NCBI RefSeq assembly: GCF_002289565.1
Contig: NZ_NTFY01000013.1
Location: forward strand, 124,001 to 188,000
DNA: 64,000 nucleotides
DNA from: Rhodopirellula sp. SM50
GTDB lineage: Bacteria; Planctomycetota; Planctomycetia; Pirellulales; Pirellulaceae
Direction of reading: 5' to 3'
The translations under genes were made by a program, and so were the position numbers. A model generated the notes under the pieces. It worked only from the letters and a program-made list of their open reading frames with translations, did no database searches and was not told where the DNA came from. Shown here piece after piece: positions 1 through 64,000 of the stretch (position 1 is its first letter; each line of letters opens with the position of its first letter).

Positions 1-2500
1 ACTGCAGATCATTGACAGTCGCCGAATGTCCGTCCAGCGTGTGCAGGGTGCGGCCTGTCATCAGGTCGACGATCAGCACGGCGCCCCGTTGGGTTCCGAT
101 CGCACACCAACGGCCGTCGCTGGCGATGTCCGCGCACGTCGCCACGAGATCATCGCGCGTCCAAGTCGGACCCGCCGGCTCATCAAACCAGGAGCGATGC
201 ACCGTTCCATCGCTGCAGACGACGACGCCAGACAGACCGTCCGCCATGGTGGCAAGATCGATGACGCCGGAATCGAATCGGAACGCCGACCGCGATTGGT
301 TGGCCAAGTGCCACAGATATCGCCATTCCCAGGCCGGCGGCTGTCCGGGGCGGGCGGCGCGAATCGCAGCCAGGATCAAACGCGCGTCGTCGAACTCATT
401 GCCGTCGACGCGGGCTTTGGCCAAACCGATCTGCGAGAGATACGACTCATACCGTGCCCGCTGGAGCGCGGCCAGCGCCGCTTTTTCACTCTGCTCGGCC
501 TTCAGCTTTTGTCGGACCGCATCCTCGGCGTTTTGCTTTGCGATCAGCTCTTGTTCTTTCGCTTTCCGTTCGTTGCTCTCGGCCAAGCGACGGGCATCTT
601 TTGCATCCTGCTCATTCTCTTCGGCAATTCCCTTCTGAATTTCAACGTTCTCCTTTTCCCGCTGAACCTCGATCAGTCGATTGGCCGCCAACTTTTCCGA
701 CGTCTCGGCGCGATCCCGCTGCTCGTTCGCGATCCGAGATTGCTCCTCCGCCGCCTGCCGCTGGATGTCGGCGATCTCACGCTGCTCATGGGCCTCCCGA
801 CGTTTGTCGTTGATCACGTACAACGCGATGCTTCCGCCGACCAGAATGACCAGCAAGCTGGCAGCGACAAGGCGGCGGAGCAGTCGCAACCGAACCAGAC
901 GATGATCACGCTGGTGAAGCCCCGCGTTCAGTTTTTCGATCAGTGGCAGGTGTTTCGAATCGCTGGGATTGAGCAATGACAATCCCAGATCGAAATCGCC
1001 ATTTTCGTAGGCGGCCGCTGCGTGATCGATCCGGCATCGATCCAATCCTTCTGCAGCGGCTCGATTGCCATCCCAGAGCGCGAGGGCCTGTTCAAATCCG
1101 TGACCGGCGCGTGAAAAGGACTCGTAGCGCAACGTTTCTTGGGCGCGCTGATATTCCCGCTGGGCAGCCGTCGAAATCGCGATGCTTTCGGAGTGGGATC
1201 GGTAGGACCGAATCGCGTGCTGGAACGCCTGCACACTTTCGAAGCGTTCCTTGGGGTCGGTCGCCATCGCCCGCAAGGCGATCTGCAACAATTCGCCGCG
1301 CTGCTGCGCCGGTGTGTCTTGAATCTCGTTCTGAGCGACCTTACGAATGCACTGGCTGACGTTCTCGGCCCGGTGCGGTGGAACGCCGGAGATGATGTAA
1401 AACAGCGTCGCACCGAGTAGATAAATGTCGCTGTGGGGACCGATCGCCTCGACCGGACCGAGCGCCATCTCCGGAGCCATGAAGGCTGGTGTGCCGCCCA
1501 GGCCGGCGGTGAAGGTGATCGAATCGCGTTTTTCGAATTCGGGTTTGGCGATCGCCAGCCCCCAGTCCATCACCAAGACTTCGCCAAAATCCCCGAGCAT
1601 GATGTTTTCGGGTTTGATGTCGCGGTGGATCACGCCACGTGTGTGCGCGAACGCGATCGCGTCACAGACCTTCAGCAAGATTTCCAAGTTTTCATCGCGT
1701 GATTTTTCGTTGATCGTCTTCAGCCAGGGCTGACCGACGACACGTTTCATGGCGTAGAACAGCGTGTTGTCGGCCGCGACGGCGATATCGTGAATGGGAA
1801 CGATATTGGGGTGATCCAGATCACCGGTAACGACAGCCTCGGACAAGAATTGCTGACGGCGTTCGTGTTCGACGTCCTTCAATCGCCCGGATTGATGAAG
1901 CGACTGACGTTTGGCCTTGGGCAGCGGCTTGATCACCTTGACCGCAATCATGCGATCCAGTGATGCTTGACGAGCGACGTAAACATTGCCCATGCCGCCG
2001 CGACCGAGCAATCGAATCAAACGATAGTCCGACGGTGAATCGGGGTCACGCGTCGGGATCGCCAAGTCACGCTCGCGGATGTGCAGCTTCGATTCGGTGA
2101 TGGTCCGTTCCACCGCGGGGCGAAGCTTCGACAGTTCTTCCTTGTTCTGCTTGCTGGCACCGATCGCGGCGGATCCCCAGAACGCCGCATCTTCCTTGCT
2201 CAGTTCGCGTGGATTGATCGTCTGGGATATATCTCGGCTGTGCATCACCGATGTCGGTTCAGCCTCCGCGGTCTCTTCATTCAAATCGTTGGCGGTCTGA
2301 TTTGCCGCCGAGCCGCCGGCAAAAACACGGGTGGCCTCCGTCTTGGCTGGCGGAAGATCGGTTGTCGTCTGATCCGACGGCCCGTCAAATTGCAGGGTTT
2401 CTTCGAGCGCGTCGCCCTTGGTCTCGTCGGATGACGTGCCACCGTGGTCGAGATCGTTCAGCGAATCGTCTCGCTTGTCGTTGCGTTCATCGTCATTCAT
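1..2500 (-). CDS. Membrane Ser/Thr protein kinase with WD40 repeats (3' end off window)
   Basis: The ORF starts at ATG 2500 and stays open to the left edge (833 codons seen), so the C-terminus is missing. Residues 1-150 are acidic and low complexity. A Hanks-type kinase domain spans about 158-435: glycine loop GRGGMG (166-171), Lys188 in AVKV, catalytic HRDIKPEN (292-299), DWG (312-314) in place of DFG, and GGTPAFMAPEM. A transmembrane helix (about 545-563) is followed by an Ala/Glu/Gln-rich coiled coil. After that comes the RARYESYLSQIGLA linker, which in planctomycetes precedes WD40 propellers, and the first WD-like repeats. The kinase should face the cytoplasm and the WD40 part the other side, assuming a single membrane pass. 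The start codon overlaps the stop of the upstream adhesin-like gene (ATGA), implying translational coupling. DWG is common in planctomycete kinases, so I do not read it as loss of activity. The substrate is unknown. Confidence 0.93.
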   Translation of the reverse strand, partial: MNDDERNDKRDDSLNDLDHGGTSSDETKGDALEETLQFDGPSDQTTTDLPPAKTEATRVFAGGSAANQTANDLNEETAEAEPTSVMHSRDISQTINPRELSKEDAAFWGSAAIGASKQNKEELSKLRPAVERTITESKLHIRERDLAIPTRDPDSPSDYRLIRLLGRGGMGNVYVARQASLDRMIAVKVIKPLPKAKRQSLHQSGRLKDVEHERRQQFLSEAVVTGDLDHPNIVPIHDIAVAADNTLFYAMKRVVGQPWLKTINEKSRDENLEILLKVCDAIAFAHTRGVIHRDIKPENIMLGDFGEVLVMDWGLAIAKPEFEKRDSITFTAGLGGTPAFMAPEMALGPVEAIGPHSDIYLLGATLFYIISGVPPHRAENVSQCIRKVAQNEIQDTPAQQRGELLQIALRAMATDPKERFESVQAFQHAIRSYRSHSESIAISTAAQREYQRAQETLRYESFSRAGHGFEQALALWDGNRAAAEGLDRCRIDHAAAAYENGDFDLGLSLLNPSDSKHLPLIEKLNAGLHQRDHRLVRLRLLRRLVAASLLVILVGGSIALYVINDKRREAHEQREIADIQRQAAEEQSRIANEQRDRAETSEKLAANRLIEVQREKENVEIQKGIAEENEQDAKDARRLAESNERKAKEQELIAKQNAEDAVRQKLKAEQSEKAALAALQRARYESYLSQIGLAKARVDGNEFDDARLILAAIRAARPGQPPAWEWRYLWHLANQSRSAFRFDSGVIDLATMADGLSGVVVCSDGTVHRSWFDEPAGPTWTRDDLVATCADIASDGRWCAIGTQRGAVLIVDLMTGRTLHTLDGHSATVNDLQ

Positions 2501-5500
2501 CGCTCGCTTGCCTCCCGACCGTCAGCGGCGTTGAGCCCATCCACACGCGCTCGAAAACGCCCCGCCACCGAGAACCGGCTGACTCGAGGGGTCTCCCACG
2601 CGTCCGGCCCGCGAACGTCAGGGCTGCGGTCCATTCGCATTGGCGGAACCCAATGCGAGGATCGATCGAGTCCCTCGACCGCGTCGAGTTGATCGGCAGC
2701 ATCGGAATCATCAGCGTCCGGATCATTCGCATCTTGAATGTCCAATCTCGCATCCGGATCGACGGGGACCAACCGCAAGGCGCCTCCATCGGGTGCGTCA
2801 CCCGGCAGAACGGGTTTTCCGTTACGCAAATCTACGCTCAGAATCGAACGCACGTTGCCGTCGCCGAGCACGTATTGAATCTGGTAGCGTCCATCGGGCA
2901 AGGATTGGAACAGCTTCTGCAGTTGATCGCCGCTGATGATGTCATCCGGCAGGCGTGTCGGCGGCACCAAGTCGTCGCCTTCGGGATCAGGTGAAAGCAC
3001 GCGGATCTGAAAGAATTCTTCTCGGGCAGTCGTCGTTGACGCGACCGCTTCGGTCGTCTCCATCGTCCCCCCCAAAACGACGACGACCGCTTCATTGCTG
3101 ACGAACACGGGAACTTGTTCGATCACCGGAATCACGTCCCGAACGGGAAAGAACGCCACCGGAATCGACAGCGATGGAATGATGAAACGGGCCGTGCCGT
3201 TCTCCAAGATCGGTGCGGACGGAGCATCTTCAGTCAACGGATTATCGGTCGACGAGATCAGCTCTCCCTCCACGACATGGACCACACTGTCTGCTTGCCG
3301 GATCGTTGTCCCGGTCACCATGATCGACTCGTGATGTCGCACCGAAAATCGCACTTCCAACGGATCGGTCGCGGAATTTCGGCCGTTGAAGCGGGCATCG
3401 AGAATGTCAGGTTCCAAATACAAGTGTTCGACTTGTAACGGTGGCGCATCACCGCTCAATGAATCGATCTGTTGAAAACGTTGCGTCGCGGCGCCCCAAT
3501 CGATGTTGATCGTCAATCCGCGTTCGCCGGGGTTGCCAATGTCAACGGTCAACACGCCGGTCGCATCGTTGACGGCCGCTTGCTCCAGCCGATTCGTCGC
3601 GATCGTGGTGGCATCATAAAACGCGGTGTCGCTGAGCCCGTCATCAGGCCGCGTGGCAAACCGACGCGCGACCCCCACGCCCTCACCGGTTTCGATTTGA
3701 AAGTCTTGTCCCAACACAATCTGCGGGGCATCGATCGTGACGGCCCCTTTGACGCTTTGTCGAGCTTGGATCTGGACCGAATCGTCCAACTGAATCAACT
3801 GACCGGCCTGCAGTCGAATGCGACCGTTCGCACCGCCGGCGATCAGTTCGACATCGCCGCGCCGCGCGTTCAGATCGTCTACCCGAAACGAATCGAACAC
3901 GAGGATCGACTCCGCCGCGCGGACTCGGATTTCGCCGTTAACCGTTGAGACCGTTTCGCGATCGTCTTGCCGGTCCGAAGACGCCAACCGGATCGAATCG
4001 ACCTCATCGATTTGCACATCCCCGCGTGCGGTTCCCAAAACGCTCAATTCCAATTCATTGACGTTGGTCAACAACCGAATCGCCACGGTCGAATCATCGG
4101 TCGCGTTGCCACTTTCGACCCGCAAATCGTCCGCGACCAACAGCGAGTCCGCGCCAATGGACAGCACATCGTCGCCGGCCACCAATTCGACATCGGTCAC
4201 CTGCCCGGTGGACTCAGCGGTGTCGGTGACGATTGATCGGACCAAGATGTCGCTGCCGCCCGCGGTGGCAACCAACCGCACATCGCGGTGTTGGCCGGCG
4301 TCCTGGCCGGCGGCATTTTGCGAACGGACTCGCTCGGCCACGATGTCCCCGACGGCGACGATCTCAATTTTCCCATCAGCCGTCAGCACATCTACCAACT
4401 CGATCGCCGAGCCCTCGCGGATTTCTAACGCCCCGGTTTGTCGAACGAACGCAGCCAACGCCGCGATTTCCGTCTCGATCGCGTCTCCGTCACCGACTCC
4501 CCCGGCAACATCAAGGCGCACCAAACCGGACTCGGCGACCAGATCCACATCCTGGTCACCCGCATCGATCAACGTGCCGAATTGCGACTCGATCGAAATC
4601 GCTTGCCCGCGATGTGTCGAGTGAATCGACGAGACGAAGACGTTGCCCGGCGTTTGGATCATGACCGTGCCGGCCCCGGCATCGATCATCGAGCCGTCTT
4701 GCAGCGCAATCGTACTGGCGGGCAAATCGGGGGCATTGCCGCCGGATAGTAGGACGCTGCCGTCCAGGGACGTTAAGCGCCCGGACGGGGTGACCACCAG
4801 GTTTCGTCGTGCCGCGATCGTGACGTCACCCGAGTCGCTGACGATGCCGCCCCGAACGGTGATATCCGACTGGCCGCCCAGATTCTGCAGCACGATCCTG
4901 CCAACGCCTCCGGCTGACAACGCCGTCGGCGACAGTTCTGATAAGACGTCCATCGAAGCGGTTTCCGTCAAGAGTGTGACATCACCGTTTGCGTTGCCGA
5001 CGTCGAGGATCGACAAGCGATCATCGCCGCTGTGGCGGATCAGGATTTCATCGCCATTGCCACCGCCGGTCCGAACACGAGACAGTTTGACGGTGCGATC
5101 CGCCAGAACGTCCATCCGGATCGTCCCCTGGTCCGTGACCGCCTGGACATCAGCGACGCCGGTCACCGTGATCGTGCCACCAACTCCGATACCGGAGCGG
5201 GCGTCTAGACGGATCTCGCGTCCGATCAGATCAACGGTCGAATCCGAATCCGCATCCTCGATTGCGACCGCATCGATCTCAATCCGCCCGTTGCCGGCGT
5301 CAACCAGGCCGATCGGCAACGTACCTGTGGCCGCGATAACCCCGGACACTTCAGAACTGCCCACAAAGATCGATCCACCCGTCGCCGATGTGCTGGCTGA
5401 AAACGATTGCAGTGCCGCGACCTGGATGGGAACGGAAACCGAGCCGATCGAGGCCATCGTTCCGGTGGTGCTGGATTGTCCCGGGAAGATGCCTCCCGCC

Positions 5501-8500
5501 GTGATCTCCACGACATCGCCGCCCACGTGGACGCTCGACGGCCCCGCCTGGGAGACGAGATTTCCGGCGGCAACCAGTTTGACCAAACCCTTCGTCGTGA
5601 CAGCCGATTCCAACACCAAGTCGCCGGCAACCTGAACATCGATCGAGTCTGCGGCGGAGACGAACAACCGCAGATCGTCCGCTGAATCACGCAACGTCAC
5701 GCCCTGGTCGGCGGCAACATGAACGTTGTCCATCGAGTTGCTTGTCGATCCCAGGTCCAGCTGCCCGGTCGACGAAGCGGTGACTTGAATCGCATCGATC
5801 TGTGAACCGGTCGCTTGCCCGACCGCCCCGATCGTGCCAAGTCCATCGTTGCTGCCCAGGACCAATGTGCCAGTCGGCGTGAAAAGGTTTCCCAACAGAA
5901 AATCGCCACCATGCAGCGACACCGCGACGCCGGCTGCGGTGCTGCGAAGTGTCCCAAGCGACAGATCACTCTGGGTCGCGGCGGAGTCAATGACGATTTG
6001 ACCGGTGTTGGCATCGACGGTCGAACGCACGATGAGCTCGTCGCCGGCATTGATTCGAATGTCACCGCCGATCAACGTCAGATCACCATCGATCGTCACC
6101 GATTCGGCATCGATCAAGAATGTGCTGGCGACATTGAGCATTCCGACGTCGACGTCTGCATTCCAATTCAGTTCGTCCACACCCTGACCGCCGACCACCG
6201 TCGGCACCGCGTCAAAGTCCTGACCGAAATCGGCAAACGACAACCGGTCGTCTCCATCACGTCCATCGATGGAAAGACTGTCGGTCGGATTTTCGAAATG
6301 CAGTTCGCCGCTCCGACCACCGCTGAACAATTGCCATTGCGTCATCGTGGGGTCTGGATCGCCGATCACGTCCAGTTGATCCGCCGCGCGGGTGAGCTGT
6401 GCGGCCAGCACCGCCGAGGCCAATTGCAGATCGACCAGACGAACGCCGAGCATGGTGATGTCATAGGCCGGCGCAATCGATGGATCATGTTGGACGGTCA
6501 AGCTGAGTTCATCTGCGGTGTGATAAACGAAGTCAAATTGATCGGGGGAATCGAGCGTACTGCGATCGCTGTCAAAGATCGTCACCGACGCGTCGCCGGG
6601 AACCTGCGCGGTGTCAAAAACGATGTCCACATCGAAGTGCAATGGATTAGCGCCGATGTCCACAAACCCGTTGACGTCGATCAACAATTCCGCCTGCTCG
6701 GCAGTCGCATCCAGAACAAGCATGCCTCCGTTTAAGCCGGCGATCGGCCGTACGGTCGGATCGGCCGCCTGGGCGTCGGCCAGCGAATCGCCGCTACGGA
6801 TCTCTAAATCAACGCCGGCTCGCGAAACGATGGTGACCTTTCCGGCTGGCTGCAGACGATCCCCGGCGGTCACGATCGCGACGTCATTGCCGTCGCCGCC
6901 GAAGTAGGTGATGAACGCCGGCACCGCGGCGGCGCCGGGACCAAACCGCGTCAACACACGGGCTCCGTCGAACAACTCACGAGGCGTCGCGAGCGGCTGG
7001 CCGTTCTCGTCGACGTTCGAAACGAACCGCCCGGTCACCGGTCCGTCGGAGTCGTTTTGGACGATCAGCAATTCGGTATCGCCGGGCAAGGTGACGGCGA
7101 CGTCCAACTGCAACAGGGCTCCGACAATTTCAATCGGCTGCCCGTCGATGGCGACGGAGTCCAAGGATTGGCCCTCGGTCGCTCCGTCCACATCCACCTG
7201 AAACGTCGCGTCGGCGTTCAGACTCAACGCGCCGAATCGTAACTGACCGGTGGGCGAGCCGCTGCTGAATTCGTTGGGTGCGAGTGTACCACCGGCGACT
7301 GTCACCGCCCCTCGAATCTCGCCGCTGCCGGCAAGCACGGCACCGTCACGAATTTCCACGGCCGCAGCCGCATCGATGCTTCCGTCGACCCGCAACGTTC
7401 CGTCAACAATGATCAGATCCGTGCTGGATGTGTTCTCGGCCAGCAAAACGAGTTCGCCATCACCCTGTTTTTCGATTGCCGTCTGACCTAGGGAATCAAT
7501 CATCACCGCACTGAGTTCGACGATGCGGTTTGGCCCGACCGATATCGCATCATCAAACCGAACATGCATCGCTTGCAGTTCCGTGTCGGCTGCGAACGTT
7601 ACAGCATTCTGGAAGAACACCGAACCTGTTGCCGAGATTTGCCGCGTGCTCGATGAGTCACCGGCGACGTGGATGCCTCCATCGGCGGCCAAACTGATCC
7701 CGTTCCAATCGAATAAAACAGCATCGACGACGATGGATCCGGAGGCGTCAACGGAGAGCTGATCACCGCCTTGGAATACACCCCGGATCGTGGCGGAATG
7801 ACCTGCCAAAACCATCACACTGCCGTCGGGACCGAGCGTGCGGTGATTGCCATCGATCGTCAACTGCTGGGCCGCGTTCAATACGGTGCCCGTCCGTTCG
7901 AACACAACGTCGCCGGACAGCTGAATGTTGCCGCCGGCGTTTGAGGAGCTGTCAGTCGATTGGATCGTCGCACCGGTCAGGCGAATCTGATCGCCGGCCA
8001 GAACCACGTCGCCGCCGTCGACGAACACGTCACGAACGGACAGATCCCCGGCGGCGATCGTAAAACCCGCCAAGTTTTGCGGGCTGCCGACCGACGTCCC
8101 GCCGACGTTCCCCTGGATCTCGACACGGCCGCCGGTCAATGCCCCGAGCGCTTCGATCGTCAGTGCGCCCGCCGTCAGTGTTCCAGCTGGCATCGAGTCA
8201 TCCGACGTGATCGGACCAATCCAGATCACATCGCCGCCGGTGACGGTCGGCCCCAGCGCGGTATCGAGCACAACCTGACCGGCGATCCGCGAGTTTCCGC
8301 TGACCAACACATTGGCGCCGTCGGTCGCGATCGACGCATCAGTCAAAAACAGATTCGGAGCACTCAGGGTGACATTGCCAGCGGTGCCGGCCGCCGCCCC
8401 ATCCACTTGGCCGCCGATCGCCAAGCGGTCACCGGCGATCAAAACGAGCGAACCCGAATCGGTCGCGATGTTCCCCGCAGCCACGATCTCGCCGGCACGG

Positions 8501-9492
8501 ATCCCCACGTTCCCCGCGGTCACATCACCTTGCAAGTCGACGTGATCACGCGAATCAACCGATAGGGAGTCCCGGATCGTGACGTCACCGGAGAATCGGG
8601 TCTCGGTCGCGCTGACGACGCGAACGTCTTCGATCGATTCGCCGGCGGACGCATCGATCTGCCCGAGACGGATCATCGAATTTGCGTCGGGATCAAACTC
8701 AAAGAACAAACTCAGGCCATCCGACGACGCACTGATGGTCGCGTCTTGCCAGAGCACCTCGCCGGAATCGCCGATCACACGAACGCTACCGTCAAGCGTC
8801 ACCGTTCCTTGAACTTCGAACACCCCGGCGCCCAGGTCGATCTGCGTCAAACCGGTGGGCAACGCTGCTCCAAGGATCACGCCTCCGGTCAGAGAAACGA
8901 TCCGGTCGGCGAACTGAATCGACGTACCGCTGGGCGTCAACTCAATCGTCTCGCCAACGAGATTGATCTCCGTTGGCGGCGAGGGAGACGTGACGGGCTG
9001 GAACCCGAGCACGGTTCGGTCGGCGCCATCGGCATCGATGACATCCAAGTTGATTCCGTCGGGCAACTCGATCTGCAACAGGTCGTCTCCGCCGCCCAAG
9101 TCGATCGTCACCTGACCGTTGGTGATCTGGGAAACCGTCAACGGATCGGACTCGTTGCCCGTCGCACCGCCGTGATGCCCTGCGATCGGAATCACCGTCC
9201 CGAAGGCATCGGTGAGTTGAATGGAGTCGCCGCTGCCGACGGTTTGGAAGTGGACTTCGTCGTCGGCCAAGTCGCCGAAGATCAACAGTCCGCTGGCGGC
9301 CGAGAGTTCTGCCGTCGCGTTGAGGACGATTCGCGGCTCCAGGGGGGTGAGGCGAGGCGTCACCCATTGCGGCCCCCCCGGGGACTCGATCGGACGTGCA
9401 GCCACAACGGAGCATCTGTCGATGAAACCGCGCAGCCAGCGCCCGATCTGACGACCAGCCCCCTCATCGTTTTTCGCCCCACGGCCAAGCAT
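2497..9492 (-). CDS. Giant LEPR-motif exported adhesin-like beta-helix protein
   Basis: 2331 aa. The N-terminus has a basic/hydrophobic stretch and then PLEPRIVLNA (residues 50-59). This matches the planctomycete LEPR-XLL export/sorting motif, found at the start of very large surface proteins instead of a classical signal peptide. Residues 60-1900 are an Asp/Gly/Val/Thr-rich succession of short strands (repeats of the type GDV-, GGN-, ITA-, SLD-). They resemble filamentous-haemagglutinin or autotransporter passenger beta-helices, with one PATR-like stretch around residues 700-760 (GDGELVLLAENTSS..LIIVDGTLRVDG..GSGEIRGAVTVAGG). The C-terminal 400 residues lose the repeat character and end in an Asp/Ala-rich and then Arg-rich tail. 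No autotransporter barrel or dockerin was recognised. It is the first gene of a two-gene unit with the coupled kinase. An adhesin or sheath role is inferred from architecture only. Confidence 0.88.
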   Translation of the reverse strand: MLGRGAKNDEGAGRQIGRWLRGFIDRCSVVAARPIESPGGPQWVTPRLTPLEPRIVLNATAELSAASGLLIFGDLADDEVHFQTVGSGDSIQLTDAFGTVIPIAGHHGGATGNESDPLTVSQITNGQVTIDLGGGDDLLQIELPDGINLDVIDADGADRTVLGFQPVTSPSPPTEINLVGETIELTPSGTSIQFADRIVSLTGGVILGAALPTGLTQIDLGAGVFEVQGTVTLDGSVRVIGDSGEVLWQDATISASSDGLSLFFEFDPDANSMIRLGQIDASAGESIEDVRVVSATETRFSGDVTIRDSLSVDSRDHVDLQGDVTAGNVGIRAGEIVAAGNIATDSGSLVLIAGDRLAIGGQVDGAAAGTAGNVTLSAPNLFLTDASIATDGANVLVSGNSRIAGQVVLDTALGPTVTGGDVIWIGPITSDDSMPAGTLTAGALTIEALGALTGGRVEIQGNVGGTSVGSPQNLAGFTIAAGDLSVRDVFVDGGDVVLAGDQIRLTGATIQSTDSSSNAGGNIQLSGDVVFERTGTVLNAAQQLTIDGNHRTLGPDGSVMVLAGHSATIRGVFQGGDQLSVDASGSIVVDAVLFDWNGISLAADGGIHVAGDSSSTRQISATGSVFFQNAVTFAADTELQAMHVRFDDAISVGPNRIVELSAVMIDSLGQTAIEKQGDGELVLLAENTSSTDLIIVDGTLRVDGSIDAAAAVEIRDGAVLAGSGEIRGAVTVAGGTLAPNEFSSGSPTGQLRFGALSLNADATFQVDVDGATEGQSLDSVAIDGQPIEIVGALLQLDVAVTLPGDTELLIVQNDSDGPVTGRFVSNVDENGQPLATPRELFDGARVLTRFGPGAAAVPAFITYFGGDGNDVAIVTAGDRLQPAGKVTIVSRAGVDLEIRSGDSLADAQAADPTVRPIAGLNGGMLVLDATAEQAELLIDVNGFVDIGANPLHFDVDIVFDTAQVPGDASVTIFDSDRSTLDSPDQFDFVYHTADELSLTVQHDPSIAPAYDITMLGVRLVDLQLASAVLAAQLTRAADQLDVIGDPDPTMTQWQLFSGGRSGELHFENPTDSLSIDGRDGDDRLSFADFGQDFDAVPTVVGGQGVDELNWNADVDVGMLNVASTFLIDAESVTIDGDLTLIGGDIRINAGDELIVRSTVDANTGQIVIDSAATQSDLSLGTLRSTAAGVAVSLHGGDFLLGNLFTPTGTLVLGSNDGLGTIGAVGQATGSQIDAIQVTASSTGQLDLGSTSNSMDNVHVAADQGVTLRDSADDLRLFVSAADSIDVQVAGDLVLESAVTTKGLVKLVAAGNLVSQAGPSSVHVGGDVVEITAGGIFPGQSSTTGTMASIGSVSVPIQVAALQSFSASTSATGGSIFVGSSEVSGVIAATGTLPIGLVDAGNGRIEIDAVAIEDADSDSTVDLIGREIRLDARSGIGVGGTITVTGVADVQAVTDQGTIRMDVLADRTVKLSRVRTGGGNGDEILIRHSGDDRLSILDVGNANGDVTLLTETASMDVLSELSPTALSAGGVGRIVLQNLGGQSDITVRGGIVSDSGDVTIAARRNLVVTPSGRLTSLDGSVLLSGGNAPDLPASTIALQDGSMIDAGAGTVMIQTPGNVFVSSIHSTHRGQAISIESQFGTLIDAGDQDVDLVAESGLVRLDVAGGVGDGDAIETEIAALAAFVRQTGALEIREGSAIELVDVLTADGKIEIVAVGDIVAERVRSQNAAGQDAGQHRDVRLVATAGGSDILVRSIVTDTAESTGQVTDVELVAGDDVLSIGADSLLVADDLRVESGNATDDSTVAIRLLTNVNELELSVLGTARGDVQIDEVDSIRLASSDRQDDRETVSTVNGEIRVRAAESILVFDSFRVDDLNARRGDVELIAGGANGRIRLQAGQLIQLDDSVQIQARQSVKGAVTIDAPQIVLGQDFQIETGEGVGVARRFATRPDDGLSDTAFYDATTIATNRLEQAAVNDATGVLTVDIGNPGERGLTINIDWGAATQRFQQIDSLSGDAPPLQVEHLYLEPDILDARFNGRNSATDPLEVRFSVRHHESIMVTGTTIRQADSVVHVVEGELISSTDNPLTEDAPSAPILENGTARFIIPSLSIPVAFFPVRDVIPVIEQVPVFVSNEAVVVVLGGTMETTEAVASTTTAREEFFQIRVLSPDPEGDDLVPPTRLPDDIISGDQLQKLFQSLPDGRYQIQYVLGDGNVRSILSVDLRNGKPVLPGDAPDGGALRLVPVDPDARLDIQDANDPDADDSDAADQLDAVEGLDRSSHWVPPMRMDRSPDVRGPDAWETPRVSRFSVAGRFRARVDGLNAADGREASER

Positions 9493-9498
9493 GATAAA

Positions 9499-9506
9499 TC
9501 CCCTCT
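9499..9506 (-). promoter_or_regulatory. Ribosome binding site of the LEPR adhesin gene
   Basis: AGAGGGGA on the minus strand lies 6 nt before ATG 9492. This purine-rich site supports that start codon. The 266-bp region 9493-9758 between this gene and the divergent gene at 9759 must hold both promoters; no clear sigma-70 boxes could be assigned. Confidence 0.5.
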
Positions 9507-9758
9507 AAGGGCTTGATTCGGAGTCGCCACAATGAGGCTTGATGAGAACCACGACGTCAGACTGCGCAAACCAGTCAAGGCCGACAGATCAGGCAGACCA
9601 GTAGCATCGTGACGGCTGTTGTGGGCGTCAAATCTCAGTTTGATAAATGGGGGAAAATCTACCGGCCGTAACGATTTTACTGGCAATCGTCGCTCAGGGC
9701 AGTCGAAAACTCAGTGGGAGTGGCTTCTTCTCGACCGCCGACCGACCGCAATCTGTCC

Positions 9759-10340
9759 ATGAACTCACCGACTCTCTCGTTGATCGCCGTGCTGGTGATC
9801 GGCTCCAGCCTGCCGGGACAGGATGCTGTCGAGCCGCTACGACTTGCTCCGGTCCAAATCGAAGACGTCAGCCGATCATCCTCGCCGAACGATTCACCAT
9901 CACGATCTAAACCAACCACCGAGACGCTGCGACCGCTCAAGGGCGTTTCCGAACCGGTCCCGCGCACCAGCGAAAGCAAGCCGACCGCCACAACAACACA
10001 GCTTGCTCGATTGGACAAACCGCTTTCGCAAATTCGGCTTTCCGGATTGGCATCGCCGCGACAGGTTTCACAGCCGGGTTTCACGCAGCCAAGCGTGTGG
10101 ATGCCCGCCGGCGGCGTGGGTCCCGGCGAACCGCTCGGCTCGGTGACCACCTACACACGAAGGCCGTTGTATTTTGAAGACGCGCCGCTGGAGCGATGCG
10201 GTGAAACCGAATGGATTTTTTCTGGCGGGATCATGACCAATTTGCATTCGGGAGCAAAGTTTCTGTTCGATACCGCCCTGCTGCCGTACCGCTTGATCCG
10301 ACAGCGCCCTGATGAATTGGTCGGCGCGGTGGCCGAATGA
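9759..10340 (+). CDS. Hypothetical exported protein with YFEDAPLERCG-type C-terminal motif
   Basis: 193 aa from ATG 9759. A GTG at 9714 would add 15 residues without helping the signal peptide. Residues 1-20 (MNSPTLSLIAVLVIGSSLPG) look like a signal peptide or N-terminal anchor. Residues 20-125 are Ser/Thr/Pro-rich and probably disordered. The C-terminal part has RPLYFEDAPLERCGETEW and then LFDTALLPYRL. I recognise this phrase as typical of a Pirellulaceae-restricted family of exported hypothetical proteins (YFED..LERYG, PLLPY). No enzymatic motif is visible. It is divergent from the adhesin gene and is followed by a lipoprotein gene on the same strand 138 bp downstream, possibly co-transcribed. 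Confidence 0.75.
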   Translation: MNSPTLSLIAVLVIGSSLPGQDAVEPLRLAPVQIEDVSRSSSPNDSPSRSKPTTETLRPLKGVSEPVPRTSESKPTATTTQLARLDKPLSQIRLSGLASPRQVSQPGFTQPSVWMPAGGVGPGEPLGSVTTYTRRPLYFEDAPLERCGETEWIFSGGIMTNLHSGAKFLFDTALLPYRLIRQRPDELVGAVAE

Positions 10341-10478
10341 ACCATGGAAGTGGTCTTGGCGAGCCCGCCTTGAGTTTGATAAGTCCCAATGTCCGACGGT
10401 CTTGCCGTCACGAACCATTCCCGTTGAAGTCTTGGTTTTGGAAACGGAATGCCGCACCAACCAATCATCGATACTGAC

Positions 10479-11222
10479 ATGACACATCGTCTCCGCCTGC
10501 GCTCGTTCACCTGTGGCGTCCTCGCCGCAGTCCTCTGTGTGCTGGCATGCGGGTGTCATGACGGACCGCTCTACGGCCTCAAACGGATCAACCCGTACTT
10601 CGCGATGCGAGAATGGAAACGCGACCGAGAACTCGGCGTGACCGACCACGAACGACGGCAAGAGCTGCAAACGCTGGCCAGTCAGATCGGCGGCATGAGC
10701 GTGAAAGAACAAGCGAAATGGGCGACCCATCTGGATCGCATCATCGAAAACGATCCCAGTCCTGAAATGCGACGGCTGTCAATTCTCGCCGCCAGTAAGT
10801 TGAAGACGCCCAACGCGATCGACTTGATCGAACGCGGACTCGACGACGAAAGCTTGAAGGTGCAAATGGAAGCCTGTCGCTCGCTGGGAAAACGACGTGA
10901 ACCCGAAGCCGCCCAGTTGCTCGCGTCCACCCTCGGCACGACGCCCGAATCCGATGTCAGGAATTCGGCGATCGCCGCACTCGGCAAGCACAAGGGCAAC
11001 GTCCCCGTCGAATCACTGCGACTGGCTTTGGAAGACCGCGACCCGGCAACCATTCATCTGGCGATGCAAAGCTTGAAAGGCGTCATCGGCAAAGATTATG
11101 GCAACGACCCGCAACAATGGATCGCCGCAATCGACGCACAATCCGCGCCCGACGCCAGCGACGCAGAATCAGATGACGTCCGCGTGGCCGAAGGTCAAGG
11201 CGACGAGAAAACGATCCGGTAA
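10479..11222 (+). CDS. HEAT-repeat lipoprotein
   Basis: 247 aa from ATG 10479. A signal peptide ends in the lipobox LACGC, so the mature protein should start at a lipidated Cys about residue 26; the earlier in-frame ATG 10449 would place this too deep. After a charged linker, residues 90-210 carry HEAT/PBS-like helical pairs (SPEMRRLSILAASKL, SLKVQMEACRSLG, DVRNSAIAALG, ATIHLAMQSLKG). The tail is Asp/Ala/Ser-rich. Such repeats are protein-protein scaffolds; no partner can be named. The gene follows an exported hypothetical protein on the same strand. Confidence 0.82.
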   Translation: MTHRLRLRSFTCGVLAAVLCVLACGCHDGPLYGLKRINPYFAMREWKRDRELGVTDHERRQELQTLASQIGGMSVKEQAKWATHLDRIIENDPSPEMRRLSILAASKLKTPNAIDLIERGLDDESLKVQMEACRSLGKRREPEAAQLLASTLGTTPESDVRNSAIAALGKHKGNVPVESLRLALEDRDPATIHLAMQSLKGVIGKDYGNDPQQWIAAIDAQSAPDASDAESDDVRVAEGQGDEKTIR

Positions 11223-11591
11223 ACCCGCACGCTGGTGAGAACCGGCGGAACGCGGTATCGGTATCGGCCGATGCTTGCGAGCTCCCGACATCCATAGGGA
11301 TGAAAGCGAGTAGCAGCAGGTTAACGCAATGGCACCTCCGGGACCCAACGCCTGAGAGCTTGGCCGATCTTGCGAATTCAACACGCTCGCACCAGGCCAA
11401 CGCGTAAGCAATGAGCGGAACATAAGTGTCGGCTCTCTTGCAGTGGGATAGGCTTCCAGCCTGTCATTTCAGCATCGACAGGCTGGAAGCCTATCCCACT
11501 TATTTTGTGAGCGTCGCTAACACGCACGGGCTTCAATCGACAGGCCGCTTGCGCGAACGCTAGCCGCCCAATTCTAGACGCGCACCAACCG
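11223..11591. other. Convergent intergenic region containing a long perfect hairpin
   Basis: 369 bp between the 3' ends of the HEAT lipoprotein and the response regulator. No coding sequence was recognised. It contains the 24-bp-arm hairpin listed separately. In this convergent position that hairpin could stop transcription from both sides. Confidence 0.6.
11442..11500. repeat. Family A palindrome, 24-bp perfect arms
   Basis: Arm AGTGGGATAGGCTTCCAGCC.. at 11442-11465 and its exact complement at 11477-11500 enclose an 11-nt spacer. All 24 base pairs are Watson-Crick. It lies between convergent genes and has no T-run longer than three next to it. From memory this motif recurs in Rhodopirellula-type genomes as a dispersed intergenic repeat; only one copy occurs in this window. 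Confidence 0.85.
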
Positions 11592-12935
11592 CTACGCCGC
11601 CTTCTCTTCGGCGGCATTGAGTTTGTTGTACAGCGTTTTGACGCTGACGCCCAATTCCTCGGCGGCGGCCTTTTTATCACCGTCGTTCCGTTCGATCGCG
11701 CGTTCAATCGCAATCATCTCCATTTCTCGAATGGTCATCGGACCGGCGTCACGAATCTCGCTTCGCAATTGGCGGCGACTGAAGTGACGCGGCAAGTGCT
11801 CCGCATCGATCGGCAGGGCATCGCACAGGATCGCGGCGTGTTCGACCACATTGGCCAGTTCACGGACGTTGCCGGGCCACTTGTGAGCCAGCAGCTCTGC
11901 GGTGGCCTGCGGCGTGAACAACGCGTCATCGTCGCCATCGCTGCGGTGGCGGCGGAGCAGGTGAACCGCCAACGGCATCAGATCGTCGATCCGTTCTCGC
12001 AGCGGCGGCACATGGATTTCGAAGGTGTTGATGCGAAACATCAGGTCTTCGCGGAACTGTTCCTCGCCGACCATTTTTTCCAGGTCGCGGTGCGTGGCGC
12101 AGATGACGCGGACGTCGACGCGTTTGGATTGGTTGCTGCCCAATCGCCGGATGTCGCCGGTTTCCAAGACCCGCAGCAGTTTGGCCTGCATCGTCATCGG
12201 CAGTTCGCCGATTTCGTCCAGGAAGATCGTGCCTCCGTCGGCCACTTCGAACAATCCGACCCGGGCGTTGTCGGCGCCCGTGAAGGCGCCTTTGACGTGC
12301 CCGAACAGCTCGCTCTCGATCAGGTTTTCCGGCAGGGCACCACAGTTGATGGAAACCATCGGCTCGCCGGCCCGCAGACTAGCTTGGTGGACCGCGCGGG
12401 CGACCAGCTCTTTACCACATCCGGTTTCGCCCAAGATCAAAACCGTGCTGTCGGTCGGGCCCACTTTTTCAATCACTTTGCGGACCTGCAGCATCGACTT
12501 GCCGTCGCCCACCAATTCAGAATCTCCTTCCGCCTGGCGGACGCGGTGCTCCAGCGCCGCCAGCCGTCGCGATTGAGACAGACGATGATAGACTTCGCTG
12601 AGCAAGGATTTGATTTGCTTGAAACTGCACGGCTTGCTGATGAAGGCGAAGACGTGGTTTTCGATCGCGGTCAAGGCGGACTTCAGATCGGGCTTGCCGG
12701 TGATCACGACCGCTTCGATCTCGGGGCGGATCTTGCGCGCCCGAGCGATCACCTCGGCACCCTTGATGCCCGGCATGTCCAAGTCGACGATCATGCAATC
12801 GAACGGCTCCCGCTCGAGCGCGGCGATCGCTGTTTCTCCATCGGGGCAGACGACCACGCTGTGGCCGAGTTTCTCAAGCTGAGTCTTCATCAGCGTCTGC
12901 AGCGACGTTTCATCGTCGGCGTACAGTACGTGCAT
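11592..12935 (-). CDS. NtrC-family sigma-54-dependent response regulator
   Basis: 447 aa from ATG 12935. ATGs at 12965/12968 and an ORF start at 12995 are alternatives overlapping the kinase gene. Receiver domain 1-115: acidic pair D7/D8, phospho-acceptor D51 (MIVDLDMPG), T79 in ITG and K101 in ISKP. AAA+ domain 140-375: Walker A GETGCGKE (169-176), the sigma-54-contacting GAFTGA (216-221), Walker [12 protein letters not shown] and an arginine-finger region. The C-terminus has a Fis-type helix-turn-helix ([20 protein letters not shown]). It should activate sigma-54 promoters when phosphorylated. The cognate kinase gene ends 10 nt upstream of this start (or overlaps it, with the longer starts), so the two form a two-component operon. 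Target genes cannot be told from the sequence. Confidence 0.93.
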
Positions 12936-12945
12936 GGACTCACAT

Positions 12946-14703
12946 TCAGGCGACTTTTTGGACATCATTCCACTTGGTCGAAGAGGGCAGTTCATCGTGA
13001 TCGTTCAGCTCCCGCGACGTGAAGAACGTCGAATCGGAAGGAGACTCTTTCTTGGCGGGCTCCGTCGGCAGCCGCAAGATCATTTTTGACCCACGGCCTT
13101 CCCCTTCGCTATGCGGCGTCAAGGAGCCGTGGTGCAACGACACGATTCGATAGCTGATGCTCAAACCCAATCCGGTGCCGCTGTCATCGCGGCGGCGCGT
13201 AAAGAACGGCTCAAAGAGATGGTCCATCACCTCCTGGTCCATGCCGCATCCGTCGTCTTCAACTTCGACGACGGCTTCCTTGATGCCGCTGAACGGGTCG
13301 ATCTCGTGCCGCACAAACACGTCGACTTTGCCGTCGGTGTCCACCGACTCCAGGGCATTGGAGACCAGGTTCAGGACGACCTGTTGGATTTCCTGAGAAT
13401 TGCAGTACGCGGTGACCGTCTCGTCGGCATGTGTGCGAATTGTTTTGCAGCGGTACTCGCCGACTTTTCCGACCATCGACACGACCCCCGTGACAAGCTG
13501 GCCGAGGTCTTCCTGATTGCGGCTGGAATTACCCAAGCGGCTGAAATTGAGCAGGCGTTGCGTGATGCCCTTGCAGCGAAACGCTTCGGATTGAATCAGC
13601 CCCAGGTTGGTCTGTAGCTCTTGCAGGAATTCCTGGTTGAATCGTTCTTTTTCGTCCGCCGGCAGGTCTTCGAGTGTCCCTTCGAGCGCCTCGGCGCCCC
13701 AGGCGATCGCACCGAGCGGATTGTTGATCTCGTGGGCAACACCGGCCGCCAAGAATCCGACGCTGGCGAGTTGTTCGTTCTGAATCACTTCGCGAGTTCG
13801 CTCGCGGACCTCCTGTTCGGCACGCCGTTTGGCAAGCGTTTCGTTGGCCACCGCGCGGTTGAATCGATCGGTGATGTCATTGACGGTGTCGGCCATCAAT
13901 CCGATTTCGTCGTTGGTCCCCAACAGGATCTTGTGTTGATGGTGACCGCTGGCGATCAATTGCGAGCCGCGGAACAGGGTTCGAAACGGCACGACGATCA
14001 GCGTCCAGAACTGCCAGGCCATGAAAATGATCAGAAACGCGGACAATCCTGTGTAGACGCGAAACCCATTGCGGTTCGCCCTCTGCTCGGCGTGAACGCT
14101 GTCGCGAAATTTCTTCATCTTGCCGCGGATTTCGCCGAAGTACACGTTCGTCAGGTTGGCGAGTTCGTCGACCCCCTCTCCAACTCCCTGATACTGAGCG
14201 TCGTACCGCGAGAAGGTCCTCTTCAGAAGACTGCGCCGGGACCACGCGTCGGTGACCCTGGTCAACAGACCGTCGATTTCTTTCAGGCTGTCGCCTTGCC
14301 GGCCCCGGTCAAGCAACAGACGCGTCTCCGCATGCTCGCTGGGGCGCGCCAGAACAATCGACATGTAGGGCGTCAGATGTCGACGGAAAGACATCAGCCG
14401 GTCGTGGATGTTGGCCTCTTCCAGGCCGAGTGCAGATTCTTCGATGCCCTCGAACCCGATCATCTGATTGGATTCGATGCGGGTCTTCAGTTCGCTGAAC
14501 TGCTCGTACGACTGCCTCAGCAATTCCGCCTGTTGATTGAGCTCATGGGCGTGCTCGATCTCGTCGGCCAAGAGGCTGATCTCGGTCGCCAGGTAGCGGT
14601 CGCGGGCGAGTTGTGACCAGCTGTTGAAGACCAGCAGCCCGATCACGAACGCCAAGCCACACAGGCCGACGATCATCTTGGTACGGATTTTCCATTTTCG
14701 CAT
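12946..14703 (-). CDS. Membrane sensor histidine kinase (HAMP-HisKA-HATPase)
   Basis: 585 aa from ATG 14703; ATG 14727 adds eight residues. The first transmembrane helix is at about 10-27. An approximately 190-residue extracytoplasmic helical sensor region follows, then a second helix (about 217-238) and HAMP (about 240-292). The H-box is GVAHEINNPLGA with His324, and HATPase motifs are QQVVLNLVSNALES (N box), DDGCGMD (G1) and GTGLGLSIS (G2). The H-box and the NtrB-like catalytic order fit a partner for the NtrC-type regulator immediately downstream. The sensor region is mostly helical (four-helix-bundle type) and has no recognisable ligand motif, so the signal is unknown. Confidence 0.93.
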   Translation of the reverse strand: MRKWKIRTKMIVGLCGLAFVIGLLVFNSWSQLARDRYLATEISLLADEIEHAHELNQQAELLRQSYEQFSELKTRIESNQMIGFEGIEESALGLEEANIHDRLMSFRRHLTPYMSIVLARPSEHAETRLLLDRGRQGDSLKEIDGLLTRVTDAWSRRSLLKRTFSRYDAQYQGVGEGVDELANLTNVYFGEIRGKMKKFRDSVHAEQRANRNGFRVYTGLSAFLIIFMAWQFWTLIVVPFRTLFRGSQLIASGHHQHKILLGTNDEIGLMADTVNDITDRFNRAVANETLAKRRAEQEVRERTREVIQNEQLASVGFLAAGVAHEINNPLGAIAWGAEALEGTLEDLPADEKERFNQEFLQELQTNLGLIQSEAFRCKGITQRLLNFSRLGNSSRNQEDLGQLVTGVVSMVGKVGEYRCKTIRTHADETVTAYCNSQEIQQVVLNLVSNALESVDTDGKVDVFVRHEIDPFSGIKEAVVEVEDDGCGMDQEVMDHLFEPFFTRRRDDSGTGLGLSISYRIVSLHHGSLTPHSEGEGRGSKMILRLPTEPAKKESPSDSTFFTSRELNDHDELPSSTKWNDVQKVA

Positions 14704-14924
14704 CGCTGCCGGTGCCTTCCCTTGCACGAATCAGAGCCAACTGTCCACCGTGAAACTCGGCTGCCCTCGACGATACGGACCGCACCGGTCAGCGGCAAGG
14801 TCAACCCGATCCGAATCGGCACAGATGGAAAAATGCGTCCGATCGGTAGGCAAATTCCGTGCTTTTCGTCGCCCCGTGAACCTTTTGGCAGGGGCGTGCG
14901 TCATAGAGCACAGTCAGATTGTTC

Positions 14925-14952
14925 TTGCTTTTTAATTGCCGAGTAAGGATAC
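14925..14952 (+). promoter_or_regulatory. Candidate sigma-70-like promoter for the 15-kb RNA unit
   Basis: TTGCTT at 14925-14930 and GGATAC at 14947-14952 are separated by 16 bp. This is a fair match to -35/-10 boxes and lies just upstream of the structured region that ends in a terminator at 15231. The match is by eye; planctomycete promoter consensus is poorly defined. Confidence 0.35.
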
Positions 14953-15056
14953 TTCTGCTGTCGGGTCGCACTGACGCGGTGCGACGGACTACTTCCGAAC
15001 GCTTCCGGCACCACTCTTGTTGGCGCAAGGGTCGGACGCGTCAAACCAAAGTTTTA

Positions 15057-15069
15057 AAAGGAGGTGATC
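15057..15069 (+). promoter_or_regulatory. Extended perfect Shine-Dalgarno sequence
   Basis: AAAGGAGGTGATC is the 13-nt complement of the conserved 3' tail of bacterial 16S rRNA. The AGGAGG core is 7 nt from the GTG at 15072. Most other starts in this window have weak sites, so this one stands out. Confidence 0.75.
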
Positions 15070-15071
15070 AA

Positions 15072-15113
15072 GTGGATTATTGCTGTACTAGCCAACGGGG
15101 AAGCAACCCGTAG
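15072..15113 (+). CDS. 13-codon mini-ORF behind an ideal ribosome binding site
   Basis: GTG 15072 to TAG 15113 reads MDYCCTSQRGSNP (GTG decoded as Met). The start is chosen from the 13-nt Shine-Dalgarno 7 nt upstream; a GTG at 15064 in another frame lies inside that site. The last five codons form the 5' strand of the predicted outer stem of the RNA. Two adjacent Cys codons (TGC TGT) are notable but not enough to claim Cys-controlled attenuation. It may be a regulatory leader rather than a functional peptide. Confidence 0.45.
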   Translation: MDYCCTSQRGSNP

Positions 15114-15186
15114 ACCAAGTCGGCGGGCTGACGCTTCTGGGTCAGCTTCCCCACTCGAGATCATCTTTTTGATCGCGAGATACAGA

Positions 15187-15231
15187 CCCGTTCGTCGAGA
15201 TTTTACCTTGGTCTCGGCGAGCGGGTTTTTT
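15187..15231 (+). terminator. Intrinsic terminator of the 15-kb RNA unit
   Basis: A 13-bp stem (15187-15199 with 15213-15225, two G-U pairs, otherwise complete) with a 13-nt loop is followed at once by TTTTTT (15226-15231). It is oriented for plus-strand transcription. Confidence 0.8.
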
Positions 15232-15318
15232 GTGCCGTCGATGAATGCCATCGAGGCTCGCGAGCACCGCCGCCAGCACTCACCCTCCCTTTTGGAGGTC
15301 GATCCCCTGTGCCGAGTG

Positions 15319-15513
15319 TTACTCCGAAACCTCGACTGCCTCTGGCACCGGCTCCGTCGACGATGAGAGCGTCAAGGCGAGGACTCCGAGAAAAGTGAGG
15401 CCGAATCCGAGCAGCAGCAGCCAGGCGAACGTCCAGCCGACGATGGCCAAGCAACCGGTCGTCGACTTGATCTGGGGGTCCGTCGTCGGCGTGTAAGGAT
15501 TGGATTCATTCAT
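15319..15513 (-). CDS. Small NPYTP-type membrane protein
   Basis: 64 aa from ATG 15513. The N-terminus MNESNPYTPTTDP resembles the NPYAPP opening of many small Pirellulaceae membrane proteins. A single hydrophobic segment (about residues 20-45, IVGWTFAWLLLLGFGLTFLG) is followed by a Ser/Glu/Val-rich tail. In-frame upstream starts extend into Arg/Ala-rich sequence that does not look coding. It lies between the structured RNA and the tRNA. Function unknown. Confidence 0.6.
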   Translation of the reverse strand: MNESNPYTPTTDPQIKSTTGCLAIVGWTFAWLLLLGFGLTFLGVLALTLSSSTEPVPEAVEVSE

Positions 15514-15744
15514 CCCCGAATTGTACCCGCCCCCCGAGCACGCCGCTGCCCTCGCCAAGGCACGTGCCCTGAGCCAAAACCGCGAGCCATTCGGCATCCG
15601 CCGGTGTCAACCTTCCCGCGAAAACCCATGACATTGCCGCCGGGGCGCCGGATCGATAAACTTCCGGTTCTTGTAACAGGGTCCGCATCCCGGCAAAGCC
15701 TGCCACGAAGCGCACGCCTCACCCGACCACCCCCAACCCCACCC

Positions 15745-15818
15745 GCGCCCATAGCTCAGCTGGATAGAGCATCGGACTTCTAATCCGACGGTCGGAGGTT
15801 CGAATCCTCCTGGGCGTG
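15745..15818 (+). tRNA. tRNA-Arg (anticodon UCU)
   Basis: A 74-nt cloverleaf. Acceptor GCGCCCA pairs with TGGGCGT (one G-U). The D-arm region is TAGCTCAGCTGGATAGAGC, the anticodon stem is TCGGA/TCCGA around loop CTTCTAA (anticodon TCT), and the T arm is GGAGG-TTCGAAT-CCTCC. The discriminator is G and CCA is not encoded. It decodes AGA/AGG. It is the left limit of the repeat-rich accessory stretch at 15.8-22 kb. Confidence 0.96.
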
Positions 15819-15837
15819 CTGCTTTGGCGGGGAGATT

Positions 15838-15925
15838 GGTGTCAAAAGATGACGAGGTTGAACCAAATTCCGGAGTTCTCACTCGCGCATTCATTTTTTG
15901 ACCAACCCATTTTTTGACCACCTGC
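15838..15925 (+). repeat. Family C inverted repeat, copy C1
   Basis: The left arm is a degenerate GTCAAAAGATGACG. The right arm has two inverse units, CATTTTTTGACC at 15890-15902 and CCATTTTTTGACCA at 15907-15920. From the right arm through GCCCG.TTCCTTGATC the sequence is nearly identical to copy C2 at 20.7 kb. It begins 20 bp after the tRNA. Confidence 0.75.
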
Positions 15926-15956
15926 CCGATTCCTTGATCCTGGATTACGGATGCTG

Positions 15957-16150
15957 GGTGGCACCATTCATCAGCACCGTTTCCCCTACCGAGATGGCAG
16001 AAAAATAGGGGGCAGAAAAATGGGGGACAAGAAAATGGAGCATGGAGAGATCTGGGCGTCGGGAAGCTGAGCGGCGTCTGCGTGTTACTGATTCTGCCGA
16101 CGGGAAACTGCTACGGGCGATCCATCTTCTTGTCACCCATTTCATTTGAT
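15957..16150 (+). repeat. Family B repeat, copy B1 (right part lost)
   Basis: GGTGGCACCATTCAT is followed by CTACCGAGATGGCAGAAAAA and tandem GGCAGAAAAATGGG-like units. A conserved central block (GAGAGATCTGGGCGTCGGGA ... CTACGGGCGATCCATCTTCT) ends at TGTCACCCATTTC. The distal inverse units seen in B2/B3 are missing. Confidence 0.7.
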
Positions 16151-16520
16151 GCATGGCTTCCCCAATGGAATTACGTTGCCTCACCAAATTCCATTGAATA
16201 GATGCGGGAAGTTATTTTTCGGCGGGCCCTAAAGCGACAGAAGGAACGCCACCTTCCGAATACAATATTGCGAAGTGCGACTCGGTTATCGCGAAGGGGA
16301 AGTAATCCGCGACGGAGTTTGAAGGGGGCCCCAGTCACGGAAACCTGGACTGAGCAGAAAAGGTAACCCGATTCTGCAAACAGGCTGTTTCTCTCATCGG
16401 GCAAAACAGGGCGGACGATAGGATTGCAGCCGATCGCATCCCGACATCACGCAAAAAAACGCCGGCGGGGTGGCTGATCTCGACCGAGCGATTCGTTCAG
16501 TGTGTGGGCAGTGGGCAAAA
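16151..16520. other. Intergenic region with no recognisable gene
   Basis: 370 bp of lower-GC sequence between repeat B1 and hicA. I see no coding sequence, RNA or clear terminator. An A7 run (T7 on the minus strand) after a GC-rich palindrome near 16456-16470 could contribute to termination of the hicBA transcript, but no proper hairpin forms. Confidence 0.4.
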
Positions 16521-16745
16521 CTAAGCATTCCAGAATGCATCAGGATCAACCCCGGACTGCCTTAGGATGCTATTCAGCGTTCCTTTGCGAATCGGCTTGT
16601 TGCCGTGGTCGGGAATCGTGACCGACCTTCCGGTCGAATCGTTTCGCATCACAACGTGACTTCCCTTCTGGCGGTCTTTCTCAAAACCAAATGTCTTCAA
16701 CTTCCGAATCACCTCACGCGCTGGAAGTTGCGGCTGATTACCCAT
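16521..16745 (-). CDS. hicA: HicA-family mRNA interferase toxin
   Basis: 74 aa from ATG 16745; a TTG at 16751 is possible. It matches the small dsRBD-like HicA fold: N-terminal helix (AREVIRKLKTFGFE), then KDRQKGSHVVMRN with the catalytic His of the GSH motif, TIPDHGNKPIRKGTLNSIL and a final short helix. HicA toxins cleave mRNA and are neutralised by HicB. The start lies inside the last codons of hicB (8-bp overlap), so the two are co-translated. The antitoxin gene comes first here, the reverse of the E. coli order, though known in other genomes. Confidence 0.9.
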   Translation of the reverse strand: MGNQPQLPAREVIRKLKTFGFEKDRQKGSHVVMRNDSTGRSVTIPDHGNKPIRKGTLNSILRQSGVDPDAFWNA

Positions 16746-17043
16746 CGACAACGATTCGAACGATTTGGGCCTTGCCTGTGAATTCCGTCACGGGTATCTC
16801 GGAGTACATCATGGATTCACCGTGAGACTGCCTACTTTCAAGCATTGCAAGAAAGGCCTCGGCAACGTTCTTGACGGCTTCTGAAAGGGTGTCACCTTCA
16901 CTGATCACGCCGGGATAGTGAATTGCGGAGATACTGAATCCTCCGTCATCGTCATCAGGGATCGCAACCGCCTGAAACTCATAGCGAGGTTGTGCGGGCT
17001 TTTGCCAATGGACGATTGACGCGTTTTCAGTTGTCTGGATCAT
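16738..17043 (-). CDS. hicB: HicB-family antitoxin
   Basis: 101 aa. The partial RNase H-like HicB core is visible: FQAVAIPDDDDGGFSISAIH, then YPGVISEGDTLSEAVKNVAEAF. This is the GF.. P... GDT..EA..N..EA pattern of the family. No ribbon-helix-helix or HTH DNA-binding domain is evident in the short C-terminal part, so autoregulation may need a partner. It is followed by hicA with an 8-bp overlap and preceded, 7 bp away, by the DUF6941-like gene on the same strand. Confidence 0.9.
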   Translation of the reverse strand: MIQTTENASIVHWQKPAQPRYEFQAVAIPDDDDGGFSISAIHYPGVISEGDTLSEAVKNVAEAFLAMLESRQSHGESMMYSEIPVTEFTGKAQIVRIVVDG

Positions 17044-17050
17044 CGGCTTT

Positions 17051-17533
17051 CTATGGTTCTGTTGGTTGATCTGGTTTTGTCATCGTTGCGTCAATTCTCC
17101 AAGACGCAAGTTGTTCGCCATTCCACAGCACATCGATTGAATAGTTGCCGGATTTGCGAGGTAGTGGCAGTCGAGGTAGCGGCACTGCGTATTCATGCAC
17201 CGCGATGGGATTCGCGTCCTCAACCTTGATCGGCAATCCGCCCTCCATCAGCACTCTGGCATCCGCAAGATCCATGAGCCTGATGTCCAACTCCAATTCT
17301 TTTCGAATCCCGGTCAGCGCAAGGTACATGTGAGGGGAACCCATCGAGAAGACGGCGGGATGCCCTTTGCTGGGATCGGGGCTGCTATTCTTTTCTTTGT
17401 CTTCGGGCGGCTGTTCAAGCAAAGGCTGGAAGATGATCTTGGTGAACGTTCCCGCGATGACGCTCTTCCCTGACTTTCGATCCTGGTACACGTGATCAGC
17501 AATAACCATTGCCAGTACTACGGGACGTACCAT
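17051..17533 (-). CDS. DUF6941-like protein of unknown function
   Basis: 160 aa from ATG 17533, chosen because the conserved part starts MVRPVVLAMVIADHVYQD; ATG 17599 would add 22 residues. The ADHVYQDRKSGKSVIAGTF opening and the later DIRLMDLADARVL and VDVLWNGEQLASW-like strands match a widespread bacterial family of unknown function (DUF6941), mostly beta, with no catalytic motif. Its stop is 7 bp from the start of hicB, so it appears to be the first gene of a three-gene operon with the toxin-antitoxin pair. Whether it takes part in the TA system is unknown. Confidence 0.65.
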   Translation of the reverse strand: MVRPVVLAMVIADHVYQDRKSGKSVIAGTFTKIIFQPLLEQPPEDKEKNSSPDPSKGHPAVFSMGSPHMYLALTGIRKELELDIRLMDLADARVLMEGGLPIKVEDANPIAVHEYAVPLPRLPLPRKSGNYSIDVLWNGEQLASWRIDATMTKPDQPTEP

Positions 17534-17636
17534 CCGATTCCGCTGTGATTTAAGGACACCATGAGAGCCGACGACCAAACTATCGGCTAACAGCAACATG
17601 CATTCGAACCCGATTTTACATCAAAATGTCTCCGGG

Positions 17637-17936
17637 GGCTTTCCCCCTACCGAGATGGCAGAAATCTTGGGGGCAGAAAAATGGGTGGGCTGCGGGCAGA
17701 AGGGGAGACAGGAAAATGGATGACAAGTAAATCGGGCATGGAGAGATCTGGGCGCCGGGAAAGTTGAGCGGCGTCTGTGTGTAACTGATTCGGCCGATAG
17801 GAAACTTTTTTGGGCGATCCATCTTCTTGTCACGTATTTTCCAGCCGTTCTGTCTCCCGGCGATTCCATTTTTCTGCCCGCGATTTTTCTGCCATTCCAG
17901 TCAGTCACGCATGGGATTTCGGTGACACCATTCATT
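17637..17936 (+). repeat. Family B repeat, copy B2 (full length)
   Basis: About 300 bp. The left side is CTACCGAGATGGCAGAAATC and GGCAGAAAAATGGG-type units, then GACAGGAAAATGG and GACAAGTAAATCGG. The central block GGGCATGGAGAGATCTGGGC ... GGCGATCCATCTTCTTGTCA follows. The right side has inverse units: TATTTTCCAGCC, CCATTTTTCTGCCC and ATTTTTCTGCC. It ends GGTGACACCATTCAT. The rest of the 17534-18109 gap holds no recognised gene. Confidence 0.8.
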
Positions 17937-18109
17937 GAATCATGGGTGGCAGCGTCCGCTCAGTGGCACTGCTCAAGCCTGCGTACTGGGGATCGCCTTA
18001 GATACCCCAGAATAGGTATTGGCAATTAACGCGGCATTCACCAACCCCCAGCCGTGCCGAATGGTGCTATGATCAACGAAAAGGCATCTCGGGCACTGGA
18101 GAAAACTAA

Positions 18110-19240
18110 ATGGATCTCGTCGACACTTTGGATCGCTTGGCATCACGGCTTGAACAGCACACGGACTTTCTCAAGACGGAAGAGGCAACGAAGCACACAC
18201 TGGTCCTGCCGCTGATTAACGCCCTAGGTTTTAACGTCTTCGATCCGTCAGAAGTGACACCTGAGTTCACCGCTGATGTCGGCACCAAAAAAGGGGAGAA
18301 GGTCGACTACGCGATCAATATTGATGGCAATCCGATGATCCTGATTGAGTGCAAAACTTTTGGAAGCGAACTGAGCCTGAAGCACGCGTCACAGCTCTAT
18401 CGATACTTCTCGGTGACCGACGCACGATTCGGCGTCCTCACCAACGGGACTCGATATCTGTTCTTTTCAGACATCGAATCCCCTAACAAGATGGATGAAA
18501 AACCATTCTTTGAGTTCGACCTGTGTGATTTTGATCGGCGCGACGTCACCGAATTGAAGAAGTTTGCCAAGTCGAACTTTGACTTAGAAAACATCCTGAG
18601 CAACGCGAGCGAGCTGAAATACGCTCAACAGATCCAAAAGCTACTCAGCGAAGAATACGAGTCGCCGACAGAGGACTTCGTCAGGCTATTCACGAGTCGA
18701 GTCTACTCGGGACGGTTTACCAGCGCTATCCACGATCAGTTCCAGATTCTCGTCAAGAATGCATTTCGATCGTTCCTTGCCGACCAAGTCAACTCTCGAT
18801 TGAAGGCTGCGCTTCACGGCGCCGAGGCTGGAGTGGCGGCGCTTTCTTTGGATTCAGAGGATCAGGTCGACGACGAGGAACAGGCCGACGATGACGGAAT
18901 CGTCACCACTCAAGAGGAGATCGAAGGGTTCAACGTTGTGCGAGCGATTCTGGCGAAGCACGTCGACCCCAAACGGGTCGCAATGCGTGACACAAAAAGC
19001 TATTGCGGCATCCTGCTCGACGACAACAACCGCAAGCCGATCTGCCGCCTCCACTTCAATCGTTCAAAAAAGTACTTTGGCGTGTTTGACGAGAACAAAA
19101 AAGAGACGCGAAACGAGATCTCATCGCCGGTCGACATCTTTAGGTTCGAGGAGGAAATCGTAACGTGCGTCGAGCATTATGATTCGCCGGGACCCACAGA
19201 CGACTCGGACACCGTAACTCCAGTTGAGAGTGCTAGCTGA
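18110..19240 (+). CDS. Solo HsdR N-terminal-type (PD-(D/E)XK) protein, predicted restriction endonuclease
   Basis: 376 aa. The N-terminal region (about 25-130) matches the HSDR_N / COG4748 pattern: TLVLPLINALGFNVFDPSEV, then KVDYAINIDGNPMILIECKT. The core is D66 in VDY, with E and K of the IECK motif as PD-(D/E)XK catalytic residues. SQLYRYFSVTDARFGVLTNG follows. The middle is helical, then an acidic Asp/Glu linker (about 255-270), and a C-terminal domain (about 275-355, YCGILLDDNNRKPICRLHFN) of the kind found in other solo HSDR_N proteins. There is no helicase domain and no neighbouring hsdM/hsdS, so it is not a complete type I system. Such solo proteins are annotated as predicted type IV or orphan restriction endonucleases; a DNA-defence role is inference. 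Base composition is lower in GC than the neighbours. Confidence 0.8.
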   Translation: MDLVDTLDRLASRLEQHTDFLKTEEATKHTLVLPLINALGFNVFDPSEVTPEFTADVGTKKGEKVDYAINIDGNPMILIECKTFGSELSLKHASQLYRYFSVTDARFGVLTNGTRYLFFSDIESPNKMDEKPFFEFDLCDFDRRDVTELKKFAKSNFDLENILSNASELKYAQQIQKLLSEEYESPTEDFVRLFTSRVYSGRFTSAIHDQFQILVKNAFRSFLADQVNSRLKAALHGAEAGVAALSLDSEDQVDDEEQADDDGIVTTQEEIEGFNVVRAILAKHVDPKRVAMRDTKSYCGILLDDNNRKPICRLHFNRSKKYFGVFDENKKETRNEISSPVDIFRFEEEIVTCVEHYDSPGPTDDSDTVTPVESAS

Positions 19241-19282
19241 GTGCAGTTCATTCAACGGCGCAAAGGGGCCAATGATTGCGAT

Positions 19283-19390
19283 TGGGTGCCGCGTTGCGAA
19301 ATCAGCGCGGAAACGAAGGCCAACACCCCTGCGAGCAAGCCAGCAACTGGATAACATCGGTTACAGTTGGTGGGTGGCATCATTCATCCG
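19283..19390 (+). repeat. Family F direct repeat, copy 1
   Basis: GGGTGCCGCG..AAATC..C..GGAAACGAAGGCCAACACCC, CAGCAACTGG, GGTTAC and GGTGGCATCATTCATC. About 105 bp matching the segment at 19531-19635 with small gaps. It lies just after the HsdR-like gene; no coding sequence is evident. Confidence 0.65.
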
Positions 19391-19530
19391 GTGATGATCG
19401 GATTGAATCGGTGAGCCAGCAGTTTTGGGCAGACCTCCGAGCACTCTATCCATGGACAGCCAATGATCGAGCGATCACTGGATAACGAATAAGAATTTGA
19501 AATCGCGTGGAGCGATTTGGTGCGAGCGAT

Positions 19531-19635
19531 TTGGTGCCGCCCACCAAATCTGCACGGCAACGAAAGCCAACACCCCCGCTAGCAACCCAGCAACTGGGGG
19601 TAGCGGTTACGGCTAGCCGATGGCACCATTCCTCA
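19531..19635 (+). repeat. Family F direct repeat, copy 2
   Basis: GGTGCCGC..AAATC..ACGGCAACGAAAGCCAACACCC, CAGCAACTGG, GGTTAC and ATGGCACCATTCCTC. It directly abuts repeat B3. Together the two copies and B3 fill the 756-bp gap 19241-19996, in which I see no gene. Confidence 0.65.
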
Positions 19636-19639
19636 GATG

Positions 19640-19935
19640 CTTTTTCCTACCGAGATGGCAGAAAAATAGGGGGCAGAAAAATGGGTGGGCTTTAAGCAGA
19701 AAGGGAGACAGGAAAATGGCTGACAAGAAAATAGGGCATGGAGAGACCCGGACGGCGAGAAGCTGAGACGCGTCCGCGTGTGACTGAGTCGGCCGATGGT
19801 AAACGGCTACGGGCGATCCATCTTCTTGTCACCCATTTTCTTGCCGTTCCGACTCCCGGCGATTCCATTTTTCTGCCCGTCATTTTTCTGCCATCCCAGT
19901 CAGTCGCACTTGCGATTTCGGTGCCACCATTCAGC
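19640..19935 (+). repeat. Family B repeat, copy B3 (full length)
   Basis: Same order as B2: CCTACCGAGATGGCAGAAAA, tandem GGCAGAAAAATGGG units, central GGGCATGGAGAGA ... GGGCGATCCATCTTCTTGTC, inverse units CCATTTTTCTGCCC and CATTTTTCTGCCA, ending GGTGCCACCATTCA. Most of B2 and B3 can be aligned by eye, with the arms more variable than the centre. Confidence 0.8.
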
Positions 19936-19996
19936 GCCGTTGGAAAACCGACGAACAAACGCGAACTGTACACCCCTTCGAGTCACGGAGATTGCG

Positions 19997-20446
19997 TTGG
20001 ACGCCGAATCGCCTGATCTGAATCCATACGCCCCACCTTCGACGGTTTCTGACACGCCACTGATCGACGCGGCTCCGTTTCAAACGCCTTGGCTGCGTCG
20101 ATTCATTGTCGTGCAAGCAATCGTGATTGTCGCATCGCTCGCCGTCGAGGCGTACGAGCACGAATCGATTGTCGGTTCCGGCCCGATCTTCTCGCTCGTT
20201 GGACTGATCATCGCCATTCTTGCTTTTCGAAATCGCGATCACGCCTCAATGATTTTTGGCAGTTCCGCAATCGCATTCTCATCGCTCATCGTGTTCCTGA
20301 TCAATTACAACTCGTGGGGGCCTCCACAAGGGGATCGTCCGATCACCATCCTGTCGTTCATTTACGCCGCGTTTGCATTGCCCTATTCGGCCTGGTTTGT
20401 GTCGACGCGATCGAATTCGGCGGAGAGCCATTCATCCATGCATTAG
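19997..20446 (+). CDS. Four-helix small membrane protein (NPYAPP type)
   Basis: 149 aa from TTG 19997, chosen because GGAG lies 7 nt upstream and the protein then opens MDAESPDLNPYAPPS, the usual NPYAPP start. The longer frame upstream is repeat B3 read through. Four hydrophobic segments follow at about 37-55, 64-80, 90-108 and 118-136 (IVVQAIVIVASLAV, IFSLVGLIIAILAF, MIFGSSAIAFSSLIVFLI, ILSFIYAAFALPYSAWF). No functional motif was recognised. It sits between repeats B3 and B4. Confidence 0.65.
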   Translation: MDAESPDLNPYAPPSTVSDTPLIDAAPFQTPWLRRFIVVQAIVIVASLAVEAYEHESIVGSGPIFSLVGLIIAILAFRNRDHASMIFGSSAIAFSSLIVFLINYNSWGPPQGDRPITILSFIYAAFALPYSAWFVSTRSNSAESHSSMH

Positions 20447-20452
20447 CACTCG

Positions 20453-20632
20453 TTTCCCTACCGAGATGGCAGAAAAATGGGGGCAGAAAAATAGGTGGTG
20501 CTGTAGGCAAAAAGGAAGACAAGAAAATGGGTGACAAGAAAATCGGGCATGGAGAGATCTGGGCGTCGGGAAGTTGAGCGGCGTCCGCGTGTGACCGAGT
20601 CGGCCGATTGGAAACTGCTGCGCTCGATCTCT
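20453..20632 (+). repeat. Family B repeat, copy B4 (right part lost)
   Basis: CCCTACCGAGATGGCAGAAA, GGGGCAGAAAAATAGG, GACAAGAAAATGGGTGACAA, GAGAGATCTGGGCGTCGGGA and GGCCGATTGGAAACTGCTG, then diverges. The right inverse units are missing and family C copy C2 follows after about 80 bp, as B1 and C1 also lie side by side. Confidence 0.75.
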
Positions 20633-20711
20633 CTTGGGTAGTCAAGCGAATTGTGAATCGGATGGCCGGCGGAAGGATAGACTTGGCGACGAGAGAAATT
20701 CGGTCACAAGA

Positions 20712-20830
20712 TGGAATGGTCAAAAAATGATGAGCTTGTCCCTGACCCGGGTTTCGTTCTCGCGCATTCATTTTTTGACCAACCCATTTTTTGACCATCT
20801 GCCCGGTTCCTTGATCTAGGATTGCGGGGC
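20712..20830 (+). repeat. Family C inverted repeat, copy C2
   Basis: Left unit GGTCAAAAAATGATG at 20717. Right units CATTTTTTGACC at about 20767 and CCATTTTTTGACCA at about 20782. Then TCTGCCCGGTTCCTTGATC as in C1. The gap 20447-20861 holds only B4 and C2. Confidence 0.8.
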
Positions 20831-20861
20831 ACCGCAAATCAGATCATCGGTGCTCGAAAGA

Positions 20862-21770
20862 TTACTCGACCCGGTTGTCGTCAACGGCGGCGAGGAATTG
20901 GTCGATCAATCCTTCGGGGGCCTTGACGATGTGTCCGGGCCCTGGAAACCGGCCGCTTTTGACGTCATCGATGTAGTCCCGAAACCCTTCGACTCGCTCC
21001 ACTTGCATCGCCTGTTCCATCTTGAAGAGGTTGCGATACTGTTTGGTGTGTCGCGGATAGGGAGGAGCGTGGTTGCCCAAAATGTCTTCGGCGAACATGA
21101 ATTGAATGTCACCGCCACTGCCGGCGCCGATCGACGAGGTCACCAGTCGGGTGCGGCTGGAGATTTGTGCGAGCAACTCCGCCGGTACGACTTCCACTTC
21201 AACCGCCCAGGCTCCTGCTTCTTCAAACGACTGAATCTGTTCGAATACCCAGAGGGCCTCTTCGATCGTTTTGCCGACCGCCCTGAGGCCTCCCGTCCAG
21301 GTGCTCAAGCGGGGCACGAGGCCGGCGTGAGCTTCGACAGGAATTCCGGCATCCGCAACCGCTCGAATGAATTCGGGTCCCCATTGGCACATGATTCCAT
21401 CGGCGCCCAGTTCCATGGCGTCGTAGCCCGCGCGGACCGCTTCCGCGGCGGTCGCAATTTTGGTCAACCCGATGCAGAACGTCATGAAGGTATGCGGCGC
21501 CGCGTTTCGGATCGCAATCGCATCGGCCGGATTCCCCGGATCAAACTTGACTTTCAGCGTATCGATTCCCGCCTCTTCCGCCGCCGCTGCCTCGCTGGTC
21601 GTAAACGGCATGGTCTCGGTGAGAACCGCTTTGCCTTTCAGGTCTTGAAGGTGCTTGATCGTGTGGTTGCGGGTTGCATAGGCCCCGCCAAGGGTCATGG
21701 TCCGGTGTAATCCTCGCTTGTGCGCGTCTCTGGGAGGCAATGCGTTCGGTGGGTTTCCATCAGATTTCAT
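20862..21770 (-). CDS. PanB-like (ketopantoate hydroxymethyltransferase superfamily) protein
   Basis: 302 aa. PanB signatures in the second half are IPVEAHAGLVPRLSTWTGG (about 143-161) and VEVVPAELLAQIS with a Glu (E198) aligning with the catalytic Glu of PanB. PanB transfers a hydroxymethyl group from methylene-THF to alpha-ketoisovalerate in pantothenate synthesis. The first half does not show the GDSLG metal-binding motif or the K-x-E-G-G motif; LTETMPFTTSEAAAAEEAG and AMELGADGIMCQW stand there instead. It is therefore more likely a PEP-mutase/PanB superfamily paralogue with another substrate than the housekeeping enzyme. It is a single gene between repeats. Confidence 0.65.
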   Translation of the reverse strand: MKSDGNPPNALPPRDAHKRGLHRTMTLGGAYATRNHTIKHLQDLKGKAVLTETMPFTTSEAAAAEEAGIDTLKVKFDPGNPADAIAIRNAAPHTFMTFCIGLTKIATAAEAVRAGYDAMELGADGIMCQWGPEFIRAVADAGIPVEAHAGLVPRLSTWTGGLRAVGKTIEEALWVFEQIQSFEEAGAWAVEVEVVPAELLAQISSRTRLVTSSIGAGSGGDIQFMFAEDILGNHAPPYPRHTKQYRNLFKMEQAMQVERVEGFRDYIDDVKSGRFPGPGHIVKAPEGLIDQFLAAVDDNRVE

Positions 21771-22073
21771 GGGTTTGATTTTCGGTTCCAGAGCGTTGTT
21801 TGAACGAGTCGGGTGGATGGCACCCGTTTCCCCAATTTACACCGGGGAAGCAGACGCCGGCTTCGTCTGCCGTTTTTTCGCTTTTTCTGCCCGCCATTTT
21901 CCTGCCCTCCCAGTCGGTCGCACTCCCTGAGTGTCACCAGCTACAGCTTTGCAATGGGCTGCGATCAATCGTTGAAATACGGTTGAAGGGGCGTGCACTA
22001 CTGAGTTCGAAATTGCTTGATGAAACGGGACGGTCCATCGGAAGCTGAGGCGGAAAAGAGGCCTGCCGCCTTT
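21771..22073. other. Intergenic region with B5 remnant and hairpin
   Basis: 303 bp. It holds a hairpin with T-run (21850-21856/21864-21870, T6 at 21873-21878), the right-arm remnant of family B (CTTTTTCTGCCCGCCATTTT and TCCCAGTCGGTCGCACT, 21879-21935) and repeat E1. No gene was recognised. Confidence 0.6.
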
Positions 22074-22080
22074 TTAGCTT
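21981..22080 (+). repeat. Family E 100-bp repeat, copy E1
   Basis: Starts GGTTGAAGGGGCGTGCACTA and ends GCCGCCTTTTTAGCTT. It matches 30365-30464 at about 90 of 100 positions, same orientation. Its last seven bases overlap the 3' end of the MCP gene, including the stop codon. Confidence 0.85.
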
Positions 22081-24224
22081 GAGGTGAGTTCTGCAAGTTC
22101 GGCGCTCAGTTCGGTTAAATTCATTGCCGATTGTTCGATCTCTTGCAGGGCTGATGCGTGGTCGGACGTCATTTGTTCCATGTGCTGCATGGTTTTGTCG
22201 AGTTCCACCGTACCGGTTGCCTGCCTCGTCGCTGCCGAAGCGATCTGTTTGGCGGTCAGCGCGGACGCCGAGATGGTCTCCAACAATGTTTGAACGAGAT
22301 CGCCGGTTTGTTGGGCGACTTGGCGGGCTTCGGCAACCACCACCGTTTCTTGCTCCGACGATTCGACGGCTTTGCGGATCGCATCAAGGATTTCCGAGAG
22401 AATGCCCCGCACCTCGCGTGTCGATTGGACCGATTGCTGAGCCAGCCGTTTGATCTCGGCGGCGACGACAACGAATCCCTTGCCATTTTCTCCCGTTCGC
22501 GCCGCTTCGACAGCGGCGTTGAGTGCCAGGACGTTGGTTTGTTCGGCGATGTCATCGACCGTTGCGGTGATTTCGCCGATCGTTTGGGCTCGATCGGCAA
22601 GCGACAGGACTTGGGTGGCCGTCTCTTCGACTTGCCTTCGAACCGACTCCAACGCTTCGATCGATTTTTCCATGGCTTGACGGCCTGTCTCGGCCGTCGC
22701 TTCGACGTGTCGGGCTTCGTCGACCATTCCCTTGGCCTGCCCCGCGGTATCGTGGGCAATGCTGGAGATCTCGTTCATGGTGCTTGCGGCTTGGGAGACT
22801 GCAGCGGCTTGATCGTGTGAACCGCGCGCCTGTTTTGACGTCGTCGATAGAATGTCATCGCTGGTTGAATTGAGCCGGCCGACGGCATCAGCGATCGCCT
22901 CAAAAAGCGTGTTCCGCTCTCGTTGTGCTCTCAACATTTCTTCTTGCGATGCGAGGGTCAAGCGTTGTGATTCCAAACGTTCGTTTTGCTCAGTCAGCGT
23001 CTCCTCTTTGCTTTTTAGGTCGTCCACCATGGATTGCAGATTTGCTGCCATCTGATTAAATCCCGCACCCAACTTGGCGACTTCATTTTGACCGGCAGCG
23101 GGAATTCGATATTCGAGTTCCCCCTGACCGATGCGATAAGCGCCTCGAAGCAATTCGTCGATAGGTCGCGTGACCGAACGCGCGATCAGCCATCCGGCGG
23201 CGATGACCAGGAGCGTTGCGGCCAACGCCAACAGGACGATCTGGTTTCGAAGTTGTTTGATCGGAGCGAAAACCGCGGAAGACTTTCTTGCTTCCAGAAC
23301 GATCCAGCCCATGCCGGCAAAATCACCGTGTCCGCGAGAAACGGCGAATGCGCCTAACAGCTCTTCACCGTCATGGACATCGGTCAGATTTGCAACAAAT
23401 GCGTACTCGTTCTCATCGAACTCGACGCCTCGAAAGTAGGCGCTGCCATCCCTCAGCCCTGTCGATACTTCACCGGCTTGGTGGATCACGCTACGATCTC
23501 GATTGAAGAGCAACAGATATCCGTCGGTCTGGTTGTTCCGCTTGTACTTGTCGACAATGTCAATCAATTCTTGAATATTTAAAACGGCTTTCATCACGCC
23601 CAGGAATTCGCCGTCTTCGTCGACCGCCTTGAGACAAATGTCGACCGAGTGGATTCCGGCGCTCTCGTCGAAACTGACATCCTCAATATGCAAGCCCCTT
23701 TCAACAGCCTGTTGCCACCATCGTTCGTCGTCTTGGCGGTAGTCTGACGTTCGGTTGGTTTGGGCGACGTTGGCACCGAATCGGTTGGTAAGAAACACCT
23801 CGCCGAAAACGGCATGCCCGGCCGTTTTTTCCAATTGCCGCAGCCAAATCTTGAAGTCGCGGGCCAGATCGTTGTTCATGACCTGCTGCATCAAGGGGTT
23901 CGATTCGCCCGCCGGTGTGGACCGCCACTGTTGATCACGTTGCTCGACCAGGGCCGCAGGTTCGTCCACCTCCATCATCTCTTGATTCGATTTCCGCAAT
24001 GACTCGCGCACCAAATCGGTTTGCAGGTACGCCTGCCAGGTCGTTGCGCGGGTTTGGATGATCCAATCGACCTCGTCCATCACGTCTTGAGCGAGGTTGA
24101 CCGAGTTCGCTTCGATGGCTTGACGCAAATTGGTTTCGCTGACGCTGGTCGCGTAAATCCCCACCAGCCAAATCAAAATCGTTGGCAGAATCGTTGCAAT
24201 CAGCAATTGATGGACGATACGCAT
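22074..24224 (-). CDS. Methyl-accepting chemotaxis protein with extracytoplasmic Cache-type sensor
   Basis: 716 aa from ATG 24224; this start puts the first membrane helix at 5-27 ([20 protein letters not shown]), while the longer frame adds 43 basic residues. A large extracytoplasmic region (about 30-320) resembles dCache_1 ([14 protein letters not shown] and [18 protein letters not shown] are typical PAS-like strands). A second helix (about 328-347), HAMP (345-400) and a coiled-coil linker follow. The signalling domain has the hairpin-tip core [20 protein letters not shown] and RLAQQS. It should signal to CheA/CheW. The protein ends in LTSS with no pentapeptide tether. No che genes are nearby, so it is an orphan receptor. 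Ligand unknown. Confidence 0.93.
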
Positions 24225-24373
24225 GGCCGTGTATCCCAAAAGAAGTCCCACCGTTAAATGATTTTGATTGATCCGATTGTAATTCAATGACCTCGTCAAA
24301 CGGATGGATATGCCCCTCGAATCCGGTGTTTTCCTTGTCGCACCGTCGCGCACTTCTACGATGATTTTCCGAT

Positions 24374-25855
24374 ATGAACACCAATCGATTTTGCCGACTC
24401 CACGTTTTTTTGTACGCGATCGCTGCGCTCGCCGTGGTGACGCCGCAGACGCGTGCGGACGATGCCCAGGCCGCCAGGTCGGCCTACAAGCAGAGCTTTA
24501 TCAATAACGATTTCAGCTACCTGGACGATCCGACCTACCAGGGAAATTACCTGGGTGAGCGTTTGAAGCGGCTTCGTCCCCGCAGCGGCGTCACCATCGA
24601 CTTGGGCGGTCGATTCCGTTCTCGGTTTCACAACGAAAACAATTTGCGTGGCGGTCGGCGATTGACCGGTGCCAGCGACCAATTTTTGCTTTCGCAGACG
24701 CTCCTATTCGGAGACGTCCATCTGGGAGACAACCTGCGTGTCTTTGGTCAGGCGATCGATGCGACGAGCGACGGCGAAGACCTGCGGCCACGCGGCAGCG
24801 AAGTCAACCGTTTCGACATGCAAATGCTTGCCGTTGATGCCTTGCTGTTGTCCGATTGCGAAGATCGAGAATGGTGGTTGCGATTCGGGCGCCAAGAAAT
24901 GCACTACGGATCGCAGCGACTGATCGCCAGCCGTCCGTGGCGGAACACGCCGCTGACCCACGATGGGGTCCGCAGTTGGTGGAAATTGGGTTCGGCACGG
25001 GTCGACGCGTTCTGGGTGCGGCCGATCGATCCGCGACAGCATCGGCCGGACGATCACAATTTCGATACGCCAGACCAGAGCCGACAATTTTATGGAGTGT
25101 TTGGCACATCGAAAAAGGAGACGGTGACGCGCGACCTGTATTATTTTGGCATGACCGAAACGGACGATCGAGTGCAAACATTCACGGGTGTCCCTGGTGG
25201 TTTTGATGTCCACACGATTGGCGGCCGCGTTTTGCGCCGCGAAGGCGACCTGCGGTTCGAAGTCGAAGGCGGCTATCAGTTCGGTCGTTTTTCAAGTTCC
25301 CGTCAATCGGCTGGTTTTGCAACCGTCGGACTGGGGCACACGTCACAACGGTTGCCGCTGAAACCGACCACTTGGATTTACTACGACTGGGCGTCAGGCG
25401 ACGACGATTTAAATGACGGCGTTCACGGGACGTTCTACCAGCTCGAACCTCGTGGACACTACTACTTGGGACTCGCCGATTTGACCGGGCGACAGAACAT
25501 TCAGGACTTGAATGTCCAGACATCGCTTGCCGTCAGCGACGACCTGGAATGTCGCGTGCATTTTCACAACTTCTGGCTCGCCAATCGCCGAGACGCTCTG
25601 TACACCAACGGTACAGCCGCGGCGTTCCACGATCCCACGGGATCCGCTGGCAATGAGGTCGGCCACGAGCTGGACTTGCAACTGCGCTGGAGCATCTCGC
25701 CACGAGCCCACTTGTTGGTCGGATACAGCTACCTCTGGGCAGGCGACTACTTCGACAGCCCCAACATCCAGGGCGGCCCCGCCGGCATCGCCGCCAACGG
25801 AGCGACCGGTGGCGACGGCGAATTCACCTACATCCAGTCGATGTTGCGATTCTAG
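24374..25855 (+). CDS. Alginate-export-family outer-membrane beta-barrel
   Basis: 493 aa with a signal peptide (about 1-28, ending TRADD). The body alternates short amphipathic strands and carries motifs of the alginate_export (AlgE-like) family: [84 protein letters not shown] and [18 protein letters not shown]-like terminal strands. The last residue is Phe, as in many outer-membrane barrels. The family comprises 18-strand anion-selective porins that export polysaccharide. It is transcribed divergently from the MCP (149 bp apart). A GT2 synthase and GH26-like hydrolase follow 1.5 kb downstream, which suggests but does not prove a shared exopolysaccharide function. Confidence 0.85.
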
Positions 25856-26132
25856 ACGGGCAAAACCGCAGCATGCCTGCGGACGAAGAGAAAGCCGGCC
25901 AAATCCATCATGGACGTTTCGCCGAGTTGGCCTTCGAACGTCGATTGGATCACTCGTTGCAATCAGTTCCATTGCTTTGGCCGATGATCGCACCTGCTCA
26001 GGTTTCACAGGTCACAACCGATGTCGACGTCGGCTTGGGCGCATCCCCATGATGACCGTTGTATATTGGGAACCACTGTTGACCGCTTCATCTTTCGACG
26101 ACCTGAACACCGATTGAGTGACTGAGACTGAA

Positions 26133-26948
26133 ATGACGAACGACTTGATCCGCGTCGGGCTTTCTGAAGAAGCGTTAAGCGAACTGCGTGAGGCCAAGCA
26201 GGTACTGGAGCACCACGGGATCGCCGACCGTCTGACCGAGTTGGTCGGTGCGCCGATCACGGCGTCGTTGAAGATGCTGCCCGATGCGGCTGAAGGCATG
26301 ATCCATAGCGCGATTGAAAAGTCGCTGAGGGTGGCTCTCGACGCCGCGGTCAAGACGCTCGGCCAGGGAGCCGAGAAGGGTCGCAAACCCAAACTGCTGA
26401 CGCACAAGTTGCTCGCGGGGCTCAGCGGTGCCGCCGGCGGGGCGCTCGGTGGGGCCACGATCGCGGCGGAATTGCCGGTCTCGACGGTGTTGATCTTGCG
26501 AAGTGTCGCGGACATCGCCCGCAGCGAAGGCGAAGACCTGGCCGAGATCGAGACGCGTCTCGCGTGCCTGGAAGTCTTTGCCCTGGATCCCGGTAAACCG
26601 TCGGACGTCAACGACGATACCGAGATCGGTTACTTCGCGGTCCGGGCGGCGATGGCAAAACAAATCAAGGACGCATCGCAGTACATCGTCAAGAACGGAT
26701 TGGCGGATTCAGCCGCACCGCCACTGGTGAAGTTGATCGCACAGATCGGCAAACGATTCGGGATCGTCGTCAGCGAAAAAATCGCCGCGCAGGCCATTCC
26801 CGTGATCGGGGCCGTCGGCGGGGCACTGATCAACAGCTACTTCATCGATCACTACCAGGACCTGGCCCGGGCACACTTCACGATCCGACGGCTCGAACGC
26901 ACCCACGGGGAAGCACCCGTGCGCGAGGCCTATCGGCGGCTGGACTGA
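26133..26948 (+). CDS. EcsC-family protein
   Basis: 271 aa from ATG 26133; a GTG at 26118 would add five residues. It matches the EcsC protein family: long amphipathic helices, a central Gly/Ala-rich hydrophobic segment (LLAGLSGAAGGALGGATIAA, about 95-115) followed by ELPVSTVLILRSVADIARSEGED, then LACLEVFALDP and a second Gly-rich helix near IPVIGAVGGALINSYFIDHY. EcsC proteins are membrane-associated and their molecular function is unsettled; they are named from the B. subtilis ecs operon. There are no Ecs ABC genes here. Confidence 0.85.
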   Translation: MTNDLIRVGLSEEALSELREAKQVLEHHGIADRLTELVGAPITASLKMLPDAAEGMIHSAIEKSLRVALDAAVKTLGQGAEKGRKPKLLTHKLLAGLSGAAGGALGGATIAAELPVSTVLILRSVADIARSEGEDLAEIETRLACLEVFALDPGKPSDVNDDTEIGYFAVRAAMAKQIKDASQYIVKNGLADSAAPPLVKLIAQIGKRFGIVVSEKIAAQAIPVIGAVGGALINSYFIDHYQDLARAHFTIRRLERTHGEAPVREAYRRLD

Positions 26949-27413
26949 GACGCGCTGGTCGCGCTGTCGTTCCGGGATGACTGGTCCTCGCACCGTCCAC
27001 TCTGTTGATGAACGTGATCGAAAGCGTTGGTTGGTCAAGAAATGCAACGGTGCAATCAGAAATATCGAGGGCATTTAATGGCGTGATGCATCACTCTATG
27101 CCGCGCCAATGGAGTCTTCCGGTTCGTTCCGGTTGCTCATGAACGAGCAGTCTGAACGCTCCAGAAATGGGAGCACGTTGGAGTTGCTGCATTGCCTTCC
27201 CGCAATTGCCGGTTAGCGGGGGCCTGGTACACGCAAGTGGGCGGAATGGTCGCGTGCTGTTGTTGTGACGACAGCCACACGGCGATCGAAAGAGTGTTCG
27301 CAGTTGCGGGTGTGAACTCAGTTGAAGCTGACGTGAGAATAGTTACAGTGGGCGGTGGGGCCGGCATCTATGGCTAGGAACACCTTGACTCACAACAGCA
27401 GCTGCGCAACCAA
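26949..27413. other. Upstream region of the GT2 operon, no gene recognised
   Basis: 465 bp with no convincing ORF, RNA or repeat. A 61-codon plus-strand ORF at 27192-27377 lacks a ribosome binding site and protein-like composition. The promoter of the GT2/GH26 pair is expected here but cannot be placed. Confidence 0.4.
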
Positions 27414-29120
27414 GTGAGTACCTCAACTTACAAGCCCGCTGGTGAAACCGGATCCGGTCCCGGAACGAACCCATCGTTCGGGAAGCGTTCGCGGGAGCTC
27501 TTACGAGACTCCGTTGAGAGGGAGACGTGGTGTGAACCGGCAGCGGAATCTGACCGAGAGTATCTGGTCAATGTCCTTTCGAATCGGGAACGGAGGACAT
27601 TACTCGTTTTGATCGCCGGCTGGTTGTCGGGTGTCGCCTTCTTTTACCTCTGGTGGTTTGATGGCACTCATGTGGCCGGTGCGTTCAAATTCGCGCTCAA
27701 CACGTTGCTGGTGACATGGACCTCGGTGATTCCGGCCTATCTGTTGTTCTTTGTCGTTCAGATGAAGCGGGTCAATCCGCAGGTTGCCATACCGAAAACC
27801 TGGCGGGTGGCGATGGTGACCACACGTGCTCCGTCGGAACCGTTCGAAGTGGTTCAAGAGACGCTGTTAGCGATGCTGGATCAAGCGTATCCGCACGACA
27901 CCTGGTTGGCTGACGAAGACCCTAGTGACGACATCCTGCAGTGGTGTGCGGACCGAGGCGTTCGCGTTTCGACACGCAGAGATTCACCCGAGTACCATCA
28001 GCGAACTTGGCCACGACGGACCAAATGCAAAGAGGGAAATCTCGCGTATTTCTATGATCATTTTGGATATGAGAATTACGACTTCGTTGCCCAGCTAGAT
28101 GCGGACCATGTGCCCGAACCGGGGTATCTGGAGGCCGTGCTTCGTCCATTTGTTGACCATTCGGTGGGTTACGTTTCCGCGCCGAGCATCTGCGACAAGA
28201 ACTCAAACTCCAGCTGGTCCGCGCGGGGGCGACTGTATGCCGAAGCAATCATGCACGGTCCGTTGCAAGCGGGGTATTCCAACGGTTTTGCGCCGCTGTG
28301 CATCGGTTCGCACTATGCCGTCCGAACGGCCGCCTTGCGTGAGATTGGTGGGCTTGGTCCGGAGCTTGCCGAGGACCACAGCACCACACTGATGATGAAC
28401 GGTCACGGGTGGAGAGGAATCCACGCGCTCGATGCCATCGCTCACGGAGAGGGACCGCCAACGTTTGCCGACTGTGTGACGCAAGAATTTCAGTGGTCGC
28501 GCAGCCTGATGGTGTTGCTGCTGACGCTGTTGCCGAAGTACTGGCGCCGGCTTCCTTGGAAATTTCGGATACAGTTCCTGTTCAGCGAACTTTGGTACCC
28601 CTTGTTCTCCGTGTCGATTCCCGTGGGTTTGGTGTTACCAGTTTGGGCGATCGTTTCAGGCGAGCCCTGGGTGGAGGTCAGCTATATGGACTTTGTTGCC
28701 CATACACTGCCGCTGTGTCTGTTGCTGCTTGCCATTCAATCGCATTTAAAGCAACACAGAGTCTTGCGTCCGATCAATAGCCCGCTGCTGAGTTGGGAGG
28801 CCGCGTTATTTCAGATCGTGCGGTGGCCCTGGTCGTTTTACGGTTCGGTCATGGGGGCGTACATGTCCGTGCGTCGCCAAGTTGTTGAGTTCCGCGTCAC
28901 TCCGAAGGGCGGGACGAATCGGGTCTCGCTTCCTTGGCGCGTGCTCTGTCCGTATATCGCGGTTTTGCTTCTTACGTTTATTCCAACCATGGTGATTTCG
29001 GAGGCCGGACGCGCCTCCGGCTATTATTTTTTCATCATCTTGACGCAGGTATTCTACGCCATTGCTCTCTTTTCCTTGGTATTGATTCATCAACATGAAG
29101 TCTCAAATGAAAAACGATAG
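27414..29120 (+). CDS. Membrane GT2 glycosyltransferase, cellulose-synthase-like
   Basis: 568 aa from GTG 27414. Two membrane helices (about 62-80 and 95-117) precede the GT-A domain. The catalytic residues of processive GT2 enzymes are visible: first Asp in WLADEDPSD (about 167), DxD as D229-A-D231 (AQLDADHVPEP), and the base-region ED as E320-D321 (ELAEDHSTTL). The acceptor motif reads QEFQW (357-361), whereas cellulose, hyaluronan and chitin synthases have QxxRW. At least four C-terminal membrane helices follow. It probably polymerises a beta-linked polysaccharide across the inner membrane. It overlaps the following GH26-like gene by 26 bp, so the two are co-translated. Confidence 0.87.
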   Translation: MSTSTYKPAGETGSGPGTNPSFGKRSRELLRDSVERETWCEPAAESDREYLVNVLSNRERRTLLVLIAGWLSGVAFFYLWWFDGTHVAGAFKFALNTLLVTWTSVIPAYLLFFVVQMKRVNPQVAIPKTWRVAMVTTRAPSEPFEVVQETLLAMLDQAYPHDTWLADEDPSDDILQWCADRGVRVSTRRDSPEYHQRTWPRRTKCKEGNLAYFYDHFGYENYDFVAQLDADHVPEPGYLEAVLRPFVDHSVGYVSAPSICDKNSNSSWSARGRLYAEAIMHGPLQAGYSNGFAPLCIGSHYAVRTAALREIGGLGPELAEDHSTTLMMNGHGWRGIHALDAIAHGEGPPTFADCVTQEFQWSRSLMVLLLTLLPKYWRRLPWKFRIQFLFSELWYPLFSVSIPVGLVLPVWAIVSGEPWVEVSYMDFVAHTLPLCLLLLAIQSHLKQHRVLRPINSPLLSWEAALFQIVRWPWSFYGSVMGAYMSVRRQVVEFRVTPKGGTNRVSLPWRVLCPYIAVLLLTFIPTMVISEAGRASGYYFFIILTQVFYAIALFSLVLIHQHEVSNEKR

Positions 29121-30216
29121 ACGGCTCGCCGTGCAGTTCGCCAGCCTTGTCGTCTTGGCGGTCCTGCCCTTTTCGATGATTGCCGTCAACGGAGCGCGGG
29201 CCTTTTACGGAATTCTTGCTGAACCGTCCGGGAAGACGCGTGATGCAAGGGATGATGCACACGAGAGCGACGGGACCGACGTGATTGCGTTGAACCTGAA
29301 TGCGGCGACCAGCGAGGTCCCTGTCGATTCCATTTCCGCTGAAGAGATTCCCGAGGGAGATGACACGTTGATTTTCGGTGTTTATGACCCCGACGGGGAA
29401 TTCGAACGCGACCATTCGTTGCGATTGCGACACGTTTATGTTTCGTGGGCAGACTTCGATCGGAACACGTTACGTCGATCACTTGCTGCGATGGAAAGCC
29501 GAGGGTTTCAGATTCTACTGACGATCGAGCCTTGGCCCATCCCAGGTCGCGGTGACGACTTATTGACCGCGATTCTGTCGGGCGGCTACGACCAAACGCT
29601 CGAAGAACTGGCCGGGATTTTGGACAGTCTGAATGGGCCTGTCTACGTTTCGTGGGGACATGAAATGGATCAAGATTTGACGGAGCGGTATCCCTGGTCC
29701 GGAACCGATCCCGATCAATTCGTTCGTGCCTATCGTCACGTCGTCGACTCGCTGCGCGAGAACACGGAAACCGAACTCCGCTGGATTTGGGCGGGGGTGA
29801 TGAAGGAAGGCAGCTTGCGTTATTGGCCGGGGCGGGAGTACGCCGACTATGTCGGCATGCCGGTCTACAGCTATCCGAGATGGGATCAGAAGATGTACGG
29901 ATACATCCGCGATTTTCGCACAACCTTTCAGGAAAAAGCGAAGGTCGTGGAGGAACTCGACGTCCCACTCTTGATTACGGAACTCGGTGTCAGCGGCAGC
30001 TCCGACTTCGAAGCCTTCTGGTTGCATCAGGCGTTCATGGGATTGCGCGACTACGAGAAGCTGAAAGGCGTCGTCTTTTTCTTCGGGCAGGACGTGGAGG
30101 GGGCTTGGGGCAGCGATGTCGCCACACCAGATTGGAGGGTTCATCCAGATTCGATTCGCGGATTGGTGGAATGGGAACTTCGCCAATCAGCGCCGCAAGG
30201 TCCGAGCGGCCAGTAA
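29095..30216 (+). CDS. Membrane-anchored GH26-like glycoside hydrolase
   Basis: 373 aa. An uncleaved-looking N-terminal hydrophobic segment (about 12-32) should anchor the protein, with the catalytic domain outside. TIM-barrel features of clan GH-A/GH26 are VYVSWGHEMDQD with acid/base E190 and PLLITELGVSG with nucleophile E296, plus DYVGMPVYSY and the final strand VVFFFGQDVEGAW. GH26 enzymes include beta-mannanases and related endo-hydrolases. It overlaps the preceding GT2 synthase by 26 bp. In polysaccharide synthase operons such hydrolases trim or release the nascent chain, as BcsZ does for cellulose; that role is inferred here. Confidence 0.8.
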   Translation: MKSQMKNDRRLAVQFASLVVLAVLPFSMIAVNGARAFYGILAEPSGKTRDARDDAHESDGTDVIALNLNAATSEVPVDSISAEEIPEGDDTLIFGVYDPDGEFERDHSLRLRHVYVSWADFDRNTLRRSLAAMESRGFQILLTIEPWPIPGRGDDLLTAILSGGYDQTLEELAGILDSLNGPVYVSWGHEMDQDLTERYPWSGTDPDQFVRAYRHVVDSLRENTETELRWIWAGVMKEGSLRYWPGREYADYVGMPVYSYPRWDQKMYGYIRDFRTTFQEKAKVVEELDVPLLITELGVSGSSDFEAFWLHQAFMGLRDYEKLKGVVFFFGQDVEGAWGSDVATPDWRVHPDSIRGLVEWELRQSAPQGPSGQ

Positions 30217-30281
30217 TTGCGGTCTTGCGATGTCTGGTCGAGGCGCGTCTCACTCACCGTTGAACCATCGAAAGTAAACGT

Positions 30282-30404
30282 ATGGTCAGATCCAAAACGT
30301 TGCTGACGGCGTGTCTGATCATGTTTTCGGTCGTGGCAGGTCTTTGCGCCTTTCGGGCGGCTCCGGTTGAAGGGGCGTGCACTACTGAGTTTGAAATTGC
30401 CTGA
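30282..30404 (+). pseudogene. Truncated signal-peptide ORF running into repeat E2
   Basis: ATG 30282 begins a 40-codon ORF with a good export-signal-like N-terminus (MVRSKTLLTACLIMFSVVAG). After AAP it enters repeat E2 and stops at TGA 30404. Only the first 28 codons precede the repeat. The likely reading is that E2 inserted into, or joined, the 5' end of an exported-protein gene whose remainder is gone. It could instead be a chance ORF. The surrounding gap 30217-30548 holds nothing else. Confidence 0.4.
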
Positions 30405-30464
30405 CGAAACGGGGCGGTCAATCGGAAGCTGGGTCAGAAAAGAGGCCTGCCTCCTTTTTAGCTC
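30365..30464 (+). repeat. Family E 100-bp repeat, copy E2
   Basis: GGTTGAAGGGGCGTGCACTA to CCTCCTTTTTAGCTC, about 90% identical to 21981-22080 and in the same orientation. The distance between copies is 8.4 kb. No inverted ends or target duplication are evident. Confidence 0.85.
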
Positions 30465-30548
30465 GCACCCCGTCTGGCTCACATGAGATAAACTTGTGCC
30501 ACGTCTGCGACCGTGCCCTTCTATCCCCTTTGATTTTGGAACTTGACC

Positions 30549-31298
30549 ATGAAGCTGGCCTTCACCTCTCTTGCCCTCCTGTCTGTCGCGTTTTTCAGTG
30601 GCGGGGCGATCCTCGCCGACGAGCCTTCCGCACCGACGGCGGGCAAGCAGATCGAACAGACGTTGCAGACGAGCGACGGCGGCAGCATTTCGTACCTGCT
30701 GTATCTGCCCACGGATTACGACGGCGAAGCGAAGCAGCCCCTGATTCTGTTCCTTCATGGTCGCGGCGAAAGCTACGGACCACTCAGTTTGGTCGCGAAG
30801 TGGGGACCGCCACGCTTCGCCGCTCGTGGCGACGATCTGCCTTATGTCCTGGTGTCCCCGCAATGCCCCGGAGATGATTCATGGAGAAACCCCACGCAAC
30901 AGAAGCGGCTCGTCGAACTGCTTGATCACATCGTCAGCACACACAGCATCGATGAAAACCACGTCGCCCTGACCGGGCTGAGCATGGGCGGCTACGGGAC
31001 CTGGCGATTGGCAGCCGACCATCCCGATCGGTTCTCCGCAGCCGTCCCGGTGTGCGGCGGTGGTGACCCGGCCGATGCAGCCAAGCTAAAGGACTTGCCG
31101 ATCTGGATCTTTCATGGTGACCAAGACGGAGCGGTTCCGTTCCAACGATCCGTCGAAATGTTCGACGCGATCAAGCAAGCCGGTGGCGAGAAGGTTCGCT
31201 TCACCTCTCTGGAACACATCGGACACAACTGCTGGTCGGCGACCTATGCAACGCCCGAACTGTTCGACTGGATCAGCAAGCAGCAGCGAGACCATTAG
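30549..31298 (+). CDS. Exported alpha/beta-hydrolase (dienelactone hydrolase / predicted peptidase type)
   Basis: 249 aa from ATG 30549. Signal peptide at 1-24 (ending GGAILADE). Alpha/beta-hydrolase landmarks: YLLYLPTDYD, LILFLHGRGESYG (oxyanion region), nucleophile elbow GLSMGGYGTW, acid in FHGDQDGAVPF and His in LEHIGHNCW. This arrangement is that of COG4099-type predicted peptidases/phospholipase-carboxylesterases common in planctomycetes, often acting on polysaccharide esters. The neighbouring sulfatase is on the opposite strand with its 3' end 88 bp away, so there is no operon. Confidence 0.88.
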   Translation: MKLAFTSLALLSVAFFSGGAILADEPSAPTAGKQIEQTLQTSDGGSISYLLYLPTDYDGEAKQPLILFLHGRGESYGPLSLVAKWGPPRFAARGDDLPYVLVSPQCPGDDSWRNPTQQKRLVELLDHIVSTHSIDENHVALTGLSMGGYGTWRLAADHPDRFSAAVPVCGGGDPADAAKLKDLPIWIFHGDQDGAVPFQRSVEMFDAIKQAGGEKVRFTSLEHIGHNCWSATYATPELFDWISKQQRDH

Positions 31299-31386
31299 GG
31301 GTGCCGAAGGGGAGGGTGACTTCTTCACTTGATGCCTACGGCGCATCTAGTTTTTGCCCCATTGCTCCGACACGTTCCCCGTGAAT

Positions 31387-33195
31387 TCACTCGCGCCGGA
31401 CGTAGACGTAGTACGCGCCACAAATCTCGTTTCCGTCGTCGTCCAAAAACGCGGTCGTCAGCTCAATCGGCCCCGATGTCAAGTCGACCGTGGTGGCAAA
31501 AAACGATCGTGATTCATCGGGCTGAAGTGTTTTCGTGATGTCTCCGATCTGAACCGTGGCCGACGCGATCGGCAACGATTCGCCCTTGACGAAGGTTCCG
31601 TCGACGACTTGCGTTTCCGGGACGGACCCCTGGAGCGAGAGTCCGGATTCCCGTGGCCAACGGCAGAGTTCCAGTCGATACGTTCCGGCGCGATCGACGG
31701 CCAGGTGCCAGGTACCGTTCTTGCGATCGGCGCGGCGGATTTGCCGCTGTTGGTCGACGAACACATCCAGCCATTCACATGCCGTCAACAACATCGGGTT
31801 TTCGGCGTCGTTGCCGATGATCACGCGTTGCGGCGTCATGACATCGTCTTTGACCCCGTCCCACCACGTCTGGAGGTGCGAACGCATTTTGGCGACGACT
31901 CGTTGGTGCGCAGCGGCGACGTTGCGATCCTGGTGTGGGTCCGCTTCGATGTTGTACAGTTCTCGGTTTTCCAGCAATCGCCACTGTTTCCACAACACGC
32001 CGGCGCCGTCACGGTGCGGGATCGCCGGACTTTCTTTGGTGTATTTGACGCGGAACCCCGGCATGCGGCTGTAGTTGATGACCAACATGCGATCACCCAG
32101 CGAGTCACGCTCGCGGCGCATCACCGGCGCCAGACTTTGACCGTCCAGACGAGTCGACGGAGGCGGGACATCGGCAAGGTCGGCGAGCGTCGGCAACAGG
32201 TCTTGGACGTGTGTCAGTTCGTCGATCTCGCGAGCCGGCCCGATCGGTCCGGCAGGCCAGCGGATGAAGCAGGGCACACGGTGGCCGCCTTCCCACAGCT
32301 GTGTTTTTTTGCCACGCATGCCGGCATTGAAGTAGTCCTGCCCCATCGTGCTTCCGTTGTCGGTCAAGAACACGACAATCGTATTGTCAAACCGTTGCGT
32401 TTGCTTCAGCCGTTGATCCAGCTTGCCGACGTTTTCATCGATGTTGGCGCCCATCGCGAGGAAGCTGACCAGGTCTGCCTGCTGTTGTTCATTCAGGTGT
32501 TGGACGATCTCCGGGTTGTCTTCGATCGCCTTGCGCAGTGCTCCACGATACTTTTCGGGAACAAACCAGGGCCAATGCGCCGCGTTGAGTGCGATGTAGG
32601 CGAAGAATGGCCGGTCATCGTCTTTGGCGATCCAATCGGCGGCTTCATCAAAAAAGACATCGGTGCAATACCCCTCGTATCGCTGTCGCTTTGTGTTGTG
32701 AATGTAGGTGTCGCCGAAATAGTCATTGTCCCAGAAATCTGGCACGCTGTTGATGTGAGACGAGGGGAACCACAACGCCTCTTCGAAACCGCGGTCTTCC
32801 GGGCGGAAGGGGTAGTTATCGCCCAAGTGCCATTTGCCGAAGATACCGGTGCGATACCCGGCGTCTTGAAACACGTTGGCGATCGTCTTGAGATCCGCGT
32901 TTAGCAAGGTTCGACCGCTGCTGACGTTGCTCGCCCCGTTGCGAAACGCGTCCAGTCCGGTCATCAATTGCCCGCGTGTCGGAGTGCACATCGGCGCGAC
33001 GTGAAAGTCGGTCAATCGCACCGCTTGGTCGGCCAGGCGATCGATGTTCGGTGTCTCCGTCAGCGGATTGCCGTGACAGGAAAATTCACCGTAGCCTTGA
33101 TCGTCGGTCATGATGATGATCACGTTGGGTTGACCAGCACAAACGTGTGGGATACTCAAGACGGCCGCGGCGGCGGCAAGCAGAAATCGCATCAT
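31387..33195 (-). CDS. Exported type I sulfatase
   Basis: 602 aa from ATG 33195 (or 33192), which gives a clean signal peptide (MMRFLLAAAAAVLSIPHVCA). ITM-T-DDQGYG provides metal-binding Asp31/Asp32. The sulfatase signature is C70-T-P-T-R, in which the Cys would be converted to formylglycine by an FGE. Downstream are GIFGKWHLGD with conserved Lys/His and VFLTDNGST with metal-binding Asp-Asn. The C-terminal 150 residues form an extra beta-rich domain (WHLAVDRAGTYRLELCRWPR). Planctomycetes use many such enzymes to desulfate marine polysaccharides. It is cytoplasmically matured and then exported; the substrate cannot be read from sequence. The adjacent esterase may act on related glycans. Confidence 0.92.
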   Translation of the reverse strand: MMRFLLAAAAAVLSIPHVCAGQPNVIIIMTDDQGYGEFSCHGNPLTETPNIDRLADQAVRLTDFHVAPMCTPTRGQLMTGLDAFRNGASNVSSGRTLLNADLKTIANVFQDAGYRTGIFGKWHLGDNYPFRPEDRGFEEALWFPSSHINSVPDFWDNDYFGDTYIHNTKRQRYEGYCTDVFFDEAADWIAKDDDRPFFAYIALNAAHWPWFVPEKYRGALRKAIEDNPEIVQHLNEQQQADLVSFLAMGANIDENVGKLDQRLKQTQRFDNTIVVFLTDNGSTMGQDYFNAGMRGKKTQLWEGGHRVPCFIRWPAGPIGPAREIDELTHVQDLLPTLADLADVPPPSTRLDGQSLAPVMRRERDSLGDRMLVINYSRMPGFRVKYTKESPAIPHRDGAGVLWKQWRLLENRELYNIEADPHQDRNVAAAHQRVVAKMRSHLQTWWDGVKDDVMTPQRVIIGNDAENPMLLTACEWLDVFVDQQRQIRRADRKNGTWHLAVDRAGTYRLELCRWPRESGLSLQGSVPETQVVDGTFVKGESLPIASATVQIGDITKTLQPDESRSFFATTVDLTSGPIELTTAFLDDDGNEICGAYYVYVRRE

Positions 33196-33354
33196 CGGGT
33201 GGGGCAAATCGGGAAGGGCGGGAGGGAAGATCGCCAAGTCTCATCGGCTCGGCAACCCAATGGAACAAACCGATCCGCGGCGAGCAAGACGTGTCCCTGG
33301 AAGACGCGTTGTGTCGTCATCGCTGCCTAGAACCGAAACCGGGGCATCAGATCG

Positions 33355-33480
33355 GTTGGTCGAAAAATGGGTTGGTCGAAAAATGGGTTGGTCAAAAAAT
33401 GAAGTCGTGCTGGCGATCGGGTACAGCTGCAAGGCAGGTGTTTTTTGACCGCTTCATTTTTTGACCACGCACCTGCCGGC
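33355..33480 (+). repeat. Family C inverted repeat, copy C3
   Basis: The left arm is an exact 16-bp tandem array: GGTTGGTCGAAAAATG at 33355, 33371 and (with one change, TCAAAAAATG) 33387. The right arm is TTTTTTGACCGCTTCATTTT-TTTGACC at 33441-33467. The flanks AAGGCAGGTG (33431-33440) and CACCTGCC may also pair. It lies between the sulfatase and kinase genes. Confidence 0.8.
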
Positions 33481-33493
33481 CGGATTCGCGGGG

Positions 33494-35758
33494 CTAAGCG
33501 TCTTTGGCGTCGCTGTCGAGGGTTTGGTCCATCGTGGCCACTTGATCGACCCCGCTGAGAGAGACATTGAGTGGGGCATGAAGTGGTCGGATGGTCGGTT
33601 TGTCGCCGGACGTGCGGTCGTGCCGGCCCCACCAGCGGTCGCCGTCTTCGATCGTCCATTTCCCCGCCGCCGGACAGCGTGAAATCTGCACCCCCAGGTC
33701 GCGAGCGGTTTGCGGGCGTTTGGCGCGTGACTTTTCCAGACAACTCATGATCGCGTCTTCCAATTGGGCGGAGACATCGATCTTGGCCCGCTCGGACGGC
33801 GGCACCGGGGATTCTTCGATGTGTTTTTGACAGAGCTGTGCGATGCTGCCCGCTTCGAAGACTGGGTGTCCGGTCAGCAGGAAGTACCCGATCGCTCCGA
33901 CCGCATAAATGTCTGTGCTGGAATCGATCGTCATCGGCGCCTGGATCGATTCGGGAGACATGTACAGCGGGGTGCCCGTCAACATTTTGTCTTCGGATCG
34001 ATCGCTTCGCTGGTTCGGACCGCCGCTACTCTGCGTGATCTCTTTGACCAAACCGAAATCAAGCACCTTCACCAAGTCCGGTTCACAGCCCCGCCGATTG
34101 AGCATGACATTGGCCGGTTTGACATCGCGGTGGACCAGACCGTTGGAGTGGGCTTCGAAGAGCGAACCACAGATCTGCGACAAGACATGAATCACTCTCG
34201 ATTCGGGCTGTGGCCCATATTGATTGACCAACTGCTGTAAGTCGATCCCGTCGAGATACTCCATCGCGTAGTAGAACACGCCTTCGGGTGTTCGTCCGTA
34301 ATCGTAGATCGCGATCGTGTTGGGGTGGTTCAGCTGGCATGTGATTTGGACTTCGCGTTCAAACCGGGAGATCGACGCTTCGTTGACCTTGTCGGCATGC
34401 AGCAGTTTGATCGCGGTGGGACGCCGCAGCATGGAATGGCGTCCCTTGTAAACGACGCCCATGCCGCCTTCGCCAAGCTTTTGTTCCAACGTGTATTGCC
34501 CGAGTTGTTGGGCTTCGATCACGGCTTCGCGGGCTTGTCGCTGCAACCGGGCGACGATGATGGTAAACACAAAGATCGCAATCGCGCTGGCGATCAGCAA
34601 CGTATAGATGGCAAGGAAGGCGCGTTGCAGAATCACGAGCGGCCGAAACGCCTGGGCGGAATCCACTTCCATCGCGACACCGATTTCGTACTTGGGCAAC
34701 CAGGTCCAGGCACCGATCACGGAGACGCCACGGTAGTCGCGGTACCCATCGACATCCACACCGGATTGCCCGTCGATCGCCGTCGCAGCCAGCTTGGTCA
34801 GTGGCAGTTGGCTACGACGGACGTTCGGGCGAAACCCTCGTGTCATGTCATCGCCGGGATCGCGAACGAGCAATTGCAACATGGATCGCGAGCCCGCTTG
34901 GTCGGGCAACAGGCCGAGCAGGATCAGGTCCTCGTCGAAACGGCTGTTGGAAATCATCACGCCCGCGGAATCAAAGGCGTAGGACTCGCCGGAAGATCCG
35001 ACCCGCCCCAGTTGCAGGATTTCGGTGAACTCGCGCTCCGGAGGGATTTGCAGGGCCAACACACCGACGACTTGAAATGATGCGTCACGCACGGGGGCGC
35101 AGACATACATCGTCGGCACGCCCATCCGCATCTGGCCGCTACTGTTTTTGAGCATCACGACGCTGGGGAAGGGCGTCGAAACGAACGTCTCGCCTTCGAG
35201 CGCCCGGTCCAGAAAACGGTCGTACTCGTCGATCCCCGACTGACCGATCAGCGACGCGTGCGAGGACGAGAGAATTCGTTTGTGATTGTCCGCGAGCAGG
35301 AAGCCGACGAAATCGTGTGCCGCAAGTGCGGGGGCCAGTTCCGTGGCCAGCTGACGGTGCAGTTCCGAATCGGCTCCGGCCGCGGGCGGCGATCCGGCCT
35401 CCGGGGATTCCAGCAGCTTATAAACGGTCTGCCGAACTTGGCTGTCGTTGGCCAAGGATTCGGCGGTCGATTCTTGGACCGCGAACCATTTGGCGAGCAT
35501 CTCGGACTCCAGTTCCACCAACGTCTGCAGTCCCGAGCTGACATTGCCCTTGATCGTCGTTTCAATGGCATCGCGTACGAAATAGCCAACGATCGACAGG
35601 ATCACCACGGCCACGATCGGCCACACCCAAAGCTGTTTCGTTAAGAACACCCCGGTCCGGGTGATGGTGCTGGAGACGCTCTGCGACGCCCAGGTCATGT
35701 GCGCCTGGGGTGGTTTGGCGGCAAGTCTGGGGCGGCGGAAGCGTTTCAGCGGGTTCAT
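33494..35758 (-). CDS. Transmembrane Ser/Thr kinase with extracytoplasmic Cache sensor
   Basis: 754 aa from ATG 35758; an upstream frame extension runs through the promoter region of the divergent oxidoreductase. Helix 1 is at about 44-62. The extracytoplasmic region 63-375 has dCache-type features (FVGFLLADNHKRILSSSHAS, GESYAFDSAGVMISNSRFDE, GAWTWLPKYEIGVAMEVD). Helix 2 is at about 379-402. The Hanks kinase spans 420-690: GEGGMG (429-434), K451, HRDVKPAN (543-550), DFG (567-569) and GTPLYMSPESI. It would sense an extracytoplasmic ligand and phosphorylate cytoplasmic proteins, an MCP-like sensor wired to a kinase. The C-terminal 60 residues look disordered. No obvious substrate gene is in an operon with it. 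Confidence 0.92.
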   Translation of the reverse strand: MNPLKRFRRPRLAAKPPQAHMTWASQSVSSTITRTGVFLTKQLWVWPIVAVVILSIVGYFVRDAIETTIKGNVSSGLQTLVELESEMLAKWFAVQESTAESLANDSQVRQTVYKLLESPEAGSPPAAGADSELHRQLATELAPALAAHDFVGFLLADNHKRILSSSHASLIGQSGIDEYDRFLDRALEGETFVSTPFPSVVMLKNSSGQMRMGVPTMYVCAPVRDASFQVVGVLALQIPPEREFTEILQLGRVGSSGESYAFDSAGVMISNSRFDEDLILLGLLPDQAGSRSMLQLLVRDPGDDMTRGFRPNVRRSQLPLTKLAATAIDGQSGVDVDGYRDYRGVSVIGAWTWLPKYEIGVAMEVDSAQAFRPLVILQRAFLAIYTLLIASAIAIFVFTIIVARLQRQAREAVIEAQQLGQYTLEQKLGEGGMGVVYKGRHSMLRRPTAIKLLHADKVNEASISRFEREVQITCQLNHPNTIAIYDYGRTPEGVFYYAMEYLDGIDLQQLVNQYGPQPESRVIHVLSQICGSLFEAHSNGLVHRDVKPANVMLNRRGCEPDLVKVLDFGLVKEITQSSGGPNQRSDRSEDKMLTGTPLYMSPESIQAPMTIDSSTDIYAVGAIGYFLLTGHPVFEAGSIAQLCQKHIEESPVPPSERAKIDVSAQLEDAIMSCLEKSRAKRPQTARDLGVQISRCPAAGKWTIEDGDRWWGRHDRTSGDKPTIRPLHAPLNVSLSGVDQVATMDQTLDSDAKDA

Positions 35759-35992
35759 TGCGACGAAAGGGGGCGTGGTTTGGACCGGGGCGTCGGCGCC
35801 GAGATTCGTCCAATTCGCGAGACAGACGGCGTGATCTTTCCAGTATAATCGGCGTTCATGCTGGACGAACCGGATCGGTGACGGTCCGTTCGTACCGGTG
35901 GTGAATTGCCGCGCCACACGGTCTTTCCGGCCCAACATTTTCCCGTTCACCCTCCTTCATTGCATTCGCTTCTGCCCCGAGGATTTCAACCG

Positions 35993-37363
35993 ATGTCAAC
36001 GTCACGCAAAACAACCCGCCGTCAGATTCTTCAGGGCATGGCCGCCGTCGGGGCGGCGAGCATTCTGCCGTCCGCATCCAACCGGGCGGTCGGATTCGAA
36101 TCCGCCAACGGGCGTCCCGTGTTTGCCACCATCGGTCTTCGCAACCAAGGCTGGACGATCACTCAAAAATCGTTCCGTTTTGCCGACTTCGCCGCGTTGG
36201 CCGACGTGGATGCGAACGTGTTGGGAGACAACGTCGAAAAAGTCAAGAAAGCTCAGGGCAAGGCGCCCGATGCCTACAAGGACTATCGCAAAATCTTGGA
36301 CCGCAAAGACATTGATGCGGTGATGATCGCTACGCCGGACCACTGGCACACCAAGATCGCGATCGAGGCCATGTATGCGGGCAAAGACGTCTACTGCGAA
36401 AAACCGCTCACGCTGACCATCGACGAAGGCAAACAGATCGAAAAGGTCGTCAAGGAAACCGGACGCGTGTTCCAGGTCGGCACCATGCAGCGATCCGAAT
36501 CCGAACAACGCTTCCTGCAGGCGGTCGCGTTGGTCAACAACGGTCGCATCGGCACGGTCAAAAAAGTCACCTGCGGAATCAATGGCATGGTCGCGTCCCC
36601 CAAGATTCCCGTTGCCCCCGTGCCCGACGGGCTGGACTGGGATCTGTGGCTCGGACCGGCACAGAAAGTTGACTATCGAGCGCTACCCGAGCTGCGGGAA
36701 GGCTACGGTGGCGGCGTGCCACTGTACAGCAATTGCCACTATTCCTTCAGGAACTGGCACGAATACTCCGGCGGCAAGCTGACCGACTGGGGAGCTCACC
36801 ACGTCGACATCGCGTGCTGGGCACTCGGCGCCAGCGACACCGGTCCCAGCAAGATCGCTCCGATCGACTACACGTTGCCGGTCGAATACAAGGACGGTCA
36901 TCCCACGGTCGCCGACCAGTACAACGCGGCGACGCAGTTCAACATCCGAGTCGACATGCCCAACGATGTCGAGATGATCATCACCAGCGAAGGCGACAAC
37001 GGCATTTTGTTCGAAGGAACCAAGGGCCGTTTCTTTGTCAATCGCGGAAAGATCGTCGGGCGGCCCGTCGAGGACCTGGTACAGCATCCTCTGCCCGAAG
37101 GAGCGGTCGAAGCGGTGTATGGTGGACCGGTCAGTGAAAATCATACCGCCAACTTCATCGAAGGCATGAAGTCACGCAAGCAACCGATTTCCGACGTCTG
37201 GACCCACAACCGGATGCTGGAGATCTGCCACCTGTCCAACATCGCGATGCGGCTGGGACGCGAGCTGAACTGGGATCCGGACAAGCGAGAAATCATCGGC
37301 GACGACCAAGCCAACTCGTTCCTGTCGCGCGAAAGCCGCAAGGGTTTCGAAATCCAAACCTGA
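35993..37363 (+). CDS. Tat-exported Gfo/Idh/MocA-family oxidoreductase
   Basis: 456 aa from ATG 35993, which gives a twin-arginine signal (STSRKTTRRQILQGMAAVGA). The Rossmann part includes FADFAALADVDANVLGDNVE, VMIATPDHWHTKIAIEAMYA and the EKP motif (DVYCEKPLTLT) with the usual catalytic/cofactor-binding Lys. The C-terminal domain has the GGGVPLYSNCHYSFRNWHEY and DWGAHHVDIACWAL phrases typical of the large planctomycete family of secreted NAD(P)-dependent sugar oxidoreductases, with the bound cofactor carried through Tat. The substrate is probably a sugar or polyol derivative. It is divergent from the kinase gene and convergent with the next gene (5 bp apart). Confidence 0.92.
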   Translation: MSTSRKTTRRQILQGMAAVGAASILPSASNRAVGFESANGRPVFATIGLRNQGWTITQKSFRFADFAALADVDANVLGDNVEKVKKAQGKAPDAYKDYRKILDRKDIDAVMIATPDHWHTKIAIEAMYAGKDVYCEKPLTLTIDEGKQIEKVVKETGRVFQVGTMQRSESEQRFLQAVALVNNGRIGTVKKVTCGINGMVASPKIPVAPVPDGLDWDLWLGPAQKVDYRALPELREGYGGGVPLYSNCHYSFRNWHEYSGGKLTDWGAHHVDIACWALGASDTGPSKIAPIDYTLPVEYKDGHPTVADQYNAATQFNIRVDMPNDVEMIITSEGDNGILFEGTKGRFFVNRGKIVGRPVEDLVQHPLPEGAVEAVYGGPVSENHTANFIEGMKSRKQPISDVWTHNRMLEICHLSNIAMRLGRELNWDPDKREIIGDDQANSFLSRESRKGFEIQT

Positions 37364-37368
37364 TCGAC

Positions 37369-38061
37369 TTAGGGGTCGATGACTTTGGTCGCGATGGCTT
37401 CTTGGACCAGTTCGCTGACAGAGCTGAAACCCGGGCCGCCTTCGACCAACTGCGTCATCATCGCACGAGTCTCGGCCACCGTCAGGCGACGCCCTCGGGT
37501 GTCGCCCCAGATCAGCCGCGCCTCGCGACAGGGTTGGCACAGCATGTGGAGTTGATCGTCTTCCTTGATAAACACGACTTCACCGGGCTTTTGGCAGCAG
37601 GCGCAATCGTCCGTGAAGGTTTGTGATTTATCCAACGCGTCGAAGTACTGCCACGACAGAAAATCCTTGGCGGCCAGGATGTGGTTCAAGTAGTTGCGGG
37701 ACGGCCGAAGTCCGTCAGCGATCTTGTCGGGCCGGGCCTGGTAGGTGATGCACGTCACCGATTGGTTCTCGGACGAAACGGTGACTTCGATCCGCCCGTA
37801 GTGATCGGGATAGCGTTCGGATTCATCCAACCGGCCCAGATGATCATCGGCGATCTCGTAGAGAATGCCTTCGACTTCGCCGGCCGGGTCTTCGTTGATG
37901 TTGGCGAATCCGATCCCGGACGGCAGCGCCTCCCGCAATGCCTTCTTATTGAACAGCAATCGATAGCCCGGCAGCAGCGCCGGCTCGGCGCTGCTGAACG
38001 CGACCCCCTTCTTTTGCATGATCGCCTCGTTGCAGTTCGAGCCGTAGGCGAAGTATTTCAT
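37369..38061 (-). CDS. Gamma-glutamylcyclotransferase-like protein with Cys4 C-terminal domain
   Basis: 230 aa from ATG 38061; an upstream extension of 19 residues is unlikely. The family start motif MKYFAYGSNCNEAIM is followed by LLPGYRLLFNKKA, EGILYEIADDHLGRLDESER (with the Glu acting as general acid/base) and YPDHYGRIEVTV. GGCT enzymes release 5-oxoproline from gamma-glutamyl compounds. Residues about 150-195 hold CACC and MLCQPC, a possible four-Cys metal site not part of the canonical fold. The last part has RRLTVAETRAMM. The fusion suggests a specialised role. Confidence 0.83.
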   Translation of the reverse strand: MKYFAYGSNCNEAIMQKKGVAFSSAEPALLPGYRLLFNKKALREALPSGIGFANINEDPAGEVEGILYEIADDHLGRLDESERYPDHYGRIEVTVSSENQSVTCITYQARPDKIADGLRPSRNYLNHILAAKDFLSWQYFDALDKSQTFTDDCACCQKPGEVVFIKEDDQLHMLCQPCREARLIWGDTRGRRLTVAETRAMMTQLVEGGPGFSSVSELVQEAIATKVIDP

Positions 38062-38414
38062 GTTTCGGTGCGTGTGTTTCGGGAAAAGGTGGGGTGGCCG
38101 GAGCGAAGTTGAGTCCATCGCTGACCGTCATGCGAACCTGAGTCAGTCTAACACACGGCGAACGATTGCATCAATTCGCGGCTATTGGTGCTCGTCAGCC
38201 AGCCGACGGCACCGTCGGCCATCAAGACGTGACAGCCGATTTCGCCAATCGCGACCCAAAATTTGCTTTGGGATCGTCGATGTGAGAAGATGGAGTCGTG
38301 ATTTCTGCCAAATGGGGCGCCTTGACGGGCAGAGCCTGCGGCCTGAACCAGGATGCGAGGGACGCATGAACAAGGGAGAAGTTTTCAGGCCGACGAATCA
38401 AGTGGGGGAATCCG
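38062..38414. other. Intergenic region, no gene recognised
   Basis: 353 bp between divergent genes. I see no repeat of families A to F and no RNA. A GGGGGAA purine tract just before ATG 38415 is the ribosome binding site of the next gene. Confidence 0.5.
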
Positions 38415-39221
38415 ATGTCAACGTTTTTGACGCAAGCACAAGTGGATGTCACGTTCAACGCGTGGTGGAATGAGTATGGTCGAACGCCGCAAAGCGTCCA
38501 TCGCGCTCTGACACGGACGATCAAGCAGATCAACGGGGAGCCCGTTCGCCGGCCCAACGGTCCGTTTCCACCGGGCTACATTCCGCCGCCGTTGCGCAAA
38601 AAGGCCAAAACGCCCCCGCCGCCCAAACCGGCGAGCGAAAACGACGCCAAGCAGCTCAAACGGCAAGCCCAGCAAAAGGCCCCCGCGGGACGCGTCGCCG
38701 CGAAAAAGGAGCTGCGGCAAACCGAACTTGAGATCGCCCGTCTGAAGAAACGTTACGCCATCATGGAGCGTATTCTCAAGGAACGAAATCTGACCATTCC
38801 CGGCCATGTCGCCGATGCGCTGTTGTTCATGCCGTGTTACCGAGATCCGGCGGACAAATTGCGACACGAAGAGGAGGTGTTCAAACGCTACAAAAAGGAC
38901 ATCGACAGCGCGAACCGGAGTTCACATCAGTGGCGGTACCAGCAAGAAACCGAGCGTCTGCAACGGGAACGGCGGCGAAAGATGCTTGCGGAGATCGAAT
39001 GGATGAGCAAGAACACCATCGGCGCTGGGGTTTACGGAATGCAACGCGAGGCCGGTCGCAGCCACGAGGACGCGATGGCTCGTGCCAAAGAAACGCAACA
39101 CATCTTTGACCTGGCCGGCAGCGGGGTTGCGGACCCGGCCGCGGCTCGCGAAGCGAACTCGGTCCGGCACAACACGCGGTCGCATCGCAGCGACAAACAA
39201 ACGGTCGGGCCGAACCGGTGA
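38415..39221 (+). CDS. Hypothetical basic coiled-coil protein
   Basis: 268 aa with a good ribosome binding site (GGGGGAA 6 nt upstream). There is no signal peptide. The N-terminal 40 residues form a helical segment (NAWWNEYGRTPQSVHRALTR). A Pro/Lys-rich linker (about 45-75) is followed by a Lys/Arg/Glu-rich helical region (about 75-215) with heptad-like ELEIARLKKRYAIMERILKE, and a polar tail. High Arg/Lys content suggests nucleic-acid or protein binding in the cytoplasm. I do not recognise a family. Confidence 0.6.
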   Translation: MSTFLTQAQVDVTFNAWWNEYGRTPQSVHRALTRTIKQINGEPVRRPNGPFPPGYIPPPLRKKAKTPPPPKPASENDAKQLKRQAQQKAPAGRVAAKKELRQTELEIARLKKRYAIMERILKERNLTIPGHVADALLFMPCYRDPADKLRHEEEVFKRYKKDIDSANRSSHQWRYQQETERLQRERRRKMLAEIEWMSKNTIGAGVYGMQREAGRSHEDAMARAKETQHIFDLAGSGVADPAAAREANSVRHNTRSHRSDKQTVGPNR

Positions 39222-39261
39222 CGCCCCGCGGTCGTCTGTCCCGCGACGTCACGGCGTCGGC

Positions 39262-40164
39262 TTATAAGAATCGACGCTTGGTATTGCGGATCACCGCGGG
39301 CAGGTAACGCTGGACCAACCCGACAAAAATCAATCCGCCACCGGCAAGCGTCCACCACTGGGGCGCGTCATAGGACGGGTGGTGCCGCCAAGCGAGGTAG
39401 ACCCAGATCGGTACCAGGATCGGTTCGATCAAGATCAACATCGACGCTTCGGCGCTGTTGACCCGGCGTAGTCCGCGGGCAAACACGATGTACGGGATCG
39501 ACATCTGAATCACCCCGAACGCGCCCAATGCGACATACGCAGAAACCTGAATCGTTTGGTGGCTGGACCAGGCCCAGGGAAGCAACAGCAACACGGTCGC
39601 GGCGTGGTTGAGCGTGATCAACCACGCCGAATCCACATCGCTCATCGATCGGATCGTCAGGACCACGCCGGCGAACGTGATTCCCGACAGGACCGCCAGG
39701 GCCGTTGCCGGCAAGTTTCCTCCGGCGCGGAGTTCCATGGCGAGGATCAATGCGACACCGGCAATGCAGAACGAGAACATCCGCACATCGGCGCCGCGCA
39801 CGCGATCTTTGAGGATCGTCACCGCGCCCAACATGACCCAGGCGGGGGAGAGGTATTGCAGCCAGATCACGCTGGCGGCCGGGATGGACACCATGGCCGT
39901 CATGAACGACCAGACCATCAACGCAAAGCAGACCGTCATCGGGATCATCGCGAGCCGAAACTCCGGGCGACGAACCATCGGGACCAGAATGATCAATGCG
40001 AACAGGCTGCGAAAGAAAGCCAGCAGCACGCCCCGCGACTCCGGCGGCCAACCGTCGAACCAAGGCGCCTTGGCAAAGAAGCCACTCATGCTCCACATCA
40101 CGGCCGCCAGGACGATCAACAATCTGCCGCGCCAGGCTTCGCTCGGAGGGGAATTCGAAATCAC
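39262..40164 (-). CDS. EamA/DMT-family transporter
   Basis: 300 aa from GTG 40164. Ten hydrophobic helices in two repeats of five follow the EamA pattern: LLIVLAAVMWSMSGFFAKAP at the start, FFRSLFALIILVPM, IPAASVIWLQYLSPAWVML, then the second half ATALAVLSGITFAGVVLTI, VIQMSIPYIVFARGLRRVNS and EASMLILIEPILVPIWVYLA. These are inner-membrane drug/metabolite exporters; the substrate is not predictable. It lies 128 bp downstream of the NhaC-type gene on the same strand, possibly co-transcribed. Confidence 0.88.
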   Translation of the reverse strand: MISNSPPSEAWRGRLLIVLAAVMWSMSGFFAKAPWFDGWPPESRGVLLAFFRSLFALIILVPMVRRPEFRLAMIPMTVCFALMVWSFMTAMVSIPAASVIWLQYLSPAWVMLGAVTILKDRVRGADVRMFSFCIAGVALILAMELRAGGNLPATALAVLSGITFAGVVLTIRSMSDVDSAWLITLNHAATVLLLLPWAWSSHQTIQVSAYVALGAFGVIQMSIPYIVFARGLRRVNSAEASMLILIEPILVPIWVYLAWRHHPSYDAPQWWTLAGGGLIFVGLVQRYLPAVIRNTKRRFL

Positions 40165-40292
40165 GGGTCGCTTCGATGTCGCTGCGGTCGCCAGAACGCA
40201 GACGGTGATCAGGGGAAATCCACCCGCTGGCGGAGGTGGCGACGTTCAACATCGGCGGCAGTGGTGTCCGTCACCGCGATGGCAATCAGTAC

Positions 40293-42014
40293 TCAATCAC
40301 TCGTCTCACCCGGCGTCCGCTTTCCCACGATCGCCACCACGCCGACCAGCAACATCGCTTGGATCATGATCAGCCACCCCCAGCTAATGCCCCAACCGAT
40401 CGGCAGGGTCCCGGCGACGATCGCGATCGTACCAGCAGTGACCGCGTAAGGCATTTGCGTCAACACATGTTCCATGTGATCGCAGCCACAGGCTTGCGAG
40501 GACAGGATGGTGGTGTCCGAGATCGGTGAACAGTGATCGCCGAACACGGCACCGGAAAGCACGCTGGCGATCGTCGCCAACATCAACGGATGGGTCAACG
40601 CATCGGCTGTCGAGGCGTCGGCCGGCAGCACGCCGATCAGCGGAGCGGTCAGTGTGAGCGTCATCGGCATCAGCAACCCCATGGTGCCGAAACTGGTGCC
40701 GGTGGAAAACGACAGCACCGCGGCCAACAAAAACACGATCGTGGGCAGCAGGCGAACCACGATCGGTACCGAGTTTGATGATGGGGACTCCGCGTCTTGT
40801 TCCGGAGAGACTCGCGTCCCGGACAAAATCGTTTCGGCGACGAACTGCCCCGTGTACAGCCGATGGTCTTGGTATTCGAACGCCGTGCCGGATTGCCCGT
40901 CGACGGACTTGCCACTGGTCAATCGTGACAGCGCCGAAGCGGTCCAAAGGATGATGATCGCCGGCAGGACGATTTTCATCCCTCCCCAGCTGGCTTCGCG
41001 GATCTGTTGCAACGTCAACAACTTTCGCGTCAGACAGATCACTGCGATCGTTGCCAGCCCCAACAGCGCACCGTATTGCAGGGCCAGACTCGAGTCGGCC
41101 GCACCGAGGATGTCTCGCAGTGGCGGCGTGTCACCGGTGGGCTCCGATGACCCCGACCGCAGCGAAGCGGTTCCCGTGGCGTACAACAACGCGATCACGA
41201 CGGCCAACGTCACCGCGATCGGAACGACCGCGACGCGCCACGAGGCCGCCGCGGTCGGTTCGGTCAACGGGTCGGCGATCGAACCGGGATCGTCTTGCCG
41301 CTGCTCTGATCCGGCAACCACTGCTTTTTCGGCCCGCAGCATCGGCCCAAAATCTCGACCCATCAGCGCCAATATCGGCACCATGGCGAGCGCCAGGATG
41401 GCGTAAAAGCGATAGGGCACGCTGGCGATGAACAGTTCCATCGCGCGCGATACGTTTGCCCCTTCGACGTCACCGAGTCCTTCGGCGATGTAATCGATCT
41501 CGACCGCGATCCAGGTCGACAGCAGCGCCAAGCTGGCCATCGGTGCCGCCGTGGAATCGACGATGTAAGCGAGTTTTTGCCGTGAGATTTTCAACCGATC
41601 ACAAAGCGGTCGCAGGGTTCCGCCCAACAAGACGGTATTGGAGTAGTCGTCAAAAAACACGACCAAGCCCAGCATCCACGTCGTCAGTTGGCCGCCCCGC
41701 CGTGTTTTGGCGATCGGGGAAATTAATTTGATCAGCCCCAGCATCCCGCCGCTGCGACTGATCACGCCGATCATCGCCCCCATCAGCAGGGTGAAGGAAA
41801 AGATTCGCAACTTTCCGGGGTCGGCCAGAGTCGGCCACAAATGGACTTCGCAAAAATCGACCAACGCCCCGATCGGGTCACCGCCGTTGGTGATCAACGC
41901 GCCGCACAAAATGCCCATCAACAGCGACAACGCGGCCCGCTTGGTCACCATCGCCAGCACGATGGCGACCAGCGGAGGCAGTAAGCTGAACCAGCCGTAG
42001 GGGTGATCGTTCAA
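40293..42014 (-). CDS. NhaC-family Na+/H+ antiporter
   Basis: 573 aa from TTG 42014; the frame has a TGA four codons upstream and the N-terminal helix (WFSLLPPLVAIVLAMVTKRA) begins directly after. About 11-13 membrane helices. Family features are LLMGILCGALI, LVVFFDDYSNTVLLGGTLRP (DDYSN, the conserved polar Asp pair), YIVDSTAAPMASLALLSTWI and near the C-terminus GTSFGTMGLLMPM and VFGDHCSPISDTTILSSQACGCDHMEHV. The last phrase is diagnostic for the NhaC/MleN group. It would exchange external H+ or amino/organic acids for Na+, in keeping with a marine or saline habitat. Confidence 0.92.
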   Translation of the reverse strand: MNDHPYGWFSLLPPLVAIVLAMVTKRAALSLLMGILCGALITNGGDPIGALVDFCEVHLWPTLADPGKLRIFSFTLLMGAMIGVISRSGGMLGLIKLISPIAKTRRGGQLTTWMLGLVVFFDDYSNTVLLGGTLRPLCDRLKISRQKLAYIVDSTAAPMASLALLSTWIAVEIDYIAEGLGDVEGANVSRAMELFIASVPYRFYAILALAMVPILALMGRDFGPMLRAEKAVVAGSEQRQDDPGSIADPLTEPTAAASWRVAVVPIAVTLAVVIALLYATGTASLRSGSSEPTGDTPPLRDILGAADSSLALQYGALLGLATIAVICLTRKLLTLQQIREASWGGMKIVLPAIIILWTASALSRLTSGKSVDGQSGTAFEYQDHRLYTGQFVAETILSGTRVSPEQDAESPSSNSVPIVVRLLPTIVFLLAAVLSFSTGTSFGTMGLLMPMTLTLTAPLIGVLPADASTADALTHPLMLATIASVLSGAVFGDHCSPISDTTILSSQACGCDHMEHVLTQMPYAVTAGTIAIVAGTLPIGWGISWGWLIMIQAMLLVGVVAIVGKRTPGETSD

Positions 42015-42122
42015 AGGATTGATTCAGGTGAAGAGGGAATCGGTCGACGGCAGCGTTCGGGTCGCCACACGCGCTCCCGCGTCGCACGGTGCGATGGTTT
42101 TCGAGCGACTTGCTGATGTCTG

Positions 42123-44246
42123 CTACCGGCGGTCAGTGTCCGCCTGGCCTGCAAGATAGCGATTCCAGCCCCAACGAAACAGGTTGCGCGTATCGCTGTA
42201 GCGGGCATCCGAAGAAGCCGACCCGAGGACCACGACGATCCGCGACTGTTCATCGCGTGTTCCCTTGGCAATCAAGCACGCGCCCGCAGCACCGGTGGTA
42301 CCGGTCTTGACGCCTTCGTAGCCGTTGATTTTTAGGAGTCGGTTGGTGTTGTACCACGCGACGTTACGTTGATAGCCGCCGGGACCGGTGACGACGCAGC
42401 CGTATTGCGGAGTCGCGACGACACGCATGATTTTCTCACGTGAACTCGCCGCGACAGCCAGTTTGGCCAGATCACTCGCGCTCGCCTGGTGTCCCGGTTC
42501 GGTCAAGCCATGCGGATTGACAAACGTCGTGTGTTGCAGATCATGACGCTCCGCCAACAGGTTCATCGTTTCGATGAAGCGATCATAGGCCGCGGTTGCC
42601 GTCCACGTTGCCTCGGGAAACGCGGTGGCGAGCAAATCACGCTGCTCCCCGAAGTGTTCGGCAAAGGCAACACTGGCATCGTTCCCCGAGGGCAACAACA
42701 GCCCATACATCAGTTGCTCGACGGTCAGCGACTCGCCGACACGGAGCCGCGTGCTTGATCCGATCGTGTCGTCAGCGCGTTTGGAAAACGTGACCGTTTG
42801 GCTCCAGATGCCCGGATCATGTTTGGCCAGTTCACTGATCACCATGGCGGTCATCAGCTTGGTGGTACTGGCCATCGGTCGCGGGTCGTTTTCATGATGG
42901 CCGGCGATCAGCGCGCCGCTAGCCGCGTCGACGATCGCCCACGCTTTGGCGGTGACGAACGGAACACCTTGGAGTGGATCGGCGGGTTCCTTTTCGGGCC
43001 ACTGAGAATTCAACGTCGCGGGCTCAGGGACCGCTTCGTCTTGATCGATCAACGCCCCGAGTGCGGCAAATGTTTCTTCGTTGACGATGCCGGTCGATCG
43101 CAGTTGTTTCGATTCTTGAAAACGCATCACGGCCGCTTCGGTCATCGGTCCAAAGTCGCCATCAATCGACAGTCCGGGCGATGGCGTCATCCGTGCGTTC
43201 AGGGTGCGTTGCAGCGACTCGACCAGGTCACCGTGGGCGCCCAGTTTGAGCCGCGTGGATTCGGTCGAGTCGGCGGAGGCGTCGTTTCCGTAAAAGACGT
43301 CGAAGGCGGCACGGCCGATGTCGGCGATCAATCGATGCGGTGCGCTTTCGGCCGACCAACCGCGATCCTTGTTGTTCTCGGTCAACACACAAATGGCAAA
43401 CGCTTGGTCTTTGCCGGGACCATAGATGATCCCCGCGTCGGTACGAACCGAGGAGACGCCGCCGGTTTTGTGCGCGATTTTGGTTCCCGATGGCAGTCCC
43501 GCCGGCAATTTGACCTGGTCATCACAGCTCAACAGATGTGCGATCATCGCCTCGCAAGAGGACTTGCTGGCGACTTGATGCGTATGAATTCCCTCCAGCA
43601 ACGTGATCATGTCGGCGGCCGAGGTGCTGCCCAGCCCGTACCGTTGGCTACGCTCGGGAGCGATCGAGGTGTCGCGGCGATAGACCTTGGCATGGAGTTG
43701 CGTGTGAAGCAGCCCGAGGGATTTCATCGTTTCAGTGGTCGTCGGCAACCCCACCTGATCGATCACCAAGTTGGTCGCCGTGTTGTCGCTGTAACGGATC
43801 ATCAACCGGATCGCATCGATCAGCGGCAGTTTCAATCCCGGGCTGAAATGTCGGGTCAAGATCCCCGAACCGGGCACTTTGTCCTCGCGTGTCAACTCGA
43901 TCAATTGGGCGGGATCCACGGTCGCCGAATCAATCTGTTGATACGTCGTGACCAACAACGGCAACTTGATCAGACTGGCCGTTGCCATCGGCTGCTCGTG
44001 GCGGTACCAGAATTCTCCCTCGCCAGACAAGTTCTTGATTCCGACTGCGACATCCCCCTGATACGGACCGATCAGTGGCGTGATGCGTCTATCCAAGTCA
44101 TCCGAAAGTTTGTCCTGGGCGACCGCGTTGACACATGGCACGATGGCGAGAACGACCGGCACAAAAACATGCCCGATACAAAAACGCCAGATACTCTGCC
44201 GGGCTGACCGACCGGCCCGTTGGAAAGCTCTTGTCAGTGAATTCAT
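42123..44246 (-). CDS. Exported serine hydrolase fusion: beta-lactamase-like + PG-binding + D-Ala-D-Ala carboxypeptidase
   Basis: 707 aa with a signal-anchor (about 20-44). Domain 1 (about 50-330) is class A beta-lactamase-like: S91-L-I-K94, YSDNTATN (SDN) and HKTGG. Domain 2 (about 345-412) is a PG_binding_1 helix bundle (LGAHGDLVESLQRTLNA, SIDGDFGPMTEAAVMRFQ). Domain 3 (about 430-690) is a peptidase S11 DacA-like unit: STTKLMTAM (SxxK), PSGNDASVAF (SxN) and EGVKTGTTGAAGACL (KTG). Each of the two serine domains has a full catalytic set. It probably edits peptidoglycan peptides in the periplasm; beta-lactam hydrolysis by domain 1 is possible but unproven, and I do not see the ExxxN omega-loop with certainty. 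Confidence 0.88.
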   Translation of the reverse strand: MNSLTRAFQRAGRSARQSIWRFCIGHVFVPVVLAIVPCVNAVAQDKLSDDLDRRITPLIGPYQGDVAVGIKNLSGEGEFWYRHEQPMATASLIKLPLLVTTYQQIDSATVDPAQLIELTREDKVPGSGILTRHFSPGLKLPLIDAIRLMIRYSDNTATNLVIDQVGLPTTTETMKSLGLLHTQLHAKVYRRDTSIAPERSQRYGLGSTSAADMITLLEGIHTHQVASKSSCEAMIAHLLSCDDQVKLPAGLPSGTKIAHKTGGVSSVRTDAGIIYGPGKDQAFAICVLTENNKDRGWSAESAPHRLIADIGRAAFDVFYGNDASADSTESTRLKLGAHGDLVESLQRTLNARMTPSPGLSIDGDFGPMTEAAVMRFQESKQLRSTGIVNEETFAALGALIDQDEAVPEPATLNSQWPEKEPADPLQGVPFVTAKAWAIVDAASGALIAGHHENDPRPMASTTKLMTAMVISELAKHDPGIWSQTVTFSKRADDTIGSSTRLRVGESLTVEQLMYGLLLPSGNDASVAFAEHFGEQRDLLATAFPEATWTATAAYDRFIETMNLLAERHDLQHTTFVNPHGLTEPGHQASASDLAKLAVAASSREKIMRVVATPQYGCVVTGPGGYQRNVAWYNTNRLLKINGYEGVKTGTTGAAGACLIAKGTRDEQSRIVVVLGSASSDARYSDTRNLFRWGWNRYLAGQADTDRR

Positions 44247-44314
44247 TGTTTATTGGACACTTCTCGCTGAACGCCACGACATTTGACTCAATACGCCCGT
44301 TGGACGACGGGGAA

Positions 44315-44515
44315 TGGGTCAAAAAATTTGGTGGTCAAAAAATGAAGAATTCCGCTAAGGGGCGGCAGATTTTATTCGTCGGATCCCCAACGCGACAGTG
44401 AATCGACAACAACGGTTTAGCACGGCCTATGTGACTGATTTTCATTGATTCGCTCATACTCGCGCGAGGCGTCTCATTTCTTATTTTTTGACCAACCAAT
44501 TTTTTGACCAACCTT
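44315..44515 (+). repeat. Family C inverted repeat, copy C4
   Basis: Left units GGGTCAAAAAATTTGG (44316) and GGTCAAAAAATGAAG (44332). Right units TATTTTTTGACC (44481) and CAATTTTTTGACCAACC (44496). The centre is about 135 bp and unlike the other copies. The gap 44247-44644 contains only this element and unremarkable flanks. Confidence 0.75.
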
Positions 44516-44644
44516 CTTGCCCAGCAGATCGCGGTGGATGCCGACCGGTTGCCGGGACGTCTCTGAATCTGACGAGCGGAACTGAATTTCCGCAATCAGT
44601 GTTAGTGGCGATTAGCGAGAAGTGAAGTTTTTTGTGATTCGTGT

Positions 44645-46267
44645 CTATTGGCCGTCGATGCTTTTGCGGATCGCGCGGCCGGCCAAGCTGCCTGTAGCCC
44701 TGCCATCGACGATCGCCGGTTTGCCGTTGACCCACAAGTGCACCAACCCGTCGCTGTATTGGTGCGGATTGACGAACGTGGACCGGTCGATCAAGGCGTC
44801 CAGATCGATGACGGCGATATCTGCGGCGTACCCGACACGAAGAAATCCTCGATCCTGGATGTCCAAAATCTCCGCCGGCAATCCGGTCGCACTATAGATC
44901 GCCTGTTCCAGGGGAATGACCTTTTCACGATGGGCGTAGTAGCCGATCCGTCTTGGAAAGGTGCCGTAGTTGCGAGGATGGGGGACCGAACCCGACGGCA
45001 GCTTCGCCGAACCGTCCGACGCCGTCGCGACCCAAGGTTGCTGCATCACGAACCGCACGTCGCTCTCATTGATGCTGTGGTTGACGACCGACGCGCCGCC
45101 GCTGCGCTCGATTTGCAGGACCAGATCCAGTGTGTCGACACCTTGCTCGGCGGCGATTTCATCCAGGCGACGTCCCGCCCAGTCGGGCTGTACCGCATAG
45201 GAGGCGATTTGAATGCGATGCCCGTTGTCGGTGATTTCAAGTTTCGTGCCGATGGCGTTGAGGATCCGCTTGGATTGTTCGTCTGCCTTGTCGATCCGCG
45301 CGAGCATCTCTTCGCGTCCGCCGGCGCGTGCCCACGCGGGGATGCAGGTCGCACCGAGTGACGTGCTCGATGCGGTATAGGGGTACTGATCGGCGGTGAT
45401 GACCTGCCCTTTGTTTCGTCGTTGGTTGATTTGTTCGACGGCCCTGCGGACCAGTCCCCAGGAGTCTTTGCCGGAGGACTTGAAGTGCGAGATGTGAACG
45501 GGAAGATTCGCCCTGCTGCCGATCTCCAAGGCTTCGGTTACCGAATCGAGCAGTCGCGTGCCCTCGTTGCGGATATGGCTGGCATAGATTCCGTCGTGCT
45601 CGGCGACGACTTCGGCAATCGCGACCAGTTCGTCGGTATCGGCGTACGAGCTGGGGACATAGATCAGCCCGGTCGACATTCCCCACGCGCCGTCGGTCAT
45701 CGCTTGTTTGGCCAAACGTCGCATTTCCGCCAACTCTTCGTCGGTCGCCACGCGTTGTTCGCTGCCGATGACCTTGCGTCGCAAGCTTCCTTGCGGCAGC
45801 AGGTGCATGATGTTCGGGCCCACGCCCTGCTGGTCGATTTCATCGTAGTACTGGCCGACGTCGACCGGACCACTGCCGCAGTTGCCGGTGACCAGGGTCG
45901 TGCAACCTTGCGTCAGATAGTTCATCCCCGAAGCGGTTTCCTTCTTCTGGATCTCGCCGTCACTGTGATTGTGCAAATCGATGAAACCCGGGCAGATGAT
46001 CAATCCGGTGCAGTCGATTTCGCGGATCGGCGTACGCTTGGGATCAATCTCGCCGACGGCCACAATTTTGTCAGCCGAAATCGCGACGTCACCTGTCGTC
46101 GCGGGGCGGCCATCACCGAGGTGCAAGATGCCATTGCGTAGCACCCAATCGATCGGAGCCGGGTCTTGGCCGCAGACGTTCGTCGCCGGATGAAGTCCCG
46201 GCAGTGCGAGGGTGAGTGTGCCGGCGATCACCGTTGCACGAAGAAAACACATAAAACTGGTAGGCAT
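44645..46267 (-). CDS. Exported D-aminoacylase / N-acyl-D-amino-acid deacylase
   Basis: 540 aa from ATG 46267, which gives a signal peptide (MPTSFMCFLRATVIAGTLTL ... ending around CGQDPA); the longer frame is Arg/Pro-rich and non-coding in character. Amidohydrolase superfamily: WVLRNGILHLGDG, GLIICPGFIDLHNHSDG (metal-binding HxH), TQGCTTLVTGNCGSGPVD, MSTGLIYVPSSYADTDEL, YASHIRNEGTRLLDSV, VHISHFKSSGKDSWG, and SDGSAKLPSGSVPHPRNYGT with the metal Asp; the C-terminal beta domain is LRVGYAADIAVIDLD. D-aminoacylases hydrolyse N-acyl-D-amino acids using Zn. The signal peptide places it outside the cytoplasm, perhaps working on D-amino acids from cell walls together with the neighbouring peptidoglycan-type hydrolase; that link is inference. 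Confidence 0.9.
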   Translation of the reverse strand: MPTSFMCFLRATVIAGTLTLALPGLHPATNVCGQDPAPIDWVLRNGILHLGDGRPATTGDVAISADKIVAVGEIDPKRTPIREIDCTGLIICPGFIDLHNHSDGEIQKKETASGMNYLTQGCTTLVTGNCGSGPVDVGQYYDEIDQQGVGPNIMHLLPQGSLRRKVIGSEQRVATDEELAEMRRLAKQAMTDGAWGMSTGLIYVPSSYADTDELVAIAEVVAEHDGIYASHIRNEGTRLLDSVTEALEIGSRANLPVHISHFKSSGKDSWGLVRRAVEQINQRRNKGQVITADQYPYTASSTSLGATCIPAWARAGGREEMLARIDKADEQSKRILNAIGTKLEITDNGHRIQIASYAVQPDWAGRRLDEIAAEQGVDTLDLVLQIERSGGASVVNHSINESDVRFVMQQPWVATASDGSAKLPSGSVPHPRNYGTFPRRIGYYAHREKVIPLEQAIYSATGLPAEILDIQDRGFLRVGYAADIAVIDLDALIDRSTFVNPHQYSDGLVHLWVNGKPAIVDGRATGSLAGRAIRKSIDGQ

Positions 46268-46332
46268 TCGTTCGGCGACCTCAGCGTTGCGTCGGGGGGG
46301 GCAAAAACTCGGCGGCAGTTTACCACGCGGCA

Positions 46333-46388
46333 TGACCCCGGACGGGGTCAAAGCCAGTCGCCGGAGGTGAGCGCAGCGATACCTCCGG
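46333..46388. repeat. Two adjacent palindromes (46333-46350 and 46361-46388)
   Basis: TGACCCCG-GA-CGGGGTCA is an 18-nt near-perfect palindrome. Next to it CCGGAGGT and ACCTCCGG enclose GAGCGCAGCGAT (8-bp stem). They occupy the 466-bp region 46268-46733 between divergent genes, where no gene is seen. From memory the GGAGGTGAGCGCAGCGATAC phrase recurs between planctomycete genes; no second copy is in this window. Confidence 0.55.
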
Positions 46389-46733
46389 ACATCCGGTCCC
46401 CGCCTAACACGCCCCGCTGGTGGGCTCACCTCAGCACGTGGCGTCAGCCAGTGGCACGTGTTGCTGCCGCGATCCCGCCTCGCACCGGTCGCACACGCGT
46501 CCCGCAGGAACTTGTACAGCGTCATCCGCCGGCCAGACGCCTGAAACTCCCCCCAAATCCGCCATCTTGGGATAGAAAACCACCTGAAATGGATCTTCCG
46601 CTGACCGACATCTGTTAAACTAGATGTCCCACCAAAATCGCCGGCGGAACGCGTTTTGATCGTGTGGCCGGCCCTTTCTCGCGCCGATCACGTCGGCAGG
46701 CCACGTAAAACGCGACGAATGCGAAACGAAAAC

Positions 46734-49175
46734 ATGAATCGATGCACGCTCAACCGATTCTCTTTTTGTGGTTTTCCCGCGTGTGTCTTCGCCGTGTCGC
46801 TGTGGTTCGGATCGCTGTCGGTGTGCCTCGTAAACGCCACGGATACGACGGGTTCGCCTTCGGACGAAATCGCCAAAGTGCTGGCCGAATCGGACTACTC
46901 GGGTCTGGAGACGTTTCTGACCGAATATTGCTTGGATTGTCACAGCGAAGATGAACCGGAGGCGGACCTGGATCTTTCCATGGTCGGCGAACAGAGCATC
47001 GAAGCGAGCGCGGAACTTTGGGAACGCGTGCTACGAGAACTCACTTCCCGCCGCATGCCTCCGCCCGATGAATACCGGCCCTCCGAACAGATTTATCAAG
47101 ACACGAGCGAACGGTTGGTCGAAGCCTTGGCACACGTGGCTGCCAAGCATCCCCGGCCCGGCAGAACCGACACCTTTCGCCGGCTGAACCGATTCGAATA
47201 TCAAAACGCGATCCGAGATCTCTTGGCGCTGGACATCGACACCGAAGCCCTGTTGCCGGCGGATGAATCGAGTCACGGATTCGACAACGTGACCGTCGGG
47301 GATCTGCCGCCGACGTTGGTCTCACGCTACATCAATGCGGCTCGAAAGATCAGCCAACTCGCGATCGCCCGACCGTCGGATCAACTGGAAGGCCACACGT
47401 ACCGAATGCCCGCCGACGTGACGCAAGAAGAACACGTGGTCGGTCTGCCCCTGGGAACGCGGGGCGGCATGTTGTTGCACCATACGTTTCCACGATCGGG
47501 TGTGTACGAAGTGCAAGTCAACCTCGCCCGTGACCGCAACGAACACGTCGAAGGGCTCAACGGAAAGTACCAGATGGAGTTCCTGTTGGACCGCGAGCGT
47601 GTGGCCGAGTTTGAACTGGTTCCGCCCAAGGCTCGCAATCGATACTTCTTTGACGACAGCCGTTTGAAGGCCCGCGTGACGGTGGAAGCGGGGCCACATG
47701 ATTTGGGCGTGACGTTTATCAAGAACAAGTCGTCGTTGATCGAGACGAAACGGCAACCATTGAACGTGCATTTCAATTCGCACCGGCATCCGCGTTTGAC
47801 GCCGGCGGTCTATCAAGTTTCGATCACCGGACCCCACGCCGACGACGATGCATCAGCCGACGCTGAATCGCCGCCCGACACCCCCAGCCGCCGACGAGTC
47901 TTCACCAGTTACCCTGCTTCGCCGGAACAGAACGAGGCCTGTGCCAGGCAGATCATTTCGCGACTGGCCAGACTCGCCTACCGTCGAACCGTCGATGCCG
48001 CGGATGTGGAACGACTGATGGAATTCTATCGGGACGGTGCGGCCGAAGCCGGGTTTGAGGCGGGGATCGAACGCGCCCTCGCTTCGATCCTGGTCAGTCC
48101 ACGGTTTTTGTTTCGCATCGAACGCGATCCCGAAGGACTGGATGCCGGCGACGTCTATGCGATCAGCGACGACGAGCTGGCGTCACGGCTGTCGTTCTTT
48201 TTGTGGAGCAGTCTGCCCGACGACGAACTGTTGACTGCAGCCGAACGCGGGAATTTGCGCGACCCGAGTGTGCTGCGCGGCCAAGTCCGACGGATGTTGA
48301 ACGATCCCCGCGCCGAATCGCTGGTGACGAATTTCGCCAACCAGTGGTTGCATCTGCGAAACCTGGAATCCAAAACACCCGATGCGCGGTTGTACCCGGA
48401 TTTTGATGACAACCTGCGGCAAGCGATGCGGCGAGAAACGGAATTGTTTTTCCAGAGCATCATCGCTGAGGACCGCAGCGTCTTGGACTTGATCCGATCC
48501 GACTACACGTATCTCAATGAGCGGTTGGCCAAGCACTATGGCATCCCACATGTCTACGGCAGCCGCTTTCGTCGCGTCAATCTTTCCGGCGGTGAACACC
48601 GGGGCGGGTTGTTGCGGCACGGAAGCATCTTGACGGTGACCTCCTACGCCACCCGCACTTCGCCGGTGATTCGGGGCAATTGGGTGTTGGTCAATCTGCT
48701 CGCCACCCCGACGCCGCCTCCGCCGCCGAACGTTCCGTCCTTGGAAGAGGAAGTGATCGGGGCGGAGCTTCCGATCCGCGAGCGACTTGACAAACACCGT
48801 TCCAATCCGGCGTGTGCCAGCTGTCACGTGATCATCGATCCGATCGGATTTTCGCTGGAAAACTATGACGCGGTCGGACGCTGGCGGGACACCGAATTCG
48901 GCGTGCCCGTCGATTCAGAAGGCGCCCTTCCCAGCGGCGACAGTTTCCAGAGCGTGACGGGACTGGAGGCGGCGATCAGGCAGCGGCCCGAGTTGTTCGC
49001 CACCGCGATGACCGAAAAACTGCTCACCTACGCCTTGGGGCGAGGGATCGGCGAATCCGATGGCCCGGCGATTCGAGAGATCGTTCGTCGCGCCGGACAA
49101 GACCAGTACCGTTTTTCCACGTTGATCTGGGAAATCATCAACAGCCCGGCATTTCAAATGAGGACCTACCGGTGA
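46734..49175 (+). CDS. Planctomycete DUF1592/DUF1588-type c-type cytochrome protein
   Basis: 813 aa from ATG 46734; ATG 46719 adds five residues. Hydrophobic N-terminus (CVFAVSLWFGSLSVCLVNAT) for export. A first haem motif C66-L-D-C-H70 lies in a PSCyt1-like segment (FLTEYCLDCHSEDEPEADLD). DUF1587 follows (TFRRLNRFEYQNAIRDLLAL), a carbohydrate-binding-like beta region, DUF1595 (RLARLAYRRTVDAADVERLM), DUF1592 (SRLSFFLWSSLPDDELLTAA), DUF1588 (HRGGLLRHGSILTVTSYATR) with a second C-x-x-C-H (CASCHVIIDPIGF), and DUF1585 at the end (LTYALGRGIGESD). This domain string is characteristic of Planctomycetota and Verrucomicrobiota. The genes are always seen next to DUF1552, as here with a GTGA overlap. 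The function is unproven; an extracytoplasmic redox role is inferred from the haem sites. Confidence 0.93.
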   Translation: MNRCTLNRFSFCGFPACVFAVSLWFGSLSVCLVNATDTTGSPSDEIAKVLAESDYSGLETFLTEYCLDCHSEDEPEADLDLSMVGEQSIEASAELWERVLRELTSRRMPPPDEYRPSEQIYQDTSERLVEALAHVAAKHPRPGRTDTFRRLNRFEYQNAIRDLLALDIDTEALLPADESSHGFDNVTVGDLPPTLVSRYINAARKISQLAIARPSDQLEGHTYRMPADVTQEEHVVGLPLGTRGGMLLHHTFPRSGVYEVQVNLARDRNEHVEGLNGKYQMEFLLDRERVAEFELVPPKARNRYFFDDSRLKARVTVEAGPHDLGVTFIKNKSSLIETKRQPLNVHFNSHRHPRLTPAVYQVSITGPHADDDASADAESPPDTPSRRRVFTSYPASPEQNEACARQIISRLARLAYRRTVDAADVERLMEFYRDGAAEAGFEAGIERALASILVSPRFLFRIERDPEGLDAGDVYAISDDELASRLSFFLWSSLPDDELLTAAERGNLRDPSVLRGQVRRMLNDPRAESLVTNFANQWLHLRNLESKTPDARLYPDFDDNLRQAMRRETELFFQSIIAEDRSVLDLIRSDYTYLNERLAKHYGIPHVYGSRFRRVNLSGGEHRGGLLRHGSILTVTSYATRTSPVIRGNWVLVNLLATPTPPPPPNVPSLEEEVIGAELPIRERLDKHRSNPACASCHVIIDPIGFSLENYDAVGRWRDTEFGVPVDSEGALPSGDSFQSVTGLEAAIRQRPELFATAMTEKLLTYALGRGIGESDGPAIREIVRRAGQDQYRFSTLIWEIINSPAFQMRTYR

Positions 49176-50518
49176 ACTTTATTCGAAAGAAATCCATCTC
49201 GCGTCGCACGGTGTTACGCGGCGTCGGCGGTGCCATTGCCCTGCCGTTGCTCGACGCGATGATACCGGCCGCCACGGCGCTCGATGCGACCCCGGCGGCA
49301 CCCGTTCGACGTCTCGGTTACGTCTTCATGCCGATGGGCTGCGACCTGTCACGCTGGAAACCGCCTGGTGAAACGACCCTCGGCGAGTTGCCACCGATCC
49401 TCAGTTCACTCGAGCCGGTCCGAGACCAGGTCACGGTGATCAGTAATTTGGAATTGGCCAACGCTTACCCGGGTTCGCACGCGACATCCAACTCGGCGTT
49501 CTTGAGTGCGGCCAAGGCGAAGCATACCGAGGGGACGGACTACTATCTGGGAACAACCGCCGATCAGTTGGCGGCCAAACAGATCGGCCAGTCCACGCAA
49601 TTGCCATCGATGGAATTGTCGATGGACCTGATGCAAACCGTGGGGCAATGCGACAACGGCTATGCCTGCGTGTACCAAAACAATTTGTCTTGGTCCTCAC
49701 CGACCACCCCGCTGCCTTCCGAAGCGCATCCGCGGATCGTGTTCGAGAACATGTTCGGTGCGGGTGGGACGGCCGCCCAGCGGCGCGCGGAACTGAATGA
49801 AAAGGCGAGTCTGTTGGATTGGATGTCCGAAGACATTGCCCGTCTGAATCGCGAAGTCGGCGCGTCGGATCGAGTCCGGATCGGCCAATACCTGGATTCG
49901 GTGCGCGAAGTCGAACGACGAATCCAGAAGGCCGAAGCGGACGCCAAAGACAATGAGCTGCCGGATTTGGATCGACCGATGGGCGTTCCAGCGTCGTATG
50001 CCGATCACGCCCGATTGATGTTCGACCTGCAAGTCTTGGCGATGCAGGCGGATATCACACGTGTGATCACGTTCCAACTGGCTCGTGAAACCAGCAACCG
50101 AAGTTATCCCGAATTGGGAGTGCCGGAGTCGCATCACCCACTGTCGCACCACGGCAACGACGAAGAAAAGATCGCGAAGATGGCAAAGATCAATCAGTTC
50201 CACGTGTCGCTGTTCGCGGGCTTTTTAGAAAAGCTGCGAGCGACATCGGACGGAAACGGCACGTTGCTGGATCATTCGCTGTTGCTCTACGGCAGCGGCA
50301 TGGGAAACCCGAACGTTCACGACCACACCGATTTGCCGATCATCGTCGCCGGGGGTGCTGCCGGTGGCATGCAGGGCGGACGGCACATCCAATACGATCG
50401 ACCGACGCCACTGGCCAACCTGCACCTGACGCTACTCGACAAGGCCGGCGTCAAACTGGACAAGTTTGCCGACAGCGAAGGACCGGTCGACGAACTGTTT
50501 GAACCGCTTTCGGTGTGA
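49172..50518 (+). CDS. DUF1552 family exported protein
   Basis: 448 aa from GTG 49172, inside the GTGA that ends the cytochrome gene (4-bp overlap). Twin-arginine-type signal (RKKSISRRTVLRGVGGAIAL). DUF1552 features are RLGYVFMPMGCDLSRWKPPG, VISNLELANAYPGSHATSNS, PSMELSMDLMQTVGQCDNGY, CVYQNNLSW and, near the end, LLLYGSGMGNPNVHDHTDLP and HHPLSHHGND. The last phrases resemble the alkaline-phosphatase-like sulfatase/DUF1501 fold, so a metal-dependent hydrolase-like fold is plausible. The partner protein is the preceding cytochrome. Both would work outside the cytoplasm. Biochemical role unknown. Confidence 0.92.
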   Translation: MNFIRKKSISRRTVLRGVGGAIALPLLDAMIPAATALDATPAAPVRRLGYVFMPMGCDLSRWKPPGETTLGELPPILSSLEPVRDQVTVISNLELANAYPGSHATSNSAFLSAAKAKHTEGTDYYLGTTADQLAAKQIGQSTQLPSMELSMDLMQTVGQCDNGYACVYQNNLSWSSPTTPLPSEAHPRIVFENMFGAGGTAAQRRAELNEKASLLDWMSEDIARLNREVGASDRVRIGQYLDSVREVERRIQKAEADAKDNELPDLDRPMGVPASYADHARLMFDLQVLAMQADITRVITFQLARETSNRSYPELGVPESHHPLSHHGNDEEKIAKMAKINQFHVSLFAGFLEKLRATSDGNGTLLDHSLLLYGSGMGNPNVHDHTDLPIIVAGGAAGGMQGGRHIQYDRPTPLANLHLTLLDKAGVKLDKFADSEGPVDELFEPLSV

Positions 50519-52146
50519 TCGCAATGGAACCAGTCATGAATCGATTTGTCGAGAAACACGCGGGCGAGAGAACGGCACAGCGGACGGGGTTGCGCGTCAT
50601 CGCCATCGCCGTTTGCCATGTTCTGGCGGGCGTTCTGCTCAGCGGTGTGGTCGCACCGGCTGCCGAACCGGAACCGGCTGCCGAACCGAAATTGACCGTC
50701 GAACCGGTATTGGCCGACGCGGTTGAAAGACAGGATCGTCAGCGGATCGCTGACTTGCTGGATCGTGTTTCGACCGATGCCGGGGACGATGCGGTCGACA
50801 TCGATGCGACTCAAGTCGACGGGATGACGGCGTTGCACTGGGCGGTGTACTTGGACGACGTGGAAACGTGCAACGCGATCGTCAAAGCGGGCGCGGCGGT
50901 GGATTGCAAAAATCGCTACGGAGTGACGCCGTTGTCGCTGGCCTGCAGCAACGGAAACGGGCAGCTCGTCAAGCTGTTGCTGGAGCATGGTGCGGATGCC
51001 AATGCGACGCTCAACGGCGGCGAGACGGTGTTGATGACGGCGGCCAGAATCGGTCGCGTCGAACCCGTCCGCGCACTGCTGAAACACGGGGCGGACGTGA
51101 ATGCGACCGAACGCAATGACCAGACGGCGTTGATGTGGGCGGCGCACGAGGGACACGCCGAGGTGGTCGATCGGTTGCTCGACGCCGGAGCGGATTTTGA
51201 AACGCCGCTGAAGTCGGGTTACACGCCGATGATGTTTGCCGTGCGGCAAGGACACTGGCCGGTGGTGAAACGGTTCTTGGATGCGGGCGTGGATGTCAAT
51301 TTGGCGATGAAACCGGCTAGCAGCGCGGGAAAAAACGTCGCCAACCGGACGTCACCGTTGATTCTGGCAATTGAAAACGGACATTTCGAGCTCGCCGTCG
51401 AACTACTCAAGGCCGGAGCCGATCCCAACGACCAACGGACCGGGTTTTCGCCGCTGTTCACCATGTCCTGGGTTCGCAAGCCGCCGCTGGGAGACAATGC
51501 GTATGGCGACCCGCCGCCGATCGGATCGGGATCGATGACCAGTTTGCAGTTCGTGCGAGCACTGGTCGAGCACGGCGCCGACGTCAATGCGCCCAAGGAA
51601 CGCAATGGCGGTCGCGGCAAGTTCGGCAAGAAGGGCGCGACCGCGTTTTTTGCCGCCGCCGGGACGGCCGACGTCGCACTGATGCAGACGCTACTGGAAC
51701 TGGGTGCCGATCCCACGCTGGCTGCCGACAACGGTTGGACGCCATTGATGATGGCCGCCGGCATCGGCAGTGGTTCCGAAGGCGACTCGGCGGGCTCGGA
51801 ACCGGAATGCCTGGCAGCGGTTTCCTACCTGATCGACTTGGGGGCCGACGTCAACGCGGTGGACGACAACGGCGAAACCGCGATGCATGGAGCGGCCTAC
51901 AAAATGATGCCGTCGGTCGTCAACTGTCTAGCGGCCAACGGCGCCGACATCAACATCTGGAGCAAGGTGACCGAGCAGGGCCGAATGCCGCTGTGGATCG
52001 CCATGGGTTATCGCGGGGGCGGAAATTTTAAACCGTCCTACGAAACCGCCGACGCCATTCGCGCATTGATGGTCGCCGAAGGCATCACGCCACCTCCGCC
52101 ACCGAAGCAGAAGCTTGAAAAGGGCTATCGACCCGGTGCTGGATGA
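50515..52146 (+). CDS. Exported ankyrin-repeat protein
   Basis: 543 aa from GTG 50515 (overlapping the DUF1552 stop by 4 bp, the same GTG-TGA arrangement as the previous junction); ATG 50524 or 50536 are alternatives. Signal peptide after a long polar start (VIAIAVCHVLAGVLLSGVVA). Then about ten ankyrin repeats from residue 85 to 510: GMTALHWAVYLDDVETCNAI, GVTPLSLACSNGNGQLVKLL, NDQTALMWAAHEGHAEVVDR, GWTPLMMAAGIGSG, and NGETAMHGAAYKMMPSVVNC. Spacing is irregular with insertions near 310-360. Third gene of the DUF1592-DUF1552 operon, so it is probably a scaffold acting in the same extracytoplasmic process. Such trios recur in planctomycetes. Confidence 0.9.
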   Translation: MIAMEPVMNRFVEKHAGERTAQRTGLRVIAIAVCHVLAGVLLSGVVAPAAEPEPAAEPKLTVEPVLADAVERQDRQRIADLLDRVSTDAGDDAVDIDATQVDGMTALHWAVYLDDVETCNAIVKAGAAVDCKNRYGVTPLSLACSNGNGQLVKLLLEHGADANATLNGGETVLMTAARIGRVEPVRALLKHGADVNATERNDQTALMWAAHEGHAEVVDRLLDAGADFETPLKSGYTPMMFAVRQGHWPVVKRFLDAGVDVNLAMKPASSAGKNVANRTSPLILAIENGHFELAVELLKAGADPNDQRTGFSPLFTMSWVRKPPLGDNAYGDPPPIGSGSMTSLQFVRALVEHGADVNAPKERNGGRGKFGKKGATAFFAAAGTADVALMQTLLELGADPTLAADNGWTPLMMAAGIGSGSEGDSAGSEPECLAAVSYLIDLGADVNAVDDNGETAMHGAAYKMMPSVVNCLAANGADINIWSKVTEQGRMPLWIAMGYRGGGNFKPSYETADAIRALMVAEGITPPPPPKQKLEKGYRPGAG

Positions 52147-52164
52147 TCGCGAGTGGTTGCGGTG

Positions 52165-52556
52165 CAATCAGGGGCGAAAAAATGGTGGCAGGAAAATGGT
52201 GGCAGAATGATTCGGGGCAGAATGATTCGGGGCAGAATGATTCGGGGCAGGATGATTCGGGCAAAACGATGGGGGCAAGACGATGGGATTGGTGAGTCGT
52301 TAGAAAGGACTTGGCCGCGTGGCTGCCGATGGAGTTGCTCGCTTGGTTTTTCTCTGTCCCATCGATCAACAGACGGCCTCGCATCTGTCCACCCACTCTG
52401 ATTCTCCCACTCTGATTCTCCCACTCTGATTCTCCCACTCTGATTCTCTCACCCATTATTCTGCCCCGTATCATTCTGCCTTCTCCATCGTTTTGCCCCC
52501 ATCGTTTTGCCCCATCGTTTTGCCCCATCGTTTTGCCCCATCGTTTTGCCCTCTCC
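52165..52556 (+). repeat. Family D tandem/inverted repeat, copy D1
   Basis: The left arm is four 15-bp units GGCAGAATGATTCGG at exactly 52201, 52216, 52231 and 52246 (one base change in the last), then GCAAAACGATGGG and GGCAAGACGATGGG. After about 110 bp come four 14-bp units ACTCTGATTCTCCC (52395-52450). The inverse arm follows: ATTCTGCCCCGTATCATTCT and a 13-bp array ATCGTTTTGCCCC at 52501, 52514, 52527 and 52540 with a first unit at 52487. It sits between the ankyrin gene and the giant DUF11 gene. Confidence 0.9.
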
Positions 52557-52654
52557 CGCCGAAGTGCCAACGCACCGACTTTGGTCTCTCCTGCGACGGC
52601 GAATCGCTACAAACGTCAAGGATCGCCTGATTGACAGTCATTGGCTAATCGCGA

Positions 52655-52693
52655 GGGTAAACCCGCAGCTTTCGCTCCACTGAGGGTTTACCC
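52655..52693. repeat. Hairpin GGGTAAACCC / GGGTTTACCC
   Basis: A 10-bp perfect stem (52655-52664 with 52684-52693) and 19-nt loop. It lies in the 279-bp stretch between repeat D1 and ATG 52836, in which no gene is seen. No T-run follows on either strand. Confidence 0.6.
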
Positions 52694-52835
52694 CCAGCCG
52701 TTATCAACAGCAATCGGCATCCGGTGGCCGCGCGTGCCGCACGCGAACGGCTCACCGTGACTGACGTTCTCTCCCCGAACTACTCGGCAGCCGGCGCCTT
52801 CCCAACGTTCGCCAGCTGCACGGAGCCGTTGAACG

Positions 52836-55800
52836 ATGACGCGCATGAATCTCTCTCGACAGCCGCCCCGACGGCGTCTGTCCGAACAGCTTGAAGACCG
52901 TCTGCTCTTTGATGCCGACGTCGCAGATTTCATCGCACTCGATGCGACAACGGGCGACGCCGAAATCGTCAATTCCGATCGTCCAGACGAACGAGCGCCG
53001 GAAATCCAGACCATTTCGAATCCCACCGGCCCCGTCCAGATCGACACAAAGTTACTCAGGGACGACACGACGGAGATGAGGAGCCTTGGCAAACTGTCCC
53101 CGGCAACGGCACCGACACCAAACGTCTCCCTCCAACTGCCATCAGAAGCGTTTCTCAACGAAGAGTTTCAATTCACCGTCAGATTCGACAACACGTCAAC
53201 GACACCATCGGACGCCGGTTTCGCGCCCTACTTTGATCTGCACGTACCGCAAGGAGTTCGCGTCAACCACGCCACCATCTTCGGCGGGACATTGCCCCCG
53301 ATCGTGGCAGGCCGGTTCAATGTTGATGGAGACCTTGTCGACGAAGGCGGCAATCCAATCCTGCATCCGGTGACGGGACAAGCGGTGACCGGCACTGCCG
53401 GCGACACCTTGCTGGTGTACCAATTGCCGTTTGGTAGCTTTGTCCCCGAACAGCCCGACGCCACTGTTCTTTTGAACGCAACGCTTAGTGAGGCAGACGG
53501 AGCGTCCGTCGGCACGCCGCTCGATCTGTCCGCGGTCGGTTTCTTCGCATTGGGAAACGATCCGCTCGACAACCGATTGACCGATCCACCGATTCTGGGC
53601 ACAGCGGTGACAGCGTCTGTGACGCCGACGGTGTTGCAATTGGTGAAAACCAGTGACGCCGCCGAGGCGGAGCGGAGCACGGGTCCAAACTTCCCCATCA
53701 CCTATACGCTGACGTTAAAACTGGCACGGGGCGCAACGGTCGAACAGGTGTTGGTGCAAGACGTGCTGCCTCACTCGCACGTCTATGTTCCCGGTTCGCT
53801 TCATGTCGACACGACCGGCGACGCTTCGACGACGGAGCCGATCGCAGGCCCTCCCCAAAACGCACCCGGAAACCGACTCGCGATCGATCTAGGCAGCATG
53901 ACCGGAACCGGCGGGGTCGACGCGGTGATCAGCTATCAAGCCTGGATCAACCACACCGATGCCGACGGCAATTCGGTCCTGGATGGTGCCAGCGGCGACG
54001 ACAAGATTGTGGTCAATGACGCACATGCCACCGGCGTCTATCAATCAACACCGATTGCCGACAACGACGACTCCACCGACACCACGGTTTCGCAGCAATC
54101 GTTGTCGATTCAACAGTCCGTCTCCATCGTCAACGACACCGGTGCACGCGGTGCGACTCCCGGCGACACGCTGGAATACGTCATGCACCTTCAAGTCTCG
54201 GACTATTTCGAGTTCGCCGATCTGATCGTCCATGAGACATTCAGCGACGGACAATGGTGGAACGATTCCTTCCAACCGCTGTTTGTGATTCGTGAGCAAG
54301 GACTCGTTTCCAGTGGAACATTCTCTCAAACGCAGCACTCGGTCACCAAACTGACATCCGGCACTGGGGAGACTGAAGTTCGGTTTGACCTGGCGTCGGC
54401 CATCAGCGATGGCATCCTAACGGGTGACCTGTTTGACGATGCGGTTTCGGACGGCGGCACGACGGTGGAAATCCGTTTCCGGACCGTCATTGAAGAAGAC
54501 TTCGCGACGTATTTCCTGTCGGGAGACCGATCGGTCGATGCCGGTGATCCGTTGGCCAGTTCTGTCACGGTGACCGGTCGCGTGCGAGACGGAGTCAACG
54601 ACACACAGTTCGAATCCGATTCCAGTGGCACCGGCGTCTCCATCGTCGGCCCGGCGATCAGTAAATCCGTTTACGCCATCGATGGAGACACGGACAAACG
54701 CAACGACCCGATCATGGCTGGGCAATCGATCACGTACCGACTCGCGTTTTCGATGCCCACCGCCGACTTCGAAAACTTGATCCTAACCGATTTCCTGCCG
54801 CTGCCCATCTACAAGGCCACCGAAGTCACTGCGTTCGCAGGCGGTGGATCTTCCGCCACACCGCCGCCTGCGGGCATGTTCAGCTACGGTCCGGCGCACA
54901 CGTTGAACCAAGTCGCATCGGCCACGGATCCTCCGACGCTGGAGGTCGATGGTGACTCCAACAGCGTGCGCTTTAACTTTGGAAATTTTGATGTTGTCAA
55001 CAGTGACGCGGAAACCATCGAAATCCTGTTCACCGTCACCGCGCAAGACATGCGGTTTGACGACGGGCTGTTATTAACCAACCAGGCGATTGCGACGTAC
55101 CAATTGACCACAACGGAAGTCCGCTCGTCGAACACGATCACCCAAAACCTGGCCGCGGCGCCCGAATTGACGATCACCAAAGGGATGGTGTCGACCGATG
55201 GCACCAGCCCCCGTTTCACGGTCACGCCGGCGCCGACGCCGTTCGCGTCGCCCGGGGACACGGCAATCCCCTTTACCGGTCGGATCACCGGTGCTGATCT
55301 GGCCGTCCATCCGATCGATGCCAACCTCCGCGACGTCGATGCAGGGGATCGCGTGAAGGTCGCGATTGCGATCGAAAACTCGGGCGGCGCAGACGGTTTC
55401 AATTTAACAATTGTCGACGCTCTGCTGCCGCAGTACGCGGTCGCCCCGTCGGGGCTGAATTTGCAAGTCCATCGCGGCGATGGCACGGCGCTGCACTTCA
55501 GCGGCGATCTGTTTACCACCGGAATCGAGATCACAGACCCATCGTCCGTGGAGGGGGCGATCCAAAAACGCGCCGATGGTGAAGACAACGGATCCAACGT
55601 GATCCTCATCACCTACGATCTTCAGCTAAGTGAGGACGTGGAGATCAACCAGACCTACCAAACCTCTGCCGAGATCATCGCCTACGGTGCGATCGACGGT
55701 GGAGCGAATCATGCGGACAGCCTGCCGGCGGGGTCGCTCGCCGACGATGCAGCGATCACGGTCCAAAACGTCACAACGCACCATTCGATCCTGGCAACCA

Positions 55801-58800
55801 GCGAGGCGCACACCAGATTTACCAGTGGCAACGAACGAGTCGCAATCGGCGAAATTGTCCGCTATCAATTGGTTGTCGAAATCCCCGAGGGTACGTTACC
55901 GGACCTGGTCATCCGCGATCGACTGCGGAGCGGAATGCAGTACCTCGATGATGGCACCGCCACGTTGGCCTTCATCTCTGACGCCGGCATTTCCTCGGCG
56001 AACGGATCGGCAACGTTGCCGGTCGGTCTCGGCGGTGCCGCAAACTCGGTCGGCAGCACCGTAACCTCACCGACGTTCGCACTGCCGGATGTCAATGTCG
56101 GTTCAACAAGCAGCCTGCGTACTGACATCGATTCCTACAACAACGGCACCGACCCCCAGTTCAAGCTCGGCACGCTCGTCAATCGAGACAACGACGCGAA
56201 TGCCGAATACATCGTGATCGAGTTCAATGCTGTGGTGCTCAATCACGCGTCGGCACAAAAGAACACGCTGTTACGAAATGACTTTCAACTGTCGATCAAT
56301 CCGACGGATCAGCCCGGGCGACAGACCCTGCGAACCAGCAATCAAGCCAACACGCGCGTCGTCGAACCGACGATCGACGACTTGGCGATCCGTGTTTCTC
56401 CCCCCAACGCGGACGCCGGCGACAAGGTGACGTTCACCATCACGTTTAGCAACGACGACACCGTAAGCAACTCGGACGCCTTTGAAGCTCGGCTGACCAG
56501 CCGACTGCCCGACCAATACACGCTTCACACCGGCACGATCCGAGTCCAAAACAGCGGTGGATTCGGAACCATCACCGACCACTCCATCGACAATCAGGTC
56601 GACATCGCGTTGGACCAGATCCCCACCGGCGGTCGCGTGACGGTGACCTTCGACGCGACGCTGGAATTGTCTGTACAACCGGGTGAAGCCTTGATCACGC
56701 CGGCGCATCTGACCTTCACCAGCTTGCCGGAATCGGGGACGGTCGGAAACCCGACCGGCAGCGATGTGCCCGGTGGATCGGGCAGCGTTCGCGGCGAGCG
56801 AACCGGCGCCGGCGGCGTCAATCACCATTTCGACAACGCGTCGGCGCTGCTGACAGTGTTCTCGCCCACCATCACCAAATCGCTCGTCTCGACCAGTATC
56901 ATCGACGCCAACAATGGCCCAACGGAAACCGTGATCGGCGAGCGGGCCACGTATGAGTTGGTGGTAACGATTCCCGAAACCACCATGAATCGCGCAGTCG
57001 TCGTTGATACGCTGGAACCTGGGCTGGTCTTTGAAAGTCTGGATGCGGTGGCCGTCGATTCGGCGATCGTGACCGATCTTTCCGGTCCGGTCACGCCGCA
57101 GATCAGTGGACAACAGGTTCGTTTCAATTTCGGGAATCTGATCAACGCTCCCAACGATGCGGCACCGGAAACCATCAGGATCCGTTACACCGTACGCACC
57201 GACAACGCCGCCGGCAACCAAGGCGAAGCATCCGGAACGGTGCTGTCCAACGCGGCCAGGGTGACATGGGACCTCAATGGTGTGACCCGATCGACCGCCA
57301 GCGCCGTGGCCGACGTCATTGTGATCGAACCGGAGTTAGAACTGATCTACGTGGCCTCGCCGCACCGCGTCGATGCCGGTGATCGCGTGACGCTGGATTT
57401 GGTCGTTCGCCATACCGCGTCCAGTGACACCGATGCGTTTGACATCATCCTTTCGGAATCCTTGCCCATCGAGCTACAGCACGTCTCGTTGGTTTCAGCG
57501 ATTCATTCCAGCGCCGGCGACCTGTCGTCGCTGTTCGAGCTGTCGCCGAGCACCAATACAGTCACCACCATCGCTCCGGCGGTATTTGATCTGCATCAGG
57601 GCGAAACCTTGACACTTCGAGTGACCGGCGTCGTTGGCCAATCGGTCTCCCCCGCACAAACATTGACCGGCAATGCTGACGCCCGTTGGACCAGCATGGA
57701 TGGGGCGACCGCAGTGGAACGCACTGGGGACGGAGGCGTCAACGATTATCGAGCCACCCGCGCGACCGATCTACGCATCCTTCGTCCGTTGACGACCAAG
57801 GAATTGGTGGGCACCAGTATCACCGACGCCGGGAACTCGACGGCGGAAGCCGTCATCGGAGAGTTGGTCCAATACCGGATCCGCGTTCGGATTCCCGAGT
57901 CGACGATCGACGGCGCGCGCATCATCGACACGTTGGACCCGGGACTGGAATTTGTCTCCGTTGATAGCCTTGCGGTGACCCGTGGCGGCGCCGCGACCAA
58001 CATCATCACCGCCGATGGCGTTCCGATCGGCCCACCCGCCACGTACCATCCAGCTGTCGTCGGACAGGAATTGACGTTCGATTTTGGACAAATCATCAAT
58101 CCCGACGAGGATAATTCCAAGATCGAATCGTTGGAGATTGTCTACACGGCCCGAGTCGTCAATGCCTCGGTCAATCAACAGTCCAAGACCCTCAGTAATG
58201 ACGTGCAGTTCGTTTGGATTCGTGGCGGCGTCTCGGATGCGACGGCGGTCAGCAGTGCCACGAACGTGTCGATCATCGAACCGAGCTTGCAAATCATTCA
58301 CGCCGTCAGCACACCGACCGGCGATGCCCTGGACGCGGTCACCTACACTTCGATCATCGGCCACACAGCGGACAGCCAGGCCGACGCCTTCGACACGATT
58401 TACTCCGCTGCGCTGCCGACAGACATGGACATCACGTCGTACACCGTCGCGCACAGCGTCCTGGGCGATTTGACCGCTGGATTTGAATTGATCGCCGGAA
58501 ACCGTCTGCAACTCAAAGCCGGGCAAGCGATCGACATCGCATTGACGGATTCGTTGACCATCGCGGTCGTCGGCACGATCCATGCCGACGTCATGCCGGG
58601 TGATATTCATTCCAGCAACGCCACCATCGCCTGGTCCAGTTTGAACGGAGACGCCCCAACGGAGCGGACCGGCGCGGACGGTTTTCCGATCAGCGGGTCG
58701 GCACCCCTGAATAATTACGCGGCGACCGACCAAACCACATTCAGTGTGAACCCGATCGGCTTTTCCAAATCCCTGCTCGGCACCAGCATCAACGACCTCG

Positions 58801-61800
58801 GCAATGGGTTCAATGATGCCGTGATCGGCGAATTGGTGACGTATCAGTTGATGGTCACGCTGCCCGAGGGTGACGCCAAGGAGCTCGTGATCTCGGACAT
58901 GATGGATCAGGGGCTGGAGTTTGTATCGCTCGATTCGATCCTTCACTCCGCCGGCCTCACCTGGACCACCGCTTCTTTTTCACCAACGATCGTCGGTGAC
59001 GGCCGAACCAACACCCAAATGTTGACGTTCGACTTGGGCGATGTCACCAATTTCGACACGGACAACGGCGTCACCGAATCGATCGTGTTGACCTACACGG
59101 CGCGCGTTTCCAATATCCCGACCAATGCATCCCATCCCGTCTCGGGAGCAACGATCTTGGATGAATCCGCCGCGTTGACCTACAACCACCGTGGGACGCT
59201 GAAAACCACGCCGCCAGTGTCAGCCGGCGCAGTCACCGTCCACGAACCTCAGCTCCGTCTTGACGTCACCGTCAGCGATCACACGCCATCCTTGAATCAG
59301 GTGATCCGCTACGAGACGACGATCAGCCACGCCGCTGGCAGTAATGCGACCGCACACGACCTCACGTTTTTGGACACACTTCCCGCCGGGATGCAGTTGC
59401 TCGATGTGTCTGTCTCGGGAGCGGCCGTTGAATTTGACGACTCCGATTCGGAGGCGGTGGCGTTACGGCTGGATTCGCTTCCTGTCGGACAAACCGCGAC
59501 AATCCGATACGACGTCCGCGTCACCGACAATCTGTCCGCGATCACCCAGACGATGCAGAATGACGCCGTCGTCCATTGGACGTCGTTGCCGGACGGTGGT
59601 TTCAGCGGAGACAACAGCGAACGCGACGGAGATGGTGGCCACGCCGGGCAAGACGATTACTTGGCACACGCCCGCCAAACATCGACAATCACCCATCCGT
59701 TGGTGGAGATCACTCAGTCGACCGTCGCAACCACGCCGGCGGCATCGGGAGCCAGCGGGAATGTTGACATCACCTACGAGTTGACGATCACCAGCACCGG
59801 CAACGATCCACTGACACAGATCGCGATCGACGAAGACTTCTCGACCCTGTTCGGGAACGGATTCATCGACGTGGTGGTTCCGCCGGCCGTGATCCACACG
59901 ACGGCAGACCGTCCCCTGACGGTAAACACCACCTACGACGGGACCTCGACCAATCCCTCCATCGTGGACAACTCTACCGGCGTCTTCAATCGAATGCTGC
60001 AAGGCGAATCCGTGACGATTCGATTCACGGTGGAAGTCGATCCGGATGCACCAGGCATTTTGGTCGACAATGGTTCCATGATCGCTCAAGCCCAGGCGAG
60101 CGGTGTAGGCGAGGTTTCTGGGTTGACCGCGGTGGACTTGAGTGATGACCCGGATCGTCCGACGAATGTCGAATTGGATCCGATTGCCGACGATGAGCCA
60201 GACGATCCGAACATCCACCGGATTCCAATGCTCAGTCTGACGAAACAGATCATCGGATCGCCCGTCCCATCGACCAGTGGCGTGTCGGGCAACTACGACG
60301 TGACCTATCAGATTCGCATCGACAACAACGGCTCGACTTCCCTCGATGAGCTGGTGTTGGTGGAGAACCTGCAAGACCATCTGGGCAGCGCCTTTGTCGG
60401 CATCGTCTCGGCACCAACCGTCGTCGACGGTGATGCCAGCGCCGTTCCGAAACTGAGTGCCGAATATTCCGGGCAGGAGACCGGGGCGTCGCTGATCGAC
60501 GCCGCCGAATCGGGGCGATTGGATTCCGGCCAGTTCTTGGTGATCGAGCTGACGATCGAAGTTGATCCCGATGCTTCGGGACGCAGGCTCGATTCGGTCC
60601 GCGACGACGGCAGTGGCGATTTCGAAACCCAAGCTGTCATCGCGGCGAAGGATCCGGCGACAGGCCAAATGGTCTGGGACCGGTCGGACGACCCCACCGA
60701 TCCGACCAATGTCGATGGTGATCCGGCCAACCCCGATGACCACAGCGACGACGACAATGACCCCGATGATCCGGTGTCGCTGAAATTCGTCGAAATCGGC
60801 GTCGCCAAACGCGTCACGCACGTGCAGCGGGTCGGGATGTCGTCGCTGGTGACGATCCAGATCATGGTCGAAAACACCGGCACGGTTTACTTGGAAAACA
60901 TCGAACTGCTCGACGATGTCCAATCCCAATTCGGAAACAACTTTGACTCCGTCGTCACCGCGCCCACCATCGTCGCAAGTTCTGCGACGGTCGATCCGAA
61001 CTTGCAGCCCGGATACGCCGACGACCCGTCACGGAACATCTTCGACGGCAGTAGTGGGCGTCTGGCACCGGGTGAACAGATCTTGGTGCAACTGGTGGTA
61101 CAGGTCAAACCGACAGTCGGTCAAGCGAACGTGGACTTGGTCAACCAGGCGATGGCGGCAGGCATGCCCATCGACGCAGCGGGTCGCCCCGTGCTGAATC
61201 AATCCCACCAAACGATCCGCCGTGTGACCGATTGGTCAGACTCAGGCACCGATCCGGCAACCAACAACCCCGACGCGCCGGGCGATACCGGCGGCTTTAA
61301 CGATCCGACGCCGACGTCGCTGACGTACTTCACGTTTGACGGTTTCAATAACTTCAGCACTCCGTTTGATGTTGCCAGGCAATACGAAAGTGAATCCACA
61401 GTGATTCCCAACCGGTTGCTCAGCCAGCAGATACCACGTCTTGTCGCAGACCCAATCTTTTCGGGTACCGCGCGTCCGGGAGCCAGAATTCTGGCAACGC
61501 TCTACGATTCCGACGGATATCAAATCGTCAGCGCATCCGTCTTCGCGGACATGGGCGGCAACTGGATGATGCAATTCCAGGGTTTGGATCAGGAAGAAGA
61601 GGTGCGTGTGGAGTTCGAAGAAATCAGCACCGCGGCGGAGACGTTTGCGAGCACCGGTGACAGCTTCGACGCCCTGGGATTACCCCACGGGAAAACACAT
61701 TACCACTCCCTGCAACCTTGGACTGCCTACGACGACCGGTACGAATTCAATGCCGTCTACCGCGGGTCGGCACGACAGTCGCTTGCCAGTGAGCATCGGC

Positions 61801-61832
61801 ACGCCAATCGGCCGATCGAATTTGGAGGGTAG
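52836..61832 (+). CDS. Giant DUF11-repeat surface protein with LEPR-like N-terminus
   Basis: 2998 aa from ATG 52836 (ATG 52845 also possible). The N-terminal PPRRRLSEQLEDRLLFDADV has the basic stretch and LEDRLLFDA core of the LEPR-XLL type export motif. Almost all the rest is beta-sandwich DUF11/isopeptide-D2-like modules. Four long modules (about 310-360 aa) start with a recurring phrase near residues 982, 1345, 1653 and 1976 (K-S/E-L-V-x-T-S-I-x-D-A-x-N ... V-I-G-E), each followed by LDPGLEFVS-like and TERTG.GGVN-like phrases. Three short modules (about 180 aa) lie near 2293, 2468 and 2656. A last Ig-like strand set (SGTARPGARILATLYDSDGY) lies at about 2870-2920. The Asp/Thr-rich composition and single exported chain suggest an extended cell-surface stalk or matrix protein; isopeptide cross-links are possible but not verified. 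Confidence 0.88.
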   Translation: MTRMNLSRQPPRRRLSEQLEDRLLFDADVADFIALDATTGDAEIVNSDRPDERAPEIQTISNPTGPVQIDTKLLRDDTTEMRSLGKLSPATAPTPNVSLQLPSEAFLNEEFQFTVRFDNTSTTPSDAGFAPYFDLHVPQGVRVNHATIFGGTLPPIVAGRFNVDGDLVDEGGNPILHPVTGQAVTGTAGDTLLVYQLPFGSFVPEQPDATVLLNATLSEADGASVGTPLDLSAVGFFALGNDPLDNRLTDPPILGTAVTASVTPTVLQLVKTSDAAEAERSTGPNFPITYTLTLKLARGATVEQVLVQDVLPHSHVYVPGSLHVDTTGDASTTEPIAGPPQNAPGNRLAIDLGSMTGTGGVDAVISYQAWINHTDADGNSVLDGASGDDKIVVNDAHATGVYQSTPIADNDDSTDTTVSQQSLSIQQSVSIVNDTGARGATPGDTLEYVMHLQVSDYFEFADLIVHETFSDGQWWNDSFQPLFVIREQGLVSSGTFSQTQHSVTKLTSGTGETEVRFDLASAISDGILTGDLFDDAVSDGGTTVEIRFRTVIEEDFATYFLSGDRSVDAGDPLASSVTVTGRVRDGVNDTQFESDSSGTGVSIVGPAISKSVYAIDGDTDKRNDPIMAGQSITYRLAFSMPTADFENLILTDFLPLPIYKATEVTAFAGGGSSATPPPAGMFSYGPAHTLNQVASATDPPTLEVDGDSNSVRFNFGNFDVVNSDAETIEILFTVTAQDMRFDDGLLLTNQAIATYQLTTTEVRSSNTITQNLAAAPELTITKGMVSTDGTSPRFTVTPAPTPFASPGDTAIPFTGRITGADLAVHPIDANLRDVDAGDRVKVAIAIENSGGADGFNLTIVDALLPQYAVAPSGLNLQVHRGDGTALHFSGDLFTTGIEITDPSSVEGAIQKRADGEDNGSNVILITYDLQLSEDVEINQTYQTSAEIIAYGAIDGGANHADSLPAGSLADDAAITVQNVTTHHSILATSEAHTRFTSGNERVAIGEIVRYQLVVEIPEGTLPDLVIRDRLRSGMQYLDDGTATLAFISDAGISSANGSATLPVGLGGAANSVGSTVTSPTFALPDVNVGSTSSLRTDIDSYNNGTDPQFKLGTLVNRDNDANAEYIVIEFNAVVLNHASAQKNTLLRNDFQLSINPTDQPGRQTLRTSNQANTRVVEPTIDDLAIRVSPPNADAGDKVTFTITFSNDDTVSNSDAFEARLTSRLPDQYTLHTGTIRVQNSGGFGTITDHSIDNQVDIALDQIPTGGRVTVTFDATLELSVQPGEALITPAHLTFTSLPESGTVGNPTGSDVPGGSGSVRGERTGAGGVNHHFDNASALLTVFSPTITKSLVSTSIIDANNGPTETVIGERATYELVVTIPETTMNRAVVVDTLEPGLVFESLDAVAVDSAIVTDLSGPVTPQISGQQVRFNFGNLINAPNDAAPETIRIRYTVRTDNAAGNQGEASGTVLSNAARVTWDLNGVTRSTASAVADVIVIEPELELIYVASPHRVDAGDRVTLDLVVRHTASSDTDAFDIILSESLPIELQHVSLVSAIHSSAGDLSSLFELSPSTNTVTTIAPAVFDLHQGETLTLRVTGVVGQSVSPAQTLTGNADARWTSMDGATAVERTGDGGVNDYRATRATDLRILRPLTTKELVGTSITDAGNSTAEAVIGELVQYRIRVRIPESTIDGARIIDTLDPGLEFVSVDSLAVTRGGAATNIITADGVPIGPPATYHPAVVGQELTFDFGQIINPDEDNSKIESLEIVYTARVVNASVNQQSKTLSNDVQFVWIRGGVSDATAVSSATNVSIIEPSLQIIHAVSTPTGDALDAVTYTSIIGHTADSQADAFDTIYSAALPTDMDITSYTVAHSVLGDLTAGFELIAGNRLQLKAGQAIDIALTDSLTIAVVGTIHADVMPGDIHSSNATIAWSSLNGDAPTERTGADGFPISGSAPLNNYAATDQTTFSVNPIGFSKSLLGTSINDLGNGFNDAVIGELVTYQLMVTLPEGDAKELVISDMMDQGLEFVSLDSILHSAGLTWTTASFSPTIVGDGRTNTQMLTFDLGDVTNFDTDNGVTESIVLTYTARVSNIPTNASHPVSGATILDESAALTYNHRGTLKTTPPVSAGAVTVHEPQLRLDVTVSDHTPSLNQVIRYETTISHAAGSNATAHDLTFLDTLPAGMQLLDVSVSGAAVEFDDSDSEAVALRLDSLPVGQTATIRYDVRVTDNLSAITQTMQNDAVVHWTSLPDGGFSGDNSERDGDGGHAGQDDYLAHARQTSTITHPLVEITQSTVATTPAASGASGNVDITYELTITSTGNDPLTQIAIDEDFSTLFGNGFIDVVVPPAVIHTTADRPLTVNTTYDGTSTNPSIVDNSTGVFNRMLQGESVTIRFTVEVDPDAPGILVDNGSMIAQAQASGVGEVSGLTAVDLSDDPDRPTNVELDPIADDEPDDPNIHRIPMLSLTKQIIGSPVPSTSGVSGNYDVTYQIRIDNNGSTSLDELVLVENLQDHLGSAFVGIVSAPTVVDGDASAVPKLSAEYSGQETGASLIDAAESGRLDSGQFLVIELTIEVDPDASGRRLDSVRDDGSGDFETQAVIAAKDPATGQMVWDRSDDPTDPTNVDGDPANPDDHSDDDNDPDDPVSLKFVEIGVAKRVTHVQRVGMSSLVTIQIMVENTGTVYLENIELLDDVQSQFGNNFDSVVTAPTIVASSATVDPNLQPGYADDPSRNIFDGSSGRLAPGEQILVQLVVQVKPTVGQANVDLVNQAMAAGMPIDAAGRPVLNQSHQTIRRVTDWSDSGTDPATNNPDAPGDTGGFNDPTPTSLTYFTFDGFNNFSTPFDVARQYESESTVIPNRLLSQQIPRLVADPIFSGTARPGARILATLYDSDGYQIVSASVFADMGGNWMMQFQGLDQEEEVRVEFEEISTAAETFASTGDSFDALGLPHGKTHYHSLQPWTAYDDRYEFNAVYRGSARQSLASEHRHANRPIEFGG

Positions 61833-61845
61833 GGAAGCGGAGGCG

Positions 61846-62032
61846 AGTGGGCAAAACGATAGGGGCAAGACGATGGGGAGAGGATGGCAGAATGATACGG
61901 GGCAGAATAATGGTATGCGGGAGACTTGAGGAGTTTGCCCGATGACTCTGTCCTCATCGTTCCTCATCGTTTTGCCCCCATCATTCTGCCTCCCCCATCA
62001 TTCTGCCATCCGCATCATTCTGCCATGCCCCT
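61846..62032 (+). repeat. Family D tandem/inverted repeat, copy D2
   Basis: Left arm: GGGCAAAACGATAGG, GGCAAGACGATGGG, GGCAGAATGATACGG and GGCAGAATAATGG (61849-61912). Right arm: CCTCATCGTTCCTCATCGTT, TTTGCCCCC, CATCATTCTGCC at 61979, 61996 and 62012 (approximately). The unit composition is the same as D1, 9.5 kb away. It starts 14 bp after the giant gene and extends into the 3' end of the next gene. Confidence 0.85.
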
Positions 62033-63312
62033 TCCTTCGCTCCCGCAGAGCCCGCCCCAGTCACAAGACATAGCTTCTGATCGATCGTTTCTGTCACCAG
62101 ACCGAGTTGCAACAGTGTTTCAAGCGCCCGGTCGACCCGGAAATCAATTTCGACTTCGATCGCCTCGCGGATCAATCGCTCGCATTTGCGTCTCAGTCTT
62201 CGCCGGCTGATCGGTTCCGGTTCGGTCGCCAGCGCATAGTACGCCAACGAGGCTTCGTTGGTCGATTGGCGGCCGGCTTGTTGAATGATTTGAAACGCGG
62301 CGCCGGCGTTGGTGTCGAGCTTTTGAAAGTAGAGATTCCGCGTCAGATCCAACAGATAACGATTCTTGGTTTGGAAGTAGCTGAAAAAACTTTTGACACA
62401 GTAGCCGATCCCGGCGAGGATCAAACCGATAACCAGAGCGGTGGAGTAGTACGCGGCCAACGCCAGTGTGACCAACACGAACCGCGAGATCTTTTGCAGC
62501 GACAACAGCCATCCACCCAGGCTGGGCGCGATCACCTTGACGCGATCCAGTTTGCTGAGCCGAACTTGCGTGCCCGGCAACAACATGTCCACGTCTTGTT
62601 TGGGAATGTTCTTAAAGATCCGCAGATGGAACTGTCCGGCGGCCAGCATCTCGCCACGCTCGTGGTCTTCGGCCAGTTGAAAGAGCACCACGAGCCGTTG
62701 GTAGATGGCGACATCGACCATCTCCATGCGATACAGATTCTGCAGACGTCGTTTGCATCGCCGCCCGATGATGTCCCCGCGGGCATAGACGGCCAGTTGT
62801 TGAAAGAGGCCGAAATTCGCACTCATCGGGACACCCCAATGACTCGAAACACCGACGCACTTCTCGATCTCCTCTTGGCTCAGCTTTTGATAGGCGGCAT
62901 CGGCCAAGATTTGATCACAGAGTTCCATCAGCCGCTGGGAGTGATCGACGACCTGCTCGCTTTGCAGATCAATCGGAATCTTGCAATCGCTGTCCGGATC
63001 CACCGCGTGGTACCGATCCGAAAATTGGGCGTGGTACTGTGACGTCTTCGCCGCCACGTGATCACTGATCTTTCGGACCGCGGTTGCAAATGCGTCGCGT
63101 CCGGCTGGATCCAATCCGGCGGTTTTCTCCGCCCGATTGCTCAGGTATTCGACCAACGTCTGCGTTTCGATCGGCAAAAATGGCTCGATCGACCAATGCG
63201 TCGCGTCCTCGTCGATCCACCCCGACGTACTGACTTCGCTGATCCCACGCGTCAGCGGGCCTGTTCCATCGATGGACCAGTTGGTAAGAATTCGGTCGAC
63301 CGATCCAGACAC
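61981..63312 (-). CDS. TMEM143/DUF3754-type membrane protein
   Basis: About 444 aa from GTG 63312. The frame is open to 63435, but that would overlap the divergent HAD gene by 92 bp; the start is uncertain. Charged helical N-terminal half (FLPIETQTLVEYLSNRAEKT), then the family phrase FKNIPKQDVDMLLPGTQVRL and VKVIAPSLGGWL, two adjacent membrane helices (about 285-325) and a C-terminal cytoplasmic part with NRYLLDLTRNLYFQKLDTNA and a winged-helix-like end (DRALETLLQLGLVTETIDQK). DUF3754 proteins are bacterial relatives of mitochondrial TMEM143; function unknown. The last 15-20 residues (AWQNDADGRMMGEAE) are encoded by repeat D2, which supplies the stop codon, so the native C-terminus may be lost. 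Confidence 0.75.
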   Translation of the reverse strand: MSGSVDRILTNWSIDGTGPLTRGISEVSTSGWIDEDATHWSIEPFLPIETQTLVEYLSNRAEKTAGLDPAGRDAFATAVRKISDHVAAKTSQYHAQFSDRYHAVDPDSDCKIPIDLQSEQVVDHSQRLMELCDQILADAAYQKLSQEEIEKCVGVSSHWGVPMSANFGLFQQLAVYARGDIIGRRCKRRLQNLYRMEMVDVAIYQRLVVLFQLAEDHERGEMLAAGQFHLRIFKNIPKQDVDMLLPGTQVRLSKLDRVKVIAPSLGGWLLSLQKISRFVLVTLALAAYYSTALVIGLILAGIGYCVKSFFSYFQTKNRYLLDLTRNLYFQKLDTNAGAAFQIIQQAGRQSTNEASLAYYALATEPEPISRRRLRRKCERLIREAIEVEIDFRVDRALETLLQLGLVTETIDQKLCLVTGAGSAGAKEGAWQNDADGRMMGEAE

Positions 63313-63343
63313 GGCAATGACGCAAAAGCGAAAAGGGACAGAA

Positions 63344-64000
63344 ATGGCGACGCCGCCACACCGAGTATTTGAACCGATCCCCCAGCGAGATGATAGCGAG
63401 CCGGTGCCCGCGGTGGCGGGAGTCGCCCTGGACATGGACGGATTGCTGTTCGATACCGAACGAATTTATTGGCAAGTCGGCGACACGATTTTACAACGAC
63501 GCGGACACCGCTACAGTGCGACCCTGCAGGCACGGATGATGGGGCGGATCGGTACGGCAGCCGTCCAGCAAATGATCGATTATCACTCCCTGGACGATTC
63601 CGCCGAGCAGTTGCTGGCCGAATCGGACCAGTTGTACGGCGAACTGTTACCGGGACTGCTGCGGCCGATGCCGGGATTGGAGGAGTGGATCGATCTGCTG
63701 CAACTCAGTGGCGTTCCGTTTGCATTGACCACCAGCAGTCGCCAAAAATGGGTGGACGTGATCTTCGCCGAACTGCACTGGCGGCAATCACTCACCTTTG
63801 TGTTGACCGGCGATGACGTCCGTCAAGGCAAACCGCACCCGGAGATGTACCTCACCGCGGCCGAAAAGTTCCAGCTTCAACCGCAACAGATGCTGGTGCT
63901 CGAAGACAGCGGCAACGGCTGCGCGGCGGGCGTCGCCGCGGGTGCAAACGTCGTTGCGATCCCCAACGAGCACACGCGTGAACAGGACTTTAGCGGCGCG
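63344..64000 (+). CDS. HAD-superfamily phosphatase, beta-phosphoglucomutase-like (3' end off window)
   Basis: 219 codons seen from ATG 63344, with AAAGGGACA shortly upstream; GTG 63404 is an alternative nearer the conserved part. HAD motif I is VALDMDGLLFDTE (nucleophile Asp and acid Asp), motif II TTSSRQKW (usually TSS), motif III Lys in GKPHPEMY and motif IV LEDSGNGCAAGVAAGA. The cap between motifs I and II is the alpha-helical C1 type, as in beta-phosphoglucomutase and other small sugar-phosphate phosphatases. Cytoplasmic; the substrate is not predictable. Divergent from the DUF3754 gene with little or no space between the starts. Confidence 0.9.
   Translation, partial: MATPPHRVFEPIPQRDDSEPVPAVAGVALDMDGLLFDTERIYWQVGDTILQRRGHRYSATLQARMMGRIGTAAVQQMIDYHSLDDSAEQLLAESDQLYGELLPGLLRPMPGLEEWIDLLQLSGVPFALTTSSRQKWVDVIFAELHWRQSLTFVLTGDDVRQGKPHPEMYLTAAEKFQLQPQQMLVLEDSGNGCAAGVAAGANVVAIPNEHTREQDFSGA

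Follow-up and report, generated by a model that had tools for sequence, protein, structure and literature searches.

What is encoded at positions 14925-15231 of a planctomycete contig, where a promoter-like site, a complete complement to the tail of 16S rRNA, a very short ORF, folded RNA and a terminator follow one another on the same strand? The question comes from the window analysed here, i.e., the whole 64,000-nucleotide stretch of DNA from Rhodopirellula sp. SM50, in which an earlier note made from the letters alone had singled out this compact unit. Judged by comparison between genomes, it is a conserved and previously uncatalogued element, usually present in one copy per genome across one large planctomycete class. 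The segment is almost certainly a real structured RNA gene, the transcript of which would be about 270 nt long and is probably both expressed and translated.

Layout, distribution and surroundings of the element

Read from 5' to 3', the element comprises the promoter boxes, the hairpins H1 and H2, the stretch complementary to the 16S tail, a mini-ORF that starts with GTG and has a structured end, and the terminator; direct reading of the sequence recovered every piece listed in the earlier note where that note had placed it. The features of the element, followed by those of its flanks, are:

14925-14953, + strand: promoter-like boxes, TTGCTT (14925-14930) and GATACT (14948-14953) with a 17-nt spacer
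14965-14985, + strand: hairpin H1, GTCGCAC / GTGCGAC with an ACGC loop, from covariation
14999-15041, + strand: hairpin H2 with loop 2, from the predicted fold
15019-15024, + strand: 5' side of the pseudoknot, GTTGGC, in the H2 loop, from covariation
15057-15069, + strand: extended Shine-Dalgarno AAAGGAGGTGATC, able to pair with 13 nt at the 3' end of 16S rRNA
15072-15113, + strand: mini-ORF MDYCCTSQRGSNP, GTG start at 15072-15074, 13 codons, TAG stop
15091-15096, + strand: 3' side of the pseudoknot, GCCAAC, inside the Ser-Gln codons of the ORF, from covariation
15097-15104 / 15145-15152, + strand: stem P1, in which the last ORF codons pair with post-stop sequence
15119-15128, + strand: hairpin P2, GTC[GGCG]GGC, reaching up to 7 bp in other genera
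15128-15145, + strand: alternative hairpin P3, CTGAC/GTCAG, the third stem of the earlier note, from sequence
15154-15179, + strand: hairpin H4, from predicted folds
15187-15231, + strand: intrinsic terminator, a hairpin of about 19 bp followed by T6, from sequence and folding
12946-14727, - strand: histidine-kinase-like ORF (by eye), upstream flank
15319-15597, - strand: small ORF, downstream flank
15745-15819, + strand: tRNA-Arg, downstream of the element

The piece at 15040-15235 gives a folding z of -5.3, none of 200 shuffles folding equally well. The proposed promoter-like site is backed by the relatives, in which CTTGC ... GATAAT boxes recur at the promoter position in the alignment of loci, and the proposed textbook terminator with its T6 run is backed by folding, but a simple promoter/terminator consensus scan of the window called neither. 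The complete 13-nt anti-16S match is confirmed in AAAGGAGGTGATC, and the 13-codon ORF with its TAG ending at 15113 is present; the 7-nt spacing claimed for the GTG holds when counted from GGAGG, whereas the GTG stands only 2 nt after the 13-mer.

Across the 9.8-Mb genome, the exact 13-mer AAAGGAGGTGATC occurs twice, namely in the element and at one further site, which appears to be the complementary strand of the 3' end of 16S (recognised by eye), and the 10-mer AAGGAGGTGA occurs nine times, the copy in the element included. Behind the eight other AAGGAGGTGA places, a single start codon (ATG) lies at 2-11 nt, and its frame is 3 codons long. Over 111 loci, the contiguous match to the 16S tail has a median of 14 nt with G-U allowed, as scored against the sequence complementary to the final 16 nt of the 16S of the window genome rather than of each genome's own. 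An antisense to, or fragment of, 16S rRNA is ruled out, the short complement being all that the two have in common.

Conservation of the stems and the ORF, on which the earlier note had made its proposal depend, is strong in the family and in the class, and it rules out a chance match. By blastn, 24 of 60 genomes (including its own) matched at E <= 0.01. Of the 13 relatives in the same genus, 12 are in this set, the three weakest matches of which cover 23-28 nt; an alignment of 21 loci displays conserved blocks from the promoter through the terminator. Among the covariance models, R1, used for the family search and having P1 one column out of register (correct in R2 and R3), matched 193 of 241 family genomes, or 134 of the 159 of good quality; R2 matched 93 of 246 genomes of the order and 155 of 297 of the class; and R3, built from 51 class-wide sequences, matched 225 of 278 class genomes, or 217 of the 269 of good quality. 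Since near-complete genomes are found among the 53 of 278 without an R3 match, the RNA has been lost or is too divergent there. Two matches in one genome are rare (G125 and G231 among the genomes listed in the R1 family search; G115, G502 and G1016 in the R3 class search). In a 392-genome sample of the phylum, R3 matched 71, i.e., 36 inside the class and 35 outside, the latter with weaker scores and in at most a tenth of the non-class genomes sampled; when 20 of these 35, mostly the better-scoring ones, were read, each of them proved to have a short ORF preceded by the same type of Shine-Dalgarno. These model searches include the training genomes, with rough E-values and stricter filters for the large searches, and conservation is partly ascertained, as the loci were found by models scoring these very sequences.

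The absence of a same-strand gene downstream, asserted in the earlier note, is wrong, given the tRNA-Arg on the + strand. This neighbour occurs in 5 of 11 same-genus loci and in none of the 48 others scanned (flanks of 1.5-3 kb). Clustering of ORFs of at least 90 residues in flanks of 1.5-3 kb around 71 loci yielded no conserved neighbour, the largest clusters holding 8 and 5 loci. These correspond, by eye, to UppP-like (8/71) and DUF368-like (5/71) genes found in the vicinity of the RNA in a minority of the genomes of the family (L023, L058, L070, L071, L072, L087, L092 and L094). In the window itself, and again by eye, an NtrC-like response regulator adjoins the histidine-kinase-like gene (11592-14727, - strand), and adjacent ORFs of 76 and 101 residues resemble a HicA/HicB toxin-antitoxin pair (16521-17043, - strand). 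One scan of viral contigs for the exact window-type pattern returned 0 matches, and a phage-borne element was set aside on that exact form. With no conserved neighbour, a tRNA at genus level only and an empty viral scan, the gene looks like an autonomous RNA gene, usually single-copy, and any effect should act in trans; an attenuator of a neighbour, or a partner of the tRNA-Arg, is disfavoured on the same neighbourhood data.

Helices, pseudoknot and mini-ORF

In 71 sequences, H1 is paired in 93.5% of cells, against a mean of 77.3 and a maximum of 81.5 in 1000 shuffles, and it holds 90 double-change cells against a shuffled maximum of 40; across loci, its ACGC loop is nearly constant and its stem sequence changes freely. 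In 51 class-wide sequences, P1 is paired in 98.4% of cells with double changes in all 5 counted pairs, P2 in 87.2% with double changes in 5 of 6, and both together in 92.3% with 10 of 11 pairs changed on both sides. None of 500 shuffles did as well on any of five measures, and slid versions were 35-48% paired, in a test alignment made with an earlier model that already held P1 and part of P2. The P2 loop reads G(G/A)CG, with covarying arms such as GACAGCC/GGCTGTC, GACAACC/GGTTGTC and GGCAATT/AGTTGCC, and over 91 loci own arms give a mean of 5.14 of 7 versus 4.38 for swapped arms. The three-way junction of the earlier note is seen in close relatives, but the class-wide alignment replaces it as the general fold with P1 closing the GGCG-loop hairpin P2. 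P3 would compete with P2 for the GGCTG strand. As a side observation, locus L161 (G455) has a long insertion, apparently in the P1 loop between the stop codon and the 3' strand of P1.

The pseudoknot scores 5.55 with own pairs versus 5.11 permuted (sd 0.08) over 91 loci, with 0 of 5000 permutations as high, such permutation tests, here and below, being inflated by related sequences. Compensating versions comprise GTTGGC/GCCAAC, GTTCGC/GCGAAC, TGCTGGTA/TACCAGCG and CTGGTT/AACCAG. Of the 19 loci without GCCA on the ORF side, 5 have their own loop among the five best of 91; the pairing fails in some, the own loop ranking 57th, 77th and 83rd of 91 for L074, L123 and L168, respectively. ORF nucleotides take part in both P1 and the covarying pseudoknot, which supports the proposal that translation and folding exclude each other.

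The mini-ORF itself is very probably maintained for translation. All 111 loci, each retained in ORF calling, carry a short ORF that opens at an acceptably spaced start codon and meets its first stop at codons 8-18. When the frame of that start is shifted, a stop falls at codons 8-18 in 11 and 10 of the 111 loci, and in 20 with either shift, the true frame having been allowed several start spacings and the shifted frames none, with a stop at codons 8-18 required. The start codon is GTG in 87 loci, TTG in 19 and ATG in 5. In the structure alignment (51 rows), built without reference to the reading frame, 48 of the 50 complete triplets in the aligned stop columns are stops (TAG 25, TAA 12, TGA 11, TGG 0); when the third column was shuffled, the mean was 41.3 stops and 48 was never reached in 10000 trials. 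In 47 of the 51 rows, the reading frame of the ORF ends at this aligned triplet (exceptions: L071, L133, L164 and L167), and insertions of 3 and 6 nt preserve the frame.

The encoded residues behave differently. Between 61 distinct 13-codon ORFs, codons 2-6 hold 1461 differences at position 2 versus 714 at position 3 and 644 at position 1, and 2345 of the 2819 single-nucleotide codon differences there change the residue; codon position 2 being the most variable, the peptide is not the conserved product. Among 66 13-codon ORFs, Cys-5 is present in 58, and Gln-8, Arg-9, Gly-10 and Gly-11 are frequent, with synonymous changes at Gln and Arg; the frequent residues 7-11 fall on paired nucleotides. 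Peptides elsewhere differ, e.g., VCSGNQVRLL and VKYDCTKGLRN, and in L071 the peptide is frameshifted and the pseudoknot pairing retained. Given the kept stop and frame, the variable position 2 and the location of the frequent residues in paired nucleotides, translation and termination appear to be preserved rather than the peptide. A conserved peptide as the main driver was rejected, codons 2-6 being free of coding constraint.

Proposed ribosome-dependent folding and competing explanations

The reading preferred here, held with doubt and confidence in equal measure, is that of a translation-gated RNA acting in trans, for which the act of translation over some 10-18 codons, not the peptide, appears to be what is selected. 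The transcript would bind the tail of 16S rRNA via the extended Shine-Dalgarno. In the idle state, the ORF would be closed off by the pseudoknot and P1. The extended Shine-Dalgarno would retain a ribosome in spite of the weak GTG or TTG start, this ribosome would melt both elements, and the freed 3' strand could then close over the Shine-Dalgarno and limit re-initiation. Alternative RNA states would in this way be set by ribosome loading, much as in a leader-peptide attenuator that no longer belongs to an operon, with an output in trans that might consist in a target, in RNA stability or in the holding of 30S subunits. In Staphylococcus aureus, weak start codons are helped by extended Shine-Dalgarno helices, according to passages of PMC13009471.

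The 3' strand at 15159-15169 (GATCATCTTTT) can pair alternatively with the Shine-Dalgarno, in versions that include GATCACC/GATCATC. In the family (51 loci), own pairing scores 6.54 versus 5.91 permuted, a value reached by 0 of 5000 permutations; for the 40 loci from elsewhere in the class, the scores are 6.20 versus 5.93, with 33 of 5000 as high, and this weak support outside the family led to the pairing being dropped as a universal feature. Ensemble predictions for 91 loci give the GGAGG core a mean pairing of 0.73, with values above 0.8 in 35 loci and below 0.3 in 1; in 80 loci the Shine-Dalgarno is paired above 0.5, and in 39 of these its partner is the 3' strand. In minimum-energy folds, which ignore the pseudoknot, a terminating ribosome blocking 15096-15126 is predicted to let the RNA refold with a 12-bp helix over the Shine-Dalgarno, and P1 and H4 are predicted to remain when an initiating ribosome is blocked in; in the unperturbed fold, the Shine-Dalgarno helix is present in the shorter piece 15040-15235 and absent once the 5' domain is included. 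Such predicted refolding suggests a putative one-ribosome-at-a-time switch, in which either state might be the idle one.

Other explanations were weighed as well. If the element were a small mRNA, the peptide of 10-18 residues would be the product and the RNA structure would only regulate its synthesis, in keeping with a short ORF in 111/111 loci, the frequent Cys-5, Gln-8, Arg-9, Gly-10 and Gly-11, and the synonymous changes at Gln and Arg; it is made improbable by the variability of codon position 2 in codons 2-6, by the pairing of the Ser-Gln and Arg-Gly-Gly nucleotides in the pseudoknot and P1, by the differing peptides elsewhere and by the pairing that L071 keeps despite its frameshift. 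Alternatively, the 13-16 nt complement might capture small subunits, e.g., in dormancy, the ORF and the roadblock serving to position or stall them. The median complement of 14 nt, the weak start codons and the placing of the pseudoknot at +20 and of P1 at +26 from the first base of the start codon in the window, i.e., close to where mRNA enters a ribosome during initiation, suit a decoy or parking RNA of this kind, which is nonetheless decidedly improbable, as a pure decoy has no need of the kept stop codon and as a single copy behind ordinary promoter boxes gives no hint of the abundance needed. Exceedingly improbable is a role in cis, as attenuator or leader for a gene further downstream: the leader-like ORF, the competing folds, the terminator and the tRNA-Arg that follows on the same strand in 5 of 11 same-genus loci would fit, but no neighbouring ORF of at least 90 residues is conserved around 71 loci (largest cluster 8) and the tRNA is absent from 48 of 48 loci outside the genus.

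Building on the preferred reading of a translation-gated RNA, a bolder proposal, on the unlikely side, is that of a new housekeeping RNA class, predating the split of the planctomycete classes, which gauges how many free 30S subunits are available; the CC2171 RNA would be the same invention, or a member of the same family, in Alphaproteobacteria. Such an RNA would pair with the 16S tail, have about a dozen codons translated with the peptide as waste, and change shape at each ribosome passage, the folded fraction reporting ribosome availability to a partner in trans. The suggestions of the earlier note (dual-function sRNA, regulatory mini-gene, ribosome-sensing element) are partly supported: stems and ORF are conserved and no Rfam family reaches threshold, and a functional peptide lacks support. 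A usually single-copy structured RNA found in most sampled genomes of a class and recognisable in part of the remaining phylum, and covered by no Rfam family, has the distribution that a core function would have; in it, an unusually complete match to the 16S tail is combined with a short ORF of which the translation, not the product, is apparently selected. Should ribosomes be sensed or captured by it, this would represent a new bacterial way of gauging translation capacity as well as a handle on the unexplained CC2171 family, and the covariation map names base pairs that are directly testable.

Comparison with known RNA systems

No family of Rfam 15 reaches threshold on the element, either in the window or in 19 diverse loci, where the hits were one tRNA and one LSU rRNA, both outside the element; low-scoring hits to CrfA, HOTTIP_2, U12 and dinG were taken as chance. 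In a search of the open-access literature, no description of the element RNA was recognised. Nearest in layout is the CC2171 sRNA (RF01867) of Alphaproteobacteria, which reportedly originates with Landt et al. in 2008. It shares the ribosome-binding front end, which has the form GAAAGGAGGTGATCCAGTG in CC2171, and alpha-type loci resemble the element in their GTG-started ORF (18-26 codons), in a stem around the start of the ORF and in a terminator, whereas the interior sequence and helices are others and the CC2171 ORF is longer. Passages of PMC11701678 and PMC5596092 on CC2171 state no function for it.

Whether the element is a divergent branch of CC2171, the two forming one ancient family across two phyla, is a question of descent and as such compatible with the other mechanisms. 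One pattern scan of species genomes returned at least 118 stretches; 80 loci among the matches listed were titled planctomycetes (54), alphaproteobacteria or Ramlibacter (23, hence at least 23 overall) and others (3; L222, L239 and L240), and 80/80 carry an ORF of 10-26 codons. As a positive control, 5 of the 14 alpha-type loci scanned, out of the 23 among the matches listed, are RF01867 over threshold. The element and CC2171 look alike at the front end, which is not independent evidence since the scan pattern itself demands that front end. Against RF01867, the window scores 15.5 bits, below the gathering threshold of 75, and the window-type locus L003 gave no match in a more permissive scan; among 12 loci of the planctomycete phylum, L192, L203 and L210 match end to end at 37, 37 and 30 bits, the best scores (37.2 and 37.0) being half of the gathering score of 75. 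The two alignments viewed, i.e., those of L192 and L203, match at the Shine-Dalgarno, the start and the terminator, but most of the interior is deleted or mispaired, with the CC2171 closing stem CAUUGUC / GACAAUG deleted in L192 and broken at several pairs in L203. In the reverse comparison, R3 gives alpha loci 18-25 bits versus 14 for the bare 16S complement. On balance, common descent with CC2171 is unlikely.

Two sets of loci from the same survey merit mention. L222 and L240, from records titled Deltaproteobacteria and Cyanobacteria, carry a planctomycete-type copy at 35-36 bits with R3 and are possibly mislabelled metagenome bins. L223, L236, L237, L275, L289 and L290 are RNAs of Rhodobacterales or Afifella type in which a GAAAGGAGGTGATCCAGTG-like front end is followed by an ORF of 18-24 codons; the four of them that were scanned (L223, L236, L275 and L289) do not reach the threshold of RF01867, so the true extent of CC2171 may exceed the family as defined in Rfam.

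With leader-peptide attenuators and the sRNAs released from them, the element has in common a short leader-like ORF in a small transcript and, as an idea proposed for it here, translation-dependent alternative stems. In Sinorhizobium meliloti, passages of PMC10117765 describe rnTrpL as an sRNA with the 14-residue peTrpL. Unlike rnTrpL, the element lacks a downstream operon and has a strong Shine-Dalgarno where the rnTrpL start is leaderless. The conserved same-strand downstream gene that marks an attenuator was not found within flanks of 1.5-3 kb; as to stems governed by translation, ORF strands take part in the covarying P1 and pseudoknot, and the predicted alternative folds disagree.

In dual-function sRNAs, such as SgrS, RNAIII and Spot 42, one RNA likewise combines a small ORF with a structured part. 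Their peptide is functional, however, and that of the element is not conserved; with no coding constraint on the peptide, a dual-function sRNA in the usual sense, as suggested in the earlier note, is unsupported. A substitute for tmRNA (RF00023) was rejected as well, since the genome encodes its own tmRNA on a separate contig (164.8 bits), with none in the window. The likeness to tmRNA lies in a structured RNA with an ORF, of roughly 10 codons in tmRNA, that ends within a folded domain; unlike tmRNA, the element has its own Shine-Dalgarno and start codon.
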